A stretch of 64,000 bases of DNA from Jannaschia rubra (GTDB taxonomy: Bacteria; Pseudomonadota; Alphaproteobacteria; Rhodobacterales; Rhodobacteraceae). The stretch's first letter is position 1. Every line of letters begins with the position of its first letter. The translations under genes were made by a program, and so were the position numbers. Below, one piece after another: positions 1 through 64,000 of this stretch. Location: NCBI RefSeq assembly GCF_001403735.1, contig NZ_CXPG01000020.1, positions 682,001 to 746,000 of the forward strand. Reading direction: 5' to 3'. Under the pieces are notes generated by a model. The model had not been told where the DNA came from. It did not search any database and worked only from the letters and a program-made list of their open reading frames with translations.

Positions 1-429
1 GTGATGCCCCGGCGGGCGCGACAGGGCATAGGCGTTGTCCAGATCGCCCCCCAGCACGGCCTCCACCGCATCGGCCACCAGCCCGGCCGACAGCGCGGCG
101 ATGTCGTAGCCACCGGGACCGAAAGGCGCGCGCGGCCCCAACTCGCCCCCGCCAGCCTCGGACAGGCGCGCGAACTCGTCCAGATATGCCGCCGGATGCA
201 CCCGCAGCAGATCCTCGCGCGTCAGCGGTGCCGCGGACCGGACGTCCAGCTCCCCCATGAGGCCCGTGACCCGCATCAGGTTGACCAGCCGCCGTTTGGT
301 CTCCGGCTCCTCCGGCAGGCCGCCGCCGCCCGCGATGGGCTGCACCAGCCCGCCCACCGGCGCCATCTGGGCATAGTTGCCGCCGCCATGCCAAAGGCAC
401 CGCTCGTCGTGAAAGAACCCCGTCGCCAT
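1..429 (-). CDS. Class II histone deacetylase / acetylpolyamine amidohydrolase family protein (3' part outside window)
   Basis: The reading frame opens with ATG at 429 and stays open for 143 codons to the window edge, so the C-terminal part is missing. The start MATGFFHDERCLWH and the later RPPGHH motif are typical of Zn-dependent deacetylase-fold proteins that hydrolyse acetylpolyamines or acetyl-lysine; the two histidines of PGHH are active-site residues in that family. The remaining metal ligands would lie outside the window, so the substrate cannot be judged. It lies downstream of glyA on the same strand with a gap of about 70 bases and could be co-transcribed with it. Confidence 0.8.
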   Translation of the reverse strand, partial: MATGFFHDERCLWHGGGNYAQMAPVGGLVQPIAGGGGLPEEPETKRRLVNLMRVTGLMGELDVRSAAPLTREDLLRVHPAAYLDEFARLSEAGGGELGPRAPFGPGGYDIAALSAGLVADAVEAVLGGDLDNAYALSRPPGHH

Positions 430-498
430 GCCGCTCTCCCCGCTGCCGCGAACCATGGTCGCGCCAGCGCCCGCCGCGGTCAATCGGAAGCGCGGCCC

Positions 499-1794
499 CT
501 ACAGACCCGGATAGATCGGGAACCGGTCGCAGAGCGCCTGCACGCGTTCGCGCACCGACGCCTCGATGTCCGCGTTGCCATCCGCGCCGTTCGCGGCCAG
601 CCCGTCCACCACCTCGACGATCAGGTCGCCGATCTGCCGGAACTCCGCCTCCGCAAAGCCGCGCGTGGTGCCCGCTGGCGATCCCAGCCGGATGCCCGAG
701 GTGACGGTCGGCTTCTCGTCGTCGAAGGGGATGCCGTTCTTGTTGCAGGTGATATGCGCGCGGCCCAGCGCCGCCTCGGTCTCGTTGCCCTTGACCCCCT
801 TGGGGCGCAGGTCGACCAGCAGCAGATGCGTGTCCGTCCCGCCCGTGACGATGTCGAGCCCGCCCTCGATCAACCGCTCCGACAGCGCCTGCGCGTTGGC
901 GATCACCTGCCGCTGATAGTCCTCGAACCCCGGCCGCAGCGCCTCGCCGAAGGCCACGGCCTTTGCGGCGATCACATGCATCAGCGGCCCGCCCTGGATG
1001 CCGGGGAAGATGGCCGAATTGACCTTCTTCGCGATGGCATCGTCGTCGGTCAGGATCATCCCGCCGCGCGGGCCGCGCAACGTCTTGTGCGTCGTCGTCG
1101 TGGCCACATGCGCATGGGGGAAGGGCGACGGATAAAGGCCCGCCGCCACCAGACCCGCGAAATGCGCCATGTCCACCAGAAGGATGGCCCCTACCGTGTC
1201 GGCGATCTGCCGCATCCGGGCGAAGTCGATGATGCGCGGAATGGCCGATCCGCCGGCGATGATCATCTTCGGGCGATGTTCCGTCGCCAGCGCCTCGACC
1301 TGCTCGTAATCCAGCAGCAGGTCGTCGCGCCGCACGCCGTATTGCACCGCGTCGAACCATTTGCCCGACTGGTTGGGCCGCGTCCCGTGCGTCAGGTGCC
1401 CACCCGCGTCGAGCGACATGCCCAGGATCGTGTCGCCCGGCGTCAGCAGCGCGGTGAACACGCCCTGGTTGGCCTGGCTGCCGGAATTGGGCTGCACGTT
1501 GGCGAAGGCGCAGCCGAACAATTCCTTCGCGCGGTCGATGGCCAGATTCTCGGCCACGTCCACGAACTGGCAGCCGCCGTAATAGCGCCGGCCCGGATAG
1601 CCTTCGGCGTACTTGTTGGTCATCACGCCGCCCTGCGCTTCCATCACGGCGCGGCTGACGATGTTCTCCGACGCGATCAGCTCGATCTCGTCGCGCTGGC
1701 GACCCAGCTCGTCGCGCGTGGCACGGGCGATCTCGGAGTCGGTCTCGGCCAGCGAGCGGGTGAAGAAGCCGTCATCTCGGTGCGGGGCATTCAT
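499..1794 (-). CDS. glyA: Serine hydroxymethyltransferase
   Basis: The 431-residue product has the normal length for bacterial SHMT, the PLP enzyme that interconverts serine and glycine and charges tetrahydrofolate with a one-carbon unit in the cytoplasm. The PLP-binding lysine lies in [14 protein letters not shown] (Lys about 237), preceded by the VDMAHFAG stretch that carries the aspartate contacting the cofactor. The N-terminal ELIASEN and [14 protein letters not shown] motifs are also intact. The gene is divergent from nadK; about 120 bases lie between the two starts and presumably hold both promoters. The one-carbon role fits with metK, purN and purM elsewhere in the window, but they are not linked to it. 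Confidence 0.97.
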
Positions 1795-1915
1795 GGCGCG
1801 GTCTCCGTGGAAAGGGATGGCGCCTCATACCCGCGACCCGTCTCGGGATAAAGCGCCGCGGGTTGCCTTTCCTTCGCGCGCTGGGCAAGCCTTGGCCGAA
1901 ACCACGGGACGGGAC

Positions 1916-2683
1916 ATGCCGCGCGCCAGGGACATCGCCTTTCTCGCCTCCGACACGCCGGAGGCGCAGGCCGCGCTGGCCCGCCTCACCGGGCGGTACG
2001 GCCAGACCCCGCTCGAAGACGCGGCGATCATCGTGGCGCTGGGGGGCGACGGCTTCATGCTGGAAACCCTGCACGGCACCATGCACATCGACGCGCCGGT
2101 CTACGGCATGAACCGGGGCACCGTCGGCTTCCTGATGAACGACTACCGCGAGACGGGGCTGACCGGACGCCTCGCCCGTGCCGAGGAAGCCGTCATCAAC
2201 CCCCTCCGCATGACCGCGACGCGGGCCAACGGCGAGGTCGTGGGCGGTCTCGCCATCAACGAGGTGTCGCTCCTGCGCGCCGGCCCCCAGGCCGCCCGCC
2301 TGCGGATCAGCGTGGACGGCCGCGTGCGGATGGAGGAACTGGCCTGCGACGGCGCGCTGGTGGCCACGCCCGCGGGTTCCACCGCCTACAACTACTCGGC
2401 GCATGGGCCGATCCTGCCCATCGGGTCGGACGTGCTGGCGGTGACGGCAGTGGCCGCGTTCCGCCCCCGGCGCTGGCGCGGGGCGCTGCTGCCCAAATCG
2501 GCGCGGGTGCGCTTCGACGTGCTGACCCCCGAAAAGCGCCCGATGATGGCCGAGGCGGACGGCCATTCCGTCCGCGATGTCGTCTCGGTCGAGGTGGTCA
2601 GCGAACCCTCCGTCTGCCACCGCCTGCTGTTCGACCCCGGCCACGGGCTCGAGGAACGGCTCCTGCGCGAGCAGTTCACCTGA
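1916..2683 (+). CDS. nadK: NAD kinase
   Basis: This 255-residue protein phosphorylates NAD to NADP. The diagnostic GGDG motif is at residues 43-46, followed by an MNRGTVGFLMN segment, the INEVSL motif near residue 117 and the nucleotide-binding stretch STAYNYSAHGP near 155-166. The ATG at 1916 was chosen because the family starts shortly before the first beta strand; upstream in-frame codons run back into the glyA promoter and the opposite-strand gene and give protein unlike the family. It is divergent from glyA and followed after about 80 bases by metG on the same strand. Confidence 0.93.
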   Translation: MPRARDIAFLASDTPEAQAALARLTGRYGQTPLEDAAIIVALGGDGFMLETLHGTMHIDAPVYGMNRGTVGFLMNDYRETGLTGRLARAEEAVINPLRMTATRANGEVVGGLAINEVSLLRAGPQAARLRISVDGRVRMEELACDGALVATPAGSTAYNYSAHGPILPIGSDVLAVTAVAAFRPRRWRGALLPKSARVRFDVLTPEKRPMMAEADGHSVRDVVSVEVVSEPSVCHRLLFDPGHGLEERLLREQFT

Positions 2684-2762
2684 CGGCACGCCCGCCCCAC
2701 TGGCATCGCCCCCGCGCATCCGGTAATGCGGCGGCCTGACACTGCCGACAGGACCCCCCCGA

Positions 2763-4472
2763 ATGCCCCGCACGCTCATCACCTCCGCGCTTCCCTACAT
2801 CAACGGCATCAAGCATCTGGGCAACCTCGTGGGCAGCCAGCTTCCCGCCGATCTTTATGCCCGCTACTGCCGCGCGCGGGGGCACGAGGTGATGTTCGTC
2901 TGCGCCACCGACGAACACGGCACGCCCGCCGAACTCGCCGCACGCAAGGCGGGACAGCCGGTGGCCGAATACTGCGCCGAGATGTGGCAGGTGCAGAAGG
3001 ACCTGGCCGACGGCTTCGGCCTGTCCTTCGACCACTTCGGCCGCTCCTCCTCGCCCCAGAACCACCGCCTGACGCAGCACTTCGCCGCCCGGCTCGACGA
3101 CGAGGGGCTGATCGAGCAGCGCGCCTCGCGGCAAGTCTATTCCCACGCCGACGGCCGCTTCCTGCCCGACCGCTACGTCGAGGGCACCTGCCCCAACTGC
3201 GGCTATGACCGCGCGCGCGGCGACCAGTGCGAGAACTGCACCAAGCAGCTCGACCCCACCGACCTCATCGACCCCCGCTCCGCCATCTCGGGCAGCACCG
3301 ACCTCGAGGTGCGCGAGACGCGGCACCTCTACCTGCTCCAGTCGAAGCTGCGCGACCGGCTCGACCGCTGGATCGACGAGCAGAAGGACTGGCCGATCCT
3401 CACCACCTCCATCGCGAAGAAATGGCTCCACGACGGCGACGGGTTGCAGGACCGGGGCATCACCCGCGATCTCGACTGGGGCATCCCGGTGATGAAGAGC
3501 GACGTTCCCTGGCCGGGGATGGAGGGCAAGGTCTTCTACGTCTGGTTCGACGCCCCCATCGAATACATCGCCGGCACCGCCGAATGGGCCGACGCCACGG
3601 GCGGCGACTGGGAACGCTGGTGGCGCACCGACAAGGGTGCCGACGACGTCCGCTACGTGCAGTTCATGGGCAAGGACAACGTGCCCTTCCACGCGCTGTC
3701 CTTCCCCGCCACGCTGCTTGGGTCGAACGAGCCATGGAAGACGGTCGATTACCTCAAGTCCTTCAACTACCTCAACTACGACGGCGGCCAGTTCTCGACC
3801 TCGCAGGGGCGGGGGGTCTTCATGGACCAGGCGCTGTCGATCCTGCCGTCGGACTACTGGCGGTGGTGGCTGCTCAGCCACGTGCCCGAAAGCTCGGACA
3901 CCGAGTTCACCTGGGACAATTTCGCCTCCTCGGTGAACAAGGACCTGGCCGACGTGCTGGGCAACTTCGTCAGCCGCGTGACCAAGTTCTGCCGCTCCCG
4001 CTTCGGCGAGGCGGTGCCCGACGGCGGTACCTGGGGCGCGGCCGAGGAGGCGCTGGTCCAGACCCTCGCCACCCGTCTCGCCGCCTATCAGGCGCATATG
4101 GACGCCATCGAGATCCGCAAGGCCGCGGCCGAGCTTCGCGCCATCTGGGTCGCGGGAAACGAATACCTGCAGGACGCCGCCCCCTGGGCCACCTTCAAGG
4201 ACGACCCCGACCGCGCCGCCGCGCAGATCCGCATGGGGCTGAACCTCATCCGCCTCTATGCCGTGCTGTCGCGCCCCTTCATCCCCGCTGCCTCCGACGC
4301 GATGCTGGCCGCGATGGGCACCGGCGACGACGCCTGGCCGGACGACATGCGCGCGGCCCTTATGGCCCTGCCGCCGGGCCACGCCTTCACCGTGCCCGAC
4401 GTCCTGTTCGCCAAGATCACCGACGATCAGCGCGACGACTGGGCCGCGCGCTTCTCGGGCACGCGCGACTGA
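2763..4472 (+). CDS. metG: Methionine--tRNA ligase
   Basis: A class I aminoacyl-tRNA synthetase of 569 residues that charges tRNA-Met. The HIGH-type signature is the KHLGN segment at about residues 17-21. A zinc knuckle of two CxxC pairs (CPNC about 143-146 and CENC about 156-159) identifies the longer, zinc-containing MetG type. The KMSKS-equivalent is the FSTSQGRG segment near residue 344. No C-terminal dimerisation (Trbp111-like) domain is present, as is common in alphaproteobacteria. The ATG at 2763 directly precedes the conserved [14 protein letters not shown] start. Confidence 0.97.
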
Positions 4473-4536
4473 CGGGCGTCCGGGGAACAGGTCGGCCACC
4501 TGGAACGTTGGGGGAACATCAAACAGGAGTTTCCCC

Positions 4537-4758
4537 ATGGCCGACCCCACCCCGACCCCCAAGCAGGACGCCCCCGGCAATGCCGCCAAGAACCCCGACG
4601 ACTGGACGACGGGCGACGAGGCGATGACCGGCGCGCAGGCGAGCTATCTCAAGACCCTCTGCGAGGAGGCGGGCGAGGACTTCGACCCGAAGCTGTCCAA
4701 GGCCGAGGCCAGCAAGCGCATCGACGCGCTTCAGGAAAAGACCGGCCGCGGCGCTTAA
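4537..4758 (+). CDS. DUF3072 domain-containing small protein
   Basis: A 73-residue, very hydrophilic protein. The C-terminal half (MTGAQASYLKTLCEEAG, then a KLSKAEASKRIDALQ helix) matches the DUF3072 pattern, a small family often seen in Rhizobiales and Rhodobacterales and of unknown function. A clear AGGAG ribosome site lies just before the ATG at 4537. It follows metG by about 65 bases and may be read with it or from its own promoter. Nothing in the sequence shows an enzymatic function. Confidence 0.8.
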   Translation: MADPTPTPKQDAPGNAAKNPDDWTTGDEAMTGAQASYLKTLCEEAGEDFDPKLSKAEASKRIDALQEKTGRGA

Positions 4759-5116
4759 CGTTTCGTTCATTGCTCGGCCCCAGAACGATCCCCGCTGCAG
4801 CATGACGACACCAGAACGACCGATGGCCCCACGCCGTGGCACGTGTGGGGACCGAAGGTCGGGCCCGATCTTCCCAGACCCCCGGTTCACGCCCGGGGGC
4901 CCCCTCGCAGGTCGTTCGCCCCTGGCAGGCGCGCGCCTCCGTTCACATCCCCGAGACGTCGCTCAGACCCCGCAAGGCACCCCTTGAACGGGCCGAAACG
5001 CGTTCCCAGATTCCCCCTGCCGGATGCCGCCACAGGGTCCGGCGATGGAAGACCCGGCCCCTGTCCGGTCGTGGAAGGGGCCATGTGACGTATCGCTTGA
5101 GACAAGGATGCAAACC
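4759..5116. other. Gene-free intergenic stretch with two GC-rich hairpins
   Basis: No convincing coding sequence on either strand. It holds two inverted repeats that can fold after the DUF3072 gene: CCCCAC...GTGGGG at 4827-4850 (6-bp stem) and CCCCCGG...CCGGGGG at 4879-4899 (7-bp stem, 7-nt loop). Neither is followed by a T-run, so factor-independent termination is doubtful. The right part carries the proposed heat-shock promoter of the Hsp20 gene. Confidence 0.5.
4983..5012 (+). promoter_or_regulatory. Possible sigma32 (RpoH) heat-shock promoter of the hsp20 gene
   Basis: CTTGAA at 4983-4988 followed after 16 bases by CCCAGATT resembles the RpoH consensus (CTTGAA, then CCCCATNT). It sits about 105 bases before the Hsp20 start, and small heat-shock genes are a standard RpoH target, so position and target agree. 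The match of the -10 part is imperfect. Confidence 0.35.
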
Positions 5117-5590
5117 ATGCGAACCTATGATTTCACCCCCCTCTACCGTGCCTCCGTCGGCTTCGACCGGATGGCGAACCTGCTCGACCGGGCGATGACC
5201 GCAGACACGGCGACGACCTATCCTCCCTACAACATCGAGAAGACGGGCGAGAACGACTATCGCATCTCGATCGCCGTCGCGGGCTTCACCGCCGACGAGC
5301 TGTCGATCGAGGCGCGCGAGAACGCCCTGATCGTGACCGCCCGCAAGGCCGAGTCGGAGGACAAGCGGACCTATCTGCACCGCGGCATCGCCACCCGTGC
5401 CTTCGAGAAGTCGTTCCAGCTGGCCGATCACGTTCAGGTGACGGGCGCGTCGCACGCCGACGGGATGCTCCACATCGACCTGGAGCGGCAGGTGCCCGAG
5501 GCGCTGAAGCCGCGCCGGATCGAGATCGCTCCCGCCCGCCGGTCGGACGACAAGGCGATCGAAGGAACCTCCGAGACCGTCGAGGCTTAA
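5117..5590 (+). CDS. Hsp20 / IbpA-type small heat-shock protein
   Basis: A 157-residue alpha-crystallin-domain protein, an ATP-independent holdase that binds unfolding proteins in the cytoplasm. The start MRTYDFTPLYRASVGFDRM is typical of class A (IbpA-like) Hsp20 in alphaproteobacteria. The crystallin domain runs from about residue 38 (YPPYNIEKTGENDYRISIAV) to about 135, with the conserved A-x-x-x-G-x-L region seen as ASHADGMLHIDLER. AAGGA eight bases before the ATG at 5117 fixes the start. The tail is longer and more acidic than in E. coli IbpA. A strong terminator follows. Confidence 0.93.
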   Translation: MRTYDFTPLYRASVGFDRMANLLDRAMTADTATTYPPYNIEKTGENDYRISIAVAGFTADELSIEARENALIVTARKAESEDKRTYLHRGIATRAFEKSFQLADHVQVTGASHADGMLHIDLERQVPEALKPRRIEIAPARRSDDKAIEGTSETVEA

Positions 5591-5625
5591 GCCCCCCAAG
5601 ACTGTGCCTCCGGCCTGCGGAGTGG

Positions 5626-5655
5626 CGCGCGTCCCCCGTCGGGGGCGCGCGTTTT
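5626..5655 (+). terminator. Rho-independent terminator after hsp20
   Basis: Inverted repeat with arms at 5626-5637 and 5641-5651 (11 G-C pairs, one bulged T, loop of 3) directly followed by TTTT. It lies about 35 bases after the hsp20 stop codon. Confidence 0.8.
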
Positions 5656-5727
5656 CGTGTCATCACGACAGCTTTCATCGCGCGTGAGGTCGTCTGCGCG
5701 CAGGATGGTCCGCGAAAGGCGGCCCCC

Positions 5728-6321
5728 ATGTCACAATCCCATCTCTCCCGACGCGACCTTCTCGCCACCGGAACGCTTGCCGCCGCGAGCCTGGCCGCAC
5801 CCCGGACAGCCCGCGCCGAGGCGCCTGACGGCGCCTTCGCCTTCGAGGTCGCGCGCCCCGACGCCGAATGGCGTGCGATGCTGACGTCCGGGGAATACGA
5901 CGTCATGCGCCAGGGCGCGACCGAGGCGCCCCGCTCGAGCGGCCTGTGGGACAAGGCGGAGCCCGGAACCTACGCCTGCCGGGGGTGCGACCTCCCGGTC
6001 TATGAGGCGCGCTGGAAGGTGCTGCTGGACAAGGGCTGGCTGTTCTTCCGCCACTCCCGGCCCGATACCGTGCTGACCTCCATCGACCGCTCGATCTACG
6101 GCCGTTTCTCGCGCGGCGGCGGCAGCCCGACCATGATGGCGGAGCCCATCGACGAGGCGTCGCTGACGCAGGAGGAGCGCGACCTTCTAGACCCGCTTCT
6201 GTCGATGGAGGTGCATTGCCGCCGCTGCGGCTCGCACTTCGGGCACATCCTTCACGTGGAGAACAAGCTGCTGCACTGCGTCAACGGCATCGCCCTGACC
6301 TTCGCGCCCGAGACGGCCTGA
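5728..6321 (+). CDS. msrB: Tat-exported MsrB-type peptide-methionine (R)-S-oxide reductase
   Basis: A 197-residue protein with a twin-arginine signal (SRRDLL at residues 7-12, then a hydrophobic stretch and an A-x-A cleavage region near 28-31), so it should fold in the cytoplasm and be exported. The mature part has the MsrB fold: zinc ligands CRGC (84-87) and CRRC (164-167), the FGH motif, and the catalytic cysteine in HCVNGIAL (Cys184), corresponding to the usual CxNSAAL. The family reduces methionine-R-sulfoxide in proteins. Usual MsrBs are cytoplasmic and about 130-150 residues long; the Tat signal and the NG instead of NS in the active-site motif are departures. No MsrA or MsrP partner is nearby. 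Confidence 0.88.
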
Positions 6322-6325
6322 CCCC

Positions 6326-7186
6326 TCAGAACCATTGCCCCGGCTCCATCAGGCCGAGGTCGAGCAACTGCTGCGCCTGCCACTCGAACCGGATCGACCC
6401 GTTCCAGCGGAACCCCCGGATGGCCGCGCGCGACCCGGGGTTGGTGGCGAGCGCCTTGGCTACCCGGAAGGACGCGACGCAGGCGGTCATGGAATGGTGC
6501 CAGGGGCAGGCATAGGTGTTCATCTCCGGCTCCGACATCGTCAGGTCCGGCAGAAGGCGCAGGCCGGGCCTCGCACGGAACAGCGACACGCGGTCGATGC
6601 GGCGGCGGGTCCAGGGGATGTGTTCCTCGAACCGCCAGCGCAGCCCGCCGAAGAAGTCGAGCTGCCGGTCCAGCGGGCCGTCCTCGCCCCATCGGGCCAG
6701 CGCGAAATATCCCGCCTCGTCCATCCAGGCGTCGTCGCGGTCCACCCCGTCCGACCCCGGCGCCAGTTCGCCGGCATAGAGGTCGATCACGAAGGTCAGC
6801 ACCGCGTCGCGCCGCTCCTCCGCGCAGAAGGCCAGCGCCTCGCCGATGCGGCGGGTTTCGGCGAAGGGGTGGAACAGGTATTCGGCGTTGTGGACGTATC
6901 CCGTCCAGGCCCCCGCCGGGCGGGCCGCGATGAAGGCGTTGACGCAGGTGGCCGCCATGTCGTCCGGCTGCCTGTCGAGCGTCAGGCGATGCACCCCCTC
7001 GGGCAGCACGGGGGGCAGGGCGACCCCCGGCGGGGTGGCGACGACGATGTGGCGGAACCCCGCATCGACGTGGTGGCGCAGGGTGCTTTCCACCTCCCGT
7101 CCGTCCTCGGCCAGGATCATCAGCGCGGGCCCCTTGCCGAGGCGGGACGCTCTGGCGCGCAAATCGTCGAGGGATGTGAAATCCAT
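6326..7186 (-). CDS. Glycosyltransferase-family-2-like hypothetical protein
   Basis: A 286-residue protein starting at ATG 7186. The first part ([31 protein letters not shown]) looks like the N-terminal nucleotide-binding strand-helix-strand of GT-A fold glycosyltransferases, and a [10 protein letters not shown] stretch could supply the DxD-type metal site. The middle and C-terminus ([24 protein letters not shown]) match nothing I recognise. It has no signal peptide or membrane segment. It converges on the msrB gene with only four bases between stops and is divergent from miaB. The function is inferred weakly from fold-like features only. Confidence 0.55.
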
Positions 7187-7309
7187 GCCTGCCCGTCCGT
7201 CGTTCGCGCGCACCTTCCCCGAAACGCCGGGCTCCCGCAACGCCCCGCGTTGCGGGTGGGACCGCTCTGCGGTATTGCCGCTCCTCGTGATCCCCCCGGA
7301 GGGCCCCGC

Positions 7310-8632
7310 ATGACCGCGCCGAAGAAGCTGCACATCAAGACCTACGGCTGTCAGATGAACGTCTACGACAGCGAGCGCATGGCCGAGGCCATGGGCGCGG
7401 AGGGCTATGTCGTGACGGAGGTGCCGGAGGATGCGGACCTGATCCTGCTCAACACCTGCCACATCCGGGAAAAGGCCGCCGAGAAGGTCTATTCCGACCT
7501 TGGCCGCCTGCGCCCGCTGCGGGACGCGCGCCCCGACCTGAAGATCGGCGTGGCGGGCTGCGTGGCGCAGGCGGAGGGTGCCGAGATCATGGCGCGGCAG
7601 CCGCTGGTCGATCTGGTCGTCGGCCCCCAGACCTATCACCGCCTGCCCGAGATGATGCGCCGGGTGGAGGCGGGGGAAAAGGCGCTCGACACCGAGATGC
7701 CGCCCGAGGACAAGTTCGACCACCTTCCCCGCCTTCGCACGCCGGTGGCGAAACCGTCGGCGTTCCTGACGGTGCAGGAAGGTTGCGACAAGTTCTGCGC
7801 CTTCTGCGTCGTGCCCTATACCCGCGGGGCCGAGGTCAGCCGGCCGCCCGCGCGCCTGCTCGACGAGGCGCGCGCGCTGGTGGACCGGGGCGTGCGCGAG
7901 ATCACGCTGCTGGGCCAGAACGTCAACGCCTATCACGGCGCGGGGCCGGACGGGCGCACATGGTCCCTGGCCGACCTGATCGGCGCGATGGGCGATCTGG
8001 AGGGACTGGCGCGCATCCGCTTCACCACCTCGCACCCCAATGACATGACCGACGACCTGATCGCCGCGCACGGCGAGATGCCCAAGCTGATGCCCTATCT
8101 CCACCTGCCGGTGCAGTCGGGCAGCGACCGCATCCTGAAGGCGATGAACCGCAAGCACACCGCCGAGAGCTATGTCGCGCTGATCGACCGGCTGCGCGCG
8201 GCCCGGCCCGACCTGGCGCTGTCGGGGGATTTCATCGTGGGATTTCCCGGCGAGACCGAGGCGGATTTCGAGGATACGATGACGCTGGTGCGGCGCGTGG
8301 GCTATGCCGCCGCCTACAGCTTCCGATATTCCGCGCGGCCCGGCACCCCCGCGGCCGAGAAACCGGACGTGCCGCAGGACGTGGCGGTCGACCGGCTGCA
8401 CCGGCTTCAGGCCCTTCTGACCGAGCAGCAGCGCGCGGCGCAGGACGCGATGGTCGGGCACGAGACCTCCGTCCTGTTCGAGAAGGCCGGCCGCCAGCCG
8501 GGGCAGCTCATCGGCAAGTCGGAGCATCTGATGGCCGTCCATGCCGAAGCGCCCGACTCGCTTCTCGGACAGGTCGTGCAGGTGCGTGTGACGGAATCCA
8601 AGACGAATTCGTTGGCCGCGAAGCTGATCTGA
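7310..8632 (+). CDS. miaB: tRNA (N6-isopentenyl adenosine(37)-C2)-methylthiotransferase
   Basis: A 440-residue radical-SAM enzyme that adds a methylthio group to i6A37 of tRNAs reading UNN codons. The N-terminal domain has the three cluster-binding cysteines ([15 protein letters not shown] and AGCVAQAEG). The radical-SAM CxxxCxxC lies in [10 protein letters not shown] near residues 159-166, and a C-terminal TRAM domain covers about the last 65 residues. A GGAGGG ribosome site precedes ATG 7310. In Rhodobacterales it heads the miaB-phoH-ybeY-corC-lnt region, as here. Confidence 0.96.
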
Positions 8633-8823
8633 CGGCGACAGTCCGCCGAATGCTGCCCCTACGTCAATGTTATTCCGCCGAGCCGGACATTGTCTGGCCC
8701 GTCAATCCCTTATGACGCTTTTCCTTCAAGATCGCTGCGTTAGACCGAATAGTTACCAAGTCTTAACGACTCGGTGGCGTCGGCGATTGGCGCCGGAGTC
8801 CGATCATGCCCTTGGGGAAGCTT

Positions 8824-9150
8824 ATGACATTCAATATTTCCAGAATCCTGCCCGCGACAGCCTTGGTGCTGTCGGCGTCGGCCATCTCCGTTTCGGCGGC
8901 GCAGCCCGGTCAAGGCCAGCAGCGGGTCACGGTCGAATGCGCCCGCTACATCAGCAACGCGGTGATCTGGGACCGGCCGATGCCCGTCTTCATCGATGAC
9001 CTCGTGGCCTACGGCTATACCCTGGACGAGGCGCAATCCATCGCATCCCGCGTCTGCCTCGACGAGGCGGGCGTCCGCAATCCGACGGCGATGGGCCGGA
9101 TCGCGGTCACCGTCCTGCAGGCCAACCCGCCCGCCGGCCGCAGCCGCTGA
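8824..9150 (+). CDS. Small secreted protein of unknown function
   Basis: A 108-residue protein with a Sec-type signal peptide (MTFNISRILPATALVLSAS, cleavage likely after a SAA-type site near residues 24-26). The mature part has two cysteines (EC..., VC...) that could form one disulfide, and no domain I recognise. An in-frame ATG exists 18 bases upstream, but GGGGAAG at 8814-8820 sits three bases before ATG 8824 and overlaps the upstream alternative's coding region, so 8824 is preferred. It stands alone between miaB and phoH and has about 190 bases of leader. Confidence 0.6.
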   Translation: MTFNISRILPATALVLSASAISVSAAQPGQGQQRVTVECARYISNAVIWDRPMPVFIDDLVAYGYTLDEAQSIASRVCLDEAGVRNPTAMGRIAVTVLQANPPAGRSR

Positions 9151-9172
9151 GGCATCGCGCGACGTCACGAAG

Positions 9173-9200
9173 GGGGCCTTGGCGGTGACGCCGGGGCCCC
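9173..9200 (+). terminator. Hairpin after the small secreted protein gene
   Basis: GGGGCC...GGCCCC outer stem and a GGCG-GTGA-CGCC inner hairpin with a GNRA tetraloop, 23 bases after the stop codon. Only a weak T-rich stretch follows, so it may be a terminator or an RNA-stabilising stem. Confidence 0.4.
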
Positions 9201-9321
9201 GTCGCATTTCTGTGCCTTAAGGGCGGCGCGGGGGTGAAATTCGCGGACGCGTTCCTACCTTGACTTGCGGCCGGACGTCCGGCGCGGCACCCTTGCCCGA
9301 GACCGTTTCAAGGAATGTTGA

Positions 9322-10347
9322 TTGGCCCTGATTCTCGCACCCGACGAAAAGACCGCGATCCAGCTGGATTTTCCCGACAACCGCCTGATGATCGACCTCG
9401 TCGGCCCCCACGGCGCCCATCTGGCGCAGGTGGAGCAGATCATGGGCGTCCAGATCGTGCATCGCGGCAACACCCTGATCGTCAGCGGCGAGACCGCGCA
9501 GGAGGCCGAAAGGGTGCTGAATGCGCTCTATGCCCGGCTGGAGGACGGCCGGCAGGTGGACATGGGCGCCATCGACGGCCTGATCCGCCTGCGCGCCGAT
9601 GAGGATGCGGAGGGCGCGCGCGACGGCGACCAGACCGAGATGTTCGCCGGCCCCGCGCTGGAGATCCGCACCCGCAAGAAGACGATGGAGCCGCGGACCG
9701 AGGCGCAGAAGGCTTATACCCGCGCGCTGCTGGAAAACGAGCTGACCTTCGGCATCGGACCGGCGGGCACCGGCAAGACCTATATCGCCGTGGCCGTCGC
9801 CGTGTCGAAGTTCATCGCGGGCGAAGTCGACCGCATCATCCTGACGCGCCCCGCGGTCGAGGCGGGCGAGAAGCTGGGCTTCCTGCCCGGCACGCAGGAC
9901 GACAAGATCGACCCCTACATGCAGCCGCTCTACGATGCGTTGAACGATTTCCTGCCGGGCAAGCAGCTTGCCAAGCTGCGCGAGGAGAAGCGGGTCGAGA
10001 TCGCGCCTTTGGCCTTCATGCGCGGGCGCACCCTGTCCAATGCTTTCGTCATCCTCGACGAGGCGCAGAACGCCACGACGATGCAGATGAAGATGTTCCT
10101 GACCCGCCTGGGGCAGGGGTCGCGCATGGCGATCACCGGCGACCGGACGCAGGTCGACCTGCCGCGCGGGGTGTATTCCGGGCTGCGCGACGCGGAGCGG
10201 ATCCTGGCCGGGGTGCCGGGGATCAGCTTCAACTACTTCACCGCGTCCGACGTGGTGCGGCATCCGCTGGTGGCGAAGATCATCACCGCCTACGAGGCCG
10301 AGGACACCCGCCGCGAGGTGGTCCGTGAACGCGAGACGCAGGCGTGA
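9322..10347 (+). CDS. PhoH family protein (ATPase)
   Basis: A 341-residue protein: a KH-like N-terminal region (about 15-80) followed by the PhoH P-loop NTPase domain, with Walker A GPAGTGKT near 147-154 and Walker B VILDEAQN near 243-250. The family is linked to RNA metabolism together with YbeY. The start is a TTG at 9322 with AAGGAA seven bases upstream; there is no ATG close to the conserved N-terminus. Its stop overlaps the start of the RraB-like gene (GTGA), indicating translational coupling in the phoH-rraB-ybeY-corC-lnt string. Confidence 0.93.
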   Translation: MALILAPDEKTAIQLDFPDNRLMIDLVGPHGAHLAQVEQIMGVQIVHRGNTLIVSGETAQEAERVLNALYARLEDGRQVDMGAIDGLIRLRADEDAEGARDGDQTEMFAGPALEIRTRKKTMEPRTEAQKAYTRALLENELTFGIGPAGTGKTYIAVAVAVSKFIAGEVDRIILTRPAVEAGEKLGFLPGTQDDKIDPYMQPLYDALNDFLPGKQLAKLREEKRVEIAPLAFMRGRTLSNAFVILDEAQNATTMQMKMFLTRLGQGSRMAITGDRTQVDLPRGVYSGLRDAERILAGVPGISFNYFTASDVVRHPLVAKIITAYEAEDTRREVVRERETQA

Positions 10348-10697
10348 CCTTCGACTACGCCGCGCAGAAGGCCGAGACCGAGCGCCTGTGGGCCGAGATG
10401 TCGGCGGCGCACGACCTGCCGGCCGAAGGCAGGCTCGACCTGCATTTCTTCCCCGACGGGGCGGATGCGGATGCCACCGAGTTCATGGGCTGGCTGGAGG
10501 ACAACGGCTTCGAGGTGGAGCATTACCCCGCCGACGACGACCCCGAGGAGGGTGACGACGGGCGCGAGACGATCGAGGCGCAGACGGGCGTGATGCCCCT
10601 GTCGCCCGCCACCATCCATGCGGAGGAGCGGCGGACGACCGAGGCGGCATTGCGCTTCGGCTTTCGCCCCGACGGCTGGGGGTTCATGGGCGCATGA
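10344..10697 (+). CDS. RraB-like protein (ribonuclease E inhibitor RraB family)
   Basis: A 117-residue acidic protein. The N-terminal LHFFPDGADADATEFMGWLEDNGFEVE and the C-terminal LRFGFRPDGWGFMGA follow the RraB pattern, in which a small alpha/beta protein ends in a DGWG motif. In gammaproteobacteria RraB binds RNase E and changes its target choice; here that role is inferred. The GTG start at 10344 overlaps the phoH stop, and its own stop overlaps the ybeY ATG (ATGA), so it is translated as part of an RNA-processing operon, which supports an RNA-related job. Confidence 0.7.
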   Translation: MTFDYAAQKAETERLWAEMSAAHDLPAEGRLDLHFFPDGADADATEFMGWLEDNGFEVEHYPADDDPEEGDDGRETIEAQTGVMPLSPATIHAEERRTTEAALRFGFRPDGWGFMGA

Positions 10698-11152
10698 GCG
10701 TCGAGATCGTGCTGGAGGACGCCCGCTGGACCGCGCTGGACCGGCTGGCCCAGGTCGCCGTTCCCGCCGCGCTGGCTCATCTGCCGGCAGGGTGGGAAGT
10801 GGTGGTGATGGGCTGCGACGACGCGCGCATCGCCGATCTGAACGCAGGGTTCCGCGGCAAGGCGCAGCCCACCAACGTCCTGTCCTGGCCATCGGAGGAC
10901 CGCGATCCGGATCTGCCGCCGCGGGACATGGAACTGGGCGACATCGCCATCAGTTTCGATACATGCGCCCGCGAGGCCGCCGAACAGGGCAAGGCGTTCG
11001 ACGCCCATGTGATCCACCTTCTGGTGCACGCGACGCTGCATCTTCTGGGCCACGACCACCTGGACGACGGCGAAGCGGCGCGCATGGAACAGCTGGAGGT
11101 GGCGATCCTGGGCCGATTGGGTTTCCCCGATCCCTATGCATCTGCTACATGA
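10694..11152 (+). CDS. ybeY: Endoribonuclease YbeY (rRNA maturation factor)
   Basis: A 152-residue single-strand endoribonuclease needed for 16S rRNA 3'-end maturation and ribosome quality control. The zinc-binding signature HLLVHATLHLLGHDH near the C-terminus (family form HGxLHLxGyDH) is complete, and the LN-x-x-FRGKAQPTNVLSWP segment typical of YbeY is present. It overlaps the RraB-like gene by four bases. Confidence 0.95.
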   Translation: MSVEIVLEDARWTALDRLAQVAVPAALAHLPAGWEVVVMGCDDARIADLNAGFRGKAQPTNVLSWPSEDRDPDLPPRDMELGDIAISFDTCAREAAEQGKAFDAHVIHLLVHATLHLLGHDHLDDGEAARMEQLEVAILGRLGFPDPYASAT

Positions 11153-11200
11153 ATCGCGCCGGACCCAGATCCGGCCATGACAGGAGGGCCACCGGGTCCG

Positions 11201-12082
11201 ATGGACAACGACGGATCGTCTAGCGCCGCGCAGGGCGCGCAGGACGGAAATTCATACGACGGCGGGCCGATCGGCCCGCGCCCCGGCTTCATCGCCCGCG
11301 TCTTCGGCGGGCTTCTGACCGACCCCGACAGCGGCGACGGCGCCCCCGCGCAGGCCGGTGCGCGGACGATGCCGGGCTTGCTGAACCTGCGGCTCAAGCG
11401 GTTGGACGACGTGCTGATCCCGCGGGCCGAGGTGGTGGCGGTGCCCATCGACATCTCCCTGCCCGATCTGGTCGCCCGCTTCCGCGAAACGGGCATGACC
11501 CGCATCCCCGTGTTCGAGGGCACGCTGGACGAGCCCCTGGGCATGATCCACCTGAAAGACCTGGCGCTGAACCACGGGTTCAACGGCGACCGGGACAAAC
11601 TGTTCGAATTGCGGCCGCTATTGCGGAACCTGATCTATGCGCCGCCGTCCATGCCCATCGGCGTGCTGCTGGCCAAGATGCAGACGCAGCGCACGCATAT
11701 GGCGCTGGTCATCGACGAATACGGCGGCGTGGACGGGTTGGTCACGCTGGAGGATCTGATCGAACAGGTCATCGGCGAGATCGAGGACGAGCACGATCAG
11801 GAGGAAGGCAAGTTCTGGCGGCAGGAGAAATCCGGCTGCTATCTTGCCTTGGCCCGCACCCCCATCGACGACTTCCAGGAGGAGATCGGGTTCCGACTGG
11901 TCGACGAGGAGGACGAGGAGGAGATCGACACGCTGGGCGGTCTGGTCTTCATGCTGGCCGGTCGCATTCCGGCGCGGGGCGAGGTGATCCCCCACCCCTC
12001 GGGCGCCGAGATCGAGGTGGTCGACGCCGACCCCCGCCGGATTAAGCGCCTGCGCCTGCGGATGCCGCAGCAGGCCGCCTGA
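11201..12082 (+). CDS. CorC/HlyC family CBS-domain protein (hemolysin family protein)
   Basis: A 293-residue protein with paired CBS domains (about residues 60-185; LVARFRETGMTRIPVFEGTLDEPLGMIHLKD is the first) and a C-terminal CorC_HlyC domain with the IDEYGGVDGLVTLEDLIEQVIGEI segment. There are no membrane helices, so it is the soluble CorC type, associated with Mg2+/Co2+ efflux and membrane integrity. The start at 11201 was preferred over an in-frame ATG at 11177 because AGGAGG at 11182-11187 lies between them and homologues begin with a DGSS-like stretch; 11177 remains possible. Confidence 0.88.
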   Translation: MDNDGSSSAAQGAQDGNSYDGGPIGPRPGFIARVFGGLLTDPDSGDGAPAQAGARTMPGLLNLRLKRLDDVLIPRAEVVAVPIDISLPDLVARFRETGMTRIPVFEGTLDEPLGMIHLKDLALNHGFNGDRDKLFELRPLLRNLIYAPPSMPIGVLLAKMQTQRTHMALVIDEYGGVDGLVTLEDLIEQVIGEIEDEHDQEEGKFWRQEKSGCYLALARTPIDDFQEEIGFRLVDEEDEEEIDTLGGLVFMLAGRIPARGEVIPHPSGAEIEVVDADPRRIKRLRLRMPQQAA

Positions 12083-12083
12083 C

Positions 12084-13562
12084 TTGCACCGCCTGTCGTT
12101 TCTGGTGCCCATCGCGGCGGGGCTGGCCGCGGCCATGGGGCAGGCGCCCTGGGGCTGGTGGTGGCTGGCGTTGCCGGCGTTCGCACTGGGCATCTGGTCG
12201 ATCGCGGGCGCGCGGCGGCCGTTCGTCGCGGGCTTGCTGTTCGGGACGGCGCATTTCGCGCTGGCGCTGCACTGGATCGTCGAGCCGTTCCTGATCGACC
12301 CTGCCGTGACGGGTTGGCTGGCGCCCGTCGCGTTGCTCGGCATGGCGGCCGGGTTCGGGCTGTTCTGGGCGGTCGCGGGGTGGGCCGGGATGCGCCTGTT
12401 CCGGGGGCCCTTGGGCGTGGCATTGGCGCTGGCGGGGGTGGAGCTTCTGCGGTCCTACCTGTTCACGGGCTTTCCCTGGGCCTTGCCGGGGCACGTCCTG
12501 ATCGCATCGCCCGCGCTGCCGGCGGCATCGCTGGCGGGGGCGCACGGGCTGGGGCTGGCGGTGTTGCTGGGGGCGGGGTTGGTCGCGGGGCGGACGGTGC
12601 CGCGTGTGGCGGGGGGCGTCCTGCTCTGGCTGCTGCCGCTCGCCCTGGGGGCGGCGCTGCCGCCCGCGCCGCTTGCCCGGGCCGATGCGCCGGTGCTGCG
12701 GCTGATCCAGCCCAATGCGCCGCAGCACCTGAAGTGGGACCCGGAGTTCAGCTATGGCTTCTTCCGGCGGGGGCTGGAGGAGACGGCCGCGCCGCCCACG
12801 GGTCGCGCCCCCGACGCGGTGATCTGGCCCGAGACGGCCCTGCCGGAGCTTCTGCGGTTCTCGGACGACCTGCGTCCGGTCCTGTCGGCGGCGGCGGGCG
12901 GCGTGCCGGTGGTGATCGGGGCGCAACGCTATGGCGACGACGGACGGCCGCGCAATTCGCTGGTGATGCTGACCGGGGACGGCGGGGCCATCGCCACCGT
13001 CCACGACAAGTACCGGCTCGTCCCCTTCGGAGAGTTCCTGCCCATGCCCGGCCTGTTCGAGGCCATCGGCATCGGCCCCCTGGCCGCGCAGCTGGCGGGC
13101 GGTTACGCAGCAGGCGACGGCCCCGTCCTGATCGACGTGCCGGGGGTGGGCGACGTGTTGCCGCTGATCTGCTATGAGGCGATCTTCCCGCAGGAGGTCC
13201 GCCGCACCGGGCGGCCGCGTGCGATCCTTCATCTGACCAACGATGCTTGGTTCGGCACCGATGCCGGGCCGCAGCAGCATCTGGCGCTGGCGCAACTGCG
13301 CGCGGCGGAATCCGGCCTGCCGCTGTTTCGCGCGGCGAACACGGGCGTATCGGCGGCCATCGACGCGCGCGGCCGGGTACTGTCGTTCCTGCCCCTGGGA
13401 GAGGCGGGACACCTGGATGCGGCGCTGCCACCCGCGCTGCCGGTGACGCCATATGTGATCACAGGCGACTGGGCGGTGCTGGCGCTGCTCCTGGCGCTGG
13501 CGGCGGGTCTGTTCATGCGGGGGCGGTCGAATCCGGTTGTGCCCCGTGCCGAACGCCCCTAG
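12084..13562 (+). CDS. lnt: Apolipoprotein N-acyltransferase
   Basis: A 492-residue inner-membrane enzyme that adds the third acyl chain to lipoproteins. About six hydrophobic segments fill residues 1-200, then a nitrilase-fold domain follows with the catalytic glutamate in WPETALPELL (near 249), lysine in HDKYRLVPFGEF (near 309) and cysteine in PLICYEAIFP (near 365). A last hydrophobic helix ends the protein. The start is TTG at 12084, one base after the corC stop, which implies translational coupling. Confidence 0.95.
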   Translation: MHRLSFLVPIAAGLAAAMGQAPWGWWWLALPAFALGIWSIAGARRPFVAGLLFGTAHFALALHWIVEPFLIDPAVTGWLAPVALLGMAAGFGLFWAVAGWAGMRLFRGPLGVALALAGVELLRSYLFTGFPWALPGHVLIASPALPAASLAGAHGLGLAVLLGAGLVAGRTVPRVAGGVLLWLLPLALGAALPPAPLARADAPVLRLIQPNAPQHLKWDPEFSYGFFRRGLEETAAPPTGRAPDAVIWPETALPELLRFSDDLRPVLSAAAGGVPVVIGAQRYGDDGRPRNSLVMLTGDGGAIATVHDKYRLVPFGEFLPMPGLFEAIGIGPLAAQLAGGYAAGDGPVLIDVPGVGDVLPLICYEAIFPQEVRRTGRPRAILHLTNDAWFGTDAGPQQHLALAQLRAAESGLPLFRAANTGVSAAIDARGRVLSFLPLGEAGHLDAALPPALPVTPYVITGDWAVLALLLALAAGLFMRGRSNPVVPRAERP

Positions 13563-13573
13563 CCATTGGCCCG

Positions 13574-13620
13574 ACCGCCCCAACGGCTTCCTGAAGGGGC
13601 GGGAAACACGCATCGGAGCA
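13574..13620 (+). promoter_or_regulatory. SAM/SAH riboswitch controlling metK
   Basis: CCGCCCC (13575-13581) pairs perfectly with GGGGCGG (13596-13602). The loop holds AACGGCTTCCTG, matching the conserved core of the SAM/SAH riboswitch class, and GGAGCA follows at 13615-13620, immediately before the metK ATG at 13626. In this class the loop pyrimidines (CTTCC) form a pseudoknot with the GGAG Shine-Dalgarno when SAM or SAH binds, blocking translation. The class is known upstream of metK in Rhodobacterales, exactly this context. Confidence 0.9.
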
Positions 13621-13625
13621 TCCCC

Positions 13626-14810
13626 ATGAGCAGTCGCGAGAGTTATTCCTTCACCTCGGAATCGGTGTCCGAGGGGCATCCGGACAAGCTGTGCGACCGC
13701 ATCTCGGATGCCGTTCTCGACGCGCTGATCGCAGAGGAGCCGGAGGCCCGCGTCGCCTGCGAGACCTTCGCGACCACCAACCGCGTCCTCATCGGCGGCG
13801 AGATCAAGCTGTCGTCGGCGGAGCGTCTGGCGGACTGCATGGGCCGCGTCGAGGGGATCGCGCGGGAGTGCATCCGCGACATCGGCTATGAGCAGGAGAA
13901 GTTCCACCACGAGACGGTCGAGGTGACGAACCTGCTGCACAGCCAGTCGAACCACATCGGACAGGGCGTGGACGCGAGCGGCGACAAGCCCGAGGGCGCG
14001 GGCGACCAGGGCATCATGTTCGGCTATGCCTGCACCGAGACGGAGGCGCTGATGCCGGCCCCGATCCTGTTCGCCCATGCCGTCCTGCGCCGGCTGGCCG
14101 AGGCGCGGAAATCCGGGGCGGAGCCGACGCTGTTGCCCGACGCCAAGTCGCAACTGACGGTGCGCTATGAAAAGGGCGTGCCGGTCGCGGTGGATTCCAT
14201 CGTCCTGTCGCACCAGCACTGCGACGAGACCCAGACGCAGACCGACATCCGCGCCATCGTCGAGCCCTACATCCGCGAGGTGCTGCCCGATGGATGGCTG
14301 CACGACGACACGGTCTGGCACGTCAACCCGACCGGCATCTTCGTCATCGGCGGGCCGGACGGCGACGCGGGGCTGACGGGGCGCAAGATCATCGTCGACA
14401 CCTATGGCGGCGCCGCACCCCATGGCGGCGGGGCATTTTCCGGCAAGGACCCGACCAAGGTGGACCGGTCGGCCGCCTATGCCGCGCGTTACCTGGCGAA
14501 AAACGTGGTGGCGGCGGGGCTGGCCACGCGCTGCACGCTGCAACTGTCCTATGCGATCGGGGTGGCGGAGCCGCTGTCGCTCTATGTCAACACGCACGAC
14601 ACCGGGGCGGCGGACGAGGAAGCGATTGAGGTCGCGCTGCGCCGGGTCATGGACCTGACGCCGCGCGGCATCCGCACGCATCTGGGGCTGAACCGGCCGA
14701 TCTATCAGCGCACGGCGGCCTATGGCCATTTCGGACGCGCGCCCGACGCGGATGGCGGGTTTTCCTGGGAGAAGACCGACCTGGCGGAGGCCATCGCCGC
14801 CGCCGTCTGA
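13626..14810 (+). CDS. metK: S-adenosylmethionine synthetase
   Basis: A 394-residue enzyme that makes SAM from methionine and ATP. Family signatures are intact: [16 protein letters not shown] near residues 16-31, the [12 protein letters not shown] loop, and the [20 protein letters not shown]-loop-like motif near 267. The ATG at 13626 is fixed by the riboswitch-embedded ribosome site five bases upstream. Expression is expected to fall when SAM or SAH accumulates. It is convergent with ribD with three bases between stops. Confidence 0.97.
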
Positions 14811-14813
14811 CGA

Positions 14814-15911
14814 TCAGGCGCGCTCCCACCGGTGCAGGACGTCGGGACCGAGACGCAGGACGTCGCGGAGGTGCAGGCGGGGTGCCTCGGCCAACGGGCC
14901 GACACCCATGGCGCCCAATGCAGGCGTGCCTTCGGCCCCGATCAGCAGCCCGGCGGTATAGCAGTCGAGCCGGTCCACCAGCCCGGCCGAGAGCAGCGAT
15001 GCGGCGAGCGTGCCGCCGCCTTCGCAGTAGATACGCGTAAGTCCCCGCTGACCGAGTTGCGCCAGCGCATCGACAAGGTCGATCTGGCCGACCGCATCGA
15101 TGGCGCAGGGGATCAGGGTGACGCCTTTGGCCATCAGGGCATCGCGCTGAAGCTGCGGCGCGGAGTCGGAGTGAAGCATCCATACGGGCGGGCCACCCGA
15201 GGTCAGCGCGGCCTCCACCGGCAGGCGAAGGTGGCGCGAGATCACGATGCGAAGCGGTTGCGGCCCCCGGGCATGGGCCGCCCCCATGCCGCGGACCGTG
15301 AGGCGGGGGTCGTCGGCCCGCGCGGTACCGGCACCGATGAGGATGGCGTCGTGGCACGCGCGCTCGGCATGGACATGGGCGCGGGCGGCAGGGCCGGTGA
15401 TCCACTGGCTTTCGCCGCTGGCCGTGGCGATACGCCCGTCGAGCGTCTGGGCGAGCTTCAGCGTCACCATGGGGCGGCCATGGCGCACAAGGGTCAGGAA
15501 CCCCTGTTGCAGGCGGGCGGCTGCATCGGCCATCACGCCTTCCACGACCTCGACCCCGGCGGCGCGGAGCCGCGCGATGCCGCCGCCGTCGACGCGGGGG
15601 TCGGGGTCGCGCAGGGCCACGACGACACGGGCAAGCCCCGCCGCGATCAGCGCATCGGCGCAGGGCGGGGTGCCGCCGTGGTGGGCGCAGGGTTCCAGCG
15701 TGACATGCGCCGTCGCCCCCCGCGCCGCCGCGCCGGCCTGCGCCAGCGCCTGCGGTTCGGCGTGGGGCCTGCCGCCGTCGGCGGTGCGCGCGCGGCCCAG
15801 CACGATGCCGTCGCGTTCGATGACGCAGCCCACGGCGGGGTTCGGCCAGGTGCGGCCCAGACCCCGCGCGGCCAGCGCCAGCGCATGGGCAATGAAGCGC
15901 GGGTCGGTCAC
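14814..15911 (-). CDS. ribD: Bifunctional riboflavin biosynthesis deaminase/reductase
   Basis: A 365-residue protein catalysing the second and third steps of riboflavin synthesis from GTP. The N-terminal CMP/dCMP-deaminase-like half has the zinc signature HAE (RPHAEPQAL, near residue 50) and PCAHHGGTPPCADALI; the C-terminal half is the NADPH-dependent reductase (MVTLKLAQTLDGRIATASGESQWI). The start is GTG at 15911, four bases downstream of the nrdR stop, so the two genes form an operon. No other rib gene is in the window. Confidence 0.94.
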   Translation of the reverse strand: MTDPRFIAHALALAARGLGRTWPNPAVGCVIERDGIVLGRARTADGGRPHAEPQALAQAGAAARGATAHVTLEPCAHHGGTPPCADALIAAGLARVVVALRDPDPRVDGGGIARLRAAGVEVVEGVMADAAARLQQGFLTLVRHGRPMVTLKLAQTLDGRIATASGESQWITGPAARAHVHAERACHDAILIGAGTARADDPRLTVRGMGAAHARGPQPLRIVISRHLRLPVEAALTSGGPPVWMLHSDSAPQLQRDALMAKGVTLIPCAIDAVGQIDLVDALAQLGQRGLTRIYCEGGGTLAASLLSAGLVDRLDCYTAGLLIGAEGTPALGAMGVGPLAEAPRLHLRDVLRLGPDVLHRWERA

Positions 15912-15915
15912 GGGA

Positions 15916-16380
15916 TCAGCCGTCGGCCGGAGGCGGGCGCAACTCGTGGACGAAATCCTCGAAATCGTCGGCGGCCTGGAAGTTCTTGTAGACGCTGGCG
16001 AAGCGGACGTAGGCCACGGTGTCGATGCGGGCGAGGCTCTCCATCACGATCTCGCCGATCTGCTTGGACTGGATGTCGGTGTCGCCCATGGATTCGAGCC
16101 GCCGCACGATGCCGGAAATCATCTGGTCGATGCGCTCCGGGTCGATGGGACGCTTCTGCATCGAGATGCGGATAGAGCGTTCGAGCTTGTCGCGGTCGAA
16201 ATCCTCGCGCTTGCCGGAGGACTTGATGACCACCAGATCGCGCAGCTGTACCCGTTCGTAGGTCGTGAACCGGCCCCCGCAGGACGGACAGAAGCGCCGC
16301 CGCCGGATCGCCACATGGTCCTCGGCCGGGCGGGAATCCTTGACCTGCGTGTCGACGTTTCCGCAGAAGGGGCAGCGCAT
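15916..16380 (-). CDS. nrdR: Transcriptional repressor NrdR
   Basis: A 154-residue regulator of ribonucleotide reductase genes. A four-cysteine zinc ribbon (Cys3, Cys6, Cys31, Cys34) is followed by an ATP-cone domain (about 49-139) that senses ATP/dATP. The start at 16380 is supported by GGAG seven bases upstream. The usual alphaproteobacterial pairing nrdR-ribD is seen here. NrdR boxes would be expected upstream of nrd genes, which are not in the window. Confidence 0.95.
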
Positions 16381-16475
16381 GGGCGGTCTCCGGTGTTTGC
16401 CCGCCAGATTTCGCCGCCGGGTCCAGTGCTTGACGCGGCGCCACTGTGCCCCCCCATGGATGGGGTGGCAAGACC

Positions 16476-16892
16476 TCAGCCGAAGTGCGCCGCGACCTGC
16501 CGCCGGTGGGGGCCGTCGCGGTGTTCCACGAGGTAGACGCCCTGCCATGTGCCGAGCGCCATGCGCCCGTCCGTCACCGGGATGCCGAGCGAGGTGGGCA
16601 GGAGCATCGCCTTGATATGGCCGGGCATGTCGTCGGGCCCCTCGTAGGTGTGGGTGAGGTAAGACATCGACGGATCGGTGGTCGGCGGCACGAGGCGGCG
16701 CAGGAAGGCGGCGAGGTCGGTCTGCACGTCCCCGTCGGCGTTCTCCTGGATGAGCAGGCTCGCCGAGGTGTGGCGTACGAAGAGCGTGAGGAGGCCGGAG
16801 CGGGGGGGCAGCCAGGCGGCGACGCGGTCGGTGATCTCGGTCAGGCCGGGACCTCTGGTGTCGATGGCGAAGGTCGTCTGCATCGGCCGCAT
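16476..16892 (-). CDS. YjbQ family protein (UPF0047)
   Basis: A 138-residue member of the YjbQ/UPF0047 family. The core [20 protein letters not shown] and the C-terminal [19 protein letters not shown] with its metal-site histidines are conserved. The E. coli homologue has a weak thiamine-phosphate synthase activity, but the physiological role is not settled. An alternative start is three codons downstream (16883); neither has a good ribosome site. Confidence 0.88.
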
Positions 16893-16985
16893 CTAGGCGG
16901 GATCGGACCGGCGGCAACGGGGCGGTTGACGCGAGGGCGGTGCGCGCCGCAGGCTGGCGGCGTCTGCAACAGGGAGGGACATGAC

Positions 16986-17189
16986 ATGAGCATCGCCCGC
17001 GTGACCGAGATTTCCGCCACTTCGTCCAAGAGCTTCGACGACGCCGTCGCTCAGGGCGTCAAGCGCGCCAACGAGACGCTTCGCAACGTCCAGAGTGCCT
17101 GGGTCAAGGAGCAGTATGTCCGGGTGTCGGACGGCAACATCGACCATTATCAGGTCAATATGATGGTGACGTTCATCCTCGAGGACTGA
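16986..17189 (+). CDS. Dodecin family flavin-binding protein
   Basis: A 67-residue protein whose length and sequence fit dodecins, dodecameric shells that bind and buffer flavins or CoA. The pattern [21 protein letters not shown] and the [16 protein letters not shown] segment, including the tryptophan that stacks on the flavin, are typical. GGGAGGG lies ten bases before ATG 16986. It sits near ribD on the opposite strand, which fits a flavin theme but may be chance. Confidence 0.9.
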
Positions 17190-17261
17190 CACCGGACGGG
17201 GCGGGGAACCGCGGCCCCCGGTGGCGGCGTTTCCTCCCTGAACCCCAAAGGAGGATCGACC

Positions 17262-17432
17262 ATGACGACCGAACGCCGCGACCCTGCCCGCGACCCGAAG
17301 GCGCCGCAGAAGGTGCCCGCCGACAGCCCGGTGGGCACCACCCACGACCCCAATTCGGTGACCACGGGCACGGATGTCGAACCCGACGACAGGTATCCGC
17401 CCAAGACCGACGAGCCGAAGCGCGGCCGCTAG
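17262..17432 (+). CDS. Small hydrophilic protein of unknown function
   Basis: A 56-codon reading frame from ATG 17262 to TAG 17430-17432, preceded by a perfect AAAGGAGG (17248-17254) at ideal spacing. The product is rich in Asp, Pro, Lys and Thr (for example THDPNSVTTGTD) and probably disordered. Its stop codon overlaps the stop of the convergent lysE-type gene. No family is recognised; the strong ribosome site is the main support. Confidence 0.55.
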   Translation: MTTERRDPARDPKAPQKVPADSPVGTTHDPNSVTTGTDVEPDDRYPPKTDEPKRGR

Positions 17433-18058
17433 GCCACGCGGCGCAGGGTGGCGGTGACGACGCCCATGGCGACCAGCGCGCCGCCGCCCGCGCGCGACAA
17501 CCAGGTCAGCACCGCGGGCCGGCCGATGCGGGCGCGCAGCCTGTCGGCCAGAAGCGCGTAGCCCAGCGCATTGAGCGCGGCCAGGGCGACGAAGGTCGGG
17601 ATCAGGATGGCGAACTGCGGCAGCAGCGGCGCACCGGGCGCCACGAACTGCGGCACGAAGGCGATGAAGAAGGCGATGGATTTCGGGTTGAGTGCGGTGA
17701 CGGTCGCGGCGTGGCCGAACACGCTTCGCGCGCTGGTCTGCGTGAGGTCCGCCGGATCGGGCGAGGCCGCGGCGGGCCTGCTGCGGATCAACCTGACGCC
17801 GAGCCAGACGAGATAGACCGCGCCGACCCATTTCAGCACCGTGAACAGCGTGGCCGACGCGAGGACCAGCGCGCCGAGCCCCATGAGCGACGCCGTCATG
17901 GCGATCGCGTCGCCCATGGCGACGCCTACGACGGTGGCGAGCGCCACGCGACGTCCCTGGCTCAGGGCATAGCCGAGGACCATGAGGACCGTGGGGCCGG
18001 GGATCAGGAGGAGCGCGGTGGAGGCCGCGACGAAGGCGAGCCAGATGTGGATGTCCAT
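17429..18058 (-). CDS. LysE/RhtB family amino-acid exporter
   Basis: A 209-residue membrane protein with five to six hydrophobic helices. The LIPGPTVLMVLGYALSQGRR segment after the first helix and the LNPKSIAFFIAF motif are signatures of LysE/RhtB translocators, which export amino acids or homoserine lactone-like compounds. The substrate cannot be told from sequence. The start at 18058 was chosen because the first helix begins three residues later. It lies downstream of rpoD, separated by strong hairpins. Confidence 0.92.
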   Translation of the reverse strand: MDIHIWLAFVAASTALLLIPGPTVLMVLGYALSQGRRVALATVVGVAMGDAIAMTASLMGLGALVLASATLFTVLKWVGAVYLVWLGVRLIRSRPAAASPDPADLTQTSARSVFGHAATVTALNPKSIAFFIAFVPQFVAPGAPLLPQFAILIPTFVALAALNALGYALLADRLRARIGRPAVLTWLSRAGGGALVAMGVVTATLRRVA

Positions 18059-18124
18059 GCGCCGTCCCTCTCCCGGTTCAGGGGAGGGAGCCACGGAATC
18101 CGAAGCGCGTAAAGGGGTGTCGGT

Positions 18125-18145
18125 CGCCGGGGGAGGCCCCCGGCG
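18125..18145 (-). terminator. Hairpin downstream of rpoD
   Basis: Perfect 9-bp stem CGCCGGGGG / CCCCCGGCG with a 3-nt loop, six bases beyond the rpoD stop codon. No T-run follows on the minus strand, so it may stop transcription weakly or stabilise the mRNA 3' end. Confidence 0.5.
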
Positions 18146-18150
18146 GCGGC

Positions 18151-20142
<1,992 letters not shown>

Positions 20143-20224
20143 CGCCGCGCTCCGTTCAGGGAGTGATTCTTCGTGTAGGTCAGGGCGAATCACTAGCGCG
20201 AATCGCCGGGCTCCGCACCCCGAA

Positions 20225-22171
20225 TCACTTTTTCTTCGTCTTTTCCCAGACCTTCGTGTCGAGAAGGCCCTGCAGGTAATCCGACAGCCCGACGTCGTCG
20301 TCGCTGCCCATGTCTTCGTCGCGCCGGGCGCGCTGTGTTTCCTCGCGCCGACGGCTGGCCTGCGCCAGCCGCCAGGTCATCGCTTCGTCCGCGCTCTCGT
20401 CGAAATCCTCGATCGCCTCGCGCCGTTCCCGGTCGGCGCCGCGCCGCGCGTCGAGCCGATCGAGCGCGTCGCGGATACAATGCCGCGCGCCGTTCGCATC
20501 GGCCCGGGTGACGGGCGAAATGCCCAAATGGCGCTGGGCGAACAGCGTTTCAAGGGGCTGCGGTCCCAGTTCCGCGTCGATGGCCGCCCGCATGTCGCCG
20601 CCCGGGTCGAGGGAGAGAAGCGCGGCGGCCAGCCGGCCGTGCCCGCCTGTCCAGGGCACGGTTTCAAGGTCATGCGCGAATTCGGCGATGAGCGAGGGGT
20701 GCCGCACGAAGCCGGCCAGCGCCACCTGTTCGAGCAGGAGGTCGGGGTCGGAGGTTCCCGAAGCCAGCGCCGATGCCCGTGCCGTGACCGAGGGCGGGGC
20801 GGGGGGCGGCTGCCACCGGCGGCCGGGAACCCAGGGCGTGCGGGGGCGGGGCTGGAAAGGGCGGTCGTCCTGCCGGGCATTGAGGGGCGTGCCGAACAGA
20901 TCGGCGCGCAGGCGGGCGATCTCCTCGCCGTAATGACGGCGAAGCATGGGGTCCTTGATCCGGTGCAGCAGGGCGCGCAGATCCCGGTCGAGCATGGCGC
21001 GGCGTTCGGGGCTGTCGAAGGATTTGCCTTCGACCTCGCGCTGCCAGAGGAGCGAGAGCATCGGTCGCGCCTCGTCCAGAACGGCCTGCATGGCGGCGGC
21101 GCCCCGGGCGCGGATCAGGTCGTCGGGGTCCTGGCCTTCGGGCAGGACGGCGAAGCGCAGGGATTGCCCGGCCTCGATCAGCGGCAGCGCCAGATCGGCC
21201 ACGCGCAGGCCGGCCCGCTGCCCCGCCGCATCGCCGTCGAGCGCGATCAGCGGCTCGGGCGTGACGCGCCAGAGCATCTGCAACTGCCGCTCGGTGACGG
21301 CGGTGCCCAGGGGGGCCACGGCCGCGTCGAACCCCGCCTGCGCCAGCGCGATCACGTCCATGTAGCCTTCGGCGACGACCAGCTTCTGCCCCTTGCCCGC
21401 CGCCGCGCGCGCGGGCCCCAGGTTGTAAAGGTTCGAGCCCTTGTCGAACAGCGCGGTTTCCGGCGAGTTCAGGTATTTCGCCTTGGCGTTCGGGTTCATC
21501 GCCCGCCCGCCGAAGCCGATGCAGCGGCCGCGCGGGTCGCGGATCGGAAAGACGATGCGGTGGATGAAGCGGTCGCGCGCCGGGCGGCCGTCTTCCGGCG
21601 GCACCGCGAGCCCCGCGCCTTCCAGCAGGTCGAAGGGCACGCCCCGGTCGGCCATCGCCGAGACGAAGGCGTCGGAGGTGTCGGGCGCGAAGCCGATCTC
21701 GAACCGGTCGAGGGTGGCAGGCGTCAGGCCGCGCCGGTCGAGATAGGCGCGCGCCTCGGCCGCGGCACCGGTCTTGAGTTGCAGGCGGAACCAGGCGACG
21801 GCCTGTTCGGTCACTTCGGCCAGGCGCGTCCGCAGGTCGGCCTTCTCGGCGGCGCGGGGGTCGCGGGCGGGCATGGGCATCCCGGCCTCGGCGGCGAGGA
21901 TCTCGACCGCCTCCATGAAGCCCACGTTCTCGGTCTCCTGCACGAAGCCGAAGACGTTGCCCTTGGCCTGGCAGCCGAAGCAGTAGTAGAACCCCTTCCG
22001 GTCATCGACGTGGAAGCTGGGAGATTTTTCCTGATGGAAGGGGCAGGGCGCCCACCAGTCGCCTTTGGCCTGGTTGGTCTTCTTCATGTCCCAGGTCACG
22101 CGCCGCCCGACCACCTGAGACAGGCTCAGCCGGTTGCGGAGATCGTCGAGAAAGCTGTCGGGCAGGCGCAT
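20225..22171 (-). CDS. dnaG: DNA primase DnaG
   Basis: A 648-residue replication primase. The N-terminal CHC2 zinc finger is complete (Cys43, His46, Cys64, Cys67). The TOPRIM catalytic core contains [28 protein letters not shown] with the acidic metal-site residues, and a C-terminal DnaB-interaction region follows. The upstream gene on the other strand starts about 110 bases away. It is followed by rpoD after an 82-base gap. Confidence 0.96.
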
Positions 22172-22282
22172 GGTCTAGATATCGGGTGGCGGGGGGGCAG
22201 AGTCCAGTTGCCCCGGCGTCCGGCCAGGTTTCCGACCGCTTCCGTTCATGGAGTGGACCCGATTCATGGTTAGCGCGGAGTC

Positions 22283-22906
22283 ATGGAAAATTATCTGCAA
22301 ACCGATTTCATCGGCGTCGAGACCGGCGCCATTACGGTCAACTGGGTGGTGATGACCGCCGCCGTCGTGGGGTTGGGGCTGGCCGTGACGGCCGTCGTGG
22401 CCGGCGGCGTGGGGTCGTCGTCCGGGGACATCGCGGCGGTGCTGTCGGGCAATGACATCGCCTTTCGTGCAGCGCATTTCCACCGCACGCCGGTCGAGGT
22501 CGCGCAGGCCGCCGACCTGACGCACTACAACGCCCGTTGGGCGGGGCGGCGGACGGAGCGCCTGATGACCGGGTTGAGCGACCGCCAGTTGCGAAACCAG
22601 CAGCGCACATGGCGCCGGCGGCAGGCCGACCCCGCCTATGCCCAGCCGGACCGCGCGGCCGATCAGCTCGTCATGTTCGACATCGCCATGAAGGCACGGG
22701 GCGTCGACCCCCAACCCCTGACGGAGTATCCGGCCAAGGGACCGGCCGCCCGGTGCCGAACGACCAGGTGGCCTTTCCCGATGACGTCCGAACGTCAGCT
22801 TTCGGTGCAGTTTCCCGCACCAACGATCAGCTGGCCATCGATGAGGATGGTGTTGTTGGCGCCGCAATCGGTATTGTTGCCGGTGACGCTGCCATTGTTT
22901 TCCTGA
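22283..22906 (+). CDS. Pilin-like single-pass membrane protein, function unknown
   Basis: A frame of 207 codons. The N-terminus (MENYLQTDFIGVETGAITVNWVVMTAAVVGLG...) has one hydrophobic helix at about residues 20-45 preceded by an acidic segment, like short Flp/pilin-like proteins seen in Rhodobacterales near tadE genes. The middle part is basic and hydrophilic. The last 37 codons overlap the 3' end of the convergent TadE-like gene and look like antisense sequence, so the natural protein may have ended earlier or the frame may have shifted near 22745. The association with the neighbouring pilus genes is inference. Confidence 0.6.
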   Translation: MENYLQTDFIGVETGAITVNWVVMTAAVVGLGLAVTAVVAGGVGSSSGDIAAVLSGNDIAFRAAHFHRTPVEVAQAADLTHYNARWAGRRTERLMTGLSDRQLRNQQRTWRRRQADPAYAQPDRAADQLVMFDIAMKARGVDPQPLTEYPAKGPAARCRTTRWPFPMTSERQLSVQFPAPTISWPSMRMVLLAPQSVLLPVTLPLFS

Positions 22907-23463
22907 CCGTTGCCGGGGGCGAAGGCCAGGCGGGCGGCGTATCGCTGGCTGATGGGGGTGACCCGATCGACGATCCGATCCTTCAGACCGACTGAAAAGA
23001 ACGGCGCATCGTAGGTATAGCTTTCCACCAGCGTCACCCGTTCGTTCAGGTCCAGACGGGGGATCTGGTTCAGGTAGCCCTGCAGCCGTTCGGTGGTCAT
23101 GCCGGGCTGGCCGTCGGTGGCGTAGGACCAGATGACCTCCATCCCGTTGGCGCCGCGCCGCACCTCGGTGAAGCGCATGTAGCTGGCATCGGTCGAGAAG
23201 GTCATCGTTTCGTAGACGCGTTGCAGCCCGTCGAGATCGGCGGGCGTGACAAGACTGACCCTGCGCGACAGCATGTCGGCGACCGCGAAGTTCGCCTTGA
23301 TCATCTGCGTCTCGCGCCGGTAGCCGTCGAAGAACTGATAGCCCGCGACGTAGAGAAGACACAGCACGGGCAGCAGGAACGCCGCCTCGATCGACAGGGC
23401 CGCGAATTCGTCTTCGGCAAAGCGGCGCAGCGCGGAAGGCAGGCGGGACGGAGGCGATTGCAT
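22795..23463 (-). CDS. TadE-like pilus assembly protein
   Basis: A 222-residue protein with an N-terminal cytoplasmic stretch followed by the TadE-type segment SIEAAFLLPVLCLLYVAGYQFFDGYRRE (about 30-58), in which a glutamate precedes the hydrophobic helix as in pseudopilins. The rest is periplasmic, with two cysteines near the C-terminus. AGGA seven bases before ATG 23463 supports the start. It is the third gene of the VWA-TadE-TadE operon. TadE/TadF/TadG proteins are minor pseudopilins of the Tad (tight adherence) system; the main tad genes are not in the window. Confidence 0.82.
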   Translation of the reverse strand: MQSPPSRLPSALRRFAEDEFAALSIEAAFLLPVLCLLYVAGYQFFDGYRRETQMIKANFAVADMLSRRVSLVTPADLDGLQRVYETMTFSTDASYMRFTEVRRGANGMEVIWSYATDGQPGMTTERLQGYLNQIPRLDLNERVTLVESYTYDAPFFSVGLKDRIVDRVTPISQRYAARLAFAPGNGQENNGSVTGNNTDCGANNTILIDGQLIVGAGNCTES

Positions 23464-23473
23464 CGGGCGGTCC

Positions 23474-24091
23474 TCAGTTGGGCGCGTTCTGTTCGACGAC
23501 GAAGGCCGTCGATGTAACCATGCGGAAAGTGCCGTCCTCATCGTTGACGAGATGCGAGCCGAGTGTGCGGTTCGCGGCCAGGATCGTCAGCGGCAGCACA
23601 GGCTGCACCGAATAGCAGGCGCGCAGCAGGATCATCTTGCCCGTCCGGTTCGCGGTGAAGCTTGTCGTCGGGACAATGGAGGTGAGCTGGTTGACGCAGG
23701 GCGCGTCGACGGCTGGGGTGGAATAGGTCGTCTGGCTGATTTCGGTCAGCTCGATCAGCAGGTTCTCGTTGCAGTCGGGCAGGATCTGGGCGCGCGAGCA
23801 GATCTTGCGGCGGATCTGCCCCTGCGTCTGGGTATTGGCGGAGTCGAGACGGACGTCGCGCACGACCACGTCGACCGCGCGTTCCAGCATCACCTGTCGC
23901 GTCAACATGATCGAGGCGTCGAATGACGAGATGAAGACCATGAGGAACGCCGGCAGCAGCAGCACGAATTCGACCGTGGCCCCGCCCCGCTGGCCCTGAT
24001 CGCGGCTGAGGCGCAGGGCGAGGTCGAAAGGGGTCGCGAGCCGCGCGGCGAGGCGCGACCACCCGCGGGCCGGGATGCGCGCCCCCGTCAC
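23474..24091 (-). CDS. TadE/TadG-like pseudopilin
   Basis: A 205-residue protein whose GTG start at 24091 overlaps the TGA of the upstream VWA gene (GTGA). After a basic leader the pseudopilin motif GGATVEFVLLLPAFLMVFISSFDASI appears at about residues 36-61, a TadE signature. Four cysteines in the periplasmic part (for example CSRAQILPDCNENL) suggest disulfides. It is followed after about ten bases by a second TadE-like gene. Role inferred as minor pseudopilin or pilus-assembly factor. Confidence 0.83.
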   Translation of the reverse strand: MTGARIPARGWSRLAARLATPFDLALRLSRDQGQRGGATVEFVLLLPAFLMVFISSFDASIMLTRQVMLERAVDVVVRDVRLDSANTQTQGQIRRKICSRAQILPDCNENLLIELTEISQTTYSTPAVDAPCVNQLTSIVPTTSFTANRTGKMILLRACYSVQPVLPLTILAANRTLGSHLVNDEDGTFRMVTSTAFVVEQNAPN

Positions 24092-25911
24092 TGCGTCAGC
24101 CTCAGCCGGGTGACGGACGCCAGCACGTCGTCGAAGGCCTGCGCGATGTTGAGGTCGTCGATGTTGTAGTACCGCGCCTCGTTGTTGGGACCGGCGCAGT
24201 CGCGCATGGCCTTCTGCCCGTTCAGGGGGGCCTTGAAGGCGATGGTGTAGATCACGACCCCCGCATCGCGCGCCTTCTTGCAGAGCCGGGACAGGTTGTC
24301 GTCGGCGCGGGCCTGGTCGTGCGTCTGCTCCCAGGAGTAGAAGTAATGCGAGCGCAGATCCCAATCGACGCCTTTGAGCATGTCGTTGACGACATAGTTG
24401 AGCGGCAGCGCGGAATGCACGTCGGTCCAGTCGAGCATCACGGAGTTGCTGCCGCCATAGGGCTGCGACCACCACGTCCTCAGGTGCGGGATGTAGTACT
24501 TCTCCTTCTCCGGCGACCAGAAGGAATAGCGGACCCGATAGGTGCCGTCGTCGTCGCCGTCGAACTGTGCCCGGCATTCGGAATAGGACTGGTCGTGCGG
24601 CTCGCCCGCGCCGGCATCGCTGCGCGTGAGGCAGTAGCCGTCGTTCTTCCAGAAGCGGTTCGACGTACTGCTTCCGGTCCGCCGCGGAAGCGGGCCCCCC
24701 TTGGTGCTGTCGTCGTTGTCGCCCGGCCGCTCCCGAAAGACGCGAATGCCGGACTGCCCGCTGCGGCGCCAGGACTTGAGACCCCATTGGTTCGTGTTGT
24801 CACCGTCGGTCATCATCACCAGCACCTTGTGCGTTCCGACCGTGTTGTAGGGGACGGGTCGCCCGACGAAGACGGAGTCCACCCGGTGGTTACCTGGCAC
24901 ATCGGACGAGGTGATCATTTCGGAAAGTTCGTCGTTCGACGAAGGGTCGAGCAGCAGGGTGCCCCATTTGACCCCCTGATCCATCGCCGTCCAGCCGCCA
25001 GCGCCAAGGCCACGGATGTGGGACCGGAGTTCGACGATGTCGTTCGACCAGGCCAGGACCGCGCCGTATTCCCCGCGTTCGCAGTTCGGCCGAGGCGTCA
25101 GCCCGCGATCGTTGCCTTGCTTGTAGTTCGTGCGGAAGTCGAAGTCGCCCATCCGCTGCAGCCTGCTTCCCCGCGGCAGATCGAGGCGGTTGAAGTCGCT
25201 GTTTTCGAAGACGGCGCAATGCGACAGGTCGTGTTCGCGCGTCATGTCGAAGACGTGCCCCACGGTCGAGCCGGCGTTGACGCGGTCGTTATAGGGCACG
25301 ATCGAGATGGTGCTGAGTTCCTCGCGCCCCTTGAGAAGCTGGCCCACGAAGTCGGAAGCGGCATCGCGCAACGCCGCGATCTTGGAGCCGCCCATGGAGC
25401 CCGAGATGTCGAGGACGAGCGAGAGTTCGAGTTCGGTTCGCACCTCACGCGCCTGTGACGACACGGGCTGGACCAGCGTGTCGACGCCCAGCAGGTTCAT
25501 GAACAGGCTGTTGGTGCGGGCATCGGAGTTGATCGTCACCAGGCGTTCGGAACCGCTGGTCCGGGAGGTCACGAAGACGGATTTGTCGTCGAGACCGGCG
25601 GCGCGCACGTAGTCGCGGACGATTTCCTGCGCGTCGCGCGGCGCCGCCATCCCGGCGGCATCGAGCGATTGTCGGTCGCGCAGACGTGCCGCTGACAACG
25701 ACGCGCGGTCGATGGCGTACTGGAGTTCCGTGCGCGCGACCTCGGAGCGCATGATGTCGAGCGCGACCCCCGCGGCGATCAGCATCATCAGGAAGATGAA
25801 CAGGCCGAAGATGGTCAGGCTGCCATCCTCACGGCGACCGAAGGCGGTCGCGGCCCCGGCGGCGGCCGGCGGGCGGGAGGGGACGAGAATGCGGTTCACG
25901 GCAGACACCAC
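24088..25911 (-). CDS. TadG-like protein with von Willebrand factor A domain
   Basis: A 607-residue protein: a short cytoplasmic part, one membrane helix (about 32-52, GSLTIFGLFIFLMMLIAAGVALDIMR), a Tad_N-type region, then a VWA domain beginning at about 160 with a complete MIDAS motif DISGSMGGS (168-176). The C-terminal LVMMTDGDNTNQW stretch supplies a later VWA element. Such proteins are membrane-anchored surface or periplasmic adhesion factors in Tad loci. The start is GTG 25911, with a second GTG next to it and no clear ribosome site, so the exact start is uncertain. First gene of the three-gene operon. Confidence 0.85.
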   Translation of the reverse strand: MVSAVNRILVPSRPPAAAGAATAFGRREDGSLTIFGLFIFLMMLIAAGVALDIMRSEVARTELQYAIDRASLSAARLRDRQSLDAAGMAAPRDAQEIVRDYVRAAGLDDKSVFVTSRTSGSERLVTINSDARTNSLFMNLLGVDTLVQPVSSQAREVRTELELSLVLDISGSMGGSKIAALRDAASDFVGQLLKGREELSTISIVPYNDRVNAGSTVGHVFDMTREHDLSHCAVFENSDFNRLDLPRGSRLQRMGDFDFRTNYKQGNDRGLTPRPNCERGEYGAVLAWSNDIVELRSHIRGLGAGGWTAMDQGVKWGTLLLDPSSNDELSEMITSSDVPGNHRVDSVFVGRPVPYNTVGTHKVLVMMTDGDNTNQWGLKSWRRSGQSGIRVFRERPGDNDDSTKGGPLPRRTGSSTSNRFWKNDGYCLTRSDAGAGEPHDQSYSECRAQFDGDDDGTYRVRYSFWSPEKEKYYIPHLRTWWSQPYGGSNSVMLDWTDVHSALPLNYVVNDMLKGVDWDLRSHYFYSWEQTHDQARADDNLSRLCKKARDAGVVIYTIAFKAPLNGQKAMRDCAGPNNEARYYNIDDLNIAQAFDDVLASVTRLRLTQ

Positions 25912-26125
25912 GCGTTTGGAAACGGAACAGGCGATGCGACCGGACTGAGTCGCATCGACTTTTATCCAATCGGATCGCGGTCATCGCCGGGCGCGATCGA
26001 GGTCAAATCTTGGCATTGTCCGTGCAATTCGACCTATCCCCTGTCTTTGGGTCTGTCGTTTCGCCATCGGGGCGCTAGTCTTGGCGACGAAGCGGGCCGA
26101 CCCGCGCCACGGCAAGGAGACCGGG

Positions 26126-27553
26126 ATGAGTGTTCAGAATGGCGGCTTCAGCGCCTCCGTCAACGCGATGTATGATCGCGCGGTGCAGCTGATGGATCTG
26201 CGTCCGGGCCTGGTGAAGAAGATCCGGGTCTGCAACGCGACCTATACCGTGCGTTTCGGCGTGCGCCTGCGGGGCGAGATACATACGTTCACCGGCTATC
26301 GCTCGGTCCATTCCGAACACATGGAGCCGGTCAAGGGCGGCATCCGCTACTCCCTGGCCGTCAACCAGGACGAGGTGGAGGCGCTGGCGGCGCTGATGAC
26401 CTACAAGTGCGCGCTGGTCGAGACGCCGTTCGGCGGAGCGAAGGGCGGGCTCTGCATCGACCCCACCGAATGGGAGCCGCACGAGCTGGAGCAGATCACC
26501 CGACGGTTCGCCTATGAGCTGATCAAGCGCGACATGATCAACCCCGCCCAGAACGTGCCGGCCCCCGACATGGGCACGGGCGAGCGTGAGATGGCGTGGA
26601 TCTCCGACCAGTACCAGCGGATGAACACCACCGACATCAACGGCCGCGCCTGCGTCACCGGCAAGCCGCTGAACGCCGGCGGTATCGCCGGGCGGATCGA
26701 GGCGACGGGACGGGGCGTGCAATACGCCCTGCGGGAGTTCTTCCGCCATGACGACGACGTGAAATCGGCGGGGCTCGACGGCACGCTGGAGGGCAAGCGG
26801 ATCATCGTGCAGGGCTTTGGCAACGTGGGCTTCCACGCGGCGAGCTTTCTCTCGCGCGAGGACGGCGCTCTCGTGACCGCCGTGCTGGAGCGGGACGGGG
26901 CAGTGCAGTCCGACGCCGGCATCGACATCGATACGCTGCACATGCACATCCGCGAGAACGGCGGGGTCAAGGGCTTCCCCGGCGCGACCTATCACGAGGA
27001 CGGTGCGAAGCTGCTGGAGGCGGAATGCGACATCCTGATTCCCGCCGCGATGGAGGGGACGATCCACGAGGGCAACGCCCGTGAGATCAAGGCCCCCCTC
27101 ATCATCGAGGCGGCGAACGGGCCGATCACGGCCGAGGCCAACGACATCCTGCGCGACCGCGGCTGCATCATCATTCCCGACCTCTATGCCAACGCGGGCG
27201 GCGTCACGGTCAGCTATTTCGAATGGGTCAAGAACCTGACGCACATCCGGTTCGGCCGGATGGAGCGGCGGGCCGAGGAAGCGCGCCACCAGCTTCTCGT
27301 GGACGAGCTGGAGCGTCTGTCGAAGAACCGCGACGTCCCATGGACCCTGTCGAGCGACTTCAAGACCAGCTATCTGCGCGGGGCCGGCGAGCTGGAGCTG
27401 GTGCGCTCGGGCCTCGACGATACGATGCGGGCGGCTTACGGCGCCATGCGTGAGGTCTGGCGCGCGCGCGACGACGTGCCCGACCTGCGGACGGCGGCTT
27501 TCATCGTGTCGATCGGCCGGATCGCGGCCAGCTATCAGGCCAAGGGGCTCTGA
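26126..27553 (+). CDS. Glu/Leu/Phe/Val dehydrogenase family protein (glutamate dehydrogenase)
   Basis: A 475-residue dehydrogenase. The N-terminal catalytic domain has the substrate lysines in GGIRYS and in KCALVETPFGGAKGG, followed by PAPDMGTGEREMAWI. The C-terminal Rossmann domain has VQGFGNVGFHAA. The length and pattern match NAD(P)-dependent glutamate dehydrogenases, which interconvert glutamate and 2-oxoglutarate. AAGGAGA precedes ATG 26126. The 214 bases upstream, shared with the divergent VWA gene, contain the promoter region, but I see no unambiguous boxes. Confidence 0.92.
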   Translation: MSVQNGGFSASVNAMYDRAVQLMDLRPGLVKKIRVCNATYTVRFGVRLRGEIHTFTGYRSVHSEHMEPVKGGIRYSLAVNQDEVEALAALMTYKCALVETPFGGAKGGLCIDPTEWEPHELEQITRRFAYELIKRDMINPAQNVPAPDMGTGEREMAWISDQYQRMNTTDINGRACVTGKPLNAGGIAGRIEATGRGVQYALREFFRHDDDVKSAGLDGTLEGKRIIVQGFGNVGFHAASFLSREDGALVTAVLERDGAVQSDAGIDIDTLHMHIRENGGVKGFPGATYHEDGAKLLEAECDILIPAAMEGTIHEGNAREIKAPLIIEAANGPITAEANDILRDRGCIIIPDLYANAGGVTVSYFEWVKNLTHIRFGRMERRAEEARHQLLVDELERLSKNRDVPWTLSSDFKTSYLRGAGELELVRSGLDDTMRAAYGAMREVWRARDDVPDLRTAAFIVSIGRIAASYQAKGL

Positions 27554-27565
27554 CCTTCGGGGGCG

Positions 27566-29512
27566 TCAGGCGGTCTTTTCGTCCGGCGCCTCCGCCACCA
27601 CCTCCTCCTCCTCGTCGTCGGAGGTGACGGCGCGGGCGGCCTCGGGGTTCTCGCCGAAGCGCGCCAGCAGGGCGTTTTCCAGCCCCTTGTTGTATTCGCG
27701 CGCGCGGGCCGCGTATTCCGGGTTCCGGTCGATGGGGACACCGGGTTTCCAGAGCTTCGCCAGGTCCAGCAGCATCTCGCGGTCGTGGCGGAAATAGGCG
27801 TCGCGCGCGGCATGGGCGTCGGTTTCCGACCAGCCCAGTTTTTCGAGCACGTAGCGGCCGGCGCGCAGCGAGCTGTCGAAATTCTCGCGCACGATCTGAT
27901 CGGCGCCCGCGCGGTAGAGCTCGTAGACATGGACGCGGTCATAGGCGCGGGCGATGACGTGGATATCCGGGTTCGCGGCCTTCGCCATTCGCGCCAGACG
28001 CACTGCTCCCGCCCGGTCGTCGAGCGCGATGACGAGAACCTTCGCCGTGCTCAGTCCCGCGGCCTCGAGCATCTCGGGGCGGAGCGGGTCGCCCATGTAG
28101 GTCTTGAGGCCGAAGGTCCGCAGAAGCTGAATCGTCTGGATGTCGCGGTCTAGGACCACGGTGGTCAGGCCCAACCCGTGCAGCATCCGCTGGATCACCT
28201 GCCCGAAGCGGCCGACGCCGGCGATGATGACCTCGCCCTTCTCGTCGATCTCGTCGTCGGGTGCGGTGTCCGAGTGGTCGCGGGACCGGGCGGCAAGGTG
28301 GTCGTTGGCTATGAACAGGAGCGGCGTCAGCAGCATCGACAGGGCGATGGAGAGCAGCAGGATGGCCGAAAGCTCCGCCCCGAAGACGCCGTCGGTGACG
28401 GCGACCGACACCAGAACGAAGCCGAACTCACCGGCCTGCGCGAGGCTCAGCGTGAACAGGATGCGGTCGCGCCCCTTGAGCCGCGACAGGAGCGTGAGCC
28501 CGAACAGGATCGCCCCCTTGATCGCCATGAGCCCGACAACGGTGGCGGCCACCGTGAACGGCGCGCCGATCAGGGTGCCGAAGTCGATGCCCGCGCCGAC
28601 CGTGATGAAGAACAGGCCGAGCAGCAGGCCCTTGAACGGCTCGATGTCGGCCTGAAGCTCATGCCGGAACTCGGAGTTGGCGAGGACCACGCCCGCGAGG
28701 AACGCGCCGAGTGCCGGCGACAGGCCCACGAGCGTCATCAGGACGGCGACGCCGATCACGAACAGGAGCGAGACGATGGTGTTCATTTCGCGCAGGCGGG
28801 CGCGGCCGGCGAAGGTGAAGATCGGACGGGTCAGGAAGCGGCCGCCCAGGATCACCACGGCGACGGCGCCCACCGTCATCCAGGCCACGCCCCAGCCCGG
28901 AAGCTGGTCGACCCAGCCCGCGGCGTCGGCCATCATCTGTGCGCTTTCGCCGTCGCCGATGCGGGGCGCCTCCTCGGCCGCGCGGGAACTGGCGATGCCG
29001 CCGCTGCCCAGAAGCGGCATCAGCGCGAGCATCGGCAGCACGGCGATGTCCTGGGCCAGAAGGACGGAAAAGGACGACCGGCCGCCGCGCGTGCCGTTCA
29101 GCTTGCGCTCGTTCAGGGTCTGCATGACGATGGCGGTCGAGGAGGGCGCGAAGATCATGCCGACCGCGACCGACACCTGCCAGGTGTAACCCAGCATCCA
29201 GGCCACCCCGGCGATGGCCGCCCCCGTGATAACGACCTGCCCGAGCCCCAGGCCCAACAGGCGGCCGCGCATGCTCCAGAGCGTTTTCGGATCGAGTTCC
29301 AGGCCGATCAGGAACAGCATCATGACGACGCCGAATTCGGCGAAATGCTGCAGCGCCTCGGTCTCGGAGCCGACGAGGCCGGTCAGCGGGCCGATGACGA
29401 TGCCCGCGATGAGATAGCCGAGCACCGAGCCGAAGCCCATGCGCACGGCGAGCGGAACGCAGAGCGTCGCCACACCCAGGTAGATCACGGCCTGAAAGAG
29501 GAAGGAGTCCAT
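27566..29512 (-). CDS. CPA2-family K+/H+ (or Na+/H+) antiporter with TrkA-N domain (Kef type)
   Basis: A 648-residue membrane protein: about 12 hydrophobic segments in residues 1-390, then a cytoplasmic RCK/TrkA-N domain with the GVGRFGQVIQRML nucleotide-binding motif (about 427-440). The VGFGSVLGYLIAG-like N-terminus and the FAPSSTAIVMQTL and GAFLAGVVLANS motifs are characteristic of KefB/KefC-like transporters. Their activity is gated by NAD(H) or glutathione adducts in known members; the ion specificity here is not determined. ATG 29512 lies just before the first helix. It is convergent with the glutamate dehydrogenase gene with 12 bases between. Confidence 0.9.
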   Translation of the reverse strand: MDSFLFQAVIYLGVATLCVPLAVRMGFGSVLGYLIAGIVIGPLTGLVGSETEALQHFAEFGVVMMLFLIGLELDPKTLWSMRGRLLGLGLGQVVITGAAIAGVAWMLGYTWQVSVAVGMIFAPSSTAIVMQTLNERKLNGTRGGRSSFSVLLAQDIAVLPMLALMPLLGSGGIASSRAAEEAPRIGDGESAQMMADAAGWVDQLPGWGVAWMTVGAVAVVILGGRFLTRPIFTFAGRARLREMNTIVSLLFVIGVAVLMTLVGLSPALGAFLAGVVLANSEFRHELQADIEPFKGLLLGLFFITVGAGIDFGTLIGAPFTVAATVVGLMAIKGAILFGLTLLSRLKGRDRILFTLSLAQAGEFGFVLVSVAVTDGVFGAELSAILLLSIALSMLLTPLLFIANDHLAARSRDHSDTAPDDEIDEKGEVIIAGVGRFGQVIQRMLHGLGLTTVVLDRDIQTIQLLRTFGLKTYMGDPLRPEMLEAAGLSTAKVLVIALDDRAGAVRLARMAKAANPDIHVIARAYDRVHVYELYRAGADQIVRENFDSSLRAGRYVLEKLGWSETDAHAARDAYFRHDREMLLDLAKLWKPGVPIDRNPEYAARAREYNKGLENALLARFGENPEAARAVTSDDEEEEVVAEAPDEKTA

Positions 29513-29858
29513 CGTCAGCGTGTATGGCAACCCCGCCGGGCGGGCAACGGGCGACGCGCCTGCCCGGGGCAGGCACCTCTGCAAAGGTTCGGGCCGAACG
29601 GTCGCTTGACGCTTACCATCGGCCAAACCGTGCCGGCGGATCGCGTTCCGCAAACTGGTGAAATTGCGGGGGAACCTTCCGGGGAACGCGCCGTTGGGTC
29701 TCCATACCGCACCCCGGATCGGGGGACATCCCGGTCCGCATCCGTTTCACGTCTCCGGTCGCCTTCCCGGTGGTTGTGCGGTGCGGGAGGTGGCCGTTGG
29801 AGCGGCGCCCCGGTTCCGAAAGGGCCGGGGCGTTCGTCATTTTGACAGGGCCGTACCG
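29513..29858. other. Gene-free stretch between pntB and the antiporter gene
   Basis: No coding sequence is supported on either strand. It holds a hairpin (separate entry), a 13-base interrupted palindrome GTTCGGGCCGAAC at 29587-29599, and presumably the minus-strand promoter of the antiporter gene. Confidence 0.45.
29806..29832 (-). terminator. Hairpin downstream of pntB
   Basis: Perfect 8-bp stem CGCCCCGG / CCGGGGCG with an 11-nt loop, starting about 26 bases after the pntB stop. It has no T-run on the minus strand, so its role as terminator is likely but not certain. Confidence 0.4.
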
Positions 29859-31397
29859 TCAGTCGATCTTCGGCAAAAGCGTATCCAGCGACGCCTTGGC
29901 ATCGCCGTAGAACATCCGCGTGTTCTCCTTGAAGAACAGCGGATTCTCGATGCCCGAGTATCCTGTGCCTTGACCTCGCTTGGACACGATCACGTTCTTC
30001 GCCTTCCAGACCTCCAGCACCGGCATTCCGGCGATGGGGCTGTTGGGGTCGTCCTGCGCCGCCGGGTTCACGATGTCGTTCGATCCGATGACGATGGCCA
30101 CGTCGGTGTCGGGGAAGTCGTCGTTGATCTCGTCCATCTCAAGCACGATGTCGTAGGGCACCTTGGCCTCGGCCAGCAGCACGTTCATGTGGCCGGGCAG
30201 GCGGCCCGCGACGGGGTGGATGGCGAAGCGGACTTTCTTGCCCTTGGCGCGCAGCTTGCGGACAAGCTCGCTCACCGACTGCTGCGCCTGGGCCACGGCC
30301 ATGCCGTAGCCCGGCACGATGACGACGCTGTCCGCCTCGTTCAGAAGATTCGCCACGCCGTCGGCGTCGATGGCCACCTGCTCCCCCTCGACCGCCATCT
30401 GGGGGCCGGAGGCGCCGCCGAAGCCACCCAGGATCACGTTCACGAACTTGCGGTTCATGGCCTTGCACATGATGTAGCTGAGGATCGCGCCCGATGAGCC
30501 GACGAGCGCGCCGGTCACGATCAGCAGGTCGTTGCCCAGCGTGAAGCCGATGGCCGCCGCCGCCCAGCCCGAGTAGCTGTTGAGCATCGAGACGACCACG
30601 GGCATGTCCGCGCCGCCGATCCCCATGATGAGGTGCCAGCCGATGAAACCCGCGATGAGCGTGACCAGCACCATCGTCCAGATGCCCGCTCCGTTGAAGT
30701 AGAGCAGCCCCAGGATCAGCGCCGCGGCCAGCGCGCCTGCGTTCAGCATGTGCCCGCCGGGCAATTGCGTGGGCTTGCCGTCAAGCCGGCCGGCGAGCTT
30801 GCCGAAGGCCACGACGGAGCCGGTGAAGGTCACGGCGCCGATGAAGATGCCGAGGAAGACCTCGACCTTCAGGATCGCGATTTCCACCGCGTCCTTGACC
30901 AGAAGCTTCTTGCCGAAGCCCGTGAGCTCGTCGGCGCGTTCCATGAGCGCGAGCGCCTCCGGCGTTGTGAAGACGGCCCCGCCCAAGGGCCCCGGCGGCC
31001 AGACGAAGGCCTCGGGCGCCATGTTCGCCATGAGCATGAGCTGTGCCTTGAGGTCGAGGACGTAGCCCAGCATCAGGTCGGCGTTGAGCCCGATGAAGAC
31101 CGCCGCCAGACCCACGAAGGAGTGGAGCGCGGCCACGAGTTGCGGCATCTCGGTCATCTGCACGCGGCCCGCCACGTAGTAGCCCGCGAAGCCCCCGGCG
31201 GCGACGGCCACCAGGATCAGGAGGATGTTGTGCACCCCCGGCCCGAAGACCGTGGCGACGACGGCGAGCGCCATGCCCGCGATGCCGTACCAGATGGCGC
31301 GCTTGGCCGATTCCTGGTTCGACAGGCCGCCCAGCGACAGGATGAAGAGGATGGAGGCCGCGATGTAGGCGGCCGAGGTGAGTCCGACGGAAAACAT
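29859..31397 (-). CDS. pntB: NAD(P) transhydrogenase subunit beta
   Basis: A 512-residue subunit: about nine membrane helices in residues 1-300 and the C-terminal NADP(H)-binding domain III (for example [15 protein letters not shown], and [15 protein letters not shown] near the end). With PntA it forms the proton-translocating transhydrogenase that uses the proton gradient to make NADPH from NADH. It follows pntA with a 10-base gap. It is slightly longer than the E. coli subunit, as is usual in alphaproteobacteria. Confidence 0.96.
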
Positions 31398-31407
31398 CAG
31401 CGGCCCC

Positions 31408-32982
31408 TCAGGATTTCTGGAACATGGCGAGCATGCGCCGGGTGACGAGGAAACCGCCGACGATGTTGATCGAGGAGATCAGCACGGCGACGAACGACAG
31501 GATCACCACGAGCCAGTTGCCCGACCCGATCTGGAGCAGGGCGCCCACGATGATGATGCCCGAGATGGCGTTGGTGACGGCCATGAGCGGCGTGTGAAGC
31601 GCGTGGCTGACGCCCCAGATCACCTGGAACCCGACGAAGCAGGCCAGCGCGAAGACGATGAAATGCTGCATGAAGGACGCGGGCGCCCAGATGCCGACGA
31701 GCAGCAGAAGCGCCGCGCCCACGGCCAGCATCGTGACCTGCGACCGCGTCTGCGTCTTGAAGGCGGCGATCTCGCTGGCGCGCTTTTCCTCGGCCGTCGG
31801 AACTTTCGGCTTCTCGCGCGTCTGAACGGCGATGGCGGCGACCTTGGGCGGTGGCGGGGGCCAGGTGATCTCACCCTCGCGCGTGACGGTGGCGCCGCGG
31901 ATCACGTCGTCGTCCATGTCGTGAACGATCGTGCCGTCCTTCCCGGGCGTGAGGTCGGCCAGCATGTGGCGGATGTTGTTGCCGTAGAGGGTCGAGGATT
32001 GCGCGGCCATGCGGCTCGGGAAATCGGTGTAGCCGATGATGGTGACCCCGTTGTCGGTCACGATTCTTTCGTCCGGAACGGTCAATTCGCAGTTGCCGCC
32101 GCGTTCGGCCGCAAGGTCGATTATGACGCTGCCGGGCTTCATCGCCTTCACCATGTCCTCGGTCCAGAGGACGGGGGCGGGGCGGTTGGGGATGAGGGCG
32201 GTGCAGATGACGATGTCGATGTCGGGCGCCATCTCGCGGAACTTGGCGAGCTGCTTGGCCTGGAACTCAGGCGAGGAGGGCGGCGCATAGCCGCCGGTGG
32301 CCGCGCCGTCGGGCAGTTCGGAGGCGTCGAACTCGAGGAACACGAATTCCGCACCCATCGATTCGATCTGCTCTGCCACCTCGGGGCGCACGTCGAAGGC
32401 GTAGGTTATCGCCCCCAGCGAGGTGGAGGTGCCGATGGCGGCGAGCCCCGCCACCCCCGCCCCGATCACCAGAACCTTGGCCGGCGGCACCTTGCCGGCC
32501 GCCGTCACCTGACCGGTGAAGAAGCGGCCGAAGTTGTTGCCCGCCTCGATCACGGCGCGGTAGCCCGCGATGTTGGCCATGGACGACAGGGCGTCCATCT
32601 TCTGCGCGCGGCTGATGCGGGGCACCATGTCCATGGCGATGGCGGTGGCGCCGCGGGCCTTGACCGTTTCCATCAGCTTTTCGTTGGAGGACGGGTAGAA
32701 GAAGGAGATCAGCGTCTGGTCTCGGGTCAGGCGCCGGGCCTCGGTCTCGGTCGGGGGGCGGACCTTGGCGACGACGTCGACCATCTTGAACAGGGCGGGG
32801 GCGGTCTTCATCACCTCGACCCCGGCGGCGCGGTAAGCATCGTCCGAGAACCCGGCGGCGGCGCCAGCCCCCGTCTCGACGAAGACCTCGTGACCCAGCT
32901 TCTGCAGGTGCCCCGCGCTTTCGGGGGTGATGGCGACGCGGGCTTCGCCCTCGTGTACCTCTTTCGGTGCGCCGATCTTCAT
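31408..32982 (-). CDS. pntA: NAD(P) transhydrogenase subunit alpha
   Basis: A 524-residue full-length alpha subunit: an alanine-dehydrogenase-like N-terminal half ([20 protein letters not shown]), the NAD-binding [15 protein letters not shown] (about 172-186) and four C-terminal membrane helices. Many alphaproteobacteria split this gene into pntAA and pntAB; here the soluble and membrane parts are fused as in E. coli. It is the first gene of the pntAB operon. Confidence 0.96.
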
Positions 32983-33090
32983 TGCATGGTCTCCCCGCGG
33001 TCGTGACGATGTCGCTGCCGCCTATCTGTCGCGGTCGGGCCGCCCAATGCAAGGCGGTAGGCGCAAAACGATGGTCGGGAGGAGAAAACT

Positions 33091-33840
33091 GTGGACGATC
33101 TGACAGGACGGCACGCGCTGGTCACAGGGGGCGGCACCGGCATCGGGCGCGCCATCGCAGAGGCATTGCGCGACGCGGGTGCCAAGGTCACGGTGACGGG
33201 ACGCCGCGCCGATGTGCTGGCCGAGGTCGGCGGATGCCTCGCCGTTCCCATGGACGTGGCGGAGGAGGCGAGCGTGACCGAAGGCGTCGCGCGTGCGCAG
33301 GGGCAGAACGGCCCGGTCCACATCTGCGTGGCCAACGCGGGCGTGGCCAGCGGCGCGTCGCTGGCGCGGACGGATGCGGCGATGTGGCGGCAGGTGATGG
33401 CGATCAATCTGGACGGCTGCTTCCACATCTTCCGCGCCTGCCTGCCGGACATGCTGTCGGAAGGCTGGGGTAGGGCCATCGCGATATCGTCCATCGCCGG
33501 GCTGAAGGGATTGAAGGGCGCGCCGGCCTATACCGCGTCGAAGCACGGGATGATCGGGCTGGTGCGCGGGGTCGCCGCCGACCTTGCGGGCAAGCCGGTG
33601 ACGGCCAACGCGATCTGCCCGGGCTATGTGGACACCGACATCGTGACCGGCAATACCACCCGCATCATGGAGCGGACAGGCATGTCGCAGGCCGACGCCC
33701 GCAACGTGATGGTGGGCGCCAACCCGCACCGCCGCCTGATCGAGGCGGACGAGGTGGCGGCGGCGGCGCTGTGGCTGTGCGGCGACGGCGCGCGCAGCGT
33801 CAACGGACAGGCGATCCAGATCGCCGGGGGGGAATTCTGA
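33091..33840 (+). CDS. Short-chain dehydrogenase/reductase (SDR)
   Basis: A 249-residue classical SDR: cofactor motif TGGGTGIG (about 11-18), NAG motif in CVANAGVA, catalytic Tyr147 and Lys151 in YTASK with Ser about 134. The sequence resembles the 3-hydroxybutyrate dehydrogenase-like branch, but the substrate is not determined. GGAGGAG precedes GTG 33091. The stop overlaps the kynU start by one base (TGATG), so the two are co-translated and the SDR may act in or near tryptophan breakdown (inference). Confidence 0.85.
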   Translation: MDDLTGRHALVTGGGTGIGRAIAEALRDAGAKVTVTGRRADVLAEVGGCLAVPMDVAEEASVTEGVARAQGQNGPVHICVANAGVASGASLARTDAAMWRQVMAINLDGCFHIFRACLPDMLSEGWGRAIAISSIAGLKGLKGAPAYTASKHGMIGLVRGVAADLAGKPVTANAICPGYVDTDIVTGNTTRIMERTGMSQADARNVMVGANPHRRLIEADEVAAAALWLCGDGARSVNGQAIQIAGGEF

Positions 33841-35036
33841 TGGATTGGAATGCGTTCAGGGCACGGTTTCATCTGCCCGATGGGGTGATCTATCTCGACG
33901 GGAACTCGCTCGGGCCGATGCCCGTCGCGGCGCCGGAACGGGTCGCGCGGACGATGGACGAATGGCGCGACATGCTGATCGGCGGGTGGAACGACGGGGC
34001 CGGCGGCGAGGGCTGGATGAGCTGGCCGGGCCGTCTGGGCGACCGGATCGGCCGCCTGATCGGCGCGCCGGCGGGGTCGGTAACGGTGGGCGACACCTTG
34101 TCGATCAAGGTGTTCCAGGCGCTGGACGCCGCGCTCAAGATGCGGCCGGACCGCCGCGTGATCCTGTCGGACGGCGGCAACTTCCCGTCGGATCTCTATA
34201 TGGCGGAGGGGCTGATCGGCGCGCTGCACCGCGATCTGGACCTGCGCGTCGTCGCGCCCGAGGAGGTGGCGGACACCATCGACGAAGATCTTGCCGTGCT
34301 GATGCTGACGCAGGTCGACTATCGCACCGGCCGGATGCACGACATGGCGGATCTGACCGCGCGCGCCCATGCCGCTGGCGCGTTGACGGTCTGGGACCTG
34401 GCCCATTCGGCGGGCGCGCATGAGGTCGATCTGACGGGGGCCGGGGCGGATTTCGCCACGGGCTGCACCTACAAGTATCTTAACGCGGGGCCCGGCGCGC
34501 CGGCCTTCATCTACGTCCGGCCGAACCTGCAGGACGCAGTGGAGCCCGCGCTGTCGGGGTGGCTGGGCCATGCGGCGCCCTTCGCCTTCGACCCGTCCTA
34601 CCGCCCCGGCGCGGGGGTGGAGCGGTTGCGCGTCGGGACGCCGGCCGTGCTCCAGATGGCGGCGCTCGACGCCGCGCTCGACATCTGGGACGAGGTTGAC
34701 ATGGCCGCGCTCCGTGCCCGGTCGCTGGAGTTGTCGGAGCGGTTCGCCGCCGGCGTGGCCACGCGGTGCCCGGCATTGACCCCCGCGCTCGCGTCCGGCG
34801 TGCCCCGCGGCAGCCAGGTCAGTTTCCGCCACGCGGACGGCTATGCGATCATGCAGGCCCTGATCGCGCGCGGCGTGGTCGGCGACTTCCGCGCGCCCGA
34901 CATCCTGCGCTTCGGATTCACTCCGCTCTTCGTGTCGGAGGCCGAGGTGGACGGCGCGGTGGGCCATCTGGCGCAGGTCATGGCGACCGCGGAATGGGAC
35001 CAACCCCGCTTCCGCGCGCGCCGGGCCGTGACCTGA
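33840..35036 (+). CDS. kynU: Kynureninase
   Basis: A 398-residue PLP enzyme that splits kynurenine to anthranilate and alanine. The start segment YLDGNSLGPMP is the family signature. The cofactor aspartate lies in WDLAHSAGA and the PLP lysine in TYKYLNAGPGAPAF (Lys212). ATG 33840 overlaps the SDR stop. No tryptophan dioxygenase or kynurenine formamidase gene is in the window. It is convergent with argB. Confidence 0.93.
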   Translation: MDWNAFRARFHLPDGVIYLDGNSLGPMPVAAPERVARTMDEWRDMLIGGWNDGAGGEGWMSWPGRLGDRIGRLIGAPAGSVTVGDTLSIKVFQALDAALKMRPDRRVILSDGGNFPSDLYMAEGLIGALHRDLDLRVVAPEEVADTIDEDLAVLMLTQVDYRTGRMHDMADLTARAHAAGALTVWDLAHSAGAHEVDLTGAGADFATGCTYKYLNAGPGAPAFIYVRPNLQDAVEPALSGWLGHAAPFAFDPSYRPGAGVERLRVGTPAVLQMAALDAALDIWDEVDMAALRARSLELSERFAAGVATRCPALTPALASGVPRGSQVSFRHADGYAIMQALIARGVVGDFRAPDILRFGFTPLFVSEAEVDGAVGHLAQVMATAEWDQPRFRARRAVT

Positions 35037-35039
35037 GCC

Positions 35040-35888
35040 TCAGCCGAGCCGGATCATGCTGCCCGCGCCGTGGCTGGTGAAGAGCTCCAGCAGGACGGCG
35101 TTGGGCACCCGACCGTCGAGGATGACGACGGCCCGCACCCCGCCCTCCAGCGCGGCAAGGGCGGTTTCGGTCTTGGGGATCATGCCGCCCGCGACAGTGC
35201 CTTCCTCGGTCATCCGGCGCAGAACGGCGGCGGTCAGATCGGTCACGACCTCGCCCGTCGCGTCCTTGACGCCCGCCACATCGGTGAGGAGCAGCAGGCG
35301 GTCGGCCTTCAGAGCCGCGGCGATGGCGCCCGCCGCCACATCGCCGTTGATGTTGTAGGTTTCGTCCATCTCGCCCGTGCCGATGGGCGCGATGACGGGG
35401 ATCATCTCGTCGCGGAACAGGCTGTGCAGAAGGCGGGTGTCGACCTCGGTGGGCGTCCCGACGAAGCCGAGATCCGGGTCGGTCTGGTCGCAGACGAGCA
35501 TGTCCGCATCCTTGCCCGACAGGCCGACGGCGCGGCCGCCCGCCGAGTTGATCGCCTGCACGATGCGCTTGTTGACCTGCCCGGCCAGCACCATCTCGAC
35601 GATGCGGACGGTCTCGGCGTCGGTCACGCGCTGGCCGCGCACGAAATCCGACGTGACCCCCAGCCGTGCCAGCAACTCGTTTATCATCGGCCCGCCGCCG
35701 TGGACGACGACGGGGTTGATGCCCACCGTCCGCATCAGCACCACATCGCGCGCGAAACTGGCCATCCCCTCCTCGCTTCCCATGGCGTGGCCGCCCAGCT
35801 TGATGACCACCACGGCGTCGTCGTAGCGGGTGAGGTAGGGGAGCGCCTCGTTCAGGGTGCGGGCGATGGCGGCGTTGTCGCGGGTCAT
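35040..35888 (-). CDS. argB: Acetylglutamate kinase
   Basis: A 282-residue enzyme that phosphorylates N-acetylglutamate in arginine synthesis. Conserved elements: [11 protein letters not shown] near residues 29-39, [13 protein letters not shown], and the [17 protein letters not shown] segment of the arginine-sensitive hexameric type. ATG 35888 has AGGA five bases upstream; a GTG at 35906 is an alternative that would add six residues. It is the last gene of the rpmH-to-argB cluster, 22 bases after engB. Confidence 0.95.
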
Positions 35889-35910
35889 GGCGTCCTGTTT
35901 CTTCACGGTA

Positions 35911-36561
35911 TCATTCCATCGTGGCGATCGTGGCACGAAGGGTGGGGATGCCCCAGCCCTTTTCGCTGCTCGTGACGATCAGCTCGGGATAGGCCGCGGG
36001 GTGACGGGCCAGGGCCCGGCGCGTCTGGTCGAGGGCCGCGTCCCGATCGGCGTCCTTGACCTTGTCGGCCTTGGTCAGCACCGTCTGGAACGTTACCGCG
36101 GAGGCATCCAGAAGCGACATGATCTGCTCGTCCACCTCCTTCACCCCGTGCCGCGCGTCGATCAGGACGAAGGCCCGGCGCAGGCTGGGCCGCCCGGCCA
36201 GATAGGCCTTGAGCAGCGCCTGCCATTTGGCCACCACCGCCACGGGCGCGTTGGCGAAGCCGTAGCCCGGCAGGTCCACGAGATAGTGGCTGCCGGCCAG
36301 GGTGAAGAAGTTGATCTCCTGCGTGCGGCCGGGGGTGTTCGATGCCCGCGCCAACGCTTTTCGGCCGGTCAAGGCGTTGATCAGCGTCGATTTTCCGACG
36401 TTGGATCGCCCGGCGAAACAGACCTCGATCCGGTCGGCGGGGGGCATCCCGTCCATGGCGACGACGCCCTTCAGGAACTCGCCCCCCGTGGCGAAAAGAC
36501 GACGTCCGGCTTCCTCGGCCGCGGGGTCCGGTGCGTCGGTGACGGGGAAGGGCAGGGTCAT
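35911..36561 (-). CDS. engB: Ribosome biogenesis GTPase EngB (YihA/YsxC)
   Basis: A 216-residue GTPase needed for large ribosomal subunit assembly. P-loop GRSNVGKST at 51-59, switch region [12 protein letters not shown]3 DLPGYG and G4 TKAD are all present. Membership of the rpmH-rnpA-yidC-engB-argB cluster is typical of Rhodobacterales. Confidence 0.95.
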
Positions 36562-36592
36562 GGGATGTCCTGTCGGAGGGGCGGACGGCCGA

Positions 36593-37327
36593 TCAGGCCG
36601 GGATGAGCATGTCGCCCAGGGCCACGCGACCGGGTGCGATGCAGGTGAGATAGACGCCGAAATCGCGGTGGCCCCAGCCGGCCTCCAGCTCGCCCAGGGT
36701 ATCGGCGTCGACCTTGCCGGTATCGGGGTTGGCCATCGTGGCGCGGCAGCGGGTGATGCGCTGTTCGACGCGGAACCGCGCTGTGCCCAGCGTCAGGTCG
36801 CGGCCGACCCAGTCGAACTCCGCCCAGGCAGGCAGGCCATCGACCCAGAGGTTCGCGCGCCAGCGGTGGCGGGACAAGGGGCGGCCGATGCGGGCGGCGA
36901 CCGCATCGTGCGTGGACATGTTGCCGAGCGAGATCGACGGAAACGCGGTGTCGGTGAAACCCCGCGCCGCGGCACGGACGATTCCCGAAGGTGCAGCCCG
37001 CGCCGGGTCGGTCAGAGGCGCGATCCAGTCGAGGAACGGCCGGTTGTCCTCATCGGGGTCGAAGGCGAGGTCGGGGCGGTCCGGGTGCGACAGGGTGACG
37101 GCGCCGTCGCCCATCCGCGCCGTGATCGCCATGAGCGCCGGCGTCTTGGCGCCCCGATTGAAGTTGGCGCAGGGCACCCAATGGTCGCCGTCCAGCCGCG
37201 CGGCCTCGTGCGCGACGGCCCAGAGGCGGTCGAAGGGGATCGTGCCGCCCGGCGCGATGTCGAAGGCGGCGACGGGTTCGCGCCCGTGCGCCTTGATGGG
37301 ATGCCGCCAGATTTCGGCGAGCCGCAC
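36593..37327 (-). CDS. MOSC domain-containing protein
   Basis: A 244-residue protein with an N-terminal MOSC beta-barrel part (MRLAEIWRHPIKAHGRE) and a C-terminal MOSC domain containing the conserved cysteine in ITRCRATMANPDTG. MOSC proteins handle sulfur or the molybdenum cofactor; mARC-type relatives are Moco enzymes, but this short form has no clear assignment. The GTG start at 37327 directly abuts the yidC stop (TAGGTG), implying translational coupling. Confidence 0.88.
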   Translation of the reverse strand: MRLAEIWRHPIKAHGREPVAAFDIAPGGTIPFDRLWAVAHEAARLDGDHWVPCANFNRGAKTPALMAITARMGDGAVTLSHPDRPDLAFDPDEDNRPFLDWIAPLTDPARAAPSGIVRAAARGFTDTAFPSISLGNMSTHDAVAARIGRPLSRHRWRANLWVDGLPAWAEFDWVGRDLTLGTARFRVEQRITRCRATMANPDTGKVDADTLGELEAGWGHRDFGVYLTCIAPGRVALGDMLIPA

Positions 37328-39199
37328 CTATTTGCCCTTCTTCGTCGGGGCCTTGCCGTCGTTGGCGGCGAGCGCGGGCTTCTTGCGGCGCACGCTGGTC
37401 TTGATGTTGCCGAAGAGGTCGGGTCGTGCCCCGTGGCTGCGCATGATGATGTACTGCTGCGTGAAGGTGATCGTGTTGTTGGTGATCCAGTAGACCACCA
37501 GACCGCTGGCGAAACCGCCCAGCATGAACATGAACACCCAGGGCATCCAGGCGAAGATCATCGCCTGTGTCGCATCCGTCGGCGCGGGGTTGAGCCGCTG
37601 CTGGAGCCACATCGACACGCCCAGTAGGATGGGCAGGATGCCGATGAAGACCAGCGCAAGCACGGTTCCGGGTTCGGGGGCCGCATAGGGCAGCAGGCCG
37701 AACAGGTTCATGATGCTGGTCGGGTCGGGGGCGGACAGATCCTGGAACGGGCCGAAGAAGGGCGCATGGCGCAGTTCGATGGTGACGAAGATCACCTTGT
37801 AGAGGCTGAAGAAGATCGGGATCTGGAGCAGGATCGGGAGGCAGCCGGCGGCCGGATTCACCTTGTTGGTCTTGTAGAGCTCCATCATCCCGGCCTGAAG
37901 CTTCTGGCGGTCGTCGCCGGCCCGCTCCTTCAGCTTCTCCATCTCGGGCTGGAGTTCCTTCATTCGCGCCATCGAGACGTAGGACTTGTAGGCGAGCGGG
38001 AACAGGATCGCCTTGATCCCGAAGGTCAGCACGATGATCGCGATGCCCATGTTGCCGATCACGCCGTTGAGGAAATGCAGCGCGGTGAAGATGGGCTTGG
38101 TCAGGAAATAGAAGATGCCCCAGTCGATCGCATCGACGAAGCCCGGCACATTGGCCTCGTTCTGATAGTCGCGCAGGACTTCCCACTCCTTCGCGCCTGC
38201 GAAGACGCGTTGTTCGGAGGTGACGGTCGCGCCCGGCGCGACATCGATGGGGGCAAGACGGGTTTCCGTCTGGTAGATGTCGGCGCCTTCGACATATTTC
38301 ACGACCTCGGTGAAGGGCGCGTCCGACGAGGGGATGAGTGTGGCCATCCAGTACTTGTCGGTGAAGCCGATCCAGCCGTCTTCGGCGGCTTCGGTCTTTT
38401 CGACGCGACCGGCTTCCAGCGGATCGGCGTCGAATTCCACGATGTCGTCGTAGTCGATTTCCCGCAGGCTGCCGTCGGCGCGGCCCACGACGCCTTCGTG
38501 CAGGATGAAGAAATTGGCGGTGTCCGGCTCGCCATGCCGTGCGATCAGTCCGTAGGGCGCCAGGCGAACGGCCGCGTCGGTGGTGTTCTCGACCGATTGC
38601 GCGACGGTGAACATGTAGTCGTCATCGACCGCGATCGTGCGCCGGAAGATCAGCCCGGCACCGTTGTCCCATGTCAGCGTCACGGGCGTCTCGGGCGTCA
38701 GCGTCGCCCCGTCGGGCGCGGTCCAGGGCGTCGTGGCCTGGGGCACGGCCTCGCTGGGCAGGTCGCCGGTCGGAACCCAGCCGTGCAGGGCGTAGAAGGC
38801 CTGCGGACCCCCGGCGGGCGACAGCAGCGTGACGATGGGAGAGTCGTCGTCGAGCGTCTCGCGGTAGTCCTTGAGCGAGATGTCGTCGATCCGCCCTCCG
38901 GTCAGCGAGATGGAGCCTGTCAGGCGCGGCGTGTCGACCGGAACGCGGGCGCTGGCAGCCACGGCGGTGGCGCGGCTCTCGGCCGGGGTCGCGGTCACCG
39001 CACCGGGCACCGCCGTCGGCGTTCCGCCCGCTACCGGCGGAGTCACCGCGCCGGGCGCCCTGTCGGGAATGCCATCGGAGGTTGCCGTTTCCTCGACCGT
39101 CGGGGCCTGCTGCTCGGGCGGGAACAGCACGAACCAGATCAGCAGCACCACGGCGCTGAGCACGGTGGCAAGGATGAGGTTCTTGTTCTGATCGTCCAT
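37328..39199 (-). CDS. yidC: Membrane protein insertase YidC
   Basis: A 623-residue insertase. An N-terminal helix (LILATVLSAVVLLIWFVLF), a long periplasmic beta domain that is Thr/Ala/Pro-rich in the first 100 residues, and the conserved C-terminal five-helix core (GWGIFYFLTKPIFTALHFLNGVIGNMGIAIIVLTF in part). A basic tail (RRKKPALAANDGKAPTKKGK) may bind ribosomes. In its standard place after yidD, but separated from it by ttcA and an EAL gene. Confidence 0.97.
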   Translation of the reverse strand: MDDQNKNLILATVLSAVVLLIWFVLFPPEQQAPTVEETATSDGIPDRAPGAVTPPVAGGTPTAVPGAVTATPAESRATAVAASARVPVDTPRLTGSISLTGGRIDDISLKDYRETLDDDSPIVTLLSPAGGPQAFYALHGWVPTGDLPSEAVPQATTPWTAPDGATLTPETPVTLTWDNGAGLIFRRTIAVDDDYMFTVAQSVENTTDAAVRLAPYGLIARHGEPDTANFFILHEGVVGRADGSLREIDYDDIVEFDADPLEAGRVEKTEAAEDGWIGFTDKYWMATLIPSSDAPFTEVVKYVEGADIYQTETRLAPIDVAPGATVTSEQRVFAGAKEWEVLRDYQNEANVPGFVDAIDWGIFYFLTKPIFTALHFLNGVIGNMGIAIIVLTFGIKAILFPLAYKSYVSMARMKELQPEMEKLKERAGDDRQKLQAGMMELYKTNKVNPAAGCLPILLQIPIFFSLYKVIFVTIELRHAPFFGPFQDLSAPDPTSIMNLFGLLPYAAPEPGTVLALVFIGILPILLGVSMWLQQRLNPAPTDATQAMIFAWMPWVFMFMLGGFASGLVVYWITNNTITFTQQYIIMRSHGARPDLFGNIKTSVRRKKPALAANDGKAPTKKGK

Positions 39200-39375
39200 T
39201 GCAGACCTGTCTCGCGCGGGATCGGGGTTGCGCGCCGTTCAACAGACCGGGTGGGGGAAGGTCAAGGCCAAACCCCCTTCCCGCAGGGCTCGGCGGGGAG
39301 CCGTGCCGTCGCGGCTGGGCGGCATCGACCCGTCGACACCGCCTCACGTTCGGCCGGTATACCGCCCGGTCGTCG

Positions 39376-40911
39376 TCAGGCCGACCCTTGGGGACGCATC
39401 AGCCGCAGGCTCTCGGCGGGGCCGGAGGGCAGGGCGAGCGCCCAGGGGATCGTCTCGGCGAAGGGCATCGGCCGGGCGATGCCGAAACCCTGAACGTGCG
39501 GACAGCCCATCTCGGTGAGGGTGGCCTGCTCCTCCGGCGTCTCGACCCCTTCGGCCAGCGTCTCGATGTCGAGGCTGCGCGCAAGGCCCAGGATTGCGCC
39601 GACGACGGTGCGCCGGGCGCTGTCGCCGTCGATCCCCTCGACGAAGCTCCGGTCGATCTTGATGCGGTGCACGCCGAACCGGGCGATGTGCGCGATAGAG
39701 GCGGCACCGGTGCCGAAATCGTCGAGGTCCAGCCGGAACCCGGCCTTGCGCAGCGCAGCCAGGTTGCGGGTGATCGTCTCGTCCCCATCGCGCAGGGTCA
39801 CGGTCTCGAGGATCTCGATTGCCACGCGGGGGGGCTGAACGTCGTAGCGGTCGAGTTGCCAGATGATGCGTTCGGCCAGCCGCGGGTCGGCGAGTTGCTC
39901 CAGCGAGACGTTGATGCCCACGCAGGGCACGTCGAGACCGGCCCGGTCCCATTCGATGAGGGCTTCGAGGCTCGCCTTCAGGATCTGCTCCCCCAGGTCG
40001 GCGGACCGTCCGGCGGAGGTGATCGTGGGCAGGAACTGGCCGGGCGTCAGGACGCCGAGCTCGGGGTGATGCCAGCGGGCCAGCGCCTCGAACCCGGCGA
40101 GCTGGCCGGTGCGGCTGTCGATCTGGGGCTGGAACCATGGCCGGATCTCTCCGCCCGCGAGCGCGTCTTCGATGCAGCCGGCCAGCCGGTGATCGGTTTC
40201 GACCTGGCTGCGGATGGTCGGATTGAAGGCGCGCACCGCCCCGTCGCCCTGCCGCCGTGCGATCCGCAGGGCGCAGTCGGCGGCGGCCAGCATCGCGGCG
40301 CCGGTGCGTGCGGGGGCCATCGCCTCCGAGCAGATGCCGATGGAGCATTGGACGCGCACCGCACGCCCGTCGAGCGACACAGGCTCCGCCACGGCGGATT
40401 GGATGCGGTCGACGATATTCATGACGACGTCGAGATCGGCGCGGCGCGTCGGCGCCAGCACGACCACCATTCCATCGTCGCCGACGCGCGTCACCGCATC
40501 CTGACCGCGCATGGCCGATGACACCCGCTGCGTCACCCGATCCATGATCCGCTCGCCCATGTCGGCCGTCCAGTCACCGTCGGCGAAATGCGGATCGTCC
40601 ACCTGGACGTGCAGGACGGCCGTGGTCCGGTCGCGCCGCGCGCAGTCCTGGAGGGTGTCTTCCACGAGACGCTGCACGGCGGCCCGCGACATCCGGCGGT
40701 CCATCATCGCGCCCGGCGGCGATGCGGCCGTCCGTCGGTCGAGCGCCAGGAATACGGGCAGGACGAGCACCAGCGCCATGGCGACCGCATCCTGTCCGAA
40801 GGTCCATGCCACGGCGGCGACCGCCGGGAACAGCATCATCCAGTCGGTTCTGCCCCGCACCCGTGCCAGCCACCCACGAGCGGTCGATATAGGTGATGTC
40901 CGTTGCGTCAT
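39376..40911 (-). CDS. EAL-domain c-di-GMP phosphodiesterase with degenerate GGDEF domain
   Basis: A 511-residue membrane protein: one or two helices at about 24-57, a GGDEF-fold domain with the signature changed to VGDDG (143-147), and a C-terminal EAL domain with intact GFEALARW (EAL 275-277), LDDFGTGAAS, an acidic residue in EILETVTLRD, and TLAEGVET. Loss of the GGDEF signature suggests that the first domain is regulatory (GTP-binding) or inactive, and that the protein degrades c-di-GMP. It lies between ttcA and yidC within the rpmH cluster. Confidence 0.9.
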   Translation of the reverse strand: MTQRTSPISTARGWLARVRGRTDWMMLFPAVAAVAWTFGQDAVAMALVLVLPVFLALDRRTAASPPGAMMDRRMSRAAVQRLVEDTLQDCARRDRTTAVLHVQVDDPHFADGDWTADMGERIMDRVTQRVSSAMRGQDAVTRVGDDGMVVVLAPTRRADLDVVMNIVDRIQSAVAEPVSLDGRAVRVQCSIGICSEAMAPARTGAAMLAAADCALRIARRQGDGAVRAFNPTIRSQVETDHRLAGCIEDALAGGEIRPWFQPQIDSRTGQLAGFEALARWHHPELGVLTPGQFLPTITSAGRSADLGEQILKASLEALIEWDRAGLDVPCVGINVSLEQLADPRLAERIIWQLDRYDVQPPRVAIEILETVTLRDGDETITRNLAALRKAGFRLDLDDFGTGAASIAHIARFGVHRIKIDRSFVEGIDGDSARRTVVGAILGLARSLDIETLAEGVETPEEQATLTEMGCPHVQGFGIARPMPFAETIPWALALPSGPAESLRLMRPQGSA

Positions 40912-40969
40912 TCGATCCTCCGGTCCCCGGTTCGGGGTCAGACCTAGGCGGCCGGAGGTCAACGGGGCC

Positions 40970-41848
40970 TTAACGCAGGATCGGAATATCCGGCGAATTC
41001 GCGACAATCGGGGCACCACCGGCGGCGAGCCCCGCGAAATCGAACAGCGCGGGGTCGAGCATGTGGGACGGCCGCACCTGCATCATCGCCGAGAACATCT
41101 TGGCCCGGCGACCCGGCGCCTTCGCCTCCCACCCGTCCAGCAGCGCCTTGATCGCCTGACGCTGCAACCCGTCCTGCGAGCCGCAGAGGTCGCAGGGGAT
41201 GATCGGATAGTCCATCGCGCGGGCGAAGCGGTCGCAGTCGGCCTCGGCCACATGCGCGAGCGGGCGGAGTACCAGCAGGTCGCCCTCGTCGTTTAGCAGC
41301 TTCGGCGGCATGGTCGCGATCTTGCCGCCGTGGAACAGGTTGAGAAAGAACGTCTCGAGGATGTCGTCGCGGTGGTGGCCCAACACGACGGCGGAGCATC
41401 CTTCCTCGCGCGCGACGCGGTAGAGGTTGCCGCGTCGAAGCCGCGAGCAGAGCGCGCAGAAGGTCCGCCCCGCCGGCACCTTGTCGACGACGACGGAATA
41501 GGTGTCGCGGTATTCGATCCGGTGCGGCACGCCCATGCGCGCCAGGAACTCCGGCAGGACCGTCGCGGGAAAGTTTGGCTGCCCCTGATCCAGGTTGCAG
41601 GCGAGGATGTCGACCGGCAGGAGGCCGCGCCATTGCAGCTCCGTCAGCGCGGCGAGCAGGGTATAGCTGTCCTTGCCCCCCGACAGGCAGACCAGCCATT
41701 TTGCGCGAGGGCCGCTACGATCGACCATGCCGTAGCGGTCGATCGCCTCGCGGGTTTCGCGGATGATGCGCTTGCGGAGCTTGCGGAACCCGGTCGTTCC
41801 GGGCGCGCCCTTGAACAGCGGATGGATGTCGTCGTGATCGTCGAGCAT
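40970..41848 (-). CDS. ttcA: tRNA 2-thiocytidine(32) synthetase TtcA
   Basis: A 292-residue PP-loop enzyme that thiolates C32 of some tRNAs using an iron-sulfur cluster. PP-loop SGGKDS at 56-61; the CxxC pairs CALC (about 131-134) and CDLC (about 223-226) that hold the [4Fe-4S] cluster are present. It starts at ATG 41848, 47 bases after the yidD stop. tRNA-Arg(ACG), a known TtcA substrate type, is encoded nearby at 45.9 kb, probably by chance. Confidence 0.93.
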
Positions 41849-41895
41849 TGTCTTGCGCTCCTTTGACCTTTCCTTAACCCGCCTGCCGGCCGGCG

Positions 41896-42123
41896 TCACC
41901 GTCGGTCGGGCACGTTGTCGATGCCGGACCCGCCCCAGGGATGGCACCGGGCGATGCGCCGTGCGGCGAGCCAGCCGCCCCTGAGGCCGCCGTGCCGCTC
42001 CAGTGCCTCCAGCGCGTAGGCCGAACACGTCGGTTGATAGCGGCAGTTGTGGCCCACGTGGGCCGAGAACACCGCGCGATAGGCGTGGACCGGCCAGGAC
42101 AGCACACATGCCAGCGGCGTCAC
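41896..42123 (-). CDS. yidD: Membrane protein insertion efficiency factor YidD
   Basis: A 75-residue protein matching the usual length of YidD. The three-cysteine signature [21 protein letters not shown] and [13 protein letters not shown] is intact. The GTG start at 42123 overlaps the rnpA stop (GTGA), so translation is coupled. Upstream in-frame codons exist but would run far into rnpA. YidD assists YidC-dependent insertion. Confidence 0.95.
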
Positions 42124-42485
42124 CGATGCACCCGGTCGAGCGCGCCGCGCAGATCGTCGAGCAGTGCGTCGAAAGGGCGATCCGCCGTGACCCCCGCGCG
42201 ACCGATCAGTGCATAGTCCCACCCCGGCCGCCCGCCTTCGGGCAGGATCAACCGCGCCGCTTCGCGCAGGCGGCGCTTGGCCCGGTTGCGGGCGACGGCG
42301 TTGCCGACCTTGCGCGAACAGGTGAAACCCACGCCGATTTCCGGGTCGCCATCGCCCCGGTCGCGGGCCTGCAGCAGGAACGACCCGGCCGGCACCCGCA
42401 AACCCCGGTTCAGCGCCAGGAACTGCGACCGGCGCGACAGCACCCGCAAAGGCGGGGCGCGCAGCGACCGGGGACGGGCGGACAT
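42120..42485 (-). CDS. rnpA: Ribonuclease P protein component
   Basis: A basic 121-residue protein that supports the RNase P ribozyme in tRNA 5' maturation. The signature [23 protein letters not shown] is complete. ATG 42485 gives the core family length; a GTG at 42536, closer to the rpmH stop, would add 17 residues and is also plausible because Rhodobacterales RnpA often has an N-terminal extension. Neither has a clear ribosome site. Confidence 0.93.
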
Positions 42486-42546
42486 GACAAAGGGTACCGA
42501 AGGCGGCGATCCGCCCGGTGCCCCACCGTTCGACACGTCGTCGCTG

Positions 42547-42681
42547 TCAGGCAGACAGGACCTTGCGGCCGCGCGCGCGGCGGGCGTTCAGGATCTTGCG
42601 GCCGGCCTTCGTGGCCATGCGGGCGCGGAAGCCGTGGCGATGCTTGCGAACGAGGTTCGAGGGCTGGAAGGTGCGCTTCAT
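42547..42681 (-). CDS. rpmH: 50S ribosomal protein L34
   Basis: A 44-residue, very basic protein with the universal L34 sequence ([20 protein letters not shown], ending RGRKVLSA). It heads the minus-strand rpmH-rnpA-yidD-ttcA-EAL-yidC-MOSC-engB-argB cluster. A GGAGAGA ribosome site precedes ATG 42681 and a near-consensus promoter lies about 70 bases upstream. Confidence 0.97.
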
Positions 42682-42750
42682 GGCAATCTCTCCGGGGTGT
42701 CTTGCGTCGGAGCCGCGGATGAACCAGCGACCGGGAAAACGTGAAGCCGC

Positions 42751-42779
42751 CGTCTAGACGCGGCGTGCGGACCTGTCAA
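42751..42779 (-). promoter_or_regulatory. Probable sigma70 promoter of rpmH
   Basis: On the minus strand, a perfect TTGACA (42774-42779) is followed after 17 bases by TAGACG (42751-42756). Spacing is ideal and the -10 box is a partial match. It lies about 70 bases before the rpmH start, giving a leader of about 60 bases. Confidence 0.55.
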
Positions 42780-42911
42780 CAGGCCGGACCCAGTCGCCAG
42801 CTTCCGAAAAATGCAAGCGGGATGTTTCGATTTGCAGCGAAACCCGCGGCGCCGACGGCGGGTTGAGGGTCTGGACGCGATGGCGCAACCCCCCTGACGA
42901 AAGGCCCTCGG

Positions 42912-44324
42912 ATGGAACGGATCAAGACGGATGTGTTGGTGATCGGCGCGGGGTCGGGCGGCCTCAGTGTGGCGGCGGGGGCAGTGCAGATGGGTGCCGA
43001 TGTCACGTTGCTGGAAGGCGACCGGATGGGGGGCGACTGCCTCAACTACGGCTGCGTGCCGTCCAAGACGTTGATCGCGGCGGGCAAGCATGCCCATGCG
43101 ATGACGAGCGGTGCGGACTACGGCATCACGCCGGTCAAGCCGAAGATCGACTATGCCGCTGCCAAGCGCCGCGTCCATGAGGTCATCGAGACCATCGCCC
43201 CCATCGATTCGCAGGAGCGGTTCGAAAGGCTGGGCGTGCGCGTCATCCGCGAATACGGCCGCTTCGTCGACCGCGACACCGTCGAGACTGGAGAGCACCG
43301 CATCACCGCGCGCCGCATCGTCGTCGCCACCGGATCCTCGCCGCTCGTGCCACCCATCGACGGGCTGGAGGACGTGCCCTACCTGACCAACGAGACGCTG
43401 TTCGACCTGATGGAGGCACCGTCCCATCTGGTCATCGTCGGCGGCGGTCCCATCGGGATGGAGATGGCGCAGGCTCACGTCCGCCTCGGCTGCAAGGTCA
43501 CGGTGATCGAAGGGGCCAGGGCGCTGGGCAAGGACGATCCCGAGATGGCGGAGATCGTCCTGCGCCACCTGCGGGCCGAGGGCGTCGACATCGTCGAGGG
43601 CGCGCAGGCCAAGCGCGTCAGCGGCCGCGCCGGGGCCATCGTCGTGCATACCGACAAGGGCGACCATCGGTGCAGCCATCTTCTGATGGCCGTCGGGCGG
43701 CGCGCGAACATCGACCGTCTGGATCTCGACCGCGCGGGCATCGAGCACGACCGCGCCATCCGCGTGGGCCCGGACCTGCGGACGACGAACCGACGCGTCT
43801 ATGCCGTGGGCGACGTGGCCGGCGGCATGCAGTTCACCCACGTCGCGGGCTATCATGGCTCCACCGTGATCCGTCCCATCCTGTTCGGCCTGCCCGCCAG
43901 GGTCCGCACCGACCACATCCCCTGGGTGACCTATACCGACCCCGAACTGGCGCAGGTGGGCATGACCGAGGCGCAGGCGCGCGAACGGCACGGAAAGTCC
44001 CTGACGGTGTTGCAGGCCGGGTTCGACCACAACGACCGTGCCGTGACCGAAGGCCGCACCGACGGTCGGATCAAGGTGATGGTCGTGCGCGGCCGACCGG
44101 TCGGCGTGTCCATCGCGGGCCCCCATGCCGGTGAGCTGATCGGGCTCTGGGCGCTTCTCATCGCCAAGCGCATGAAGATCGGGGCCGTCACCTCGATGGT
44201 CGCGCCCTATCCGACGCTGGGGGAAATTTCCAAGCGCGTCGCTGGCCAGTACTACACCCCCCGCCTGTTCGAGAGCGACTGGGTGAAGCGCGCCGTCCGG
44301 CTTGTCCAGCGCCGGACGCGCTGA
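42912..44324 (+). CDS. FAD-dependent pyridine nucleotide-disulfide oxidoreductase (mercuric reductase / Lpd-like)
   Basis: A 470-residue flavoprotein with the redox-active disulfide motif GGDCLNYGCVPSK (Cys43, Cys48), an N-terminal FAD motif GAGSGG (13-18), a central NAD(P) motif GGGPIGMEMAQ, and a C-terminal dimerisation domain. It lacks the HMA domain and the C-terminal cysteine pair of true mercuric reductases, and has no 2-oxo-acid dehydrogenase genes nearby, so the substrate is open. It is the first of two plus-strand genes, followed by a histidine kinase after a hairpin. Confidence 0.9.
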   Translation: MERIKTDVLVIGAGSGGLSVAAGAVQMGADVTLLEGDRMGGDCLNYGCVPSKTLIAAGKHAHAMTSGADYGITPVKPKIDYAAAKRRVHEVIETIAPIDSQERFERLGVRVIREYGRFVDRDTVETGEHRITARRIVVATGSSPLVPPIDGLEDVPYLTNETLFDLMEAPSHLVIVGGGPIGMEMAQAHVRLGCKVTVIEGARALGKDDPEMAEIVLRHLRAEGVDIVEGAQAKRVSGRAGAIVVHTDKGDHRCSHLLMAVGRRANIDRLDLDRAGIEHDRAIRVGPDLRTTNRRVYAVGDVAGGMQFTHVAGYHGSTVIRPILFGLPARVRTDHIPWVTYTDPELAQVGMTEAQARERHGKSLTVLQAGFDHNDRAVTEGRTDGRIKVMVVRGRPVGVSIAGPHAGELIGLWALLIAKRMKIGAVTSMVAPYPTLGEISKRVAGQYYTPRLFESDWVKRAVRLVQRRTR

Positions 44325-44332
44325 CGCGCCCC

Positions 44333-44355
44333 CTGTCGCGGACGGTCCGCGGCAG
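44333..44355 (+). terminator. Hairpin after the oxidoreductase gene
   Basis: 10-bp stem (CTGTCGCGGA with TCCGCGGCAG, one T-G pair) and a 3-nt loop, eight bases after the stop codon. No T-run follows. Probably partial termination before the histidine kinase gene. Confidence 0.4.
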
Positions 44356-44390
44356 GCATAAGGGCCGATGTAACCACGACCGGATGACCC

Positions 44391-45779
44391 ATGTTCCGCA
44401 CCCTTTCGGGCCGATTCCTGATCCTGACGGTGGCTTTCGTGATGCTGGCTGAAGTGCTGATATTCGTGCCGTCCATCGCGCGGTTCCGGCTGGACTACCT
44501 GACCGACCGTATGGAGCGGGCACAGATCGCGTCGCTGGCGCTTCTGGGCGCGAACGATATGATCGACGACGCGGTGGAGGCCGAACTGCTGGAGAACGCG
44601 GGCGTCCTCAACGTGGTCCTGCGGCGCGACGCGTTGCGGCAGCTGGTGCTGTCGTCGGACCTGCCGGGGCCGGTCACGCGCACCGTCGACCTGCGCGATC
44701 CGCCGGTGTCCGCCCTGATCCGCGACGCCGTCCTGCGCTTTGCCCGCCCCGGCCCCGAGGTGATCCGCGTCATCGCCGAGCCCGCGCAGGGCGGCGGCGT
44801 GCAGATCGAGGCGGCGATCGAGACGTCCGACCTGCACCGCGCCATGATCGACTACGGCATGAACATCCTGTGGCTGAGCCTCGTGATCTCGGTCATCACC
44901 TCGGTCTTTTTGTTCCTGGCTGTGCGCCGCCTGATGGTCGTGCCGATCAAGTCGCTGGTCGCGCAGATGATCCGCTATGCCGCGGCCCCCGAGGACGCGA
45001 ACCGCATCATCGAGCCCCGATCCTCGGTGCGCGAGCTGCGCGAGGCCGAGACGACGCTGCGCGACCTCGAAACCCAGCTGTCCCAGTCGCTGCGCCAGAA
45101 GGAGCGTTTGGCCCAGCTGGGCGCCGCCGTCGCCAAGATCAGCCATGACTTGCGGAACATCCTGACCACCGCCACTTTGCTGGCCGACCGGATGGAGATG
45201 GTGGACGACCCGACGGTGCGCCGCGTGGCCCCCAAGATCGTCGCCTCGCTCACCCGCGCCGTGAACCTGACCGAGGGCACGCTCGCCTTCGGCCGGGCCG
45301 AGGAAGCGCCCCCCGCGCTGCAGATGGTGCCGCTGGCCCGCGTCCTTGATGAGGTCTGCGAAAGCGAACAGCTTTCGATCGATGTGGCCTCGGTCGAGAT
45401 CCGCCACGATGTCCCCCCCGCGATGACGGTACGCCTCGACCCCGAGCAGATGCACCGCATCCTGGGCAACCTGATCCGCAACGCGCGGCAGGCGATCCAG
45501 GCGACCGGCAGGCCGGGCGAGGTGCGGATCACGGCGGAGGAGGACGCGGACACCTGGACCGTCCGCGTGTCCGACACCGGACCGGGCCTGCCCGCTCGAG
45601 CGCAGGAGAACCTGTTCCAGGCCTTTCAGGGCAACGTCCGCAAGGGCGGCACGGGGCTGGGCCTCGCCATCGCGTCGGAACTGGTGCGTGGCCACGGCGG
45701 CACCCTGGCGCTGGAACGGAGCGGGGAGGGCGGCACCGTCTTCCGTATCGACCTTCCCAAGGCCGCGGGCGACGTCTAG
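44391..45779 (+). CDS. Membrane sensor histidine kinase (no adjacent regulator)
   Basis: A 462-residue kinase: helices at about 8-28 and 160-182 flanking a periplasmic sensor domain, HAMP-like linker, coiled coil, an H-box around ISHDLRNIL (His about 252), an N-box in NLIRNARQAI, and G-boxes DTGPGLP and GGTGLGLAIA. The H-box has RN instead of the usual RTPL, as in a subset of HATPase sensors. No response-regulator gene is adjacent. The signal is unknown. Confidence 0.88.
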   Translation: MFRTLSGRFLILTVAFVMLAEVLIFVPSIARFRLDYLTDRMERAQIASLALLGANDMIDDAVEAELLENAGVLNVVLRRDALRQLVLSSDLPGPVTRTVDLRDPPVSALIRDAVLRFARPGPEVIRVIAEPAQGGGVQIEAAIETSDLHRAMIDYGMNILWLSLVISVITSVFLFLAVRRLMVVPIKSLVAQMIRYAAAPEDANRIIEPRSSVRELREAETTLRDLETQLSQSLRQKERLAQLGAAVAKISHDLRNILTTATLLADRMEMVDDPTVRRVAPKIVASLTRAVNLTEGTLAFGRAEEAPPALQMVPLARVLDEVCESEQLSIDVASVEIRHDVPPAMTVRLDPEQMHRILGNLIRNARQAIQATGRPGEVRITAEEDADTWTVRVSDTGPGLPARAQENLFQAFQGNVRKGGTGLGLAIASELVRGHGGTLALERSGEGGTVFRIDLPKAAGDV

Positions 45780-45833
45780 GCCGCAGCCCGCCGGGCGTCA
45801 CCGCCAAGGGACGACCGCCGCCCAAAAAGACCC

Positions 45834-45862
45834 TTGCACGCACCGCCGCCGGGGTCTATCCC
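45834..45862 (+). promoter_or_regulatory. Promoter of tRNA-Arg
   Basis: TTGCAC, 17 bases, TATCCC, ending 11 bases before the tRNA 5' end. The same layout (TTGnnn, 16-17 bases, TAnnnn, 11 bases) precedes the other two tRNA genes in the window, which supports all three. Confidence 0.6.
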
Positions 45863-45873
45863 GCCCCCGTAGT

Positions 45874-45950
45874 GCGCTGGTAGCTCAGTTGGATAGAGTA
45901 CTTGACTACGAATCAAGGGGTCGGGGGTTCGAATCCTCCCCAGCGCGCCA
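45874..45950 (+). tRNA. tRNA-Arg(ACG)
   Basis: A complete cloverleaf of 77 nt with encoded CCA: acceptor GCGCTGG/CCAGCGC, anticodon stem CTTGA/TCAAG with loop CTACGAA (anticodon ACG, to be edited to ICG by TadA), T-arm GGGGG/CCTCC with TTCGAAT loop. The intact 3' end is followed by AT-richer DNA and an IS element. Confidence 0.95.
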
Positions 45951-46058
45951 ACATCTCCTTGTCGAGTGACAGACAAAACCGACTTTTGTGACATATAACT
46001 GACCCAAAAGACGGATCACTCCGATAGGAGAGTGACGTTGCCCAGTTGGGCTTGCGAG

Positions 46059-46073
46059 GGCTCTGTTGCACAA
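46059..46073 (+). repeat. IS left terminal inverted repeat
   Basis: GGCTCTGTTGCACAA, the exact inverted copy of the right end at 47094-47108; the next few bases diverge. Confidence 0.9.
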
Positions 46074-46121
46074 ATCCTGTGAGGGATTCATCTCGCGAAT
46101 CCAGCGCGGTAGCTGGGATGG

Positions 46122-47054
46122 ATGAGCAGACACATACCCCCGACTTACAAGACCAGGAACTGGCCCGCCTACAATGAAGCGCTCAAGCGCCGGGGCTCAC
46201 TGACTATCTGGTTCGATCCCGAGATCAGTTGGGAGGCTGCGCCGACCGGCAAACGTGGTCGACAGCAGATCTACAGCGATACCGCCATCCAGACATGCCT
46301 GACGATGAAGGTTCTGTTTGGCATGGCGCTACGGCAGACGACCGGGTTCGTCGAGAGCCTGTTACGTCTGATCGGTTTGAACTGGGCGGTGCCTGACTTC
46401 GGCACGCTATCGCGCCGCCAGAAGACACTGGCCGTTGACATCCCATATCGTGGCTCCAACGGCCCACTGCATTTCCTGATCGATAGCACTGGCATCAAGG
46501 TTGAGGGTGAAGGCGAGTGGCACGCACGCAAGCATGGTGGGCCCAAGCGGCGGGTCTGGCGCAAGGTCCATCTCGGAATTGATGAGGAAACACTGGAGGT
46601 CCGAGCCGTCGCGATCACCTGGAGCCATGTCGGCGACGCGCCGGTGTTGCCCGACCTTCTCGGCCAGATCCCGGCGGACCAGGAGATCGGCAGCGTCACG
46701 GCAGACGGCGCCTACGACACACGCAAATGCCATGATGCCATTGCCGAGCGGGGCGCTCACGCTGTCATCCCGCCCCGCAAGAACGCGAAGCCGTGGAAGA
46801 CCGTCACCGCTGGTGCCGTGGCCAGAAACGAGGCCCTGCGAGCTTCGAAATACCTCGGCCGCGCGATCTGGCGACGATGGAGCGGATACCACCGCAGAAG
46901 CCGCGTCGAAACAAAGATGCACTGTATGAAACTGCTGCGGCAGCGCCTCATGGCGCGGGACTTCGACCGACAGGTCGCGGAGGTCCAGATCCGCATCGCA
47001 GTCATGAACGGCTACACCGCGCTTGGCATACCTGTCACAGAAACTGTGGGATGA
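46122..47054 (+). CDS. IS5 family transposase
   Basis: A 310-residue DDE transposase: first aspartate in HFLIDSTGIKVEG, second in SVTADGAYDTRK, and glutamate in RRSRVETKMHCMKLL, the Y-(2)-R-(3)-E-(6)-K signature of the IS4/IS5 superfamily in near-complete form. The N-terminal DUF4096-like part (RNWPAYNEALKRRGSLTIWFD) is present. The frame is uninterrupted, so the element may be active. Confidence 0.93.
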   Translation: MSRHIPPTYKTRNWPAYNEALKRRGSLTIWFDPEISWEAAPTGKRGRQQIYSDTAIQTCLTMKVLFGMALRQTTGFVESLLRLIGLNWAVPDFGTLSRRQKTLAVDIPYRGSNGPLHFLIDSTGIKVEGEGEWHARKHGGPKRRVWRKVHLGIDEETLEVRAVAITWSHVGDAPVLPDLLGQIPADQEIGSVTADGAYDTRKCHDAIAERGAHAVIPPRKNAKPWKTVTAGAVARNEALRASKYLGRAIWRRWSGYHRRSRVETKMHCMKLLRQRLMARDFDRQVAEVQIRIAVMNGYTALGIPVTETVG

Positions 47055-47084
47055 ATCCGTCCGGGGAAAGGGGAACCTCGGACA

Positions 47085-47234
47085 TCAAAGGTCTTGTGCA
47101 ACAGAGCCGTCCGGTTCCAGTCCTTCCAACAATACACTGCCCAACGGATTGCCGCGACTAACGAATGTTTGAAAGTGATCAAACGCCTTATGGACAATCT
47201 CCTCGGCGTTCAGCGTCTGCTGCTCTTCCACCAT
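47085..47234 (-). pseudogene. Small reading frame truncated by the IS element
   Basis: ATG 47234 is preceded by GAGGGA at good spacing and begins MVEEQQTLNAEEIVHKAFDH. After 42 codons the frame runs into the IS right end and stops inside it at 47085. The coding style is less GC-rich than the surroundings. If the IS is removed on paper and the two flanks are joined, the frame would continue for about 14 codons into the left flank before a stop. No family is recognised. The rest of 47109-47462 (354 bases) shows no other gene. Confidence 0.45.
47094..47108 (-). repeat. IS right terminal inverted repeat
   Basis: Exact inverted copy of 46059-46073. Confidence 0.9.
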
Positions 47235-47462
47235 AATCAGATCCCTCTTGCAGCATACACGGTCGGCTATCACTCATCTGACGCTTCATAGAAACCGCTC
47301 CATGAACCACAAAATCGTCTGGTTGTGAGTACTGATCAAGTGCATTCTGCTAGCCCGAGCCTTAGCCACTTCACATATTCAGTTTCCTGCGCATTGCTGC
47401 CGCTCGTGCACGGCGCACCATCCGTCACTCTGAGCACAAACATCTACCCGATCTCCCACCCT

Positions 47463-48701
47463 TCACAACCCCACGATCCGCACGTCCCGCCCCTTGCACG
47501 CCAGTGCGATCCGCCCCTCGCATAACCGCAACGCATCCTCGCCGAAGACCTCCCGGCGCCAGCCGTGGGACCAGTCGCCGTCGCGTTTGCCGGATGCGAT
47601 GTCGTCGAGGTCCGAGGCCGAAGCGATCAGCTTGGACGCGACCCCCGCCTGTTCCGCCTTGGCCTTGAGCAACACGCGCAGCAGGTCGGCCAGCGCGCCG
47701 TTGATCTGGTCGCGCGCGCGCTGGTCCGGCGGCGCGGGCAGGTCTGCCTTGTCGAGCGACAGGCCCCGGTCGACCGCCGCAAGGATGCCGTCGGCGATGG
47801 GGCCCTTGCGCCCTTCCCGCAGCAGAAGCCGCGCCTTCGACAGGTCGTCCGCCGTGCGGGGTTTCATCGCCACAAGCTCCAGCAGGGCATCGTCCTTGAA
47901 GACGCGGGTGCGGGGGACGTCGTTCCTCTGGGCGTAGTCCTCGCGGAAGGCGGCCAGTTCGCGCGCGATCCCGATGTATCGCGGCGAGGGGTTCCGCATC
48001 TTGAGCCGCCGCCACGCCTCGCGCGGGTGGGTGCGATAGGTGTCGGGATCGCGCAGAACGTCCAGTTCCTCCTCGACCCAGGCGGTGCGGCCGCTGCGGT
48101 CCAACTCGGCCGCCAGGTATTCGTAGACGTCGCGCAGGTGGGTCACATCGTCCAGCGCATAGGCCTTCTGCGCGTCCGAGAGCGGGCGGCGCGACCAGTC
48201 GGTGAAGCGGCTCGACTTGTCGATCTGCGCCTTGGCGATGCGGCGGGCGAGCGTCTCGTACCCGGCCTGTTCGCCGAAGCCCGCGACCATGGCGGCGACC
48301 TGGGTGTCGAACAGGGGGGTGGGGATCGTGTCGCCCTCGATGGCGAAGATCTCCAGATCCTGGCGTGCGGCGTGGAACACCTTGACCGTGTCCGGGTCGC
48401 GGAACAGCGCGTAGAGCGGCGCAAGGTCGAGCCCGTCGGCCAGCGGATCGACGAGGACCGCGTCGGTCCGGCCGTCGCCGCGATAGGCGAGCTGCAGAAG
48501 GCAGAGTTTGGAGTAATACGTCCGCTCGCGCAGGAATTCCGTGTCGACGGTGACGTAGGCGGTTTTCGCGGCCTCGGCGCAGAAGGCGGCAAGCGCCTCG
48601 GTCGTGGTCAGCGTGATGATCTCTGAGGGGGGAATGATGGGAGCCTTTCGCGTATCGTGCGGGCCCCGTCTAGTCGATCCCGGCCTGCGGGGAAAGATCA
48701 A
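47463..48701 (-). CDS. rnd: Ribonuclease D
   Basis: A DEDD-type 3'-5' exoribonuclease that trims tRNA and other stable RNA 3' ends. The exonuclease motifs are VTVDTEFLRERTYYS, FHAARQDLEIF, LFDTQVAA and YALDDVTHL, followed by an HRDC domain in the C-terminal half. The start is unclear: homologues begin close to ITLTTTEALAAFC, but no ATG, GTG or TTG lies there. The nearest standard start in frame is TTG 48701, which adds about 26 residues and overlaps the end of purN. The true start may be a rare codon near 48625. Confidence 0.9.
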   Translation of the reverse strand: MIFPRRPGSTRRGPHDTRKAPIIPPSEIITLTTTEALAAFCAEAAKTAYVTVDTEFLRERTYYSKLCLLQLAYRGDGRTDAVLVDPLADGLDLAPLYALFRDPDTVKVFHAARQDLEIFAIEGDTIPTPLFDTQVAAMVAGFGEQAGYETLARRIAKAQIDKSSRFTDWSRRPLSDAQKAYALDDVTHLRDVYEYLAAELDRSGRTAWVEEELDVLRDPDTYRTHPREAWRRLKMRNPSPRYIGIARELAAFREDYAQRNDVPRTRVFKDDALLELVAMKPRTADDLSKARLLLREGRKGPIADGILAAVDRGLSLDKADLPAPPDQRARDQINGALADLLRVLLKAKAEQAGVASKLIASASDLDDIASGKRDGDWSHGWRREVFGEDALRLCEGRIALACKGRDVRIVGL

Positions 48702-49275
48702 GACGCCCCCTCTGGCCCACCGCGAAGCGGCGCAGGACGGCCGGGTAGAGCCTGTGTTCCTGCACCAGCACCCGCGCCGCCAGATCGGCCGCCGTGTCGC
48801 CCGCCAGCACCGGCACCCGTGCCTGTCCCAGGATCGGCCCGCCGTCCAGGTCGGCCGTCACCTCGTGCACGGTGCAGCCCGCCTCCGCGTCGCCTGCCGC
48901 GATGGCGCGCGCGTGGGTGTCCAGCCCGCGATACTTCGGCAGGAGCGAGGGGTGAATGTTGAGCATCCGCCCCTGCCAGCGCGCGACGAAGGGCGGCGTG
49001 AGGATCCGCATGAACCCGGCCAGCGCGATAATGTCGGCGCGGGCGGCCTCCAGCGCGTCGGTCAGCCCGGCCTCGAAGGCGGGTCGGTCGGGGAAGGCGC
49101 GGTGGTCGACGACGGCGGTCGGCACGCCCATCTCGGCCGCGCGCGCGAAGCCCCCCGCACCGGGGTCGTTCGACAGCACGAGGCACGGCCGCGCGGGGTG
49201 GTCGCCCTTCATGTCCTCGACCAGGCGTCGCATGTTGGACCCGCCGCCCGAGATCAAAATGGCGACGCGCTTCAC
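48670..49275 (-). CDS. purN: Phosphoribosylglycinamide formyltransferase
   Basis: A 201-residue enzyme of purine synthesis that formylates GAR using 10-formyl-THF. It has the ISGGGSNM phosphate loop near residues 8-15, the catalytic region [18 protein letters not shown], and the [15 protein letters not shown] segment. The GTG start at 49275 overlaps the purM stop by four bases, so the two genes are translationally coupled. Confidence 0.96.
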
Positions 49276-50321
49276 CAGTTCGGGTCGCCCTGCCAGGTCA
49301 CGCCCTGCCCTTCGGTCACGGTGCCGATGCGCCAGACCCGTTCGCCCTTCGATTCGAGCAGGGTCATCAGATCGGCCGCCCGGTCGGCGGCGACGACCGC
49401 GGCCATGCCGATGCCGCAGTTGAAGGTCTTGAGCATGTCGTCCCGCGCGATGCCCCCCGCCTCGGCCAGCCAGCCGAAGACGGCGGGCGGCTGCCAGGAG
49501 CCGAGGTCGATCGTCGCGCCCAGCCCCCCGGGCAAGACACGGGGCAGGTTCTCGGTCAGGCCACCGCCGGTAATGTGAGCCAGCGCATGAACCCCGCCCA
49601 ACCGGATCGCCGACAGCACCGGCAGGACATAGAGCCGTGTGGGCGTCAGCAGCGCCTCGCCCAGCGTGGTGCCAACGAAGGGCGCGGGGTCGGACCAGGC
49701 AAGCCCCGCTCGCTCCGCCACCTGGCGCACCAGCGAGAAGCCGTTGGAATGGACGCCGTCCGACCCGATGCCCAGAAGGACGTCGCCCGCAACGACGTCG
49801 CGCGGAAGGTCGCCGCCCCGTTCCATCGCGCCCACGGCAAAGCCGGCGAGGTCGAAGTCGTCGCCCGCATACATACCCGGCATCTCGGCTGTTTCGCCCC
49901 CGATCAGAGCGCAGCCCGAAGCGGTGCAGCCCGCGGCGATCCCCTCGACCACCTGGGCGGCCTTCTCCATGTCGAGCTTTCCGGTGGCGAAATAATCAAG
50001 GAAGAACAAGGGCTCGGCTCCCTGGCACACCAGGTCGTTGACGCACATCGCCACAAGGTCCACGCCCACGGTGTCGAGCCGCCCGGTGTCGATCGCCAGC
50101 CGCAGCTTGGTCCCCACGCCGTCCGTCGCCGCCACCAGGATCGGATCACGGTACCCGGCCGCGCCGAGGTCGAACAGCGCGCCGAACCCGCCCAGCCCCG
50201 CCATCGTGCCCGGCCGTTCGGTCGCGCGAGCGGCGGGCTTGATGCGCTCGACCAGGGCATTGCCCGCGTCTATGTCCACGCCGGCGTCGGCATAGGTTAG
50301 GCCCGGTTTCGACTCGGTCAT
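49272..50321 (-). CDS. purM: Phosphoribosylformylglycinamidine cyclo-ligase
   Basis: A 349-residue AIR synthetase. The family start [22 protein letters not shown], the [12 protein letters not shown] motif and the [11 protein letters not shown] loop are all present. It begins at ATG 50321 and is the first gene of the purM-purN(-rnd) unit. The promoter region is shared with the divergent tRNA-Ile2. Confidence 0.97.
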
Positions 50322-50384
50322 GGCATCCCCCGCATGTTGCCGCCCGACTAGCAGCACCCCCCCGGGGCATCAATGGCTCACGCC

Positions 50385-50412
50385 TTGACGGCCCCGGCGG
50401 GTCTGCTACGCA
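50385..50412 (+). promoter_or_regulatory. Promoter of tRNA-Ile2
   Basis: TTGACG, 16 bases, TACGCA, ending 11 bases before the tRNA 5' end, the same layout as the other two tRNA promoters. Confidence 0.5.
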
Positions 50413-50423
50413 AGGACCACCGT

Positions 50424-50500
50424 GGGCCTGTAGCTCAATTGGTTAGAGCAGGGCGCTCATAACGCCTTGGTTGCGGGTTCAAGTCCTGCCGGGCCTACCA
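50424..50500 (+). tRNA. tRNA with CAT anticodon, probably tRNA-Ile2 (lysidine-modified)
   Basis: 77 nt with encoded CCA. Acceptor GGGCCTG/CGGGCCT (two wobble pairs), anticodon loop CTCATAA, T-arm GCGGG/CCTGC. The anticodon CAT could mean Met or Ile2; the TTGG variable region after the anticodon stem and discriminator A resemble E. coli tRNA-Ile2 more than elongator Met, and the standard G1-paired acceptor excludes the initiator type. Assignment to Ile2 is likely but not certain. Confidence 0.85.
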
Positions 50501-50508
50501 TTCCCACC

Positions 50509-51771
50509 CTACCTCGGCACCACGATCTCGGCCTTGAGGCCACCCAGGTCGGAGGTGCCCAGTCGCAGAGCGCCGCCATGGGCGCGGGCCACGTCGCGCA
50601 CGATGCTGAGGCCGAGGCCCACGTTTCCGGCTGTGTTGCTGCGCGCCGCATCCAGACGTGCGAAGGGGCGCATGGCTTCCTCTCGGTCGGCGGGGGCAAT
50701 ACCGGGGCCGTCGTCCTCGACCGCGATGACGATGGCCGCATCGCTGACCTGCACTCCGACCCTCACATCGCCGCCATAGCGCAGCGCGTTCGACACCAGG
50801 TTCGCCACCGCCCGCCGCAGCCCGTCGGGCAGCACGTCGGACGTGACCGACGGCCCCGCGACCGCGATGCCCCGACCTGGCGCGGCCATGTCGACACCTT
50901 CCTGCACGATGTCGCGGACATCGACTGCGGCCCGTTCGTCGCTCGCGCTTTCGCGCGCAAAATCGAGGAAAGTGTCGATGATGCGCTCCATCGCCTCGAC
51001 GTCGCCGGTCAGGGCGCCCGCCTCGTCGGAGTCCATCATCGACAGTTCCAGCTTCATGCGCGTCAGCGGCGTCCGCAGGTCGTGGCTCACTCCCGAGAGG
51101 AGCAGTGTGCGCTGCTCGATGTGCCGCTCGATCCGTTGGCGCATGTCGAGAAAGGCCATGCCCGCCGCTCGCACCTCGGTCGCGCCCGAAGGGCGATAGT
51201 CCGGGTCCTGGCCCCGCCCGAAGGCTTCGGCTGCATGGGCAAGTCGACGGATCGGGCGGATCTGGCCGCGCATGAACAGGAACGACACCGCCGTCATCAG
51301 CACGGCCACCGCCACCATCAGCACCAGAAGCTGATGCGGGTTCGCGGCAGAGACGGCATTGCGCGGGAACCGCAGGCCAGTGCCATCGGTGAAGCCCAGC
51401 AGCACCGTCTTGCGTTCGGACACGGTATCGACGGTCGACAGGTCGTCGAACGACGTCTCAAGCCGTCGGCGCATGGCCCGCGCCGACAGATCCCACCAGC
51501 GGATGCGCGTGGTGACAGGCGGCGGCACGGGGTCGATGCCGAGTTGCGCCGCCAAGTCCGGCATCCTGCGCACCAGTTCGATCTCGCGCGTCATGTTGGA
51601 CGTCATCTGGATCGTGACGTCTTCGTAATGGCGTTGCAGGAACATGACCGCCACGGCAAGCTGCAGCGTGACGATCGGCACGATCAGGATCAGTGCCGCG
51701 CGGGCGTAGAAGCTGCGCGGCAGCCAGCGGCGCGGCAGGGCCCGGCGAGGTGAGGGGGACGGCGCATCCAT
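50509..51771 (-). CDS. EnvZ-like sensor histidine kinase (no adjacent regulator)
   Basis: A 420-residue kinase: membrane helices at about 23-45 and 147-167, periplasmic sensor between them, HAMP domain, H-box SGVSHDLRTPLTRMKLELSM (His230), N-box NLVSNALRYGG, G-boxes DDGPGI and GLGLSIV. The H-box form matches the EnvZ/OmpR-type group. The start codon shares the sequence CATG (51769-51772) with the start of the divergent MBL gene; no ribosome site is seen on the kinase side, so the true start may lie a little inside. No response regulator is adjacent. Confidence 0.88.
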   Translation of the reverse strand: MDAPSPSPRRALPRRWLPRSFYARAALILIVPIVTLQLAVAVMFLQRHYEDVTIQMTSNMTREIELVRRMPDLAAQLGIDPVPPPVTTRIRWWDLSARAMRRRLETSFDDLSTVDTVSERKTVLLGFTDGTGLRFPRNAVSAANPHQLLVLMVAVAVLMTAVSFLFMRGQIRPIRRLAHAAEAFGRGQDPDYRPSGATEVRAAGMAFLDMRQRIERHIEQRTLLLSGVSHDLRTPLTRMKLELSMMDSDEAGALTGDVEAMERIIDTFLDFARESASDERAAVDVRDIVQEGVDMAAPGRGIAVAGPSVTSDVLPDGLRRAVANLVSNALRYGGDVRVGVQVSDAAIVIAVEDDGPGIAPADREEAMRPFARLDAARSNTAGNVGLGLSIVRDVARAHGGALRLGTSDLGGLKAEIVVPR

Positions 51772-52654
51772 GACCCACAGCTATCGCCTTGGGCAGGCGG
51801 ACGAAAGCGGCCTGATCCGGGTCGTCGCGCCCAACCCCTCGCCCATGACCGGGTCGGGCACCAATTCCTGGATCTTGGGACACGACGACGTCGCCGTGAT
51901 CGACCCCGGCCCTGCCCTTCCCGCTCACCTCGATGCGCTGACGCGGGCCGTGGCGGGGCGGCGGGTCGCGGCCATTCTCGTCACCCATTCGCATCTGGAC
52001 CATTCGCCCGCCGCGCGCCCCTTGGCGGAACGGCTCGGCGCGCCGGTCGCGGCCTTCGGGCCGTCCGACGCCGGACGCGCGCCAACTCCTCCCGCCCTGC
52101 GGAACGTGGGCGGGGGCGAGGGCGTCGACCCAGACTTCGCCCCCGACACGCGGCTGCGCGACGGCGATGCGGTGGCGGGCGACGGCTGGACCCTGCGTGC
52201 ACATTGGACGCCAGGGCACATGGCCAACCACTTGTCCTTCGAGTGGCCGGAGGCGCGGACCGTCTTCACCGGCGACACCGTGATGGCCTGGGCAAGCACC
52301 ATGATCTCGCCCCCAGACGGCGACCTGGGGCAGTTCATGTCCTCACTCGACCTGCTGGAGCGGCTGCAAGCCCGTCGCTTCCTGTCCGGCCATGGGGATG
52401 CCATCCCGGACCCAGGCGACCGTTGCCGCACCCTGCGCGACCACCGCCTGATGCGCGAGGCGGCGATCCTCGACGCACTGCCCGACGCGCCGACGATCCC
52501 GCTGCTGGTCGCCGCGCTCTATATCGATACGCCCCCTACCCTGCACGCCGCCGCGGCGCGCAACGTGCTCGCCCATCTGATCCACCTGGCGCGGAACGGC
52601 CGCGTTGCGCCCGACCCCGCAATCGCCCCGGACGCGGTCTGGCACCGCACCTGA
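51770..52654 (+). CDS. MBL-fold metallohydrolase
   Basis: A 294-residue metallo-beta-lactamase-fold hydrolase with the zinc motif THSHLDH (His73, His75, Asp77, His78), later ligands in TPGHMANH and FTGDTVM, and the LSGHGD C-terminal ligand. The C-terminal helical region resembles the LACTB2-like group, which includes single-strand RNA endonucleases and thioesterases; the substrate is unknown. GAGGGGG lies about 13 bases before ATG 51770. Confidence 0.88.
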   Translation: MTHSYRLGQADESGLIRVVAPNPSPMTGSGTNSWILGHDDVAVIDPGPALPAHLDALTRAVAGRRVAAILVTHSHLDHSPAARPLAERLGAPVAAFGPSDAGRAPTPPALRNVGGGEGVDPDFAPDTRLRDGDAVAGDGWTLRAHWTPGHMANHLSFEWPEARTVFTGDTVMAWASTMISPPDGDLGQFMSSLDLLERLQARRFLSGHGDAIPDPGDRCRTLRDHRLMREAAILDALPDAPTIPLLVAALYIDTPPTLHAAAARNVLAHLIHLARNGRVAPDPAIAPDAVWHRT

Positions 52655-52684
52655 CCCCGACCCCGGAAAATTCGCCCTACCCCC

Positions 52685-52713
52685 TTGCGCGACCGCGCCG
52701 CCCCGGCTATTCG
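52685..52713 (+). promoter_or_regulatory. Promoter of tRNA-Asn
   Basis: TTGCGC, 17 bases, TATTCG, ending 11 bases before the tRNA 5' end, the same layout as the other two tRNA promoters. Confidence 0.55.
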
Positions 52714-52724
52714 CCCCTCGGTGT

Positions 52725-52799
52725 TCCGGCGTAGCTCAGCGGTAGAGCAGTTGACTGTTAATCAATTGGTCGTAGGTTCGATCCCTACCGCCGGAGCCA
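52725..52799 (+). tRNA. tRNA-Asn(GTT)
   Basis: 75 nt with encoded CCA: acceptor TCCGGCG/CGCCGGA, anticodon loop CTGTTAA (anticodon GTT), T-arm GTAGG/CCTAC with TTCGATC loop. All genes to its right differ in style from the chromosome on the left, and tRNA 3' ends are common integration sites, so it is a likely attachment site. Confidence 0.95.
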
Positions 52800-52934
52800 A
52801 TAAAATCAAGCACTTAGGCGATGCAGCCGCCCGGTGTGAGCTACTCAAGCACAGCATAGGTACAGTTTTTAGGCTCGGCACTGTGCCTGAGGGGGCCAAG
52901 CACCGTCACCCCGTCAAGGCGTTGAAGATGTAGG

Positions 52935-53636
52935 CTATTCCCAGATGACCTCGAACGCGAGGTACTCGGAGAGTACGCCCCGGATCATGAGGCTTCCCTC
53001 GGCCACGGCCAGGAACCTGTAGCGTCCTTTCTGCACCGTGATCCAGCCGCTGGCGTAGGCGTCATCTGCGATCAGCATCCGGTGCATCGCCCTGCTACCG
53101 ACCTCTGGCCAGATGTTCACTTCCGGCGCAGTCTCGAAGTGGTCGCGCTGGTCGTCCATCATGGAGACCAGCGGCATCACAAGGACGTGCTCGGGCTCGT
53201 CAAGGCGGGGTTCATTGAGCTCGTAGGCTGCATGGCACCTCGCCAGCTTCATGACGACGCGCCGCACCCTTTCGTCTTCCGGCTGCCAGACGTGGATCAA
53301 GGCGCCCCCGACGGTATCGCTCTGCCGGTGCCCACGCTCGATCCTATCGCGCAGGCTTCGGTTCCGGCGCAGTGCCCGCTTTATCTTGTCCCTTGACAGC
53401 TGCTCCGGGTCGCTGGTGCCACAGACGACGCACTCGATGAAACAGGCCAGGTATTCCTCGTCGCCAGAGAAGCCGTTGTTGCAGTCGCCACAACTCGGGA
53501 GCGACGGCATGTGCTTAGGGTGCGGTAGGTCCAAGAAGACCTTCGAGGGTGCGTGGTCCTTTGACTCGGTTTGGCCACCGCAGTGGACGCAGAAGCCTTT
53601 TTGCCTGTCGTCGCCGTTGTTCGGTAGTCTTTCCAT
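52935..53636 (-). CDS. HNH-type nuclease with zinc-binding CxxC pairs
   Basis: A 233-residue protein. The N-terminal segment FCVHCGGQTESKDHAPSKVF (about residues 16-35), then PSLPSCGDCNNGFSGDEEYL, forms an HNH/treble-clef nuclease core: two CxxC pairs hold zinc, DH supplies the catalytic histidine, and the CN-x-GFS-x-DEEY helix is typical of this HNH subgroup. The rest (about residues 80-233) is unassigned and could be a target or partner domain. ATG 53636 lies 13 bases after the vsr stop. It is the last gene of the parB-SNF2-vsr-HNH operon and ends about 135 bases from tRNA-Asn. Confidence 0.75.
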   Translation of the reverse strand: MERLPNNGDDRQKGFCVHCGGQTESKDHAPSKVFLDLPHPKHMPSLPSCGDCNNGFSGDEEYLACFIECVVCGTSDPEQLSRDKIKRALRRNRSLRDRIERGHRQSDTVGGALIHVWQPEDERVRRVVMKLARCHAAYELNEPRLDEPEHVLVMPLVSMMDDQRDHFETAPEVNIWPEVGSRAMHRMLIADDAYASGWITVQKGRYRFLAVAEGSLMIRGVLSEYLAFEVIWE

Positions 53637-53649
53637 CTTCTCGCCCCAG

Positions 53650-54072
53650 TCAGTCTTTGTGTTCAACAGCATCTGCGACCCGTGCCGCAACTTGGGCAAC
53701 GGCGGTCGCCCCCTTCAGCTCGCACTCCCACACGACAATCAGGCGCCAGCCCAAGGCGACCAGCGCCGCGTCCCTCTCACCGTCGCGCCTGACGTTGCCC
53801 TCCAGCTTCGGGCGCCAGTATTCGAGGCGCGAGGCCGGAAGGCGCCCAGCGGGGCAACCGGCGTGCTGGTGCCAGAAGCACCCGCGCACCTGTACCGCCA
53901 ACCGCTGACGCGGGAACACGACGTCGGGCGATCCCGGTAGGTCCCGCCGGCATACCCTGAACCTGAGCCCCATCCCGTGCAGCGCTGACCTCAGCGCCAC
54001 TTCCGGTTTGGTGTCACGACCGCGAATCCGGGCCATGTTTCTGGAGCGTTGGTCGGGCGTGATCCGATCCAT
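53650..54072 (-). CDS. Vsr-family (very short patch repair-like) endonuclease
   Basis: A 140-residue endonuclease of the Vsr fold. The N-terminal DQRSRNMARIRGRDTKPEVAL, the PGSPDVVF motif with the catalytic aspartate, GCFWHQHAGC with zinc and base-catalyst residues, and the C-terminal GWRLIVVWECEL are present. Classical Vsr nicks next to T:G mismatches left by deamination of 5-methylcytosine made by Dcm. The residue before GCFWH is Arg where E. coli Vsr has His64. It starts two bases after the SNF2 gene stop, so it belongs to that operon rather than to the methyltransferase transcript. Confidence 0.88.
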   Translation of the reverse strand: MDRITPDQRSRNMARIRGRDTKPEVALRSALHGMGLRFRVCRRDLPGSPDVVFPRQRLAVQVRGCFWHQHAGCPAGRLPASRLEYWRPKLEGNVRRDGERDAALVALGWRLIVVWECELKGATAVAQVAARVADAVEHKD

Positions 54073-54074
54073 CT

Positions 54075-55568
54075 TCAGGCGGAACCCGCAGCCACTTGTC
54101 TCTCCCCCGGGTCGCCGACAGACGGCAGCCGGTTGCTGGTGAGCAGGTCGCACATCTCCTCCTGCGAGAGACTTGCCACCAATTCGCCCGCTCCTCGGTC
54201 GCCGAGAAGGCTCCTAGCCAGCGCCGACTTCCGTTCCAGCGCCGTCACCACGGCCTCTTCGATCGTGTCCGTAGCGAGGAGGCGGACGTATGTGACGGGC
54301 TGTGTCTGGCCTATCCGATGGTTCCGGTCCTGGCTTTGCGCGTAGTGGTCGTAGCGCCACGACAGGGATTCATAGATCGTGAAACTGGCGGCTGTCAGCG
54401 TGAAGCCTGTACCGGCGGCGGCCGGGTTCGCGATCAGAAGGCGGGTGTCCTGATCCTCTTGGAAACGCTTTGCGATGCCTTGCCGCTCATCGTTGGGTGT
54501 GGCCCCATAGATCGCGACCGCCCCGGGGAATCGCTGAAGGAGCTGTTCGATCGTCCGGATGTAGTTCGACCACAGGATGACCTTTCTTCCCGGCACAGAG
54601 AGGATGTCGGCGATCAAGCCGTCCAATGCCTCGAACTTCGCCGGCAGTCGGTCTAGTTCCGGGAAGATCAATGCCGGATTACTGGCAATCTGGATGAGCC
54701 GGGTCAGCTTGGCCAGTGCGGTGGACGCATAGGCCAGGTACTGCTCGCCCGTCATCTTCCTGATTTCGGCGACCATCTCGTCCCGCATCTGGTCATATAC
54801 CCGGCGCTGCCAGTCGGGCAGTTCCACCCTCAGATCGGCATAGGTCTTTTCCGGGAGGTCAAGACATTGCTCCTTCGTGCGCCTCAGGATCAGTCTGTCA
54901 AAGGTCGCCTGGGCAAACTTGGCGGTGGGGTCATCTTCAAGCATCGCCTTGAAAACTTCGGCCGAACCCAGACTGGCCTTGCCGGGCTCCAGAATCTCGA
55001 CCTGGGTGTGAAGGTCTTCGGCCGTGTTCGTCACAGGCGTGCCCGACAGCAGCCATCGAAACGCCGCATGCGGCGCAACCGCCCGCATCGCAGTTGAGGT
55101 CAAGGATTTCCAGTTCTTCGCGGCGTGGGACTCGTCCAGCACAAGTGCAGTCCGCTGCCGCTGACAGAGCGCGATGAGCGCAGTGGTTTCGGCGCGGGCG
55201 GTTTCGTAGCTGGTGACCACCACCCGCGCGCGGGTAGCCCTGAAGGCGGATCGACGGACCTTTGGGGGGCCCTCAACAATCTCCACCGTCACATGGGGCG
55301 CAAACTTGCCGAACTCGGCCACCCAGTTGCGCTTTAGGGAGTTGGGGCAGACAACCAGCAGACGGTCGGCCCTGCCCGATTCCAGAAGGCGCCGGAATGC
55401 CTCGATTGCAACAAAGGTCTTTCCGAGGCCCTGCTCAAACGCAAGCAGCCCGACGCCCTGACCCGTCAAGAAATCGACGCCTTCCTCTTGGTGAGCAAGA
55501 AGGTCGAAGCCCACCTTACTGCCCACCCGGCGTGCCGTGAACTTCGACCAGCCCCATGAAGTAGGCAT
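54075..55568 (-). CDS. SNF2-family DEAD/DEAH-like ATPase (helicase/translocase)
   Basis: A 497-residue two-lobe superfamily 2 ATPase: Walker A EQGLGKTF (about 45-52), DESH box in LVLDESHAAKNW (about 143), LLSGTPVTN, then the second lobe with KVILWSNYIRTIEQLL and the motif VI region SQDRNHRIGQTQPV, typical of SNF2/Swi2 translocases. There is no fused nuclease or target-recognition domain, so it must work with partners. ATG 55568 has AAGGA close upstream and overlaps the ParB-like gene by 53 bases, so translation is probably coupled; a GTG near 55510 would avoid the overlap. Confidence 0.88.
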   Translation of the reverse strand: MPTSWGWSKFTARRVGSKVGFDLLAHQEEGVDFLTGQGVGLLAFEQGLGKTFVAIEAFRRLLESGRADRLLVVCPNSLKRNWVAEFGKFAPHVTVEIVEGPPKVRRSAFRATRARVVVTSYETARAETTALIALCQRQRTALVLDESHAAKNWKSLTSTAMRAVAPHAAFRWLLSGTPVTNTAEDLHTQVEILEPGKASLGSAEVFKAMLEDDPTAKFAQATFDRLILRRTKEQCLDLPEKTYADLRVELPDWQRRVYDQMRDEMVAEIRKMTGEQYLAYASTALAKLTRLIQIASNPALIFPELDRLPAKFEALDGLIADILSVPGRKVILWSNYIRTIEQLLQRFPGAVAIYGATPNDERQGIAKRFQEDQDTRLLIANPAAAGTGFTLTAASFTIYESLSWRYDHYAQSQDRNHRIGQTQPVTYVRLLATDTIEEAVVTALERKSALARSLLGDRGAGELVASLSQEEMCDLLTSNRLPSVGDPGERQVAAGSA

Positions 55569-56763
55569 ATGCGTCCTTGAACTCGCTTAGGTCATCCGGC
55601 GAAAGGTCCCGCACATCTGCCCGGCTGGCCTTGTTAAGGGTCCGTGCGGCCTTCTTGATCGCTAGCCGATACGGATGAACTCCATCGTGGACCTGATCCT
55701 CGATAATGTCGATCGCCTTCTGTAGCTCCGCCACATCATCATCGTCGAAGTCACCTTCCCCACGATCCACGGCCCGCTTCAGAACTTGCGTCAGCCCTGC
55801 AATCTTGACTTTTGGGCTGGAGCTCTTGCTTTCGACTTGGCGGGCAAGTTTATTCGCAACGTGCTCCTCCCCCGACTTCAACTGGTCCCATGCGTCCGGA
55901 TCGTCATGAAACTCCTTCAAGAACCGCGCGTCGCGGTACTCCTTGAAGGCGTGGTTGCGGACCATGCCAAAAACGTCTTCGCGCAGCTGGTCGTAAGAAG
56001 AGTTGGAATAGTCCTTGAGTTGCGAGCCAATGACACGAGCCTTGCTGATCTCCTCAAGAACACTGAAGTTCTTTGCGGTGAACCGATCAATCGGTTCCTC
56101 ACCGATATGATCCTCGTCGATGTGTTCCTTGAACTGCATTGCGAATTCGTAAGCGCTCTTCAAGCGATTCACCCAAGCCAGTGACTTCTCCATGTATTGG
56201 GCCATCTGCGCCTGGTTCATAACAGGCGGCTGCCCATTCACCCCCACGACTTTCTCATAGATAAATTTGGCCTGAATGTATCTGTCCCAGGCGCGCACCC
56301 CGGAACCGCGAACGTGAATTCGGGCAAGAAGGATCGCTTGCTCAAGTTCGCCGAAGTTCGGAGGGAGAACTTTCGCCTTTACTCGCCTGAAGACGCCCTC
56401 CTTGATGCCAGATGTGTATTTCCGGTCCAGCGCCCTAAGGATGCAAACGCGGGTAGCGCCCTCAAGGACTAGGAACTTTGCGGAGTCGTTCGGACGCCAG
56501 ACGTATATCGGCTCCATTTGACCTAAATCGTTGATTGAAGTGCGAAGAGCATCGTACCCCCCGGTCAACTGAAGCGTTGCCTCCAGTTCGGCTTCGGACG
56601 AAATGTTGGAAACCGGCAGATGGGACTGAAGCCTCGGGTTGGCATCCCACAAGCGCACTTCGCCGTGCACGTCGAGCAGAACCTCGGGCAGCTCCCATTC
56701 GACTGCGCCGTACTTCTCGTGGTGGATCCGGGCGGGAGCCTTGGTAAGGGTGTCGGTAGTCAT
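55516..56763 (-). CDS. ParB/Srx-fold domain protein
   Basis: A 415-residue protein. Residues about 20-140 resemble a ParB N-terminal (ParB/sulfiredoxin-fold) domain: MEPIYVWRPNDSAKFLVLEGATRVCILRAL has the strand-glycine-x-x-R pattern of the ParB nucleotide-binding motif. The remaining 270 residues are helical and charged, with a putative HTH region (MNQAQMAQYMEKSLAWVNRLK) after it, as in ParB proteins. It lacks a plasmid-partition partner (ParA). ATG 56763 has AAAGG seven bases before it. It is the first gene of the operon with SNF2, Vsr and HNH genes and is divergent from the methyltransferase. In a defence context ParB-fold proteins can act as nucleases or NTP switches (inference). Confidence 0.7.
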   Translation of the reverse strand: MTTDTLTKAPARIHHEKYGAVEWELPEVLLDVHGEVRLWDANPRLQSHLPVSNISSEAELEATLQLTGGYDALRTSINDLGQMEPIYVWRPNDSAKFLVLEGATRVCILRALDRKYTSGIKEGVFRRVKAKVLPPNFGELEQAILLARIHVRGSGVRAWDRYIQAKFIYEKVVGVNGQPPVMNQAQMAQYMEKSLAWVNRLKSAYEFAMQFKEHIDEDHIGEEPIDRFTAKNFSVLEEISKARVIGSQLKDYSNSSYDQLREDVFGMVRNHAFKEYRDARFLKEFHDDPDAWDQLKSGEEHVANKLARQVESKSSSPKVKIAGLTQVLKRAVDRGEGDFDDDDVAELQKAIDIIEDQVHDGVHPYRLAIKKAARTLNKASRADVRDLSPDDLSEFKDAYAYFMGLVEVHGTPGGQ

Positions 56764-56779
56764 GTCCAAACCTTTCATA

Positions 56780-56815
56780 ACTTGCTGCAGCAATTCGTAG
56801 CAAGTAATAGCAAGT
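56780..56815. promoter_or_regulatory. Operator-like repeat cluster between the methyltransferase and ParB-like genes
   Basis: Two direct copies of TAGCAAGT (56798-56805 and 56808-56815) and an inverted near-copy ACTTGCTG (56780-56787). The last overlaps a perfect 12-bp palindrome TTGCTGCAGCAA (56782-56793). The cluster lies 17-52 bases upstream of the ParB-like start, within a 153-base divergent promoter region. No dedicated regulator gene is adjacent; the methyltransferase or the ParB-like protein could be the binder. Confidence 0.55.
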
Positions 56816-56916
56816 CGATCAAGGAAGATTTTTTGGGCTGTCAATCTCCGTACTTCCGACATATTGTTACCATGGGTGTTCGCGCCCACAGATGTTGAAT
56901 CGGAACGGGGTTCGGG

Positions 56917-58143
56917 ATGACGGGCGTGAGTCTGCACGTGAGGAGGTCAGAGCTACCAGCGGGTCCCCGCTGCGTGGACCTCTTCGCCGGTGCAGGCGGC
57001 CTTGCGGTCGGTTTCCGAAGCGCCGGGTGGGCCGTGGCGTGTGCCAATGATGACGATGCCGATGCTTCGGCGACCTTCCGGCTGAATTTCCCCGAGACGG
57101 CTTTCTTCGAGGGTCCCGTGGCACAGGTCGCGGCGGCCGACCTGCTTCGAGAGGCCGAAGTTTACCCCGGCGAACTCGACTGCCTTATAGGCGGCCCGCC
57201 CTGCCAGTCGTTCAGCCACAACAACCACCAGCGGAACGCGACCGATGACCGGGCCAAGCTTTTCAATCACTACCTTGGACTCGTGAACGCCCTGAAGCCA
57301 AAGACCCTCGTCATGGAGAACGTGCCAGGCATTCTCTCCATCGATGACGGCGGGGTAGTTCGTGAAATCGTCTCCCGTCTGACCGAGATGGGTTATGACA
57401 AGCCCTGCGTTCGCCTTCTGTCCGCAGAAGAATTCGGCACGCCTCAGGTCCGTCGTAGGGCTTTCATCGTTGCTAGCAGGGTCGGACCCTCGGCTGAACT
57501 GATGCCATCTCCCACCCACTGGTCGCCTAGGTACTCCCACCGCGGATGGCCGTCCGAGCGACCAGATGGAGCAACCTCGCGGCCGGTAACGGTGTGGCAG
57601 GCTATCGGCGACTTGCCCGAACTGGAGAACGGAGGGGGCAAGACGGCGGTCAAAAGGGACTGGCGCTGCGCGACAACCGCATTCCAACGGTCGGCACAGG
57701 CCGGGGCGCCGATCATTTTCAACCACGTATGCCATGCGCTGACCGACGTTAACCTGAAAAGGATCGTCCACGTCCCGGAGGGTGGGAATTGGCGCGACGT
57801 GCCGCGCGACCTGCTCCCAGCAGGGATGCAGCGGGCCCGGCTCAAGGACCATACCAAGCGATACGGGCGGCTATCGCGTGACGGCTTCGCTTCGACCATC
57901 CTTACCAAGTGTGACCCGCATTGGGGCGCGTACGTCCACCCGATGCAGGATCGAACCATCTCGGTTCGTGAGGCAGCGCGTCTGCAAGGGTTTCCGGATG
58001 TGTTCCGATTCGCTGGCGACAAGATCGGCCCTCAATACACACAGGTCGGGAATGCCGTGCCTGTGTCTTTGGCGCGCGCGATCGGGCTTTCCGTACTGGC
58101 GCACCTGCAACGCCACACCAGCGCACTCGTGCAGGCCGCCTGA
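56917..58143 (+). CDS. DNA (cytosine-5-)-methyltransferase
   Basis: A 408-residue m5C methyltransferase with all key motifs: I DLFAGAGG (21-28, SAM binding), IV GGPPCQSFS with catalytic Cys96, VI ENVPG (134-138), VIII QVRRRAF, and X TQVGNAVP near the C-terminus. A variable region between VIII and IX (about 195-320) holds the target-recognition domain, whose specificity I cannot read. It is divergent from the ParB-SNF2-Vsr-HNH operon, which suggests protection of self DNA in a restriction-like or repair-linked system. It is convergent with a small minus-strand gene. Confidence 0.95.
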   Translation: MTGVSLHVRRSELPAGPRCVDLFAGAGGLAVGFRSAGWAVACANDDDADASATFRLNFPETAFFEGPVAQVAAADLLREAEVYPGELDCLIGGPPCQSFSHNNHQRNATDDRAKLFNHYLGLVNALKPKTLVMENVPGILSIDDGGVVREIVSRLTEMGYDKPCVRLLSAEEFGTPQVRRRAFIVASRVGPSAELMPSPTHWSPRYSHRGWPSERPDGATSRPVTVWQAIGDLPELENGGGKTAVKRDWRCATTAFQRSAQAGAPIIFNHVCHALTDVNLKRIVHVPEGGNWRDVPRDLLPAGMQRARLKDHTKRYGRLSRDGFASTILTKCDPHWGAYVHPMQDRTISVREAARLQGFPDVFRFAGDKIGPQYTQVGNAVPVSLARAIGLSVLAHLQRHTSALVQAA

Positions 58144-58194
58144 GCCCCGGAGGCTGCGGGGCGCGCCCCATCAGACTCCGGGGTCGACGCCTAG

Positions 58195-58653
58195 TCAGAC
58201 CTTCGAATTCCTGCGCATGGGGACGTCCACGCCTTTCTTGCGGAGGACCGAGGCCACCGAGGCCACCGACCGGGCGGACGTCTGGGCATTTGGGAACTCG
58301 GCCACGACGGCATCGACGATCGTCGCGTAATCCAGCGCCTCGTCCATCAGAAGTTCCTGCACCATAGAGCCTATTGTTGGCTTCGGCTGCTCGGACGGGC
58401 TGTCCGATGCTTTCTCGGTGGCCTCCGCCTCGGGCATGTCAGCCGCACGGTCGCCGAGGACGCTGCACTTGACCACGATCGAACCGGGGTGCTCGCTGCG
58501 CTTCTTCTCGGCCAGGTCGGGGCGGCCGCAGAAGCCGACCGCCGTCCATTCCTCCTCGCTCTCAAGCAGGACTGCGTGGGTGTAGGTCCGGTCGGTCTTG
58601 CGGGTGTGCTGCGAGCCGTCGGGGGCGGTGGCGACGTAGGTGGTCTTGGTCAT
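58195..58653 (-). CDS. Hypothetical protein (mobile-element gene)
   Basis: A 152-residue protein, acidic in the middle and with a possible winged-helix-like end (TIVDAVVAEFPNAQTSARSVASVASVLRKKGVDV). The N-terminal segment TYVATAPDGSQHTRKTDRTYTHAVLL looks like small phage proteins with a beta-rich start. GAAGGAT-type ribosome site before ATG 58653. Function unknown. It is the gene nearest to the methyltransferase on the opposite strand. Confidence 0.65.
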   Translation of the reverse strand: MTKTTYVATAPDGSQHTRKTDRTYTHAVLLESEEEWTAVGFCGRPDLAEKKRSEHPGSIVVKCSVLGDRAADMPEAEATEKASDSPSEQPKPTIGSMVQELLMDEALDYATIVDAVVAEFPNAQTSARSVASVASVLRKKGVDVPMRRNSKV

Positions 58654-58977
58654 GGCTGGTATCCTTCTAAGCAGAGGGCGACCTTCGCCCGCTCAATGGG
58701 TCCACCTTGTCGTGAAGCGGGAAGCCCGCGAGCGCCCGCTGGGAGCTCCGTAGCAATTCGTCGTTGAGATGGAGCGGGTTGAAGGCCACCAGTCCCGCAG
58801 GTGCTCGCCCGGCTTAAGTCCGTGGCTGGTTGGCCTGCTGCCGATCTAATGGCTCGCGCTGACCTAGGCCCTCGTGGTCGGTCTGGCTGACATGCCCCGC
58901 CGCCGCACGCGCTGGTCTAAGATTGACCCTGGGCTGGCGGCGAGGCCGAAGGGCGCGAAAGTGCCCCTTGCGACGGG
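58654..58977. other. Gene-free leader region with a shared 10-mer
   Basis: 324 bases with no convincing coding sequence. It contains one copy of AGCAATTCGT (58752-58761), also present near the ParB-like start (56789-56798) and, inverted, at 61817-61826, and several short GC-rich inverted repeats. Confidence 0.4.
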
Positions 58978-59367
58978 TCAGTGAAGTCTGCTTGGCGAAG
59001 ATGGTTCGTCTTCCTCGGCATCTTCCTCCGGAACGTAGGGCCGCGAGAACCCCTCCTTTAGCTCGTCCACCTTATCTCCGAGCGCGCCTAGAACGGTCCG
59101 GATTTCACCGCAGTCCCCGTCTGCATCCATGCTGTATAGTAGTGCATTGATCAGCCCGGCACCGTAGTGATGACCGTATTCCTCGACCAGGTGCTCGACC
59201 AGGCCAATCATCCGCAGTTGTTCCTCGCTGTATCCGCCGCCCTGACGGAGCTGCTCGACGGTACCGTTCTCGAGCGTCGCTCGTGGCATGACGAGGTTCA
59301 GCCGCACGACGTCGTGGATCGCGTTCTCGCCGTCGACATCGTACATTGAGGTCTCTTTGGTAAACAT
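58978..59367 (-). CDS. Hypothetical acidic protein (mobile-element gene)
   Basis: A 129-residue, acidic protein. The first part (DVVRLNLVMPRATLENGTVEQL) and the middle (LVEHLVEEYGHHYGAGLINALLY) are helical. The C-terminus is Glu/Asp/Ser-rich (PEEDAEEDEPSS). GGAGAG five bases before ATG 59367 supports this start, although an ATG seven codons later is possible. No family recognised. Confidence 0.6.
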   Translation of the reverse strand: MFTKETSMYDVDGENAIHDVVRLNLVMPRATLENGTVEQLRQGGGYSEEQLRMIGLVEHLVEEYGHHYGAGLINALLYSMDADGDCGEIRTVLGALGDKVDELKEGFSRPYVPEEDAEEDEPSSPSRLH

Positions 59368-59564
59368 GGTTCTCTCCATATTATCACGGGGCCCCCAGCG
59401 GGGCGCCTGAGAGGAAAGTCCCAGAACGCGAGCGGCGGGTAACCTATTATTACGGCCCGCTCCTGCAAATAATGGTGTGGCCCGCAAGACACACTGAATG
59501 AGAGAGGCCGCGCAGACGGATGGTCTGCACGGCCAATTTCGCAGTTTTTCGTGTTGTCAGCGGA

Positions 59565-60005
59565 TCAGGTAAGGTCAGCGCGAGCCGCCGCCACGTCGGC
59601 CTCGGTGGAGCCGCCCGTTGCGAGCGTGTGCGCCTCCTCGCGTGTGCGGATCATGGAGCGACCAATGTCGGTGTCGAGCGCCTTGCAGTAGGCCTGTTCG
59701 AACGTCTCGCCGTCAGCCTGCATCGACTTTGCGAGGGCGTCGAGCTGTGCGTCGACGCTCGCCATGTTGCGGATTGCCCGCTTCGTAACCGTGTCGTTCA
59801 TGTCTTCATCCTTCTTTTCCATCTGAGCGGCGGCGCGAGCGGACTCGACCTCCTGTTCCAGTCGTTGAACGTGCGAGGCCAGTTCCAAGACCTCCTGTGC
59901 CTCGGCCTCGTCGCGCGCCAGGCGCCCAAGCGCGTCTTCCAGCTCCATGCGTTTGCCCTCCAGGCGGATCAGTTCCGCCACGTGGCGTTCGCCTTCCTTA
60001 CTCAT
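59565..60005 (-). CDS. Hypothetical coiled-coil protein (mobile-element gene)
   Basis: A 146-residue protein with a predicted coiled coil over about residues 5-70 (heptad-like Leu/Ala/Glu pattern, for example LEGKRMELEDALGRLARDEAEAQ in part). The C-terminal half includes FEQAYCKALDTDIGRSMI. Its start overlaps the stop of the upstream 215-residue gene (ATGA), so the two are coupled and may form a complex. Function unknown. Confidence 0.65.
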   Translation of the reverse strand: MSKEGERHVAELIRLEGKRMELEDALGRLARDEAEAQEVLELASHVQRLEQEVESARAAAQMEKKDEDMNDTVTKRAIRNMASVDAQLDALAKSMQADGETFEQAYCKALDTDIGRSMIRTREEAHTLATGGSTEADVAAARADLT

Positions 60006-60649
60006 TTTAGTGCCTCCAGTTCTTTGGCAGCTTGCGCCGCCAGGTGCTTCTGCGGTGACGCCGCCCTGAGCCGCAGCAGTTCCAAGTTCAGGCTCTCGGC
60101 GACACGGCCCTCGGCGTCGGTCAGGCTGATCGAGTGGCGGGCCTTGATCGGGGTGTCGACGCCCAGGGCGCGGGACAGCTCGCTGCCGCCCGCGGCGATC
60201 ATGGCCTTAATAAGGGCCTCGCTGGCGCGGTTGTTGGTCAGCACGCGGTCGATGGGACCGACGTCGCCGCCCGCCGCAGCGGTCTGGCCTACTCCCTGGC
60301 GCACAGCTTCGCGGTAGGCGGACCAGTTCGTCGCGAGGTCGGTCAGTGCCCTGTCCACGGCCGCCGCCAGCTTGCGGCGGTCGCTGGCCGTGTCGATCGC
60401 ACCCTGCACCTGACGGGTCCGCTTGGCGCGATCCTGGCTCGCCACCGCGTCGGCGGACCGGTCCTGCAGTTCCGCGATCGCGTCGTCCACGATCTGGATA
60501 TGTTCGGCCAGTGCCGCGGCAGTGCCGCTGGGCTTCTTGCCCGTGATAAGAGCGTTGGTGGCCTCTGCGCGGGCCTTCTCTCGTTCTTCGACCAGGCGGG
60601 CACGCTCCGTACGCAGTTCCACCAGTCGTTTGTTCGGGTCGTCTGCCAT
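60002..60649 (-). CDS. Hypothetical coiled-coil protein (mobile-element gene)
   Basis: A 215-residue, Ala- and Arg-rich helical protein. A coiled coil covers about residues 8-75 (LVELRTERARLVEEREKARAE). GAGGAG eight bases before ATG 60649 supports the start. Its stop overlaps the start of the next coiled-coil gene. I recognise no family; a virion-associated, scaffold-like or regulatory role cannot be distinguished. Confidence 0.65.
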   Translation of the reverse strand: MADDPNKRLVELRTERARLVEEREKARAEATNALITGKKPSGTAAALAEHIQIVDDAIAELQDRSADAVASQDRAKRTRQVQGAIDTASDRRKLAAAVDRALTDLATNWSAYREAVRQGVGQTAAAGGDVGPIDRVLTNNRASEALIKAMIAAGGSELSRALGVDTPIKARHSISLTDAEGRVAESLNLELLRLRAASPQKHLAAQAAKELEALK

Positions 60650-60846
60650 TCGTTGGCTCCTCTCACTGGCGTCGGAATTGGGTTGGTGGCGCCCGGCAGT
60701 TGGAGGACCGAGCGCCACCGGGGGCCGGACCTGAGGGAGGCAGGCCCGTCGCGGTCGTGAGGCCCGCTAACGCCAATCATTGAACCTCACCCGACGAGCA
60801 TGTCGCGTCTCGGTGCCACGGGGGACCAGCGAGTGTCGGTCGGGCG

Positions 60847-61230
60847 TCAAGCGCTGGCGGCGTCGTCGCCGAGGAGATCGATTTCCATCTGCATCAGGAA
60901 CTCGACTGGCGCACCCTCCGTGTTGAGAAACTGGCCCGGGTTGTCTTGGACGTCGCTGCGGTAGGAGTGCCAGCACCGGGCGTTCGAGCAGTCCACGCCC
61001 GCGTCGATGAACGCCCGCATCGCGGGACGCACCCAGCCACGAGGGAACTTCACACTCCCGTGGACATAATACATTGCGGCCAGCAACCGCGCGACGTTGG
61101 CCCGCATCGTCAGCCCCGGAAGTGGCGGGAGGTCCGCCACAGCCTCTTCGACCAGGGCGTCGGCCAGAAGCTGGGTCCTGGCGTACGTTAGGCGGGGCAG
61201 CTCGGGCGTCGGCCGCTCGGGGGCTTCCAT
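60847..61230 (-). CDS. Hypothetical protein (mobile-element gene)
   Basis: A 127-residue protein; two cysteines in DCSNARCWHSYRSDVQDNPG could bind a metal or form a disulfide. AGAGGA seven bases before ATG 61230 fixes the start. Flanked by leaders of about 200 bases on both sides, so probably an independent transcript. No family recognised. Confidence 0.6.
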   Translation of the reverse strand: MEAPERPTPELPRLTYARTQLLADALVEEAVADLPPLPGLTMRANVARLLAAMYYVHGSVKFPRGWVRPAMRAFIDAGVDCSNARCWHSYRSDVQDNPGQFLNTEGAPVEFLMQMEIDLLGDDAASA

Positions 61231-61369
61231 GGGCGATCCTCTCGGTGTCGGGGTGCGCGCATCGTGTCACGTGCGCCCGCGCCAGTAAGCCAACGAGGGC
61301 GTCCCGCCGACATTCAATCAGCGGGACGATCAGCCGAGAGGGCAATAAAGACAGGGACTTGTGGTCCAA

Positions 61370-61395
61370 GCCCGGAGCCGGGCACAGCTCCGGGC
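61370..61395 (-). terminator. Hairpin after the 107-residue gene
   Basis: Perfect 9-bp stem GCCCGGAGC / GCTCCGGGC with an 8-nt loop, beginning 17 bases after the stop of the upstream minus-strand gene. No long T-run follows. Confidence 0.45.
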
Positions 61396-61411
61396 ACAGT
61401 GAAGGGGCGGT

Positions 61412-61735
61412 TCAGCCGATGAAGATGCAGTTGCCGAGGCGCGCGACCTCGACCTTGCCGGGCGTGCCGCCGTTCTCCGCCTTGAGTTCGTTGAAGTGGA
61501 CCTTCGCCGCCAGCACCTTGAGCGCCTGAGCGGCGGAAACCATCAGGCTCTCGTTGATGTCGTAGCAGCGCGTGGGCTCGCCGTTCTCGGCGAACTCGGT
61601 CAGGACGGGCAAGTCGACGCGGAGGAAGAAGCGGACCTTACGGATGCGGGTGACGAGTTTCACGGCGTCGGTTGGGTCCAGGTACACCTTGAGGGTCTCG
61701 TCCTGCTCATTCAAGAGGGGCGCGTAGTCGGTCAT
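61412..61735 (-). CDS. Hypothetical protein (mobile-element gene)
   Basis: A 107-residue protein with a mixed alpha/beta pattern (VKLVTRIRKVRFFLRVDLPVL, KVEVARLGNCIFIG). A strong AAGGAGA precedes ATG 61735. It is followed by a hairpin terminator and preceded by a 234-base leader with the shared 10-mer. No family recognised. Confidence 0.65.
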   Translation of the reverse strand: MTDYAPLLNEQDETLKVYLDPTDAVKLVTRIRKVRFFLRVDLPVLTEFAENGEPTRCYDINESLMVSAAQALKVLAAKVHFNELKAENGGTPGKVEVARLGNCIFIG

Positions 61736-61969
61736 GGTGATGGTCTCCTTGTCTGATACGCCCTTTATGTCGGGTTGCGGGTTTCCCGCGAGCGGGCCGA
61801 ACGACCGCGCTGGCTCACGAATTGCTACGTTAGGGATGGGCCAGCACCGCCCTGCCGATCATGGATCAGGGGGTGTCGGCCACGAGGGGTGAATCGGATC
61901 AGGGGCTTGGGACCGGGGCGGGACGACGCGCACAGTGCGGAGTACAGGGCGACCGTCCTCAGCCCCTCG

Positions 61970-62254
61970 TCAGGCCTCAAAGTACGCCGTGCCAGCGATC
62001 CAGTGCAGGAGGTCCCTGCGGGTCGCATCGTCCAGGTCGAGACGGGTTTCCACGGACCATTCGGCTTCGCCCCTCGTGGCCTTCGACTGCCAGGGCGTGG
62101 CCTCACGACCCTCGCGCATCTCGGCGATCAGGCCGTCGCTGGGATCGTGCAGGTATCCCGTCGCGACCCGCATCGTCTCGTACCCGTCCGCGAACTTGAC
62201 CGTGGCCGTGCCACCGGCCCTGACTATCGTCACCTGGATCGCATCGTCACTCAT
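61970..62254 (-). CDS. Hypothetical protein (mobile-element gene)
   Basis: A 94-residue protein (MSDDAIQVTIVRAGGTATVKF...). ATG 62254 overlaps the stop of the TerS-like gene upstream, so they are coupled. The beta-rich start and helical C-terminus (DDATRRDLLHWIAGTAYFEA) suggest a small folded domain. No family recognised. Confidence 0.6.
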   Translation of the reverse strand: MSDDAIQVTIVRAGGTATVKFADGYETMRVATGYLHDPSDGLIAEMREGREATPWQSKATRGEAEWSVETRLDLDDATRRDLLHWIAGTAYFEA

Positions 62255-62822
62255 CGGACTGTCCCCCGGTCTCCTCTGGCGTCCCCTGGAGCACTTCGGC
62301 GTCCTCGATGCCGTGTCGACCGCCCGAGGCCTCATCGATCACCACCGAGCTCCGCTCGGCCCTCTGTGGCTGCACGAGCCTGGGCCTGGAAGGCAGGCCG
62401 TTGTTGACGGTCGTGTTGACCTGCAGGTTGGTTTGGGCGGGGCCGTCCACGTTCGGCACCCGCTTGTCGATCAGCTTCGAGAGGATGCGGGCGTCGACGT
62501 GCGAGACGTCCAGGACCAGGACGGGCTCGAAGTCGTCGTTCAGCACGGGTTCGCCGTCCTCGTCGGTGGCCTGCTTCCAGCGACCGAGGCCCAACTCGCG
62601 GGCGGTGTCCATGACGTCCTGGGTCAACTGGTCCTGGAAGATCGCCATGGCGATGTCCCACCCGCGCCTGAAGTCGTCGTCGCGGTGCTTCCAGTAGTAG
62701 ACGTTCGGCCTGGGCAGCCCGAGCTGGGCGCACGCCACGGTCACGTTGCCGACCTCGACCAGGCGTTCCAGGAAGGCGCGCTTGAACTCGGGCGACGGCT
62801 CGCTGGCGTGCGGGTGCATCAT
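62247..62822 (-). CDS. HTH protein resembling phage terminase small subunit
   Basis: A 191-residue protein. Residues about 10-60 (EFKRAFLERLVEVGNVTVACAQLGLPRPNVYYWKHRDDDFRRGWDIA in part) fit the N-terminal helix-turn-helix of phage small terminase subunits, which recognise packaging (pac) sites. The later part has an acidic segment and a SKLIDKRVP stretch. No large subunit is in the window, as in satellites that redirect a helper's terminase (inference). The start could be ATG 62822 or the next codon, 62819; the frame is open further upstream, but that part does not look coding. Confidence 0.6.
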   Translation of the reverse strand: MMHPHASEPSPEFKRAFLERLVEVGNVTVACAQLGLPRPNVYYWKHRDDDFRRGWDIAMAIFQDQLTQDVMDTARELGLGRWKQATDEDGEPVLNDDFEPVLVLDVSHVDARILSKLIDKRVPNVDGPAQTNLQVNTTVNNGLPSRPRLVQPQRAERSSVVIDEASGGRHGIEDAEVLQGTPEETGGQSDE

Positions 62823-63152
62823 CCCCGTCGATGCCCGAGGGCCCGCCGCTGGTGCGCTGTGGTGTCGAAGCTGGCTCAATTCGTGCCCTCCCGCTGTGTC
62901 CGTTGCTGTGCTCGGGACGCCCCTCGAGCGCCAAGCCCCTGATCCCGTTTGCCTTCCCGTCCCGACGCCCCCTGATCCTAAATCAGAGGGGCAGTGTTCA
63001 AGCAGGGCGAACAGGGGCGGCTCGCCATGTGCGCGAGGCGTCCTCGCTCTCTCGGGATACGATGTCGCGTTCACCCAGCACGGGAAACCAGCGTTGCATG
63101 GCGGGGAATGTGGGCCTCTGCCCTCCATCCAAGCGGGTAGCCTGACCGGCCG

Positions 63153-63183
63153 AATAAGGGCGGACAAGCGGACAAGGGCGGAC
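63153..63183 (+). repeat. Left arm of 31-bp perfect inverted repeat, iteron-like
   Basis: Exact inverted copy of 63267-63297. The repeat unit CGGACA begins at 63161, 63169 and 63179, so each arm is itself a short tandem array. Confidence 0.9.
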
Positions 63184-63266
63184 AGCCCTTCGAGCTTATA
63201 AGGAAAAAGAAATACACACTGACAGAATAATACTGAATTAAATTTCGCGTATAATGCCAAAAGCCC

Positions 63267-63297
63267 GTCCGCCCTTGTCCGCTTGTCCGCCCTTATT
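63267..63297 (-). repeat. Right arm of 31-bp perfect inverted repeat
   Basis: Exact inverted copy of 63153-63183, separated from it by 83 AT-rich bases. GTCCG occurs three times. Confidence 0.9.
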
Positions 63298-63398
63298 GCA
63301 TTTTTCCAGTTAGTGGACGCCCCGTCCCCGCCCTTGGAAGACGGGGAGAGGCTGTTATATCACCGAAATCGGCGCATCACCGAAAAAGCGATGCTCGT

Positions 63399-64000
63399 TC
63401 AGCTTGAACTCGACCGTGCCGCCCACTCGGTTCTGGCCGCCTCGATGATCTCCTTCATCACCGCAGGCCTCTCGCGCTTCACCCGCAGCACGTCCCACGC
63501 GCCTCTACGGGCTATCACGACGGTGTCCTTCTCGTTGCCGCTCGAACCCCGCTTGTTGAACCGCCGCGAGGTCACGGCGCCACCGGCCTCGTCGATCACA
63601 AACTTGAGGTTCGCGGGGAACCCGTCACAGGTCTCCTCAAGATGGGCCCAGACGTCCGACAGGCCGATCAGGTCGGCAGGCCATGCCTCGAACAGGACCT
63701 TGAGCTCGCGATGCTCCTCCTTCTCCAGGAACTCGACCACCGACCTCTTGGCGTCGGTCATCGGCGCCGGTAGCCCCGGGTTGAAGGCCGATATGTCACG
63801 CTCCCTCAACAGCCGCGCGACGGATGCGATGAACGCGGGGTCGCGCCGCGTCTCGTACAGGTCCCCGTAATAGGAGGGTTCCCGCACCTTCTCGGGGTTG
63901 TAGGCCACGCGGATGCGCCGGTCCCGGTCGTCGATCGGCAGGGCGTCCATGAAGTTCGAGAACATCAGGAACCGGCAGCAGTTGTACTGGACCGACTTGA
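63399..64000 (-). CDS. Phage/plasmid-type primase-helicase, DUF5906-like (5' part outside window)
   Basis: The frame enters from the right edge and ends at 63399; about 200 C-terminal codons are visible. The segment CRFLMFSNFMDALPIDDRDRRIRVA is characteristic of the C-terminal part of superfamily 3 helicases fused to primases (P4/NrS-1-like, DUF5906), where the FSN...DDxDRR motif lies near the arginine finger. Such proteins start replication of phages and satellites. The P-loop and primase domain would be upstream, outside the window. It neighbours the inverted-repeat region, as expected for an initiator beside its origin. Confidence 0.75.
   Translation of the reverse strand, partial: KSVQYNCCRFLMFSNFMDALPIDDRDRRIRVAYNPEKVREPSYYGDLYETRRDPAFIASVARLLRERDISAFNPGLPAPMTDAKRSVVEFLEKEEHRELKVLFEAWPADLIGLSDVWAHLEETCDGFPANLKFVIDEAGGAVTSRRFNKRGSSGNEKDTVVIARRGAWDVLRVKRERPAVMKEIIEAARTEWAARSSSS

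Follow-up and report, generated by a model that had tools for sequence, protein, structure and literature searches.

A DNA methyltransferase, a ParB-like protein and an SNF2 ATPase form the conserved core of a putative restriction cassette in Jannaschia rubra

The 64-kb stretch of Jannaschia rubra DNA analysed here (the window) contains a cassette encoding an m5C DNA methyltransferase (MT), a ParB-like protein, a stand-alone SNF2 ATPase, a Vsr-family endonuclease and an HNH-like protein. All five genes are found intact, yet they do not make up one five-part machine: the conserved unit consists of the MT, the ParB-like protein and the SNF2 ATPase. To judge from its sequence, this three-gene set, sometimes joined by nucleases, is most likely a restriction-like defence against foreign DNA. 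More specifically, the cassette may be an ATP-dependent, modification-guarded restriction system carried as defence cargo by a satellite-like integrative element, a reading that we favour with some reserve.

A cassette at the tRNA end of an integrative element

Coordinates are positions in the window, beyond which the far end of the element extends. The element measures 15.6 kb and is flanked by a 49-bp direct repeat (copy 1 at 52753..52801; copy 2 at 68316-68364, past the window end). Its integration target is a tRNA-Asn(gtt) gene on the forward strand (52725..52799; ARAGORN; Rfam RF00005, 72.4 bits), at which end the cassette lies, and an integrase is encoded at 67051-68175, beyond the window. 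Repeat, tRNA end and integrase bear out the mobile-element location proposed by a sequence-only reading of this DNA, and the five open reading frames lie where it had placed them, all of them open. On the reverse strand follow the genes for the HNH-like protein (52935..53636, 233 aa; accessory cargo, a putative nuclease), the Vsr-family endonuclease (53650..54072, 140 aa; an optional member), the SNF2 ATPase (54075..55514, 479 aa; core) and the ParB-like protein (55516..56763, 415 aa; core), the start of the last being set by homology at the ATG at 56763, with 56778 also possible. A divergent spacer of 153 bp (56764..56916) separates them from the third core gene, that of the MT (56917..58143, forward strand, 408 aa). 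Gaps of 2 and 13 bases between the packed genes stand as first described; the 53-base overlap does not, because it came from taking an upstream ATG as the SNF2 start, whereas homologues favour the GTG at 55514, and with that start the gap is a single base.

Beyond the cassette, small backbone genes, most of them without family match, occupy 58195..63260 on the reverse strand, and four have homologues in a Sulfitobacter locus (L011). They are followed on the same strand by a primase-polymerase gene (63399..64000, continuing to 65870 beyond the window). One backbone frame, 62247-63260, some 4 kb from the cassette, weakly resembles a terminase small subunit, below cutoff. A tRNA gene adjoins the cassette at five loci (the window, L008, L009, L011 and L045), and related loci lie beside tRNAs or integrase-like genes; an attachment repeat was found for the window only, and none was seen in the stretches tested at L008, L009, L010, L011 and L045.

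Two other readings draw on this setting. The trio could be an anti-restriction or establishment module that protects or processes the element's DNA on host entry, as a split polyvalent protein of the DarB/DdrB type. This would suit mobile cargo whose relatives sit near tRNAs or integrase-like genes, as well as the weakly terminase-like frame, and the sections of PMC5512222 considered here describe SNF2-methylase dyads and ParB domains as characteristic of the polyvalent proteins of phages and conjugative elements. However, the dyads in those sections carry adenine methylases, against an m5C enzyme of the NotI clade here; the cassette genes are separate and unfused, and Vsr with swapped nucleases better matches restriction-modification. 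We hold this reading to be unlikely. Residence in an integrative element and tRNA adjacency at five loci would likewise fit an addiction module, that is, the same restriction machine kept chiefly because cells that lose the element die. Its mechanism overlaps that of the restriction reading, but addiction alone leaves the variable extra nucleases unexplained, and we consider it improbable as the main account.

Identity of the encoded proteins

The MT scores above the PF00145 and TIGR00675 cutoffs, and its nearest relatives are NotI-partner methylases; NotI restriction enzymes adjoin all four plasmid relatives inspected (among the 25 matches listed of 781). The kinship extends to the stretch that separates motifs VIII and IX, where similarity to NotI-partner methylases is 48% (45% elsewhere), as against 22% (35% elsewhere) for four other m5C methylases. 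The NotI site is GCGGCCGC, and the MT probably targets a GC-rich site of NotI type. The NotI restriction enzyme itself (PF12183) gave no match in the host genome and one in the positive control, G769.

Matches for the ParB-like protein are weaker. PADLOC returned two weak matches only, PDC-M38A (E 6.4e-7) and PD-Lambda-5_A (E 2.8e-6), the model PDLC03995 being matched over positions 18-100 of 503 only (E 2.8e-6). None of the ParB Pfam models matched, and the best PDB sequence match, 6ryk, was not significant (E 0.078). Profile-profile alignment by hhalign to subunit A of PD-lambda-5 gave a match (probability 97.2, E 3.5e-11, 161 columns aligned), by which the protein is remotely homologous to that subunit. 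It carries the motifs LWxxNPRL and LEGxTRV, and an HTH-like stretch was read off the sequence. The ParB/Srx assignment first made for it draws on the profile-profile match and on the two weak PADLOC hits.

The third core protein is indeed a stand-alone SNF2 ATPase, matching PF00176 (E 8e-35) and Helicase_C, with GLGKT, DESH, SGTP and QSQDRNHRIGQ in its sequence. It also resembles many unrelated defence helicases (ZorD, DpdE, BrxHII, PbeA). Matches to PF04851 ResIII (E 2.3e-13), to the BrxHI/BrxHII and PbeA profiles and to TIGR04095, a model of Dnd restriction helicases (27 bits against a cutoff of 600), are put down to similarity among helicases in general.

The identification of a Vsr-like endonuclease holds as well (TIGR00632, 142 bits against a cutoff of 98; PF03852 passed; PDB 1cw0, E 1.2e-28). 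The Vsr proteins that follow SNF2 have Arg in place of the His of the E. coli motif FTHGCFWH, a residue that we take to be the catalytic His64. In plasmids, an m5C methylase lay within 3.5 kb of Vsr in all eight Vsr sets inspected; these eight, from 193 plasmid records with a Vsr match, are not a random draw, because four were chosen through an HNH match. Vsr is not favoured as the main restriction nuclease: it was not found at L008, L009 and L011 and accompanies m5C methylases generally.

In the HNH-like protein, the assignment as an HNH nuclease draws on a pattern DHxPSK...CxxCN, preceded there by a CxxC, that is conserved in five plasmid homologues; no Pfam or NCBIfam model matches the protein and a third histidine is not obvious. 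Homologues occur in nine plasmid records, with m5C/Vsr sets nearby in four of six inspected and with other partners. It is best read as exchangeable cargo whose nuclease activity is uncertain.

Recurrence of the three-gene core

Eleven non-redundant loci, the window included, encode a full-length relative of the ParB-like protein. The SNF2 gene directly follows it in ten, and an orthologous MT is divergent in nine. At L045 the SNF2-ParB pair is adjoined, in place of that MT, by a NotI restriction enzyme, a related MT (46%) and a Vsr; at L013, a close ParB relative stands alone, with neither SNF2 nor MT adjoining. Vsr occurs in six of the ten judgeable loci, no homologue having been found at L008, L009 and L011, and blastp found no homologue of the window's HNH-like protein at any of the ten other loci. 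At L009, whose left flank stops at a contig end, and at L011, no HNH homologue was found, nor was another nuclease noticed on reading the frames by eye, without family scan.

Controls point the same way. Among 12 neighbourhoods taken from 17 distant ParB matches, one contained an SNF2 homologue (L046) and none an MT or Vsr homologue (E 1e-5); the host genome totals three SNF2 and two m5C-methylase matches. In an SNF2-anchored scan, close SNF2 relatives (E 1e-90 or better) occurred in two of 385 genomes of the class, both adjoining a ParB-like gene. The core genes also appear constrained, with pN/pS of 0.10-0.30 for SNF2 (36 pairs), 0.12-0.39 for ParB (36 pairs) and 0.27-0.39 for MT (28 pairs), pS being near saturation in most pairs.

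Association is therefore above chance for MT, ParB and SNF2, partly so for Vsr and not for HNH. The co-occurrence near m5C methylases that the sequence-only reading had proposed as a check was found for three of its five genes (MT, ParB-like and SNF2), and its restriction-modification-like cassette is upheld by a core that recurs at unrelated loci. A single five-gene system is rejected, on account of an HNH found at none of the ten other loci and a Vsr limited to six of ten; what survives of it is the recurring trio, with Vsr as an option. Chance grouping of unrelated defence genes at an integration hotspot, a very improbable account of the whole, would explain an HNH seen at the window locus alone among the cassettes and a nuclease slot that varies. 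It is contradicted for the core, whose order recurs in settings that differ in the adjoining tRNA and in the flanking genes, and remains valid for the HNH. Nor do we give much credit to an orphan m5C methylase with Vsr repair, in which the ParB-like and SNF2 proteins would be regulators or maintenance factors without restriction. Methylase and Vsr alone do follow the Dcm-Vsr logic, and L009 and L011 showed no further nuclease on reading; but SNF2-ParB-like adjacency is steadier than Vsr (10/11 versus 6/10 loci), and at L045 a NotI restriction enzyme accompanies the pair.

A ParB scan of the phylum gave matches in 15 of 398 genomes (E 1e-3), the window's own being the only full-length one, and in another class two of 369 genomes matched (E 1e-10), both distantly and with no SNF2 homologue nearby. 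Diverged members are missed by the scan of genome contigs, because it used two exact peptide patterns. One locus, L012, lies on a 3.2-kb contig of a Thermoanaerobaculia bin, where a binning error is possible. The plasmid and phage collections held no full-length ParB relative. A phage origin of the SNF2 gene was rejected, as every one of the 1944 matching phage records was below 60% identity; in IMG/VR, one of 74 SNF2 loci was close, and it was the L041 cassette again.

Relation to named systems

The closest published kind is that of the MORC/paraMORC operons (Iyer et al. 2008), which, in the sections of PMC2292703 considered, combine an m5C methylase, SWI2/SNF2, Vsr and HNH with a GHKL ATPase. 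An SNF2 accompanied by a cytosine methylase and Vsr is present here too, but the GHKL (MORC) ATPase defines theirs, whereas the cassette has a ParB-like protein instead; no GHKL match was obtained in the five proteins, the primase-polymerase, the integrase or nine backbone frames. The earlier statement that no known system has this gene set consequently holds for the set as a whole, and has to be qualified for the four parts shared with MORC operons.

PD-lambda-5, a ParB-like protein and D12 methylase pair with tested anti-phage activity according to the parts of PMC9519451 consulted (Vassallo et al. 2022), has in its subunit A a remote homologue that is likewise methylase-paired. Its subunit B, however, is a D12-class N6-adenine methylase, while the cassette enzyme is a PF00145 m5C methylase, and the ParB-like protein matches subunit A over part of its length only. 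Of three PD-lambda-5 loci, L031 and L032 match both subunit profiles and L033, scanned for its ParB-like protein alone, matches subunit A; no SNF2 or Vsr homologue lies beside any of them.

The MT clusters with NotI-partner methylases, motif VIII-IX region included, but NotI-type II systems (with or without Vsr) have their own NotI enzyme, where none was found in this host genome and the cassette has ParB-SNF2. With Dcm-Vsr the cassette shares an m5C methylase and a Vsr family member; it differs in adding the ParB-like and SNF2 proteins and in a Vsr that is optional and carries the His-to-Arg change. Although its SNF2 core resembles DrmD, ZorD, DpdE and BrxHII, it falls far below the NCBIfam cutoffs for DISARM and Zorya (DrmD, 60.9 versus 610 bits; ZorD, 78 versus 1500), and no partner genes of DISARM, Zorya, Dpd or BREX are among the matches listed. 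For DISARM, the PADLOC matches listed were of DrmD and DrmMII type only, with no DrmA, DrmB or DrmC among them (best 25 of 40 families for SNF2, best 25 of 64 for MT). Nor is HsdR/HsdS, Res/Mod, PglZ/BrxC or DndCDE named in the Pfam, NCBIfam and PADLOC matches listed for the cassette. ParB, SNF2, m5C methylase and Vsr were not found described as one set in the portions of open-licence PMC full texts searched; the part of PMC3710099 consulted mentions an operon that joins a HEPN family to a ParB nuclease and a DNA methylase. The cassette appears to be a variant, so far unlisted, of a known defence type rather than an entirely new one.

Proposed mechanism and implications

What we observe are the genes and their conserved order, the selection on them, the mobile setting and the kinship of the MT and the ParB-like protein; the partnership of the core proteins, the target, the cutting and the defence are inferred. 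The MT would deposit m5C on host and element DNA and so guard self. The ParB-like protein, with its ParB/Srx-type N-terminal domain and HTH-like stretch, would bind DNA and partner the SNF2 translocase, and the pair would attack DNA without the m5C mark. Cutting or nicking might be done by the ParB/Srx domain, by a co-encoded nuclease (Vsr, GIY-YIG-like, HNH, Mrr or NotI) or by both. The core trio has no recognised nuclease besides the presumed ParB/Srx one, and nicking of DNA has been reported, in the section of PMC5512222 considered, for a ParB-methylase of Bacillus cereus. Vsr would most likely fix T:G mismatches arising from m5C deamination.

More tentatively, and with less confidence than in the restriction reading as such, the ParB-like/SNF2 pair may be an ATP-dependent restriction engine of a class of its own, in which ParB/Srx acts as an HsdR/HsdS-type subunit and modification partners are interchangeable. 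Partners in that case would be the m5C methylase of the cassette, NotI restriction-modification with Vsr (L045) and, at L046 and L051, what appears to be a GHKL/radical-SAM/DGQHR set.

PADLOC (2023) rates the methylase and Vsr as components of type II restriction-modification and gives the ParB-like protein two weak matches only, so that annotation would probably reduce such loci to restriction-modification scraps. If the proposed system is real, a ParB/Srx-type protein with an SNF2 motor stands in for the usual restriction subunit, and one such pair works with differing modification enzymes. The cassette MT would then be expected to shield DNA against NotI, or against an enzyme whose site overlaps that of NotI, and PD-lambda-5-type ParB proteins, NotI-type restriction-modification and SNF2-based defence would become linked.

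Gene layout and mobile context

In the cassette, genes for an HNH-like protein, a Vsr, a stand-alone SNF2 ATPase and a ParB-like protein lie on the minus strand (52935-56763), divergent from an m5C methyltransferase gene (MT; 56917-58143, plus strand). The ParB-like gene starts at 56763 (alternatively 56778), leaving a divergent spacer of 153 bp. The sequence-only reading had described a 53-base overlap followed by gaps of 2 and 13 bases; the overlap disappears once start codons are set by homology, SNF2 then starting at a GTG at 55514, 1 base past the ParB stop codon, while both gaps hold. Elsewhere in the window, a SAM/SAH riboswitch aptamer (RF01727, 52.2 bits) lies at 13572-13620 on the plus strand.

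The earlier placement of the cassette at the tRNA end of a mobile element is borne out by an integrase and by a direct repeat of 49 bp, derived from the 3' portion of tRNA-Asn, with copies at 52753-52801 and 68316-68364. The two copies enclose the cassette together with small backbone genes, a primase-polymerase gene (63399-65870) and the gene of a tyrosine integrase (67051-68175). A Sulfitobacter locus (L011) carries homologues of four backbone genes, a fifth match being an overlapping antisense ORF, and such homologues are rarer in L008 (integrase at 57%, weak primase-polymerase), L041 and L045. The L011 backbone includes a terminase-small-like protein, to which the window shows a weak likeness. 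With its primase-polymerase, integrase and this third protein, the backbone looks satellite-like.

A tRNA gene adjoins the SNF2 end of the cassette in five loci (window, Asn; L008, Arg; L009 and L011, Leu; L045, Gly), and integrase-like ORFs, named by reading their sequences, occur on this side in L006, L007 and L010, that of L007 matching the window integrase at 32%. No tRNA repeat was found in the sequence stretches of L008, L009, L010, L011 and L045. Outside the window, on contig C20 of the same genome (G000), the tRNA-Asn end occurs a third time, as an 18-bp copy at 89610-89627 (numbered as in the window); the interval 68365-89627 holds ORFs that, on reading, resemble a second integrase, a type I restriction-modification (R-M) set and an Abi_2-like protein, and is perhaps another element inserted in tandem at this tRNA gene.

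Co-occurrence of the five families

Homologues of the ParB-like protein were gathered by a class scan (3/385 genomes positive, own included), a scan of genome contigs for exact matches to two peptide patterns (eight loci, L006-L013), an IMG/VR scan (adding L041), an order scan (3/390 at E 1e-12, two full length; adding L045) and a phylum scan (15/398 at E 1e-3, the only full-length hit being our own). With duplicates merged (L002 = L004 = L008; L003 = L005 = L013; L042 = L045; L062 = L041), 11 non-redundant full-length loci were retained, window included.

The claim that all five families form one system stands for MT, ParB-like protein and SNF2, in part for Vsr, and not for the HNH-like protein. 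SNF2 directly follows the ParB-like gene in 10/11 loci (the L012 copy truncated by the contig end), and an orthologous MT is divergent in 9/11 (53-69% identity). L045 has in its place a NotI-type restriction enzyme (PF12183, E 5.7e-97), another m5C methyltransferase (46%) and a Vsr; L013 has the ParB-like gene without SNF2 or MT. This close relative (L013:8878-10164, = L005) sits amid housekeeping-like genes in a Hyphomicrobiales bin. Vsr is present in six of the ten judgeable loci, L012 being left out (window, L006, L007, L010, L041, L045), and was not found in L008, L009, L011 or L013. No homologue of the HNH-like protein was found in the ten other loci, L012 being barely judgeable. Other nucleases lie near the core: an HNH_2 protein in L007 (E 6.4e-11), GIY-YIG-like proteins below cutoff in L006 and L010, and an Mrr-type nuclease adjoining MT in L008 (E 6.9e-15); around L009 and L011, ORFs were judged by reading their sequences. 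A conserved 208-aa protein lies directly 3' of Vsr in L006 (12069-12695) and L041 (12033-12659), the L006 copy having no significant Pfam match.

Chance neighbourship should be rare, as the window's genome contains three SNF2 and two m5C-methylase matches in total. Among 17 distant ParB hits (14 from the phylum scan, one from the order scan, two from the class around genome G527), 12 neighbourhoods were examined: one contained a SNF2 homologue (L046), and none an MT or Vsr homologue. The class around G527 gave its two distant hits among 369 genomes, the cassette being absent. A class scan anchored on SNF2 returned 2/385 genomes at E 1e-90 (at most four first-pass candidates scored per genome), both carrying the cassette.

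Relatives of the ParB-like protein and methyltransferase

The ParB-like protein gave weak PADLOC matches to PDC-M38A and PD-Lambda-5_A. Profile comparison with three A proteins of PD-lambda-5, a known anti-phage system, gave a probability of 97.2 (E 3.5e-11), the 161 aligned columns taking in both LWxxNPRL and EGxxR; a Vsr alignment used as negative control gave no match. The best hit in a PDB sequence search, 6ryk, was non-significant (E 0.078). A helix-turn-helix-like stretch, read from the sequence, follows the domain.

PD-lambda-5 itself pairs a ParB-like protein with a D12 methylase (PADLOC). Similar pairs occur at L031:4447-6839 and L032:7845-10249 (both subunits called by PADLOC), L033:4716-6956 (subunit A) and L141:5572-7940 (by eye only). 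ParB-like/SNF2 pairs (SNF2 30-36% to the window's) occur at L046:3174-10418 (genome G792) and L051:2346-13305 (Bradyrhizobium sp. 187 plasmid p187_1), accompanied by an ATP-binding protein that on reading resembles GHKL, by another ParB/DGQHR protein and by a radical-SAM protein, so annotated in L051 and with a sub-cutoff Pfam match in L046. These genes may form a defence-type set of another sort.

The nearest plasmid relatives of MT (METHYLTRANSFERASE) share 42-47% identity, with a NotI-family enzyme adjacent in all four records examined (of the best 25 of 781). In an alignment of 17 methyltransferases, conservation of the motif VIII-IX region equalled that of the rest of the protein among eight cassette MTs (62% versus 61%) and between these and five NotI-partner MTs (48% versus 45%), and fell below it against four other m5C MTs (22% versus 35%). 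A search of the host genome found no NotI enzyme (G769 serving as positive control). Given this kinship and the negative host search, MT probably has a NotI-like target and a different nuclease partner.

Nucleases, selection and mosaicism

All five Vsr proteins encoded after SNF2 (window, 53650-54072; L006, L007, L010, L041) read VRGCFWH, with Arg at the position of the catalytic His64 of E. coli Vsr. The L045 Vsr, adjoining its NotI set, has His there, and His precedes GCFWH in 8/9 Vsr aligned outside those five (Arg in L061). The HNH-like family has homologues in nine plasmid records (33-43% identity); all six aligned sequences share D27, H28, C49, C52 and N53, and five of them keep the first cysteine pair.

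Without L012 and L013, and with synonymous sites near saturation in most pairs, pN/pS was below 1 in all four families: SNF2 0.10-0.30 (36 pairs), ParB 0.12-0.39 (36), MT 0.27-0.39 (28) and Vsr 0.23-0.57 (15). In the closest SNF2 pair, L006-L041 (dN 0.042, dS 0.60), DNA identity is 0.40-0.73 across MT, ParB and the beginning of SNF2, rising to 0.82-0.97 over the remainder of SNF2, Vsr and the genes beyond. This step inside SNF2 points to separate exchange of two halves, one of MT, ParB and the SNF2 start, the other of the effectors.

Proposed mode of action

Passages of PMC5512222 and PMC10853773 describe SNF2 proteins as duplex-DNA translocases and ParB/Srx domains as including nucleases and NTPases; one in PMC8011034 presents Vsr as repairing mispairs arising from m5C deamination. 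We find it fairly probable that MT would mark self DNA, that the ParB-like protein and SNF2 would act on DNA without this mark, and that the nuclease slot would be variable between loci, the cutting step being the least secure. As ParB and SNF2 are constant and the nucleases variable, this pair is likely the engine of the system.

Among published systems, the MORC R-M operons come closest: as described in PMC2292703, they comprise SNF2, HNH, m5C methylase and Vsr, all with counterparts in the cassette, plus a GHKL ATPase. The latter was not found in the cassette proteins or the scanned element ORFs. We therefore assign the cassette to neither MORC R-M, PD-lambda-5 nor NotI R-M and regard it as a variant on a known kind, which appears to work like an R-M system.
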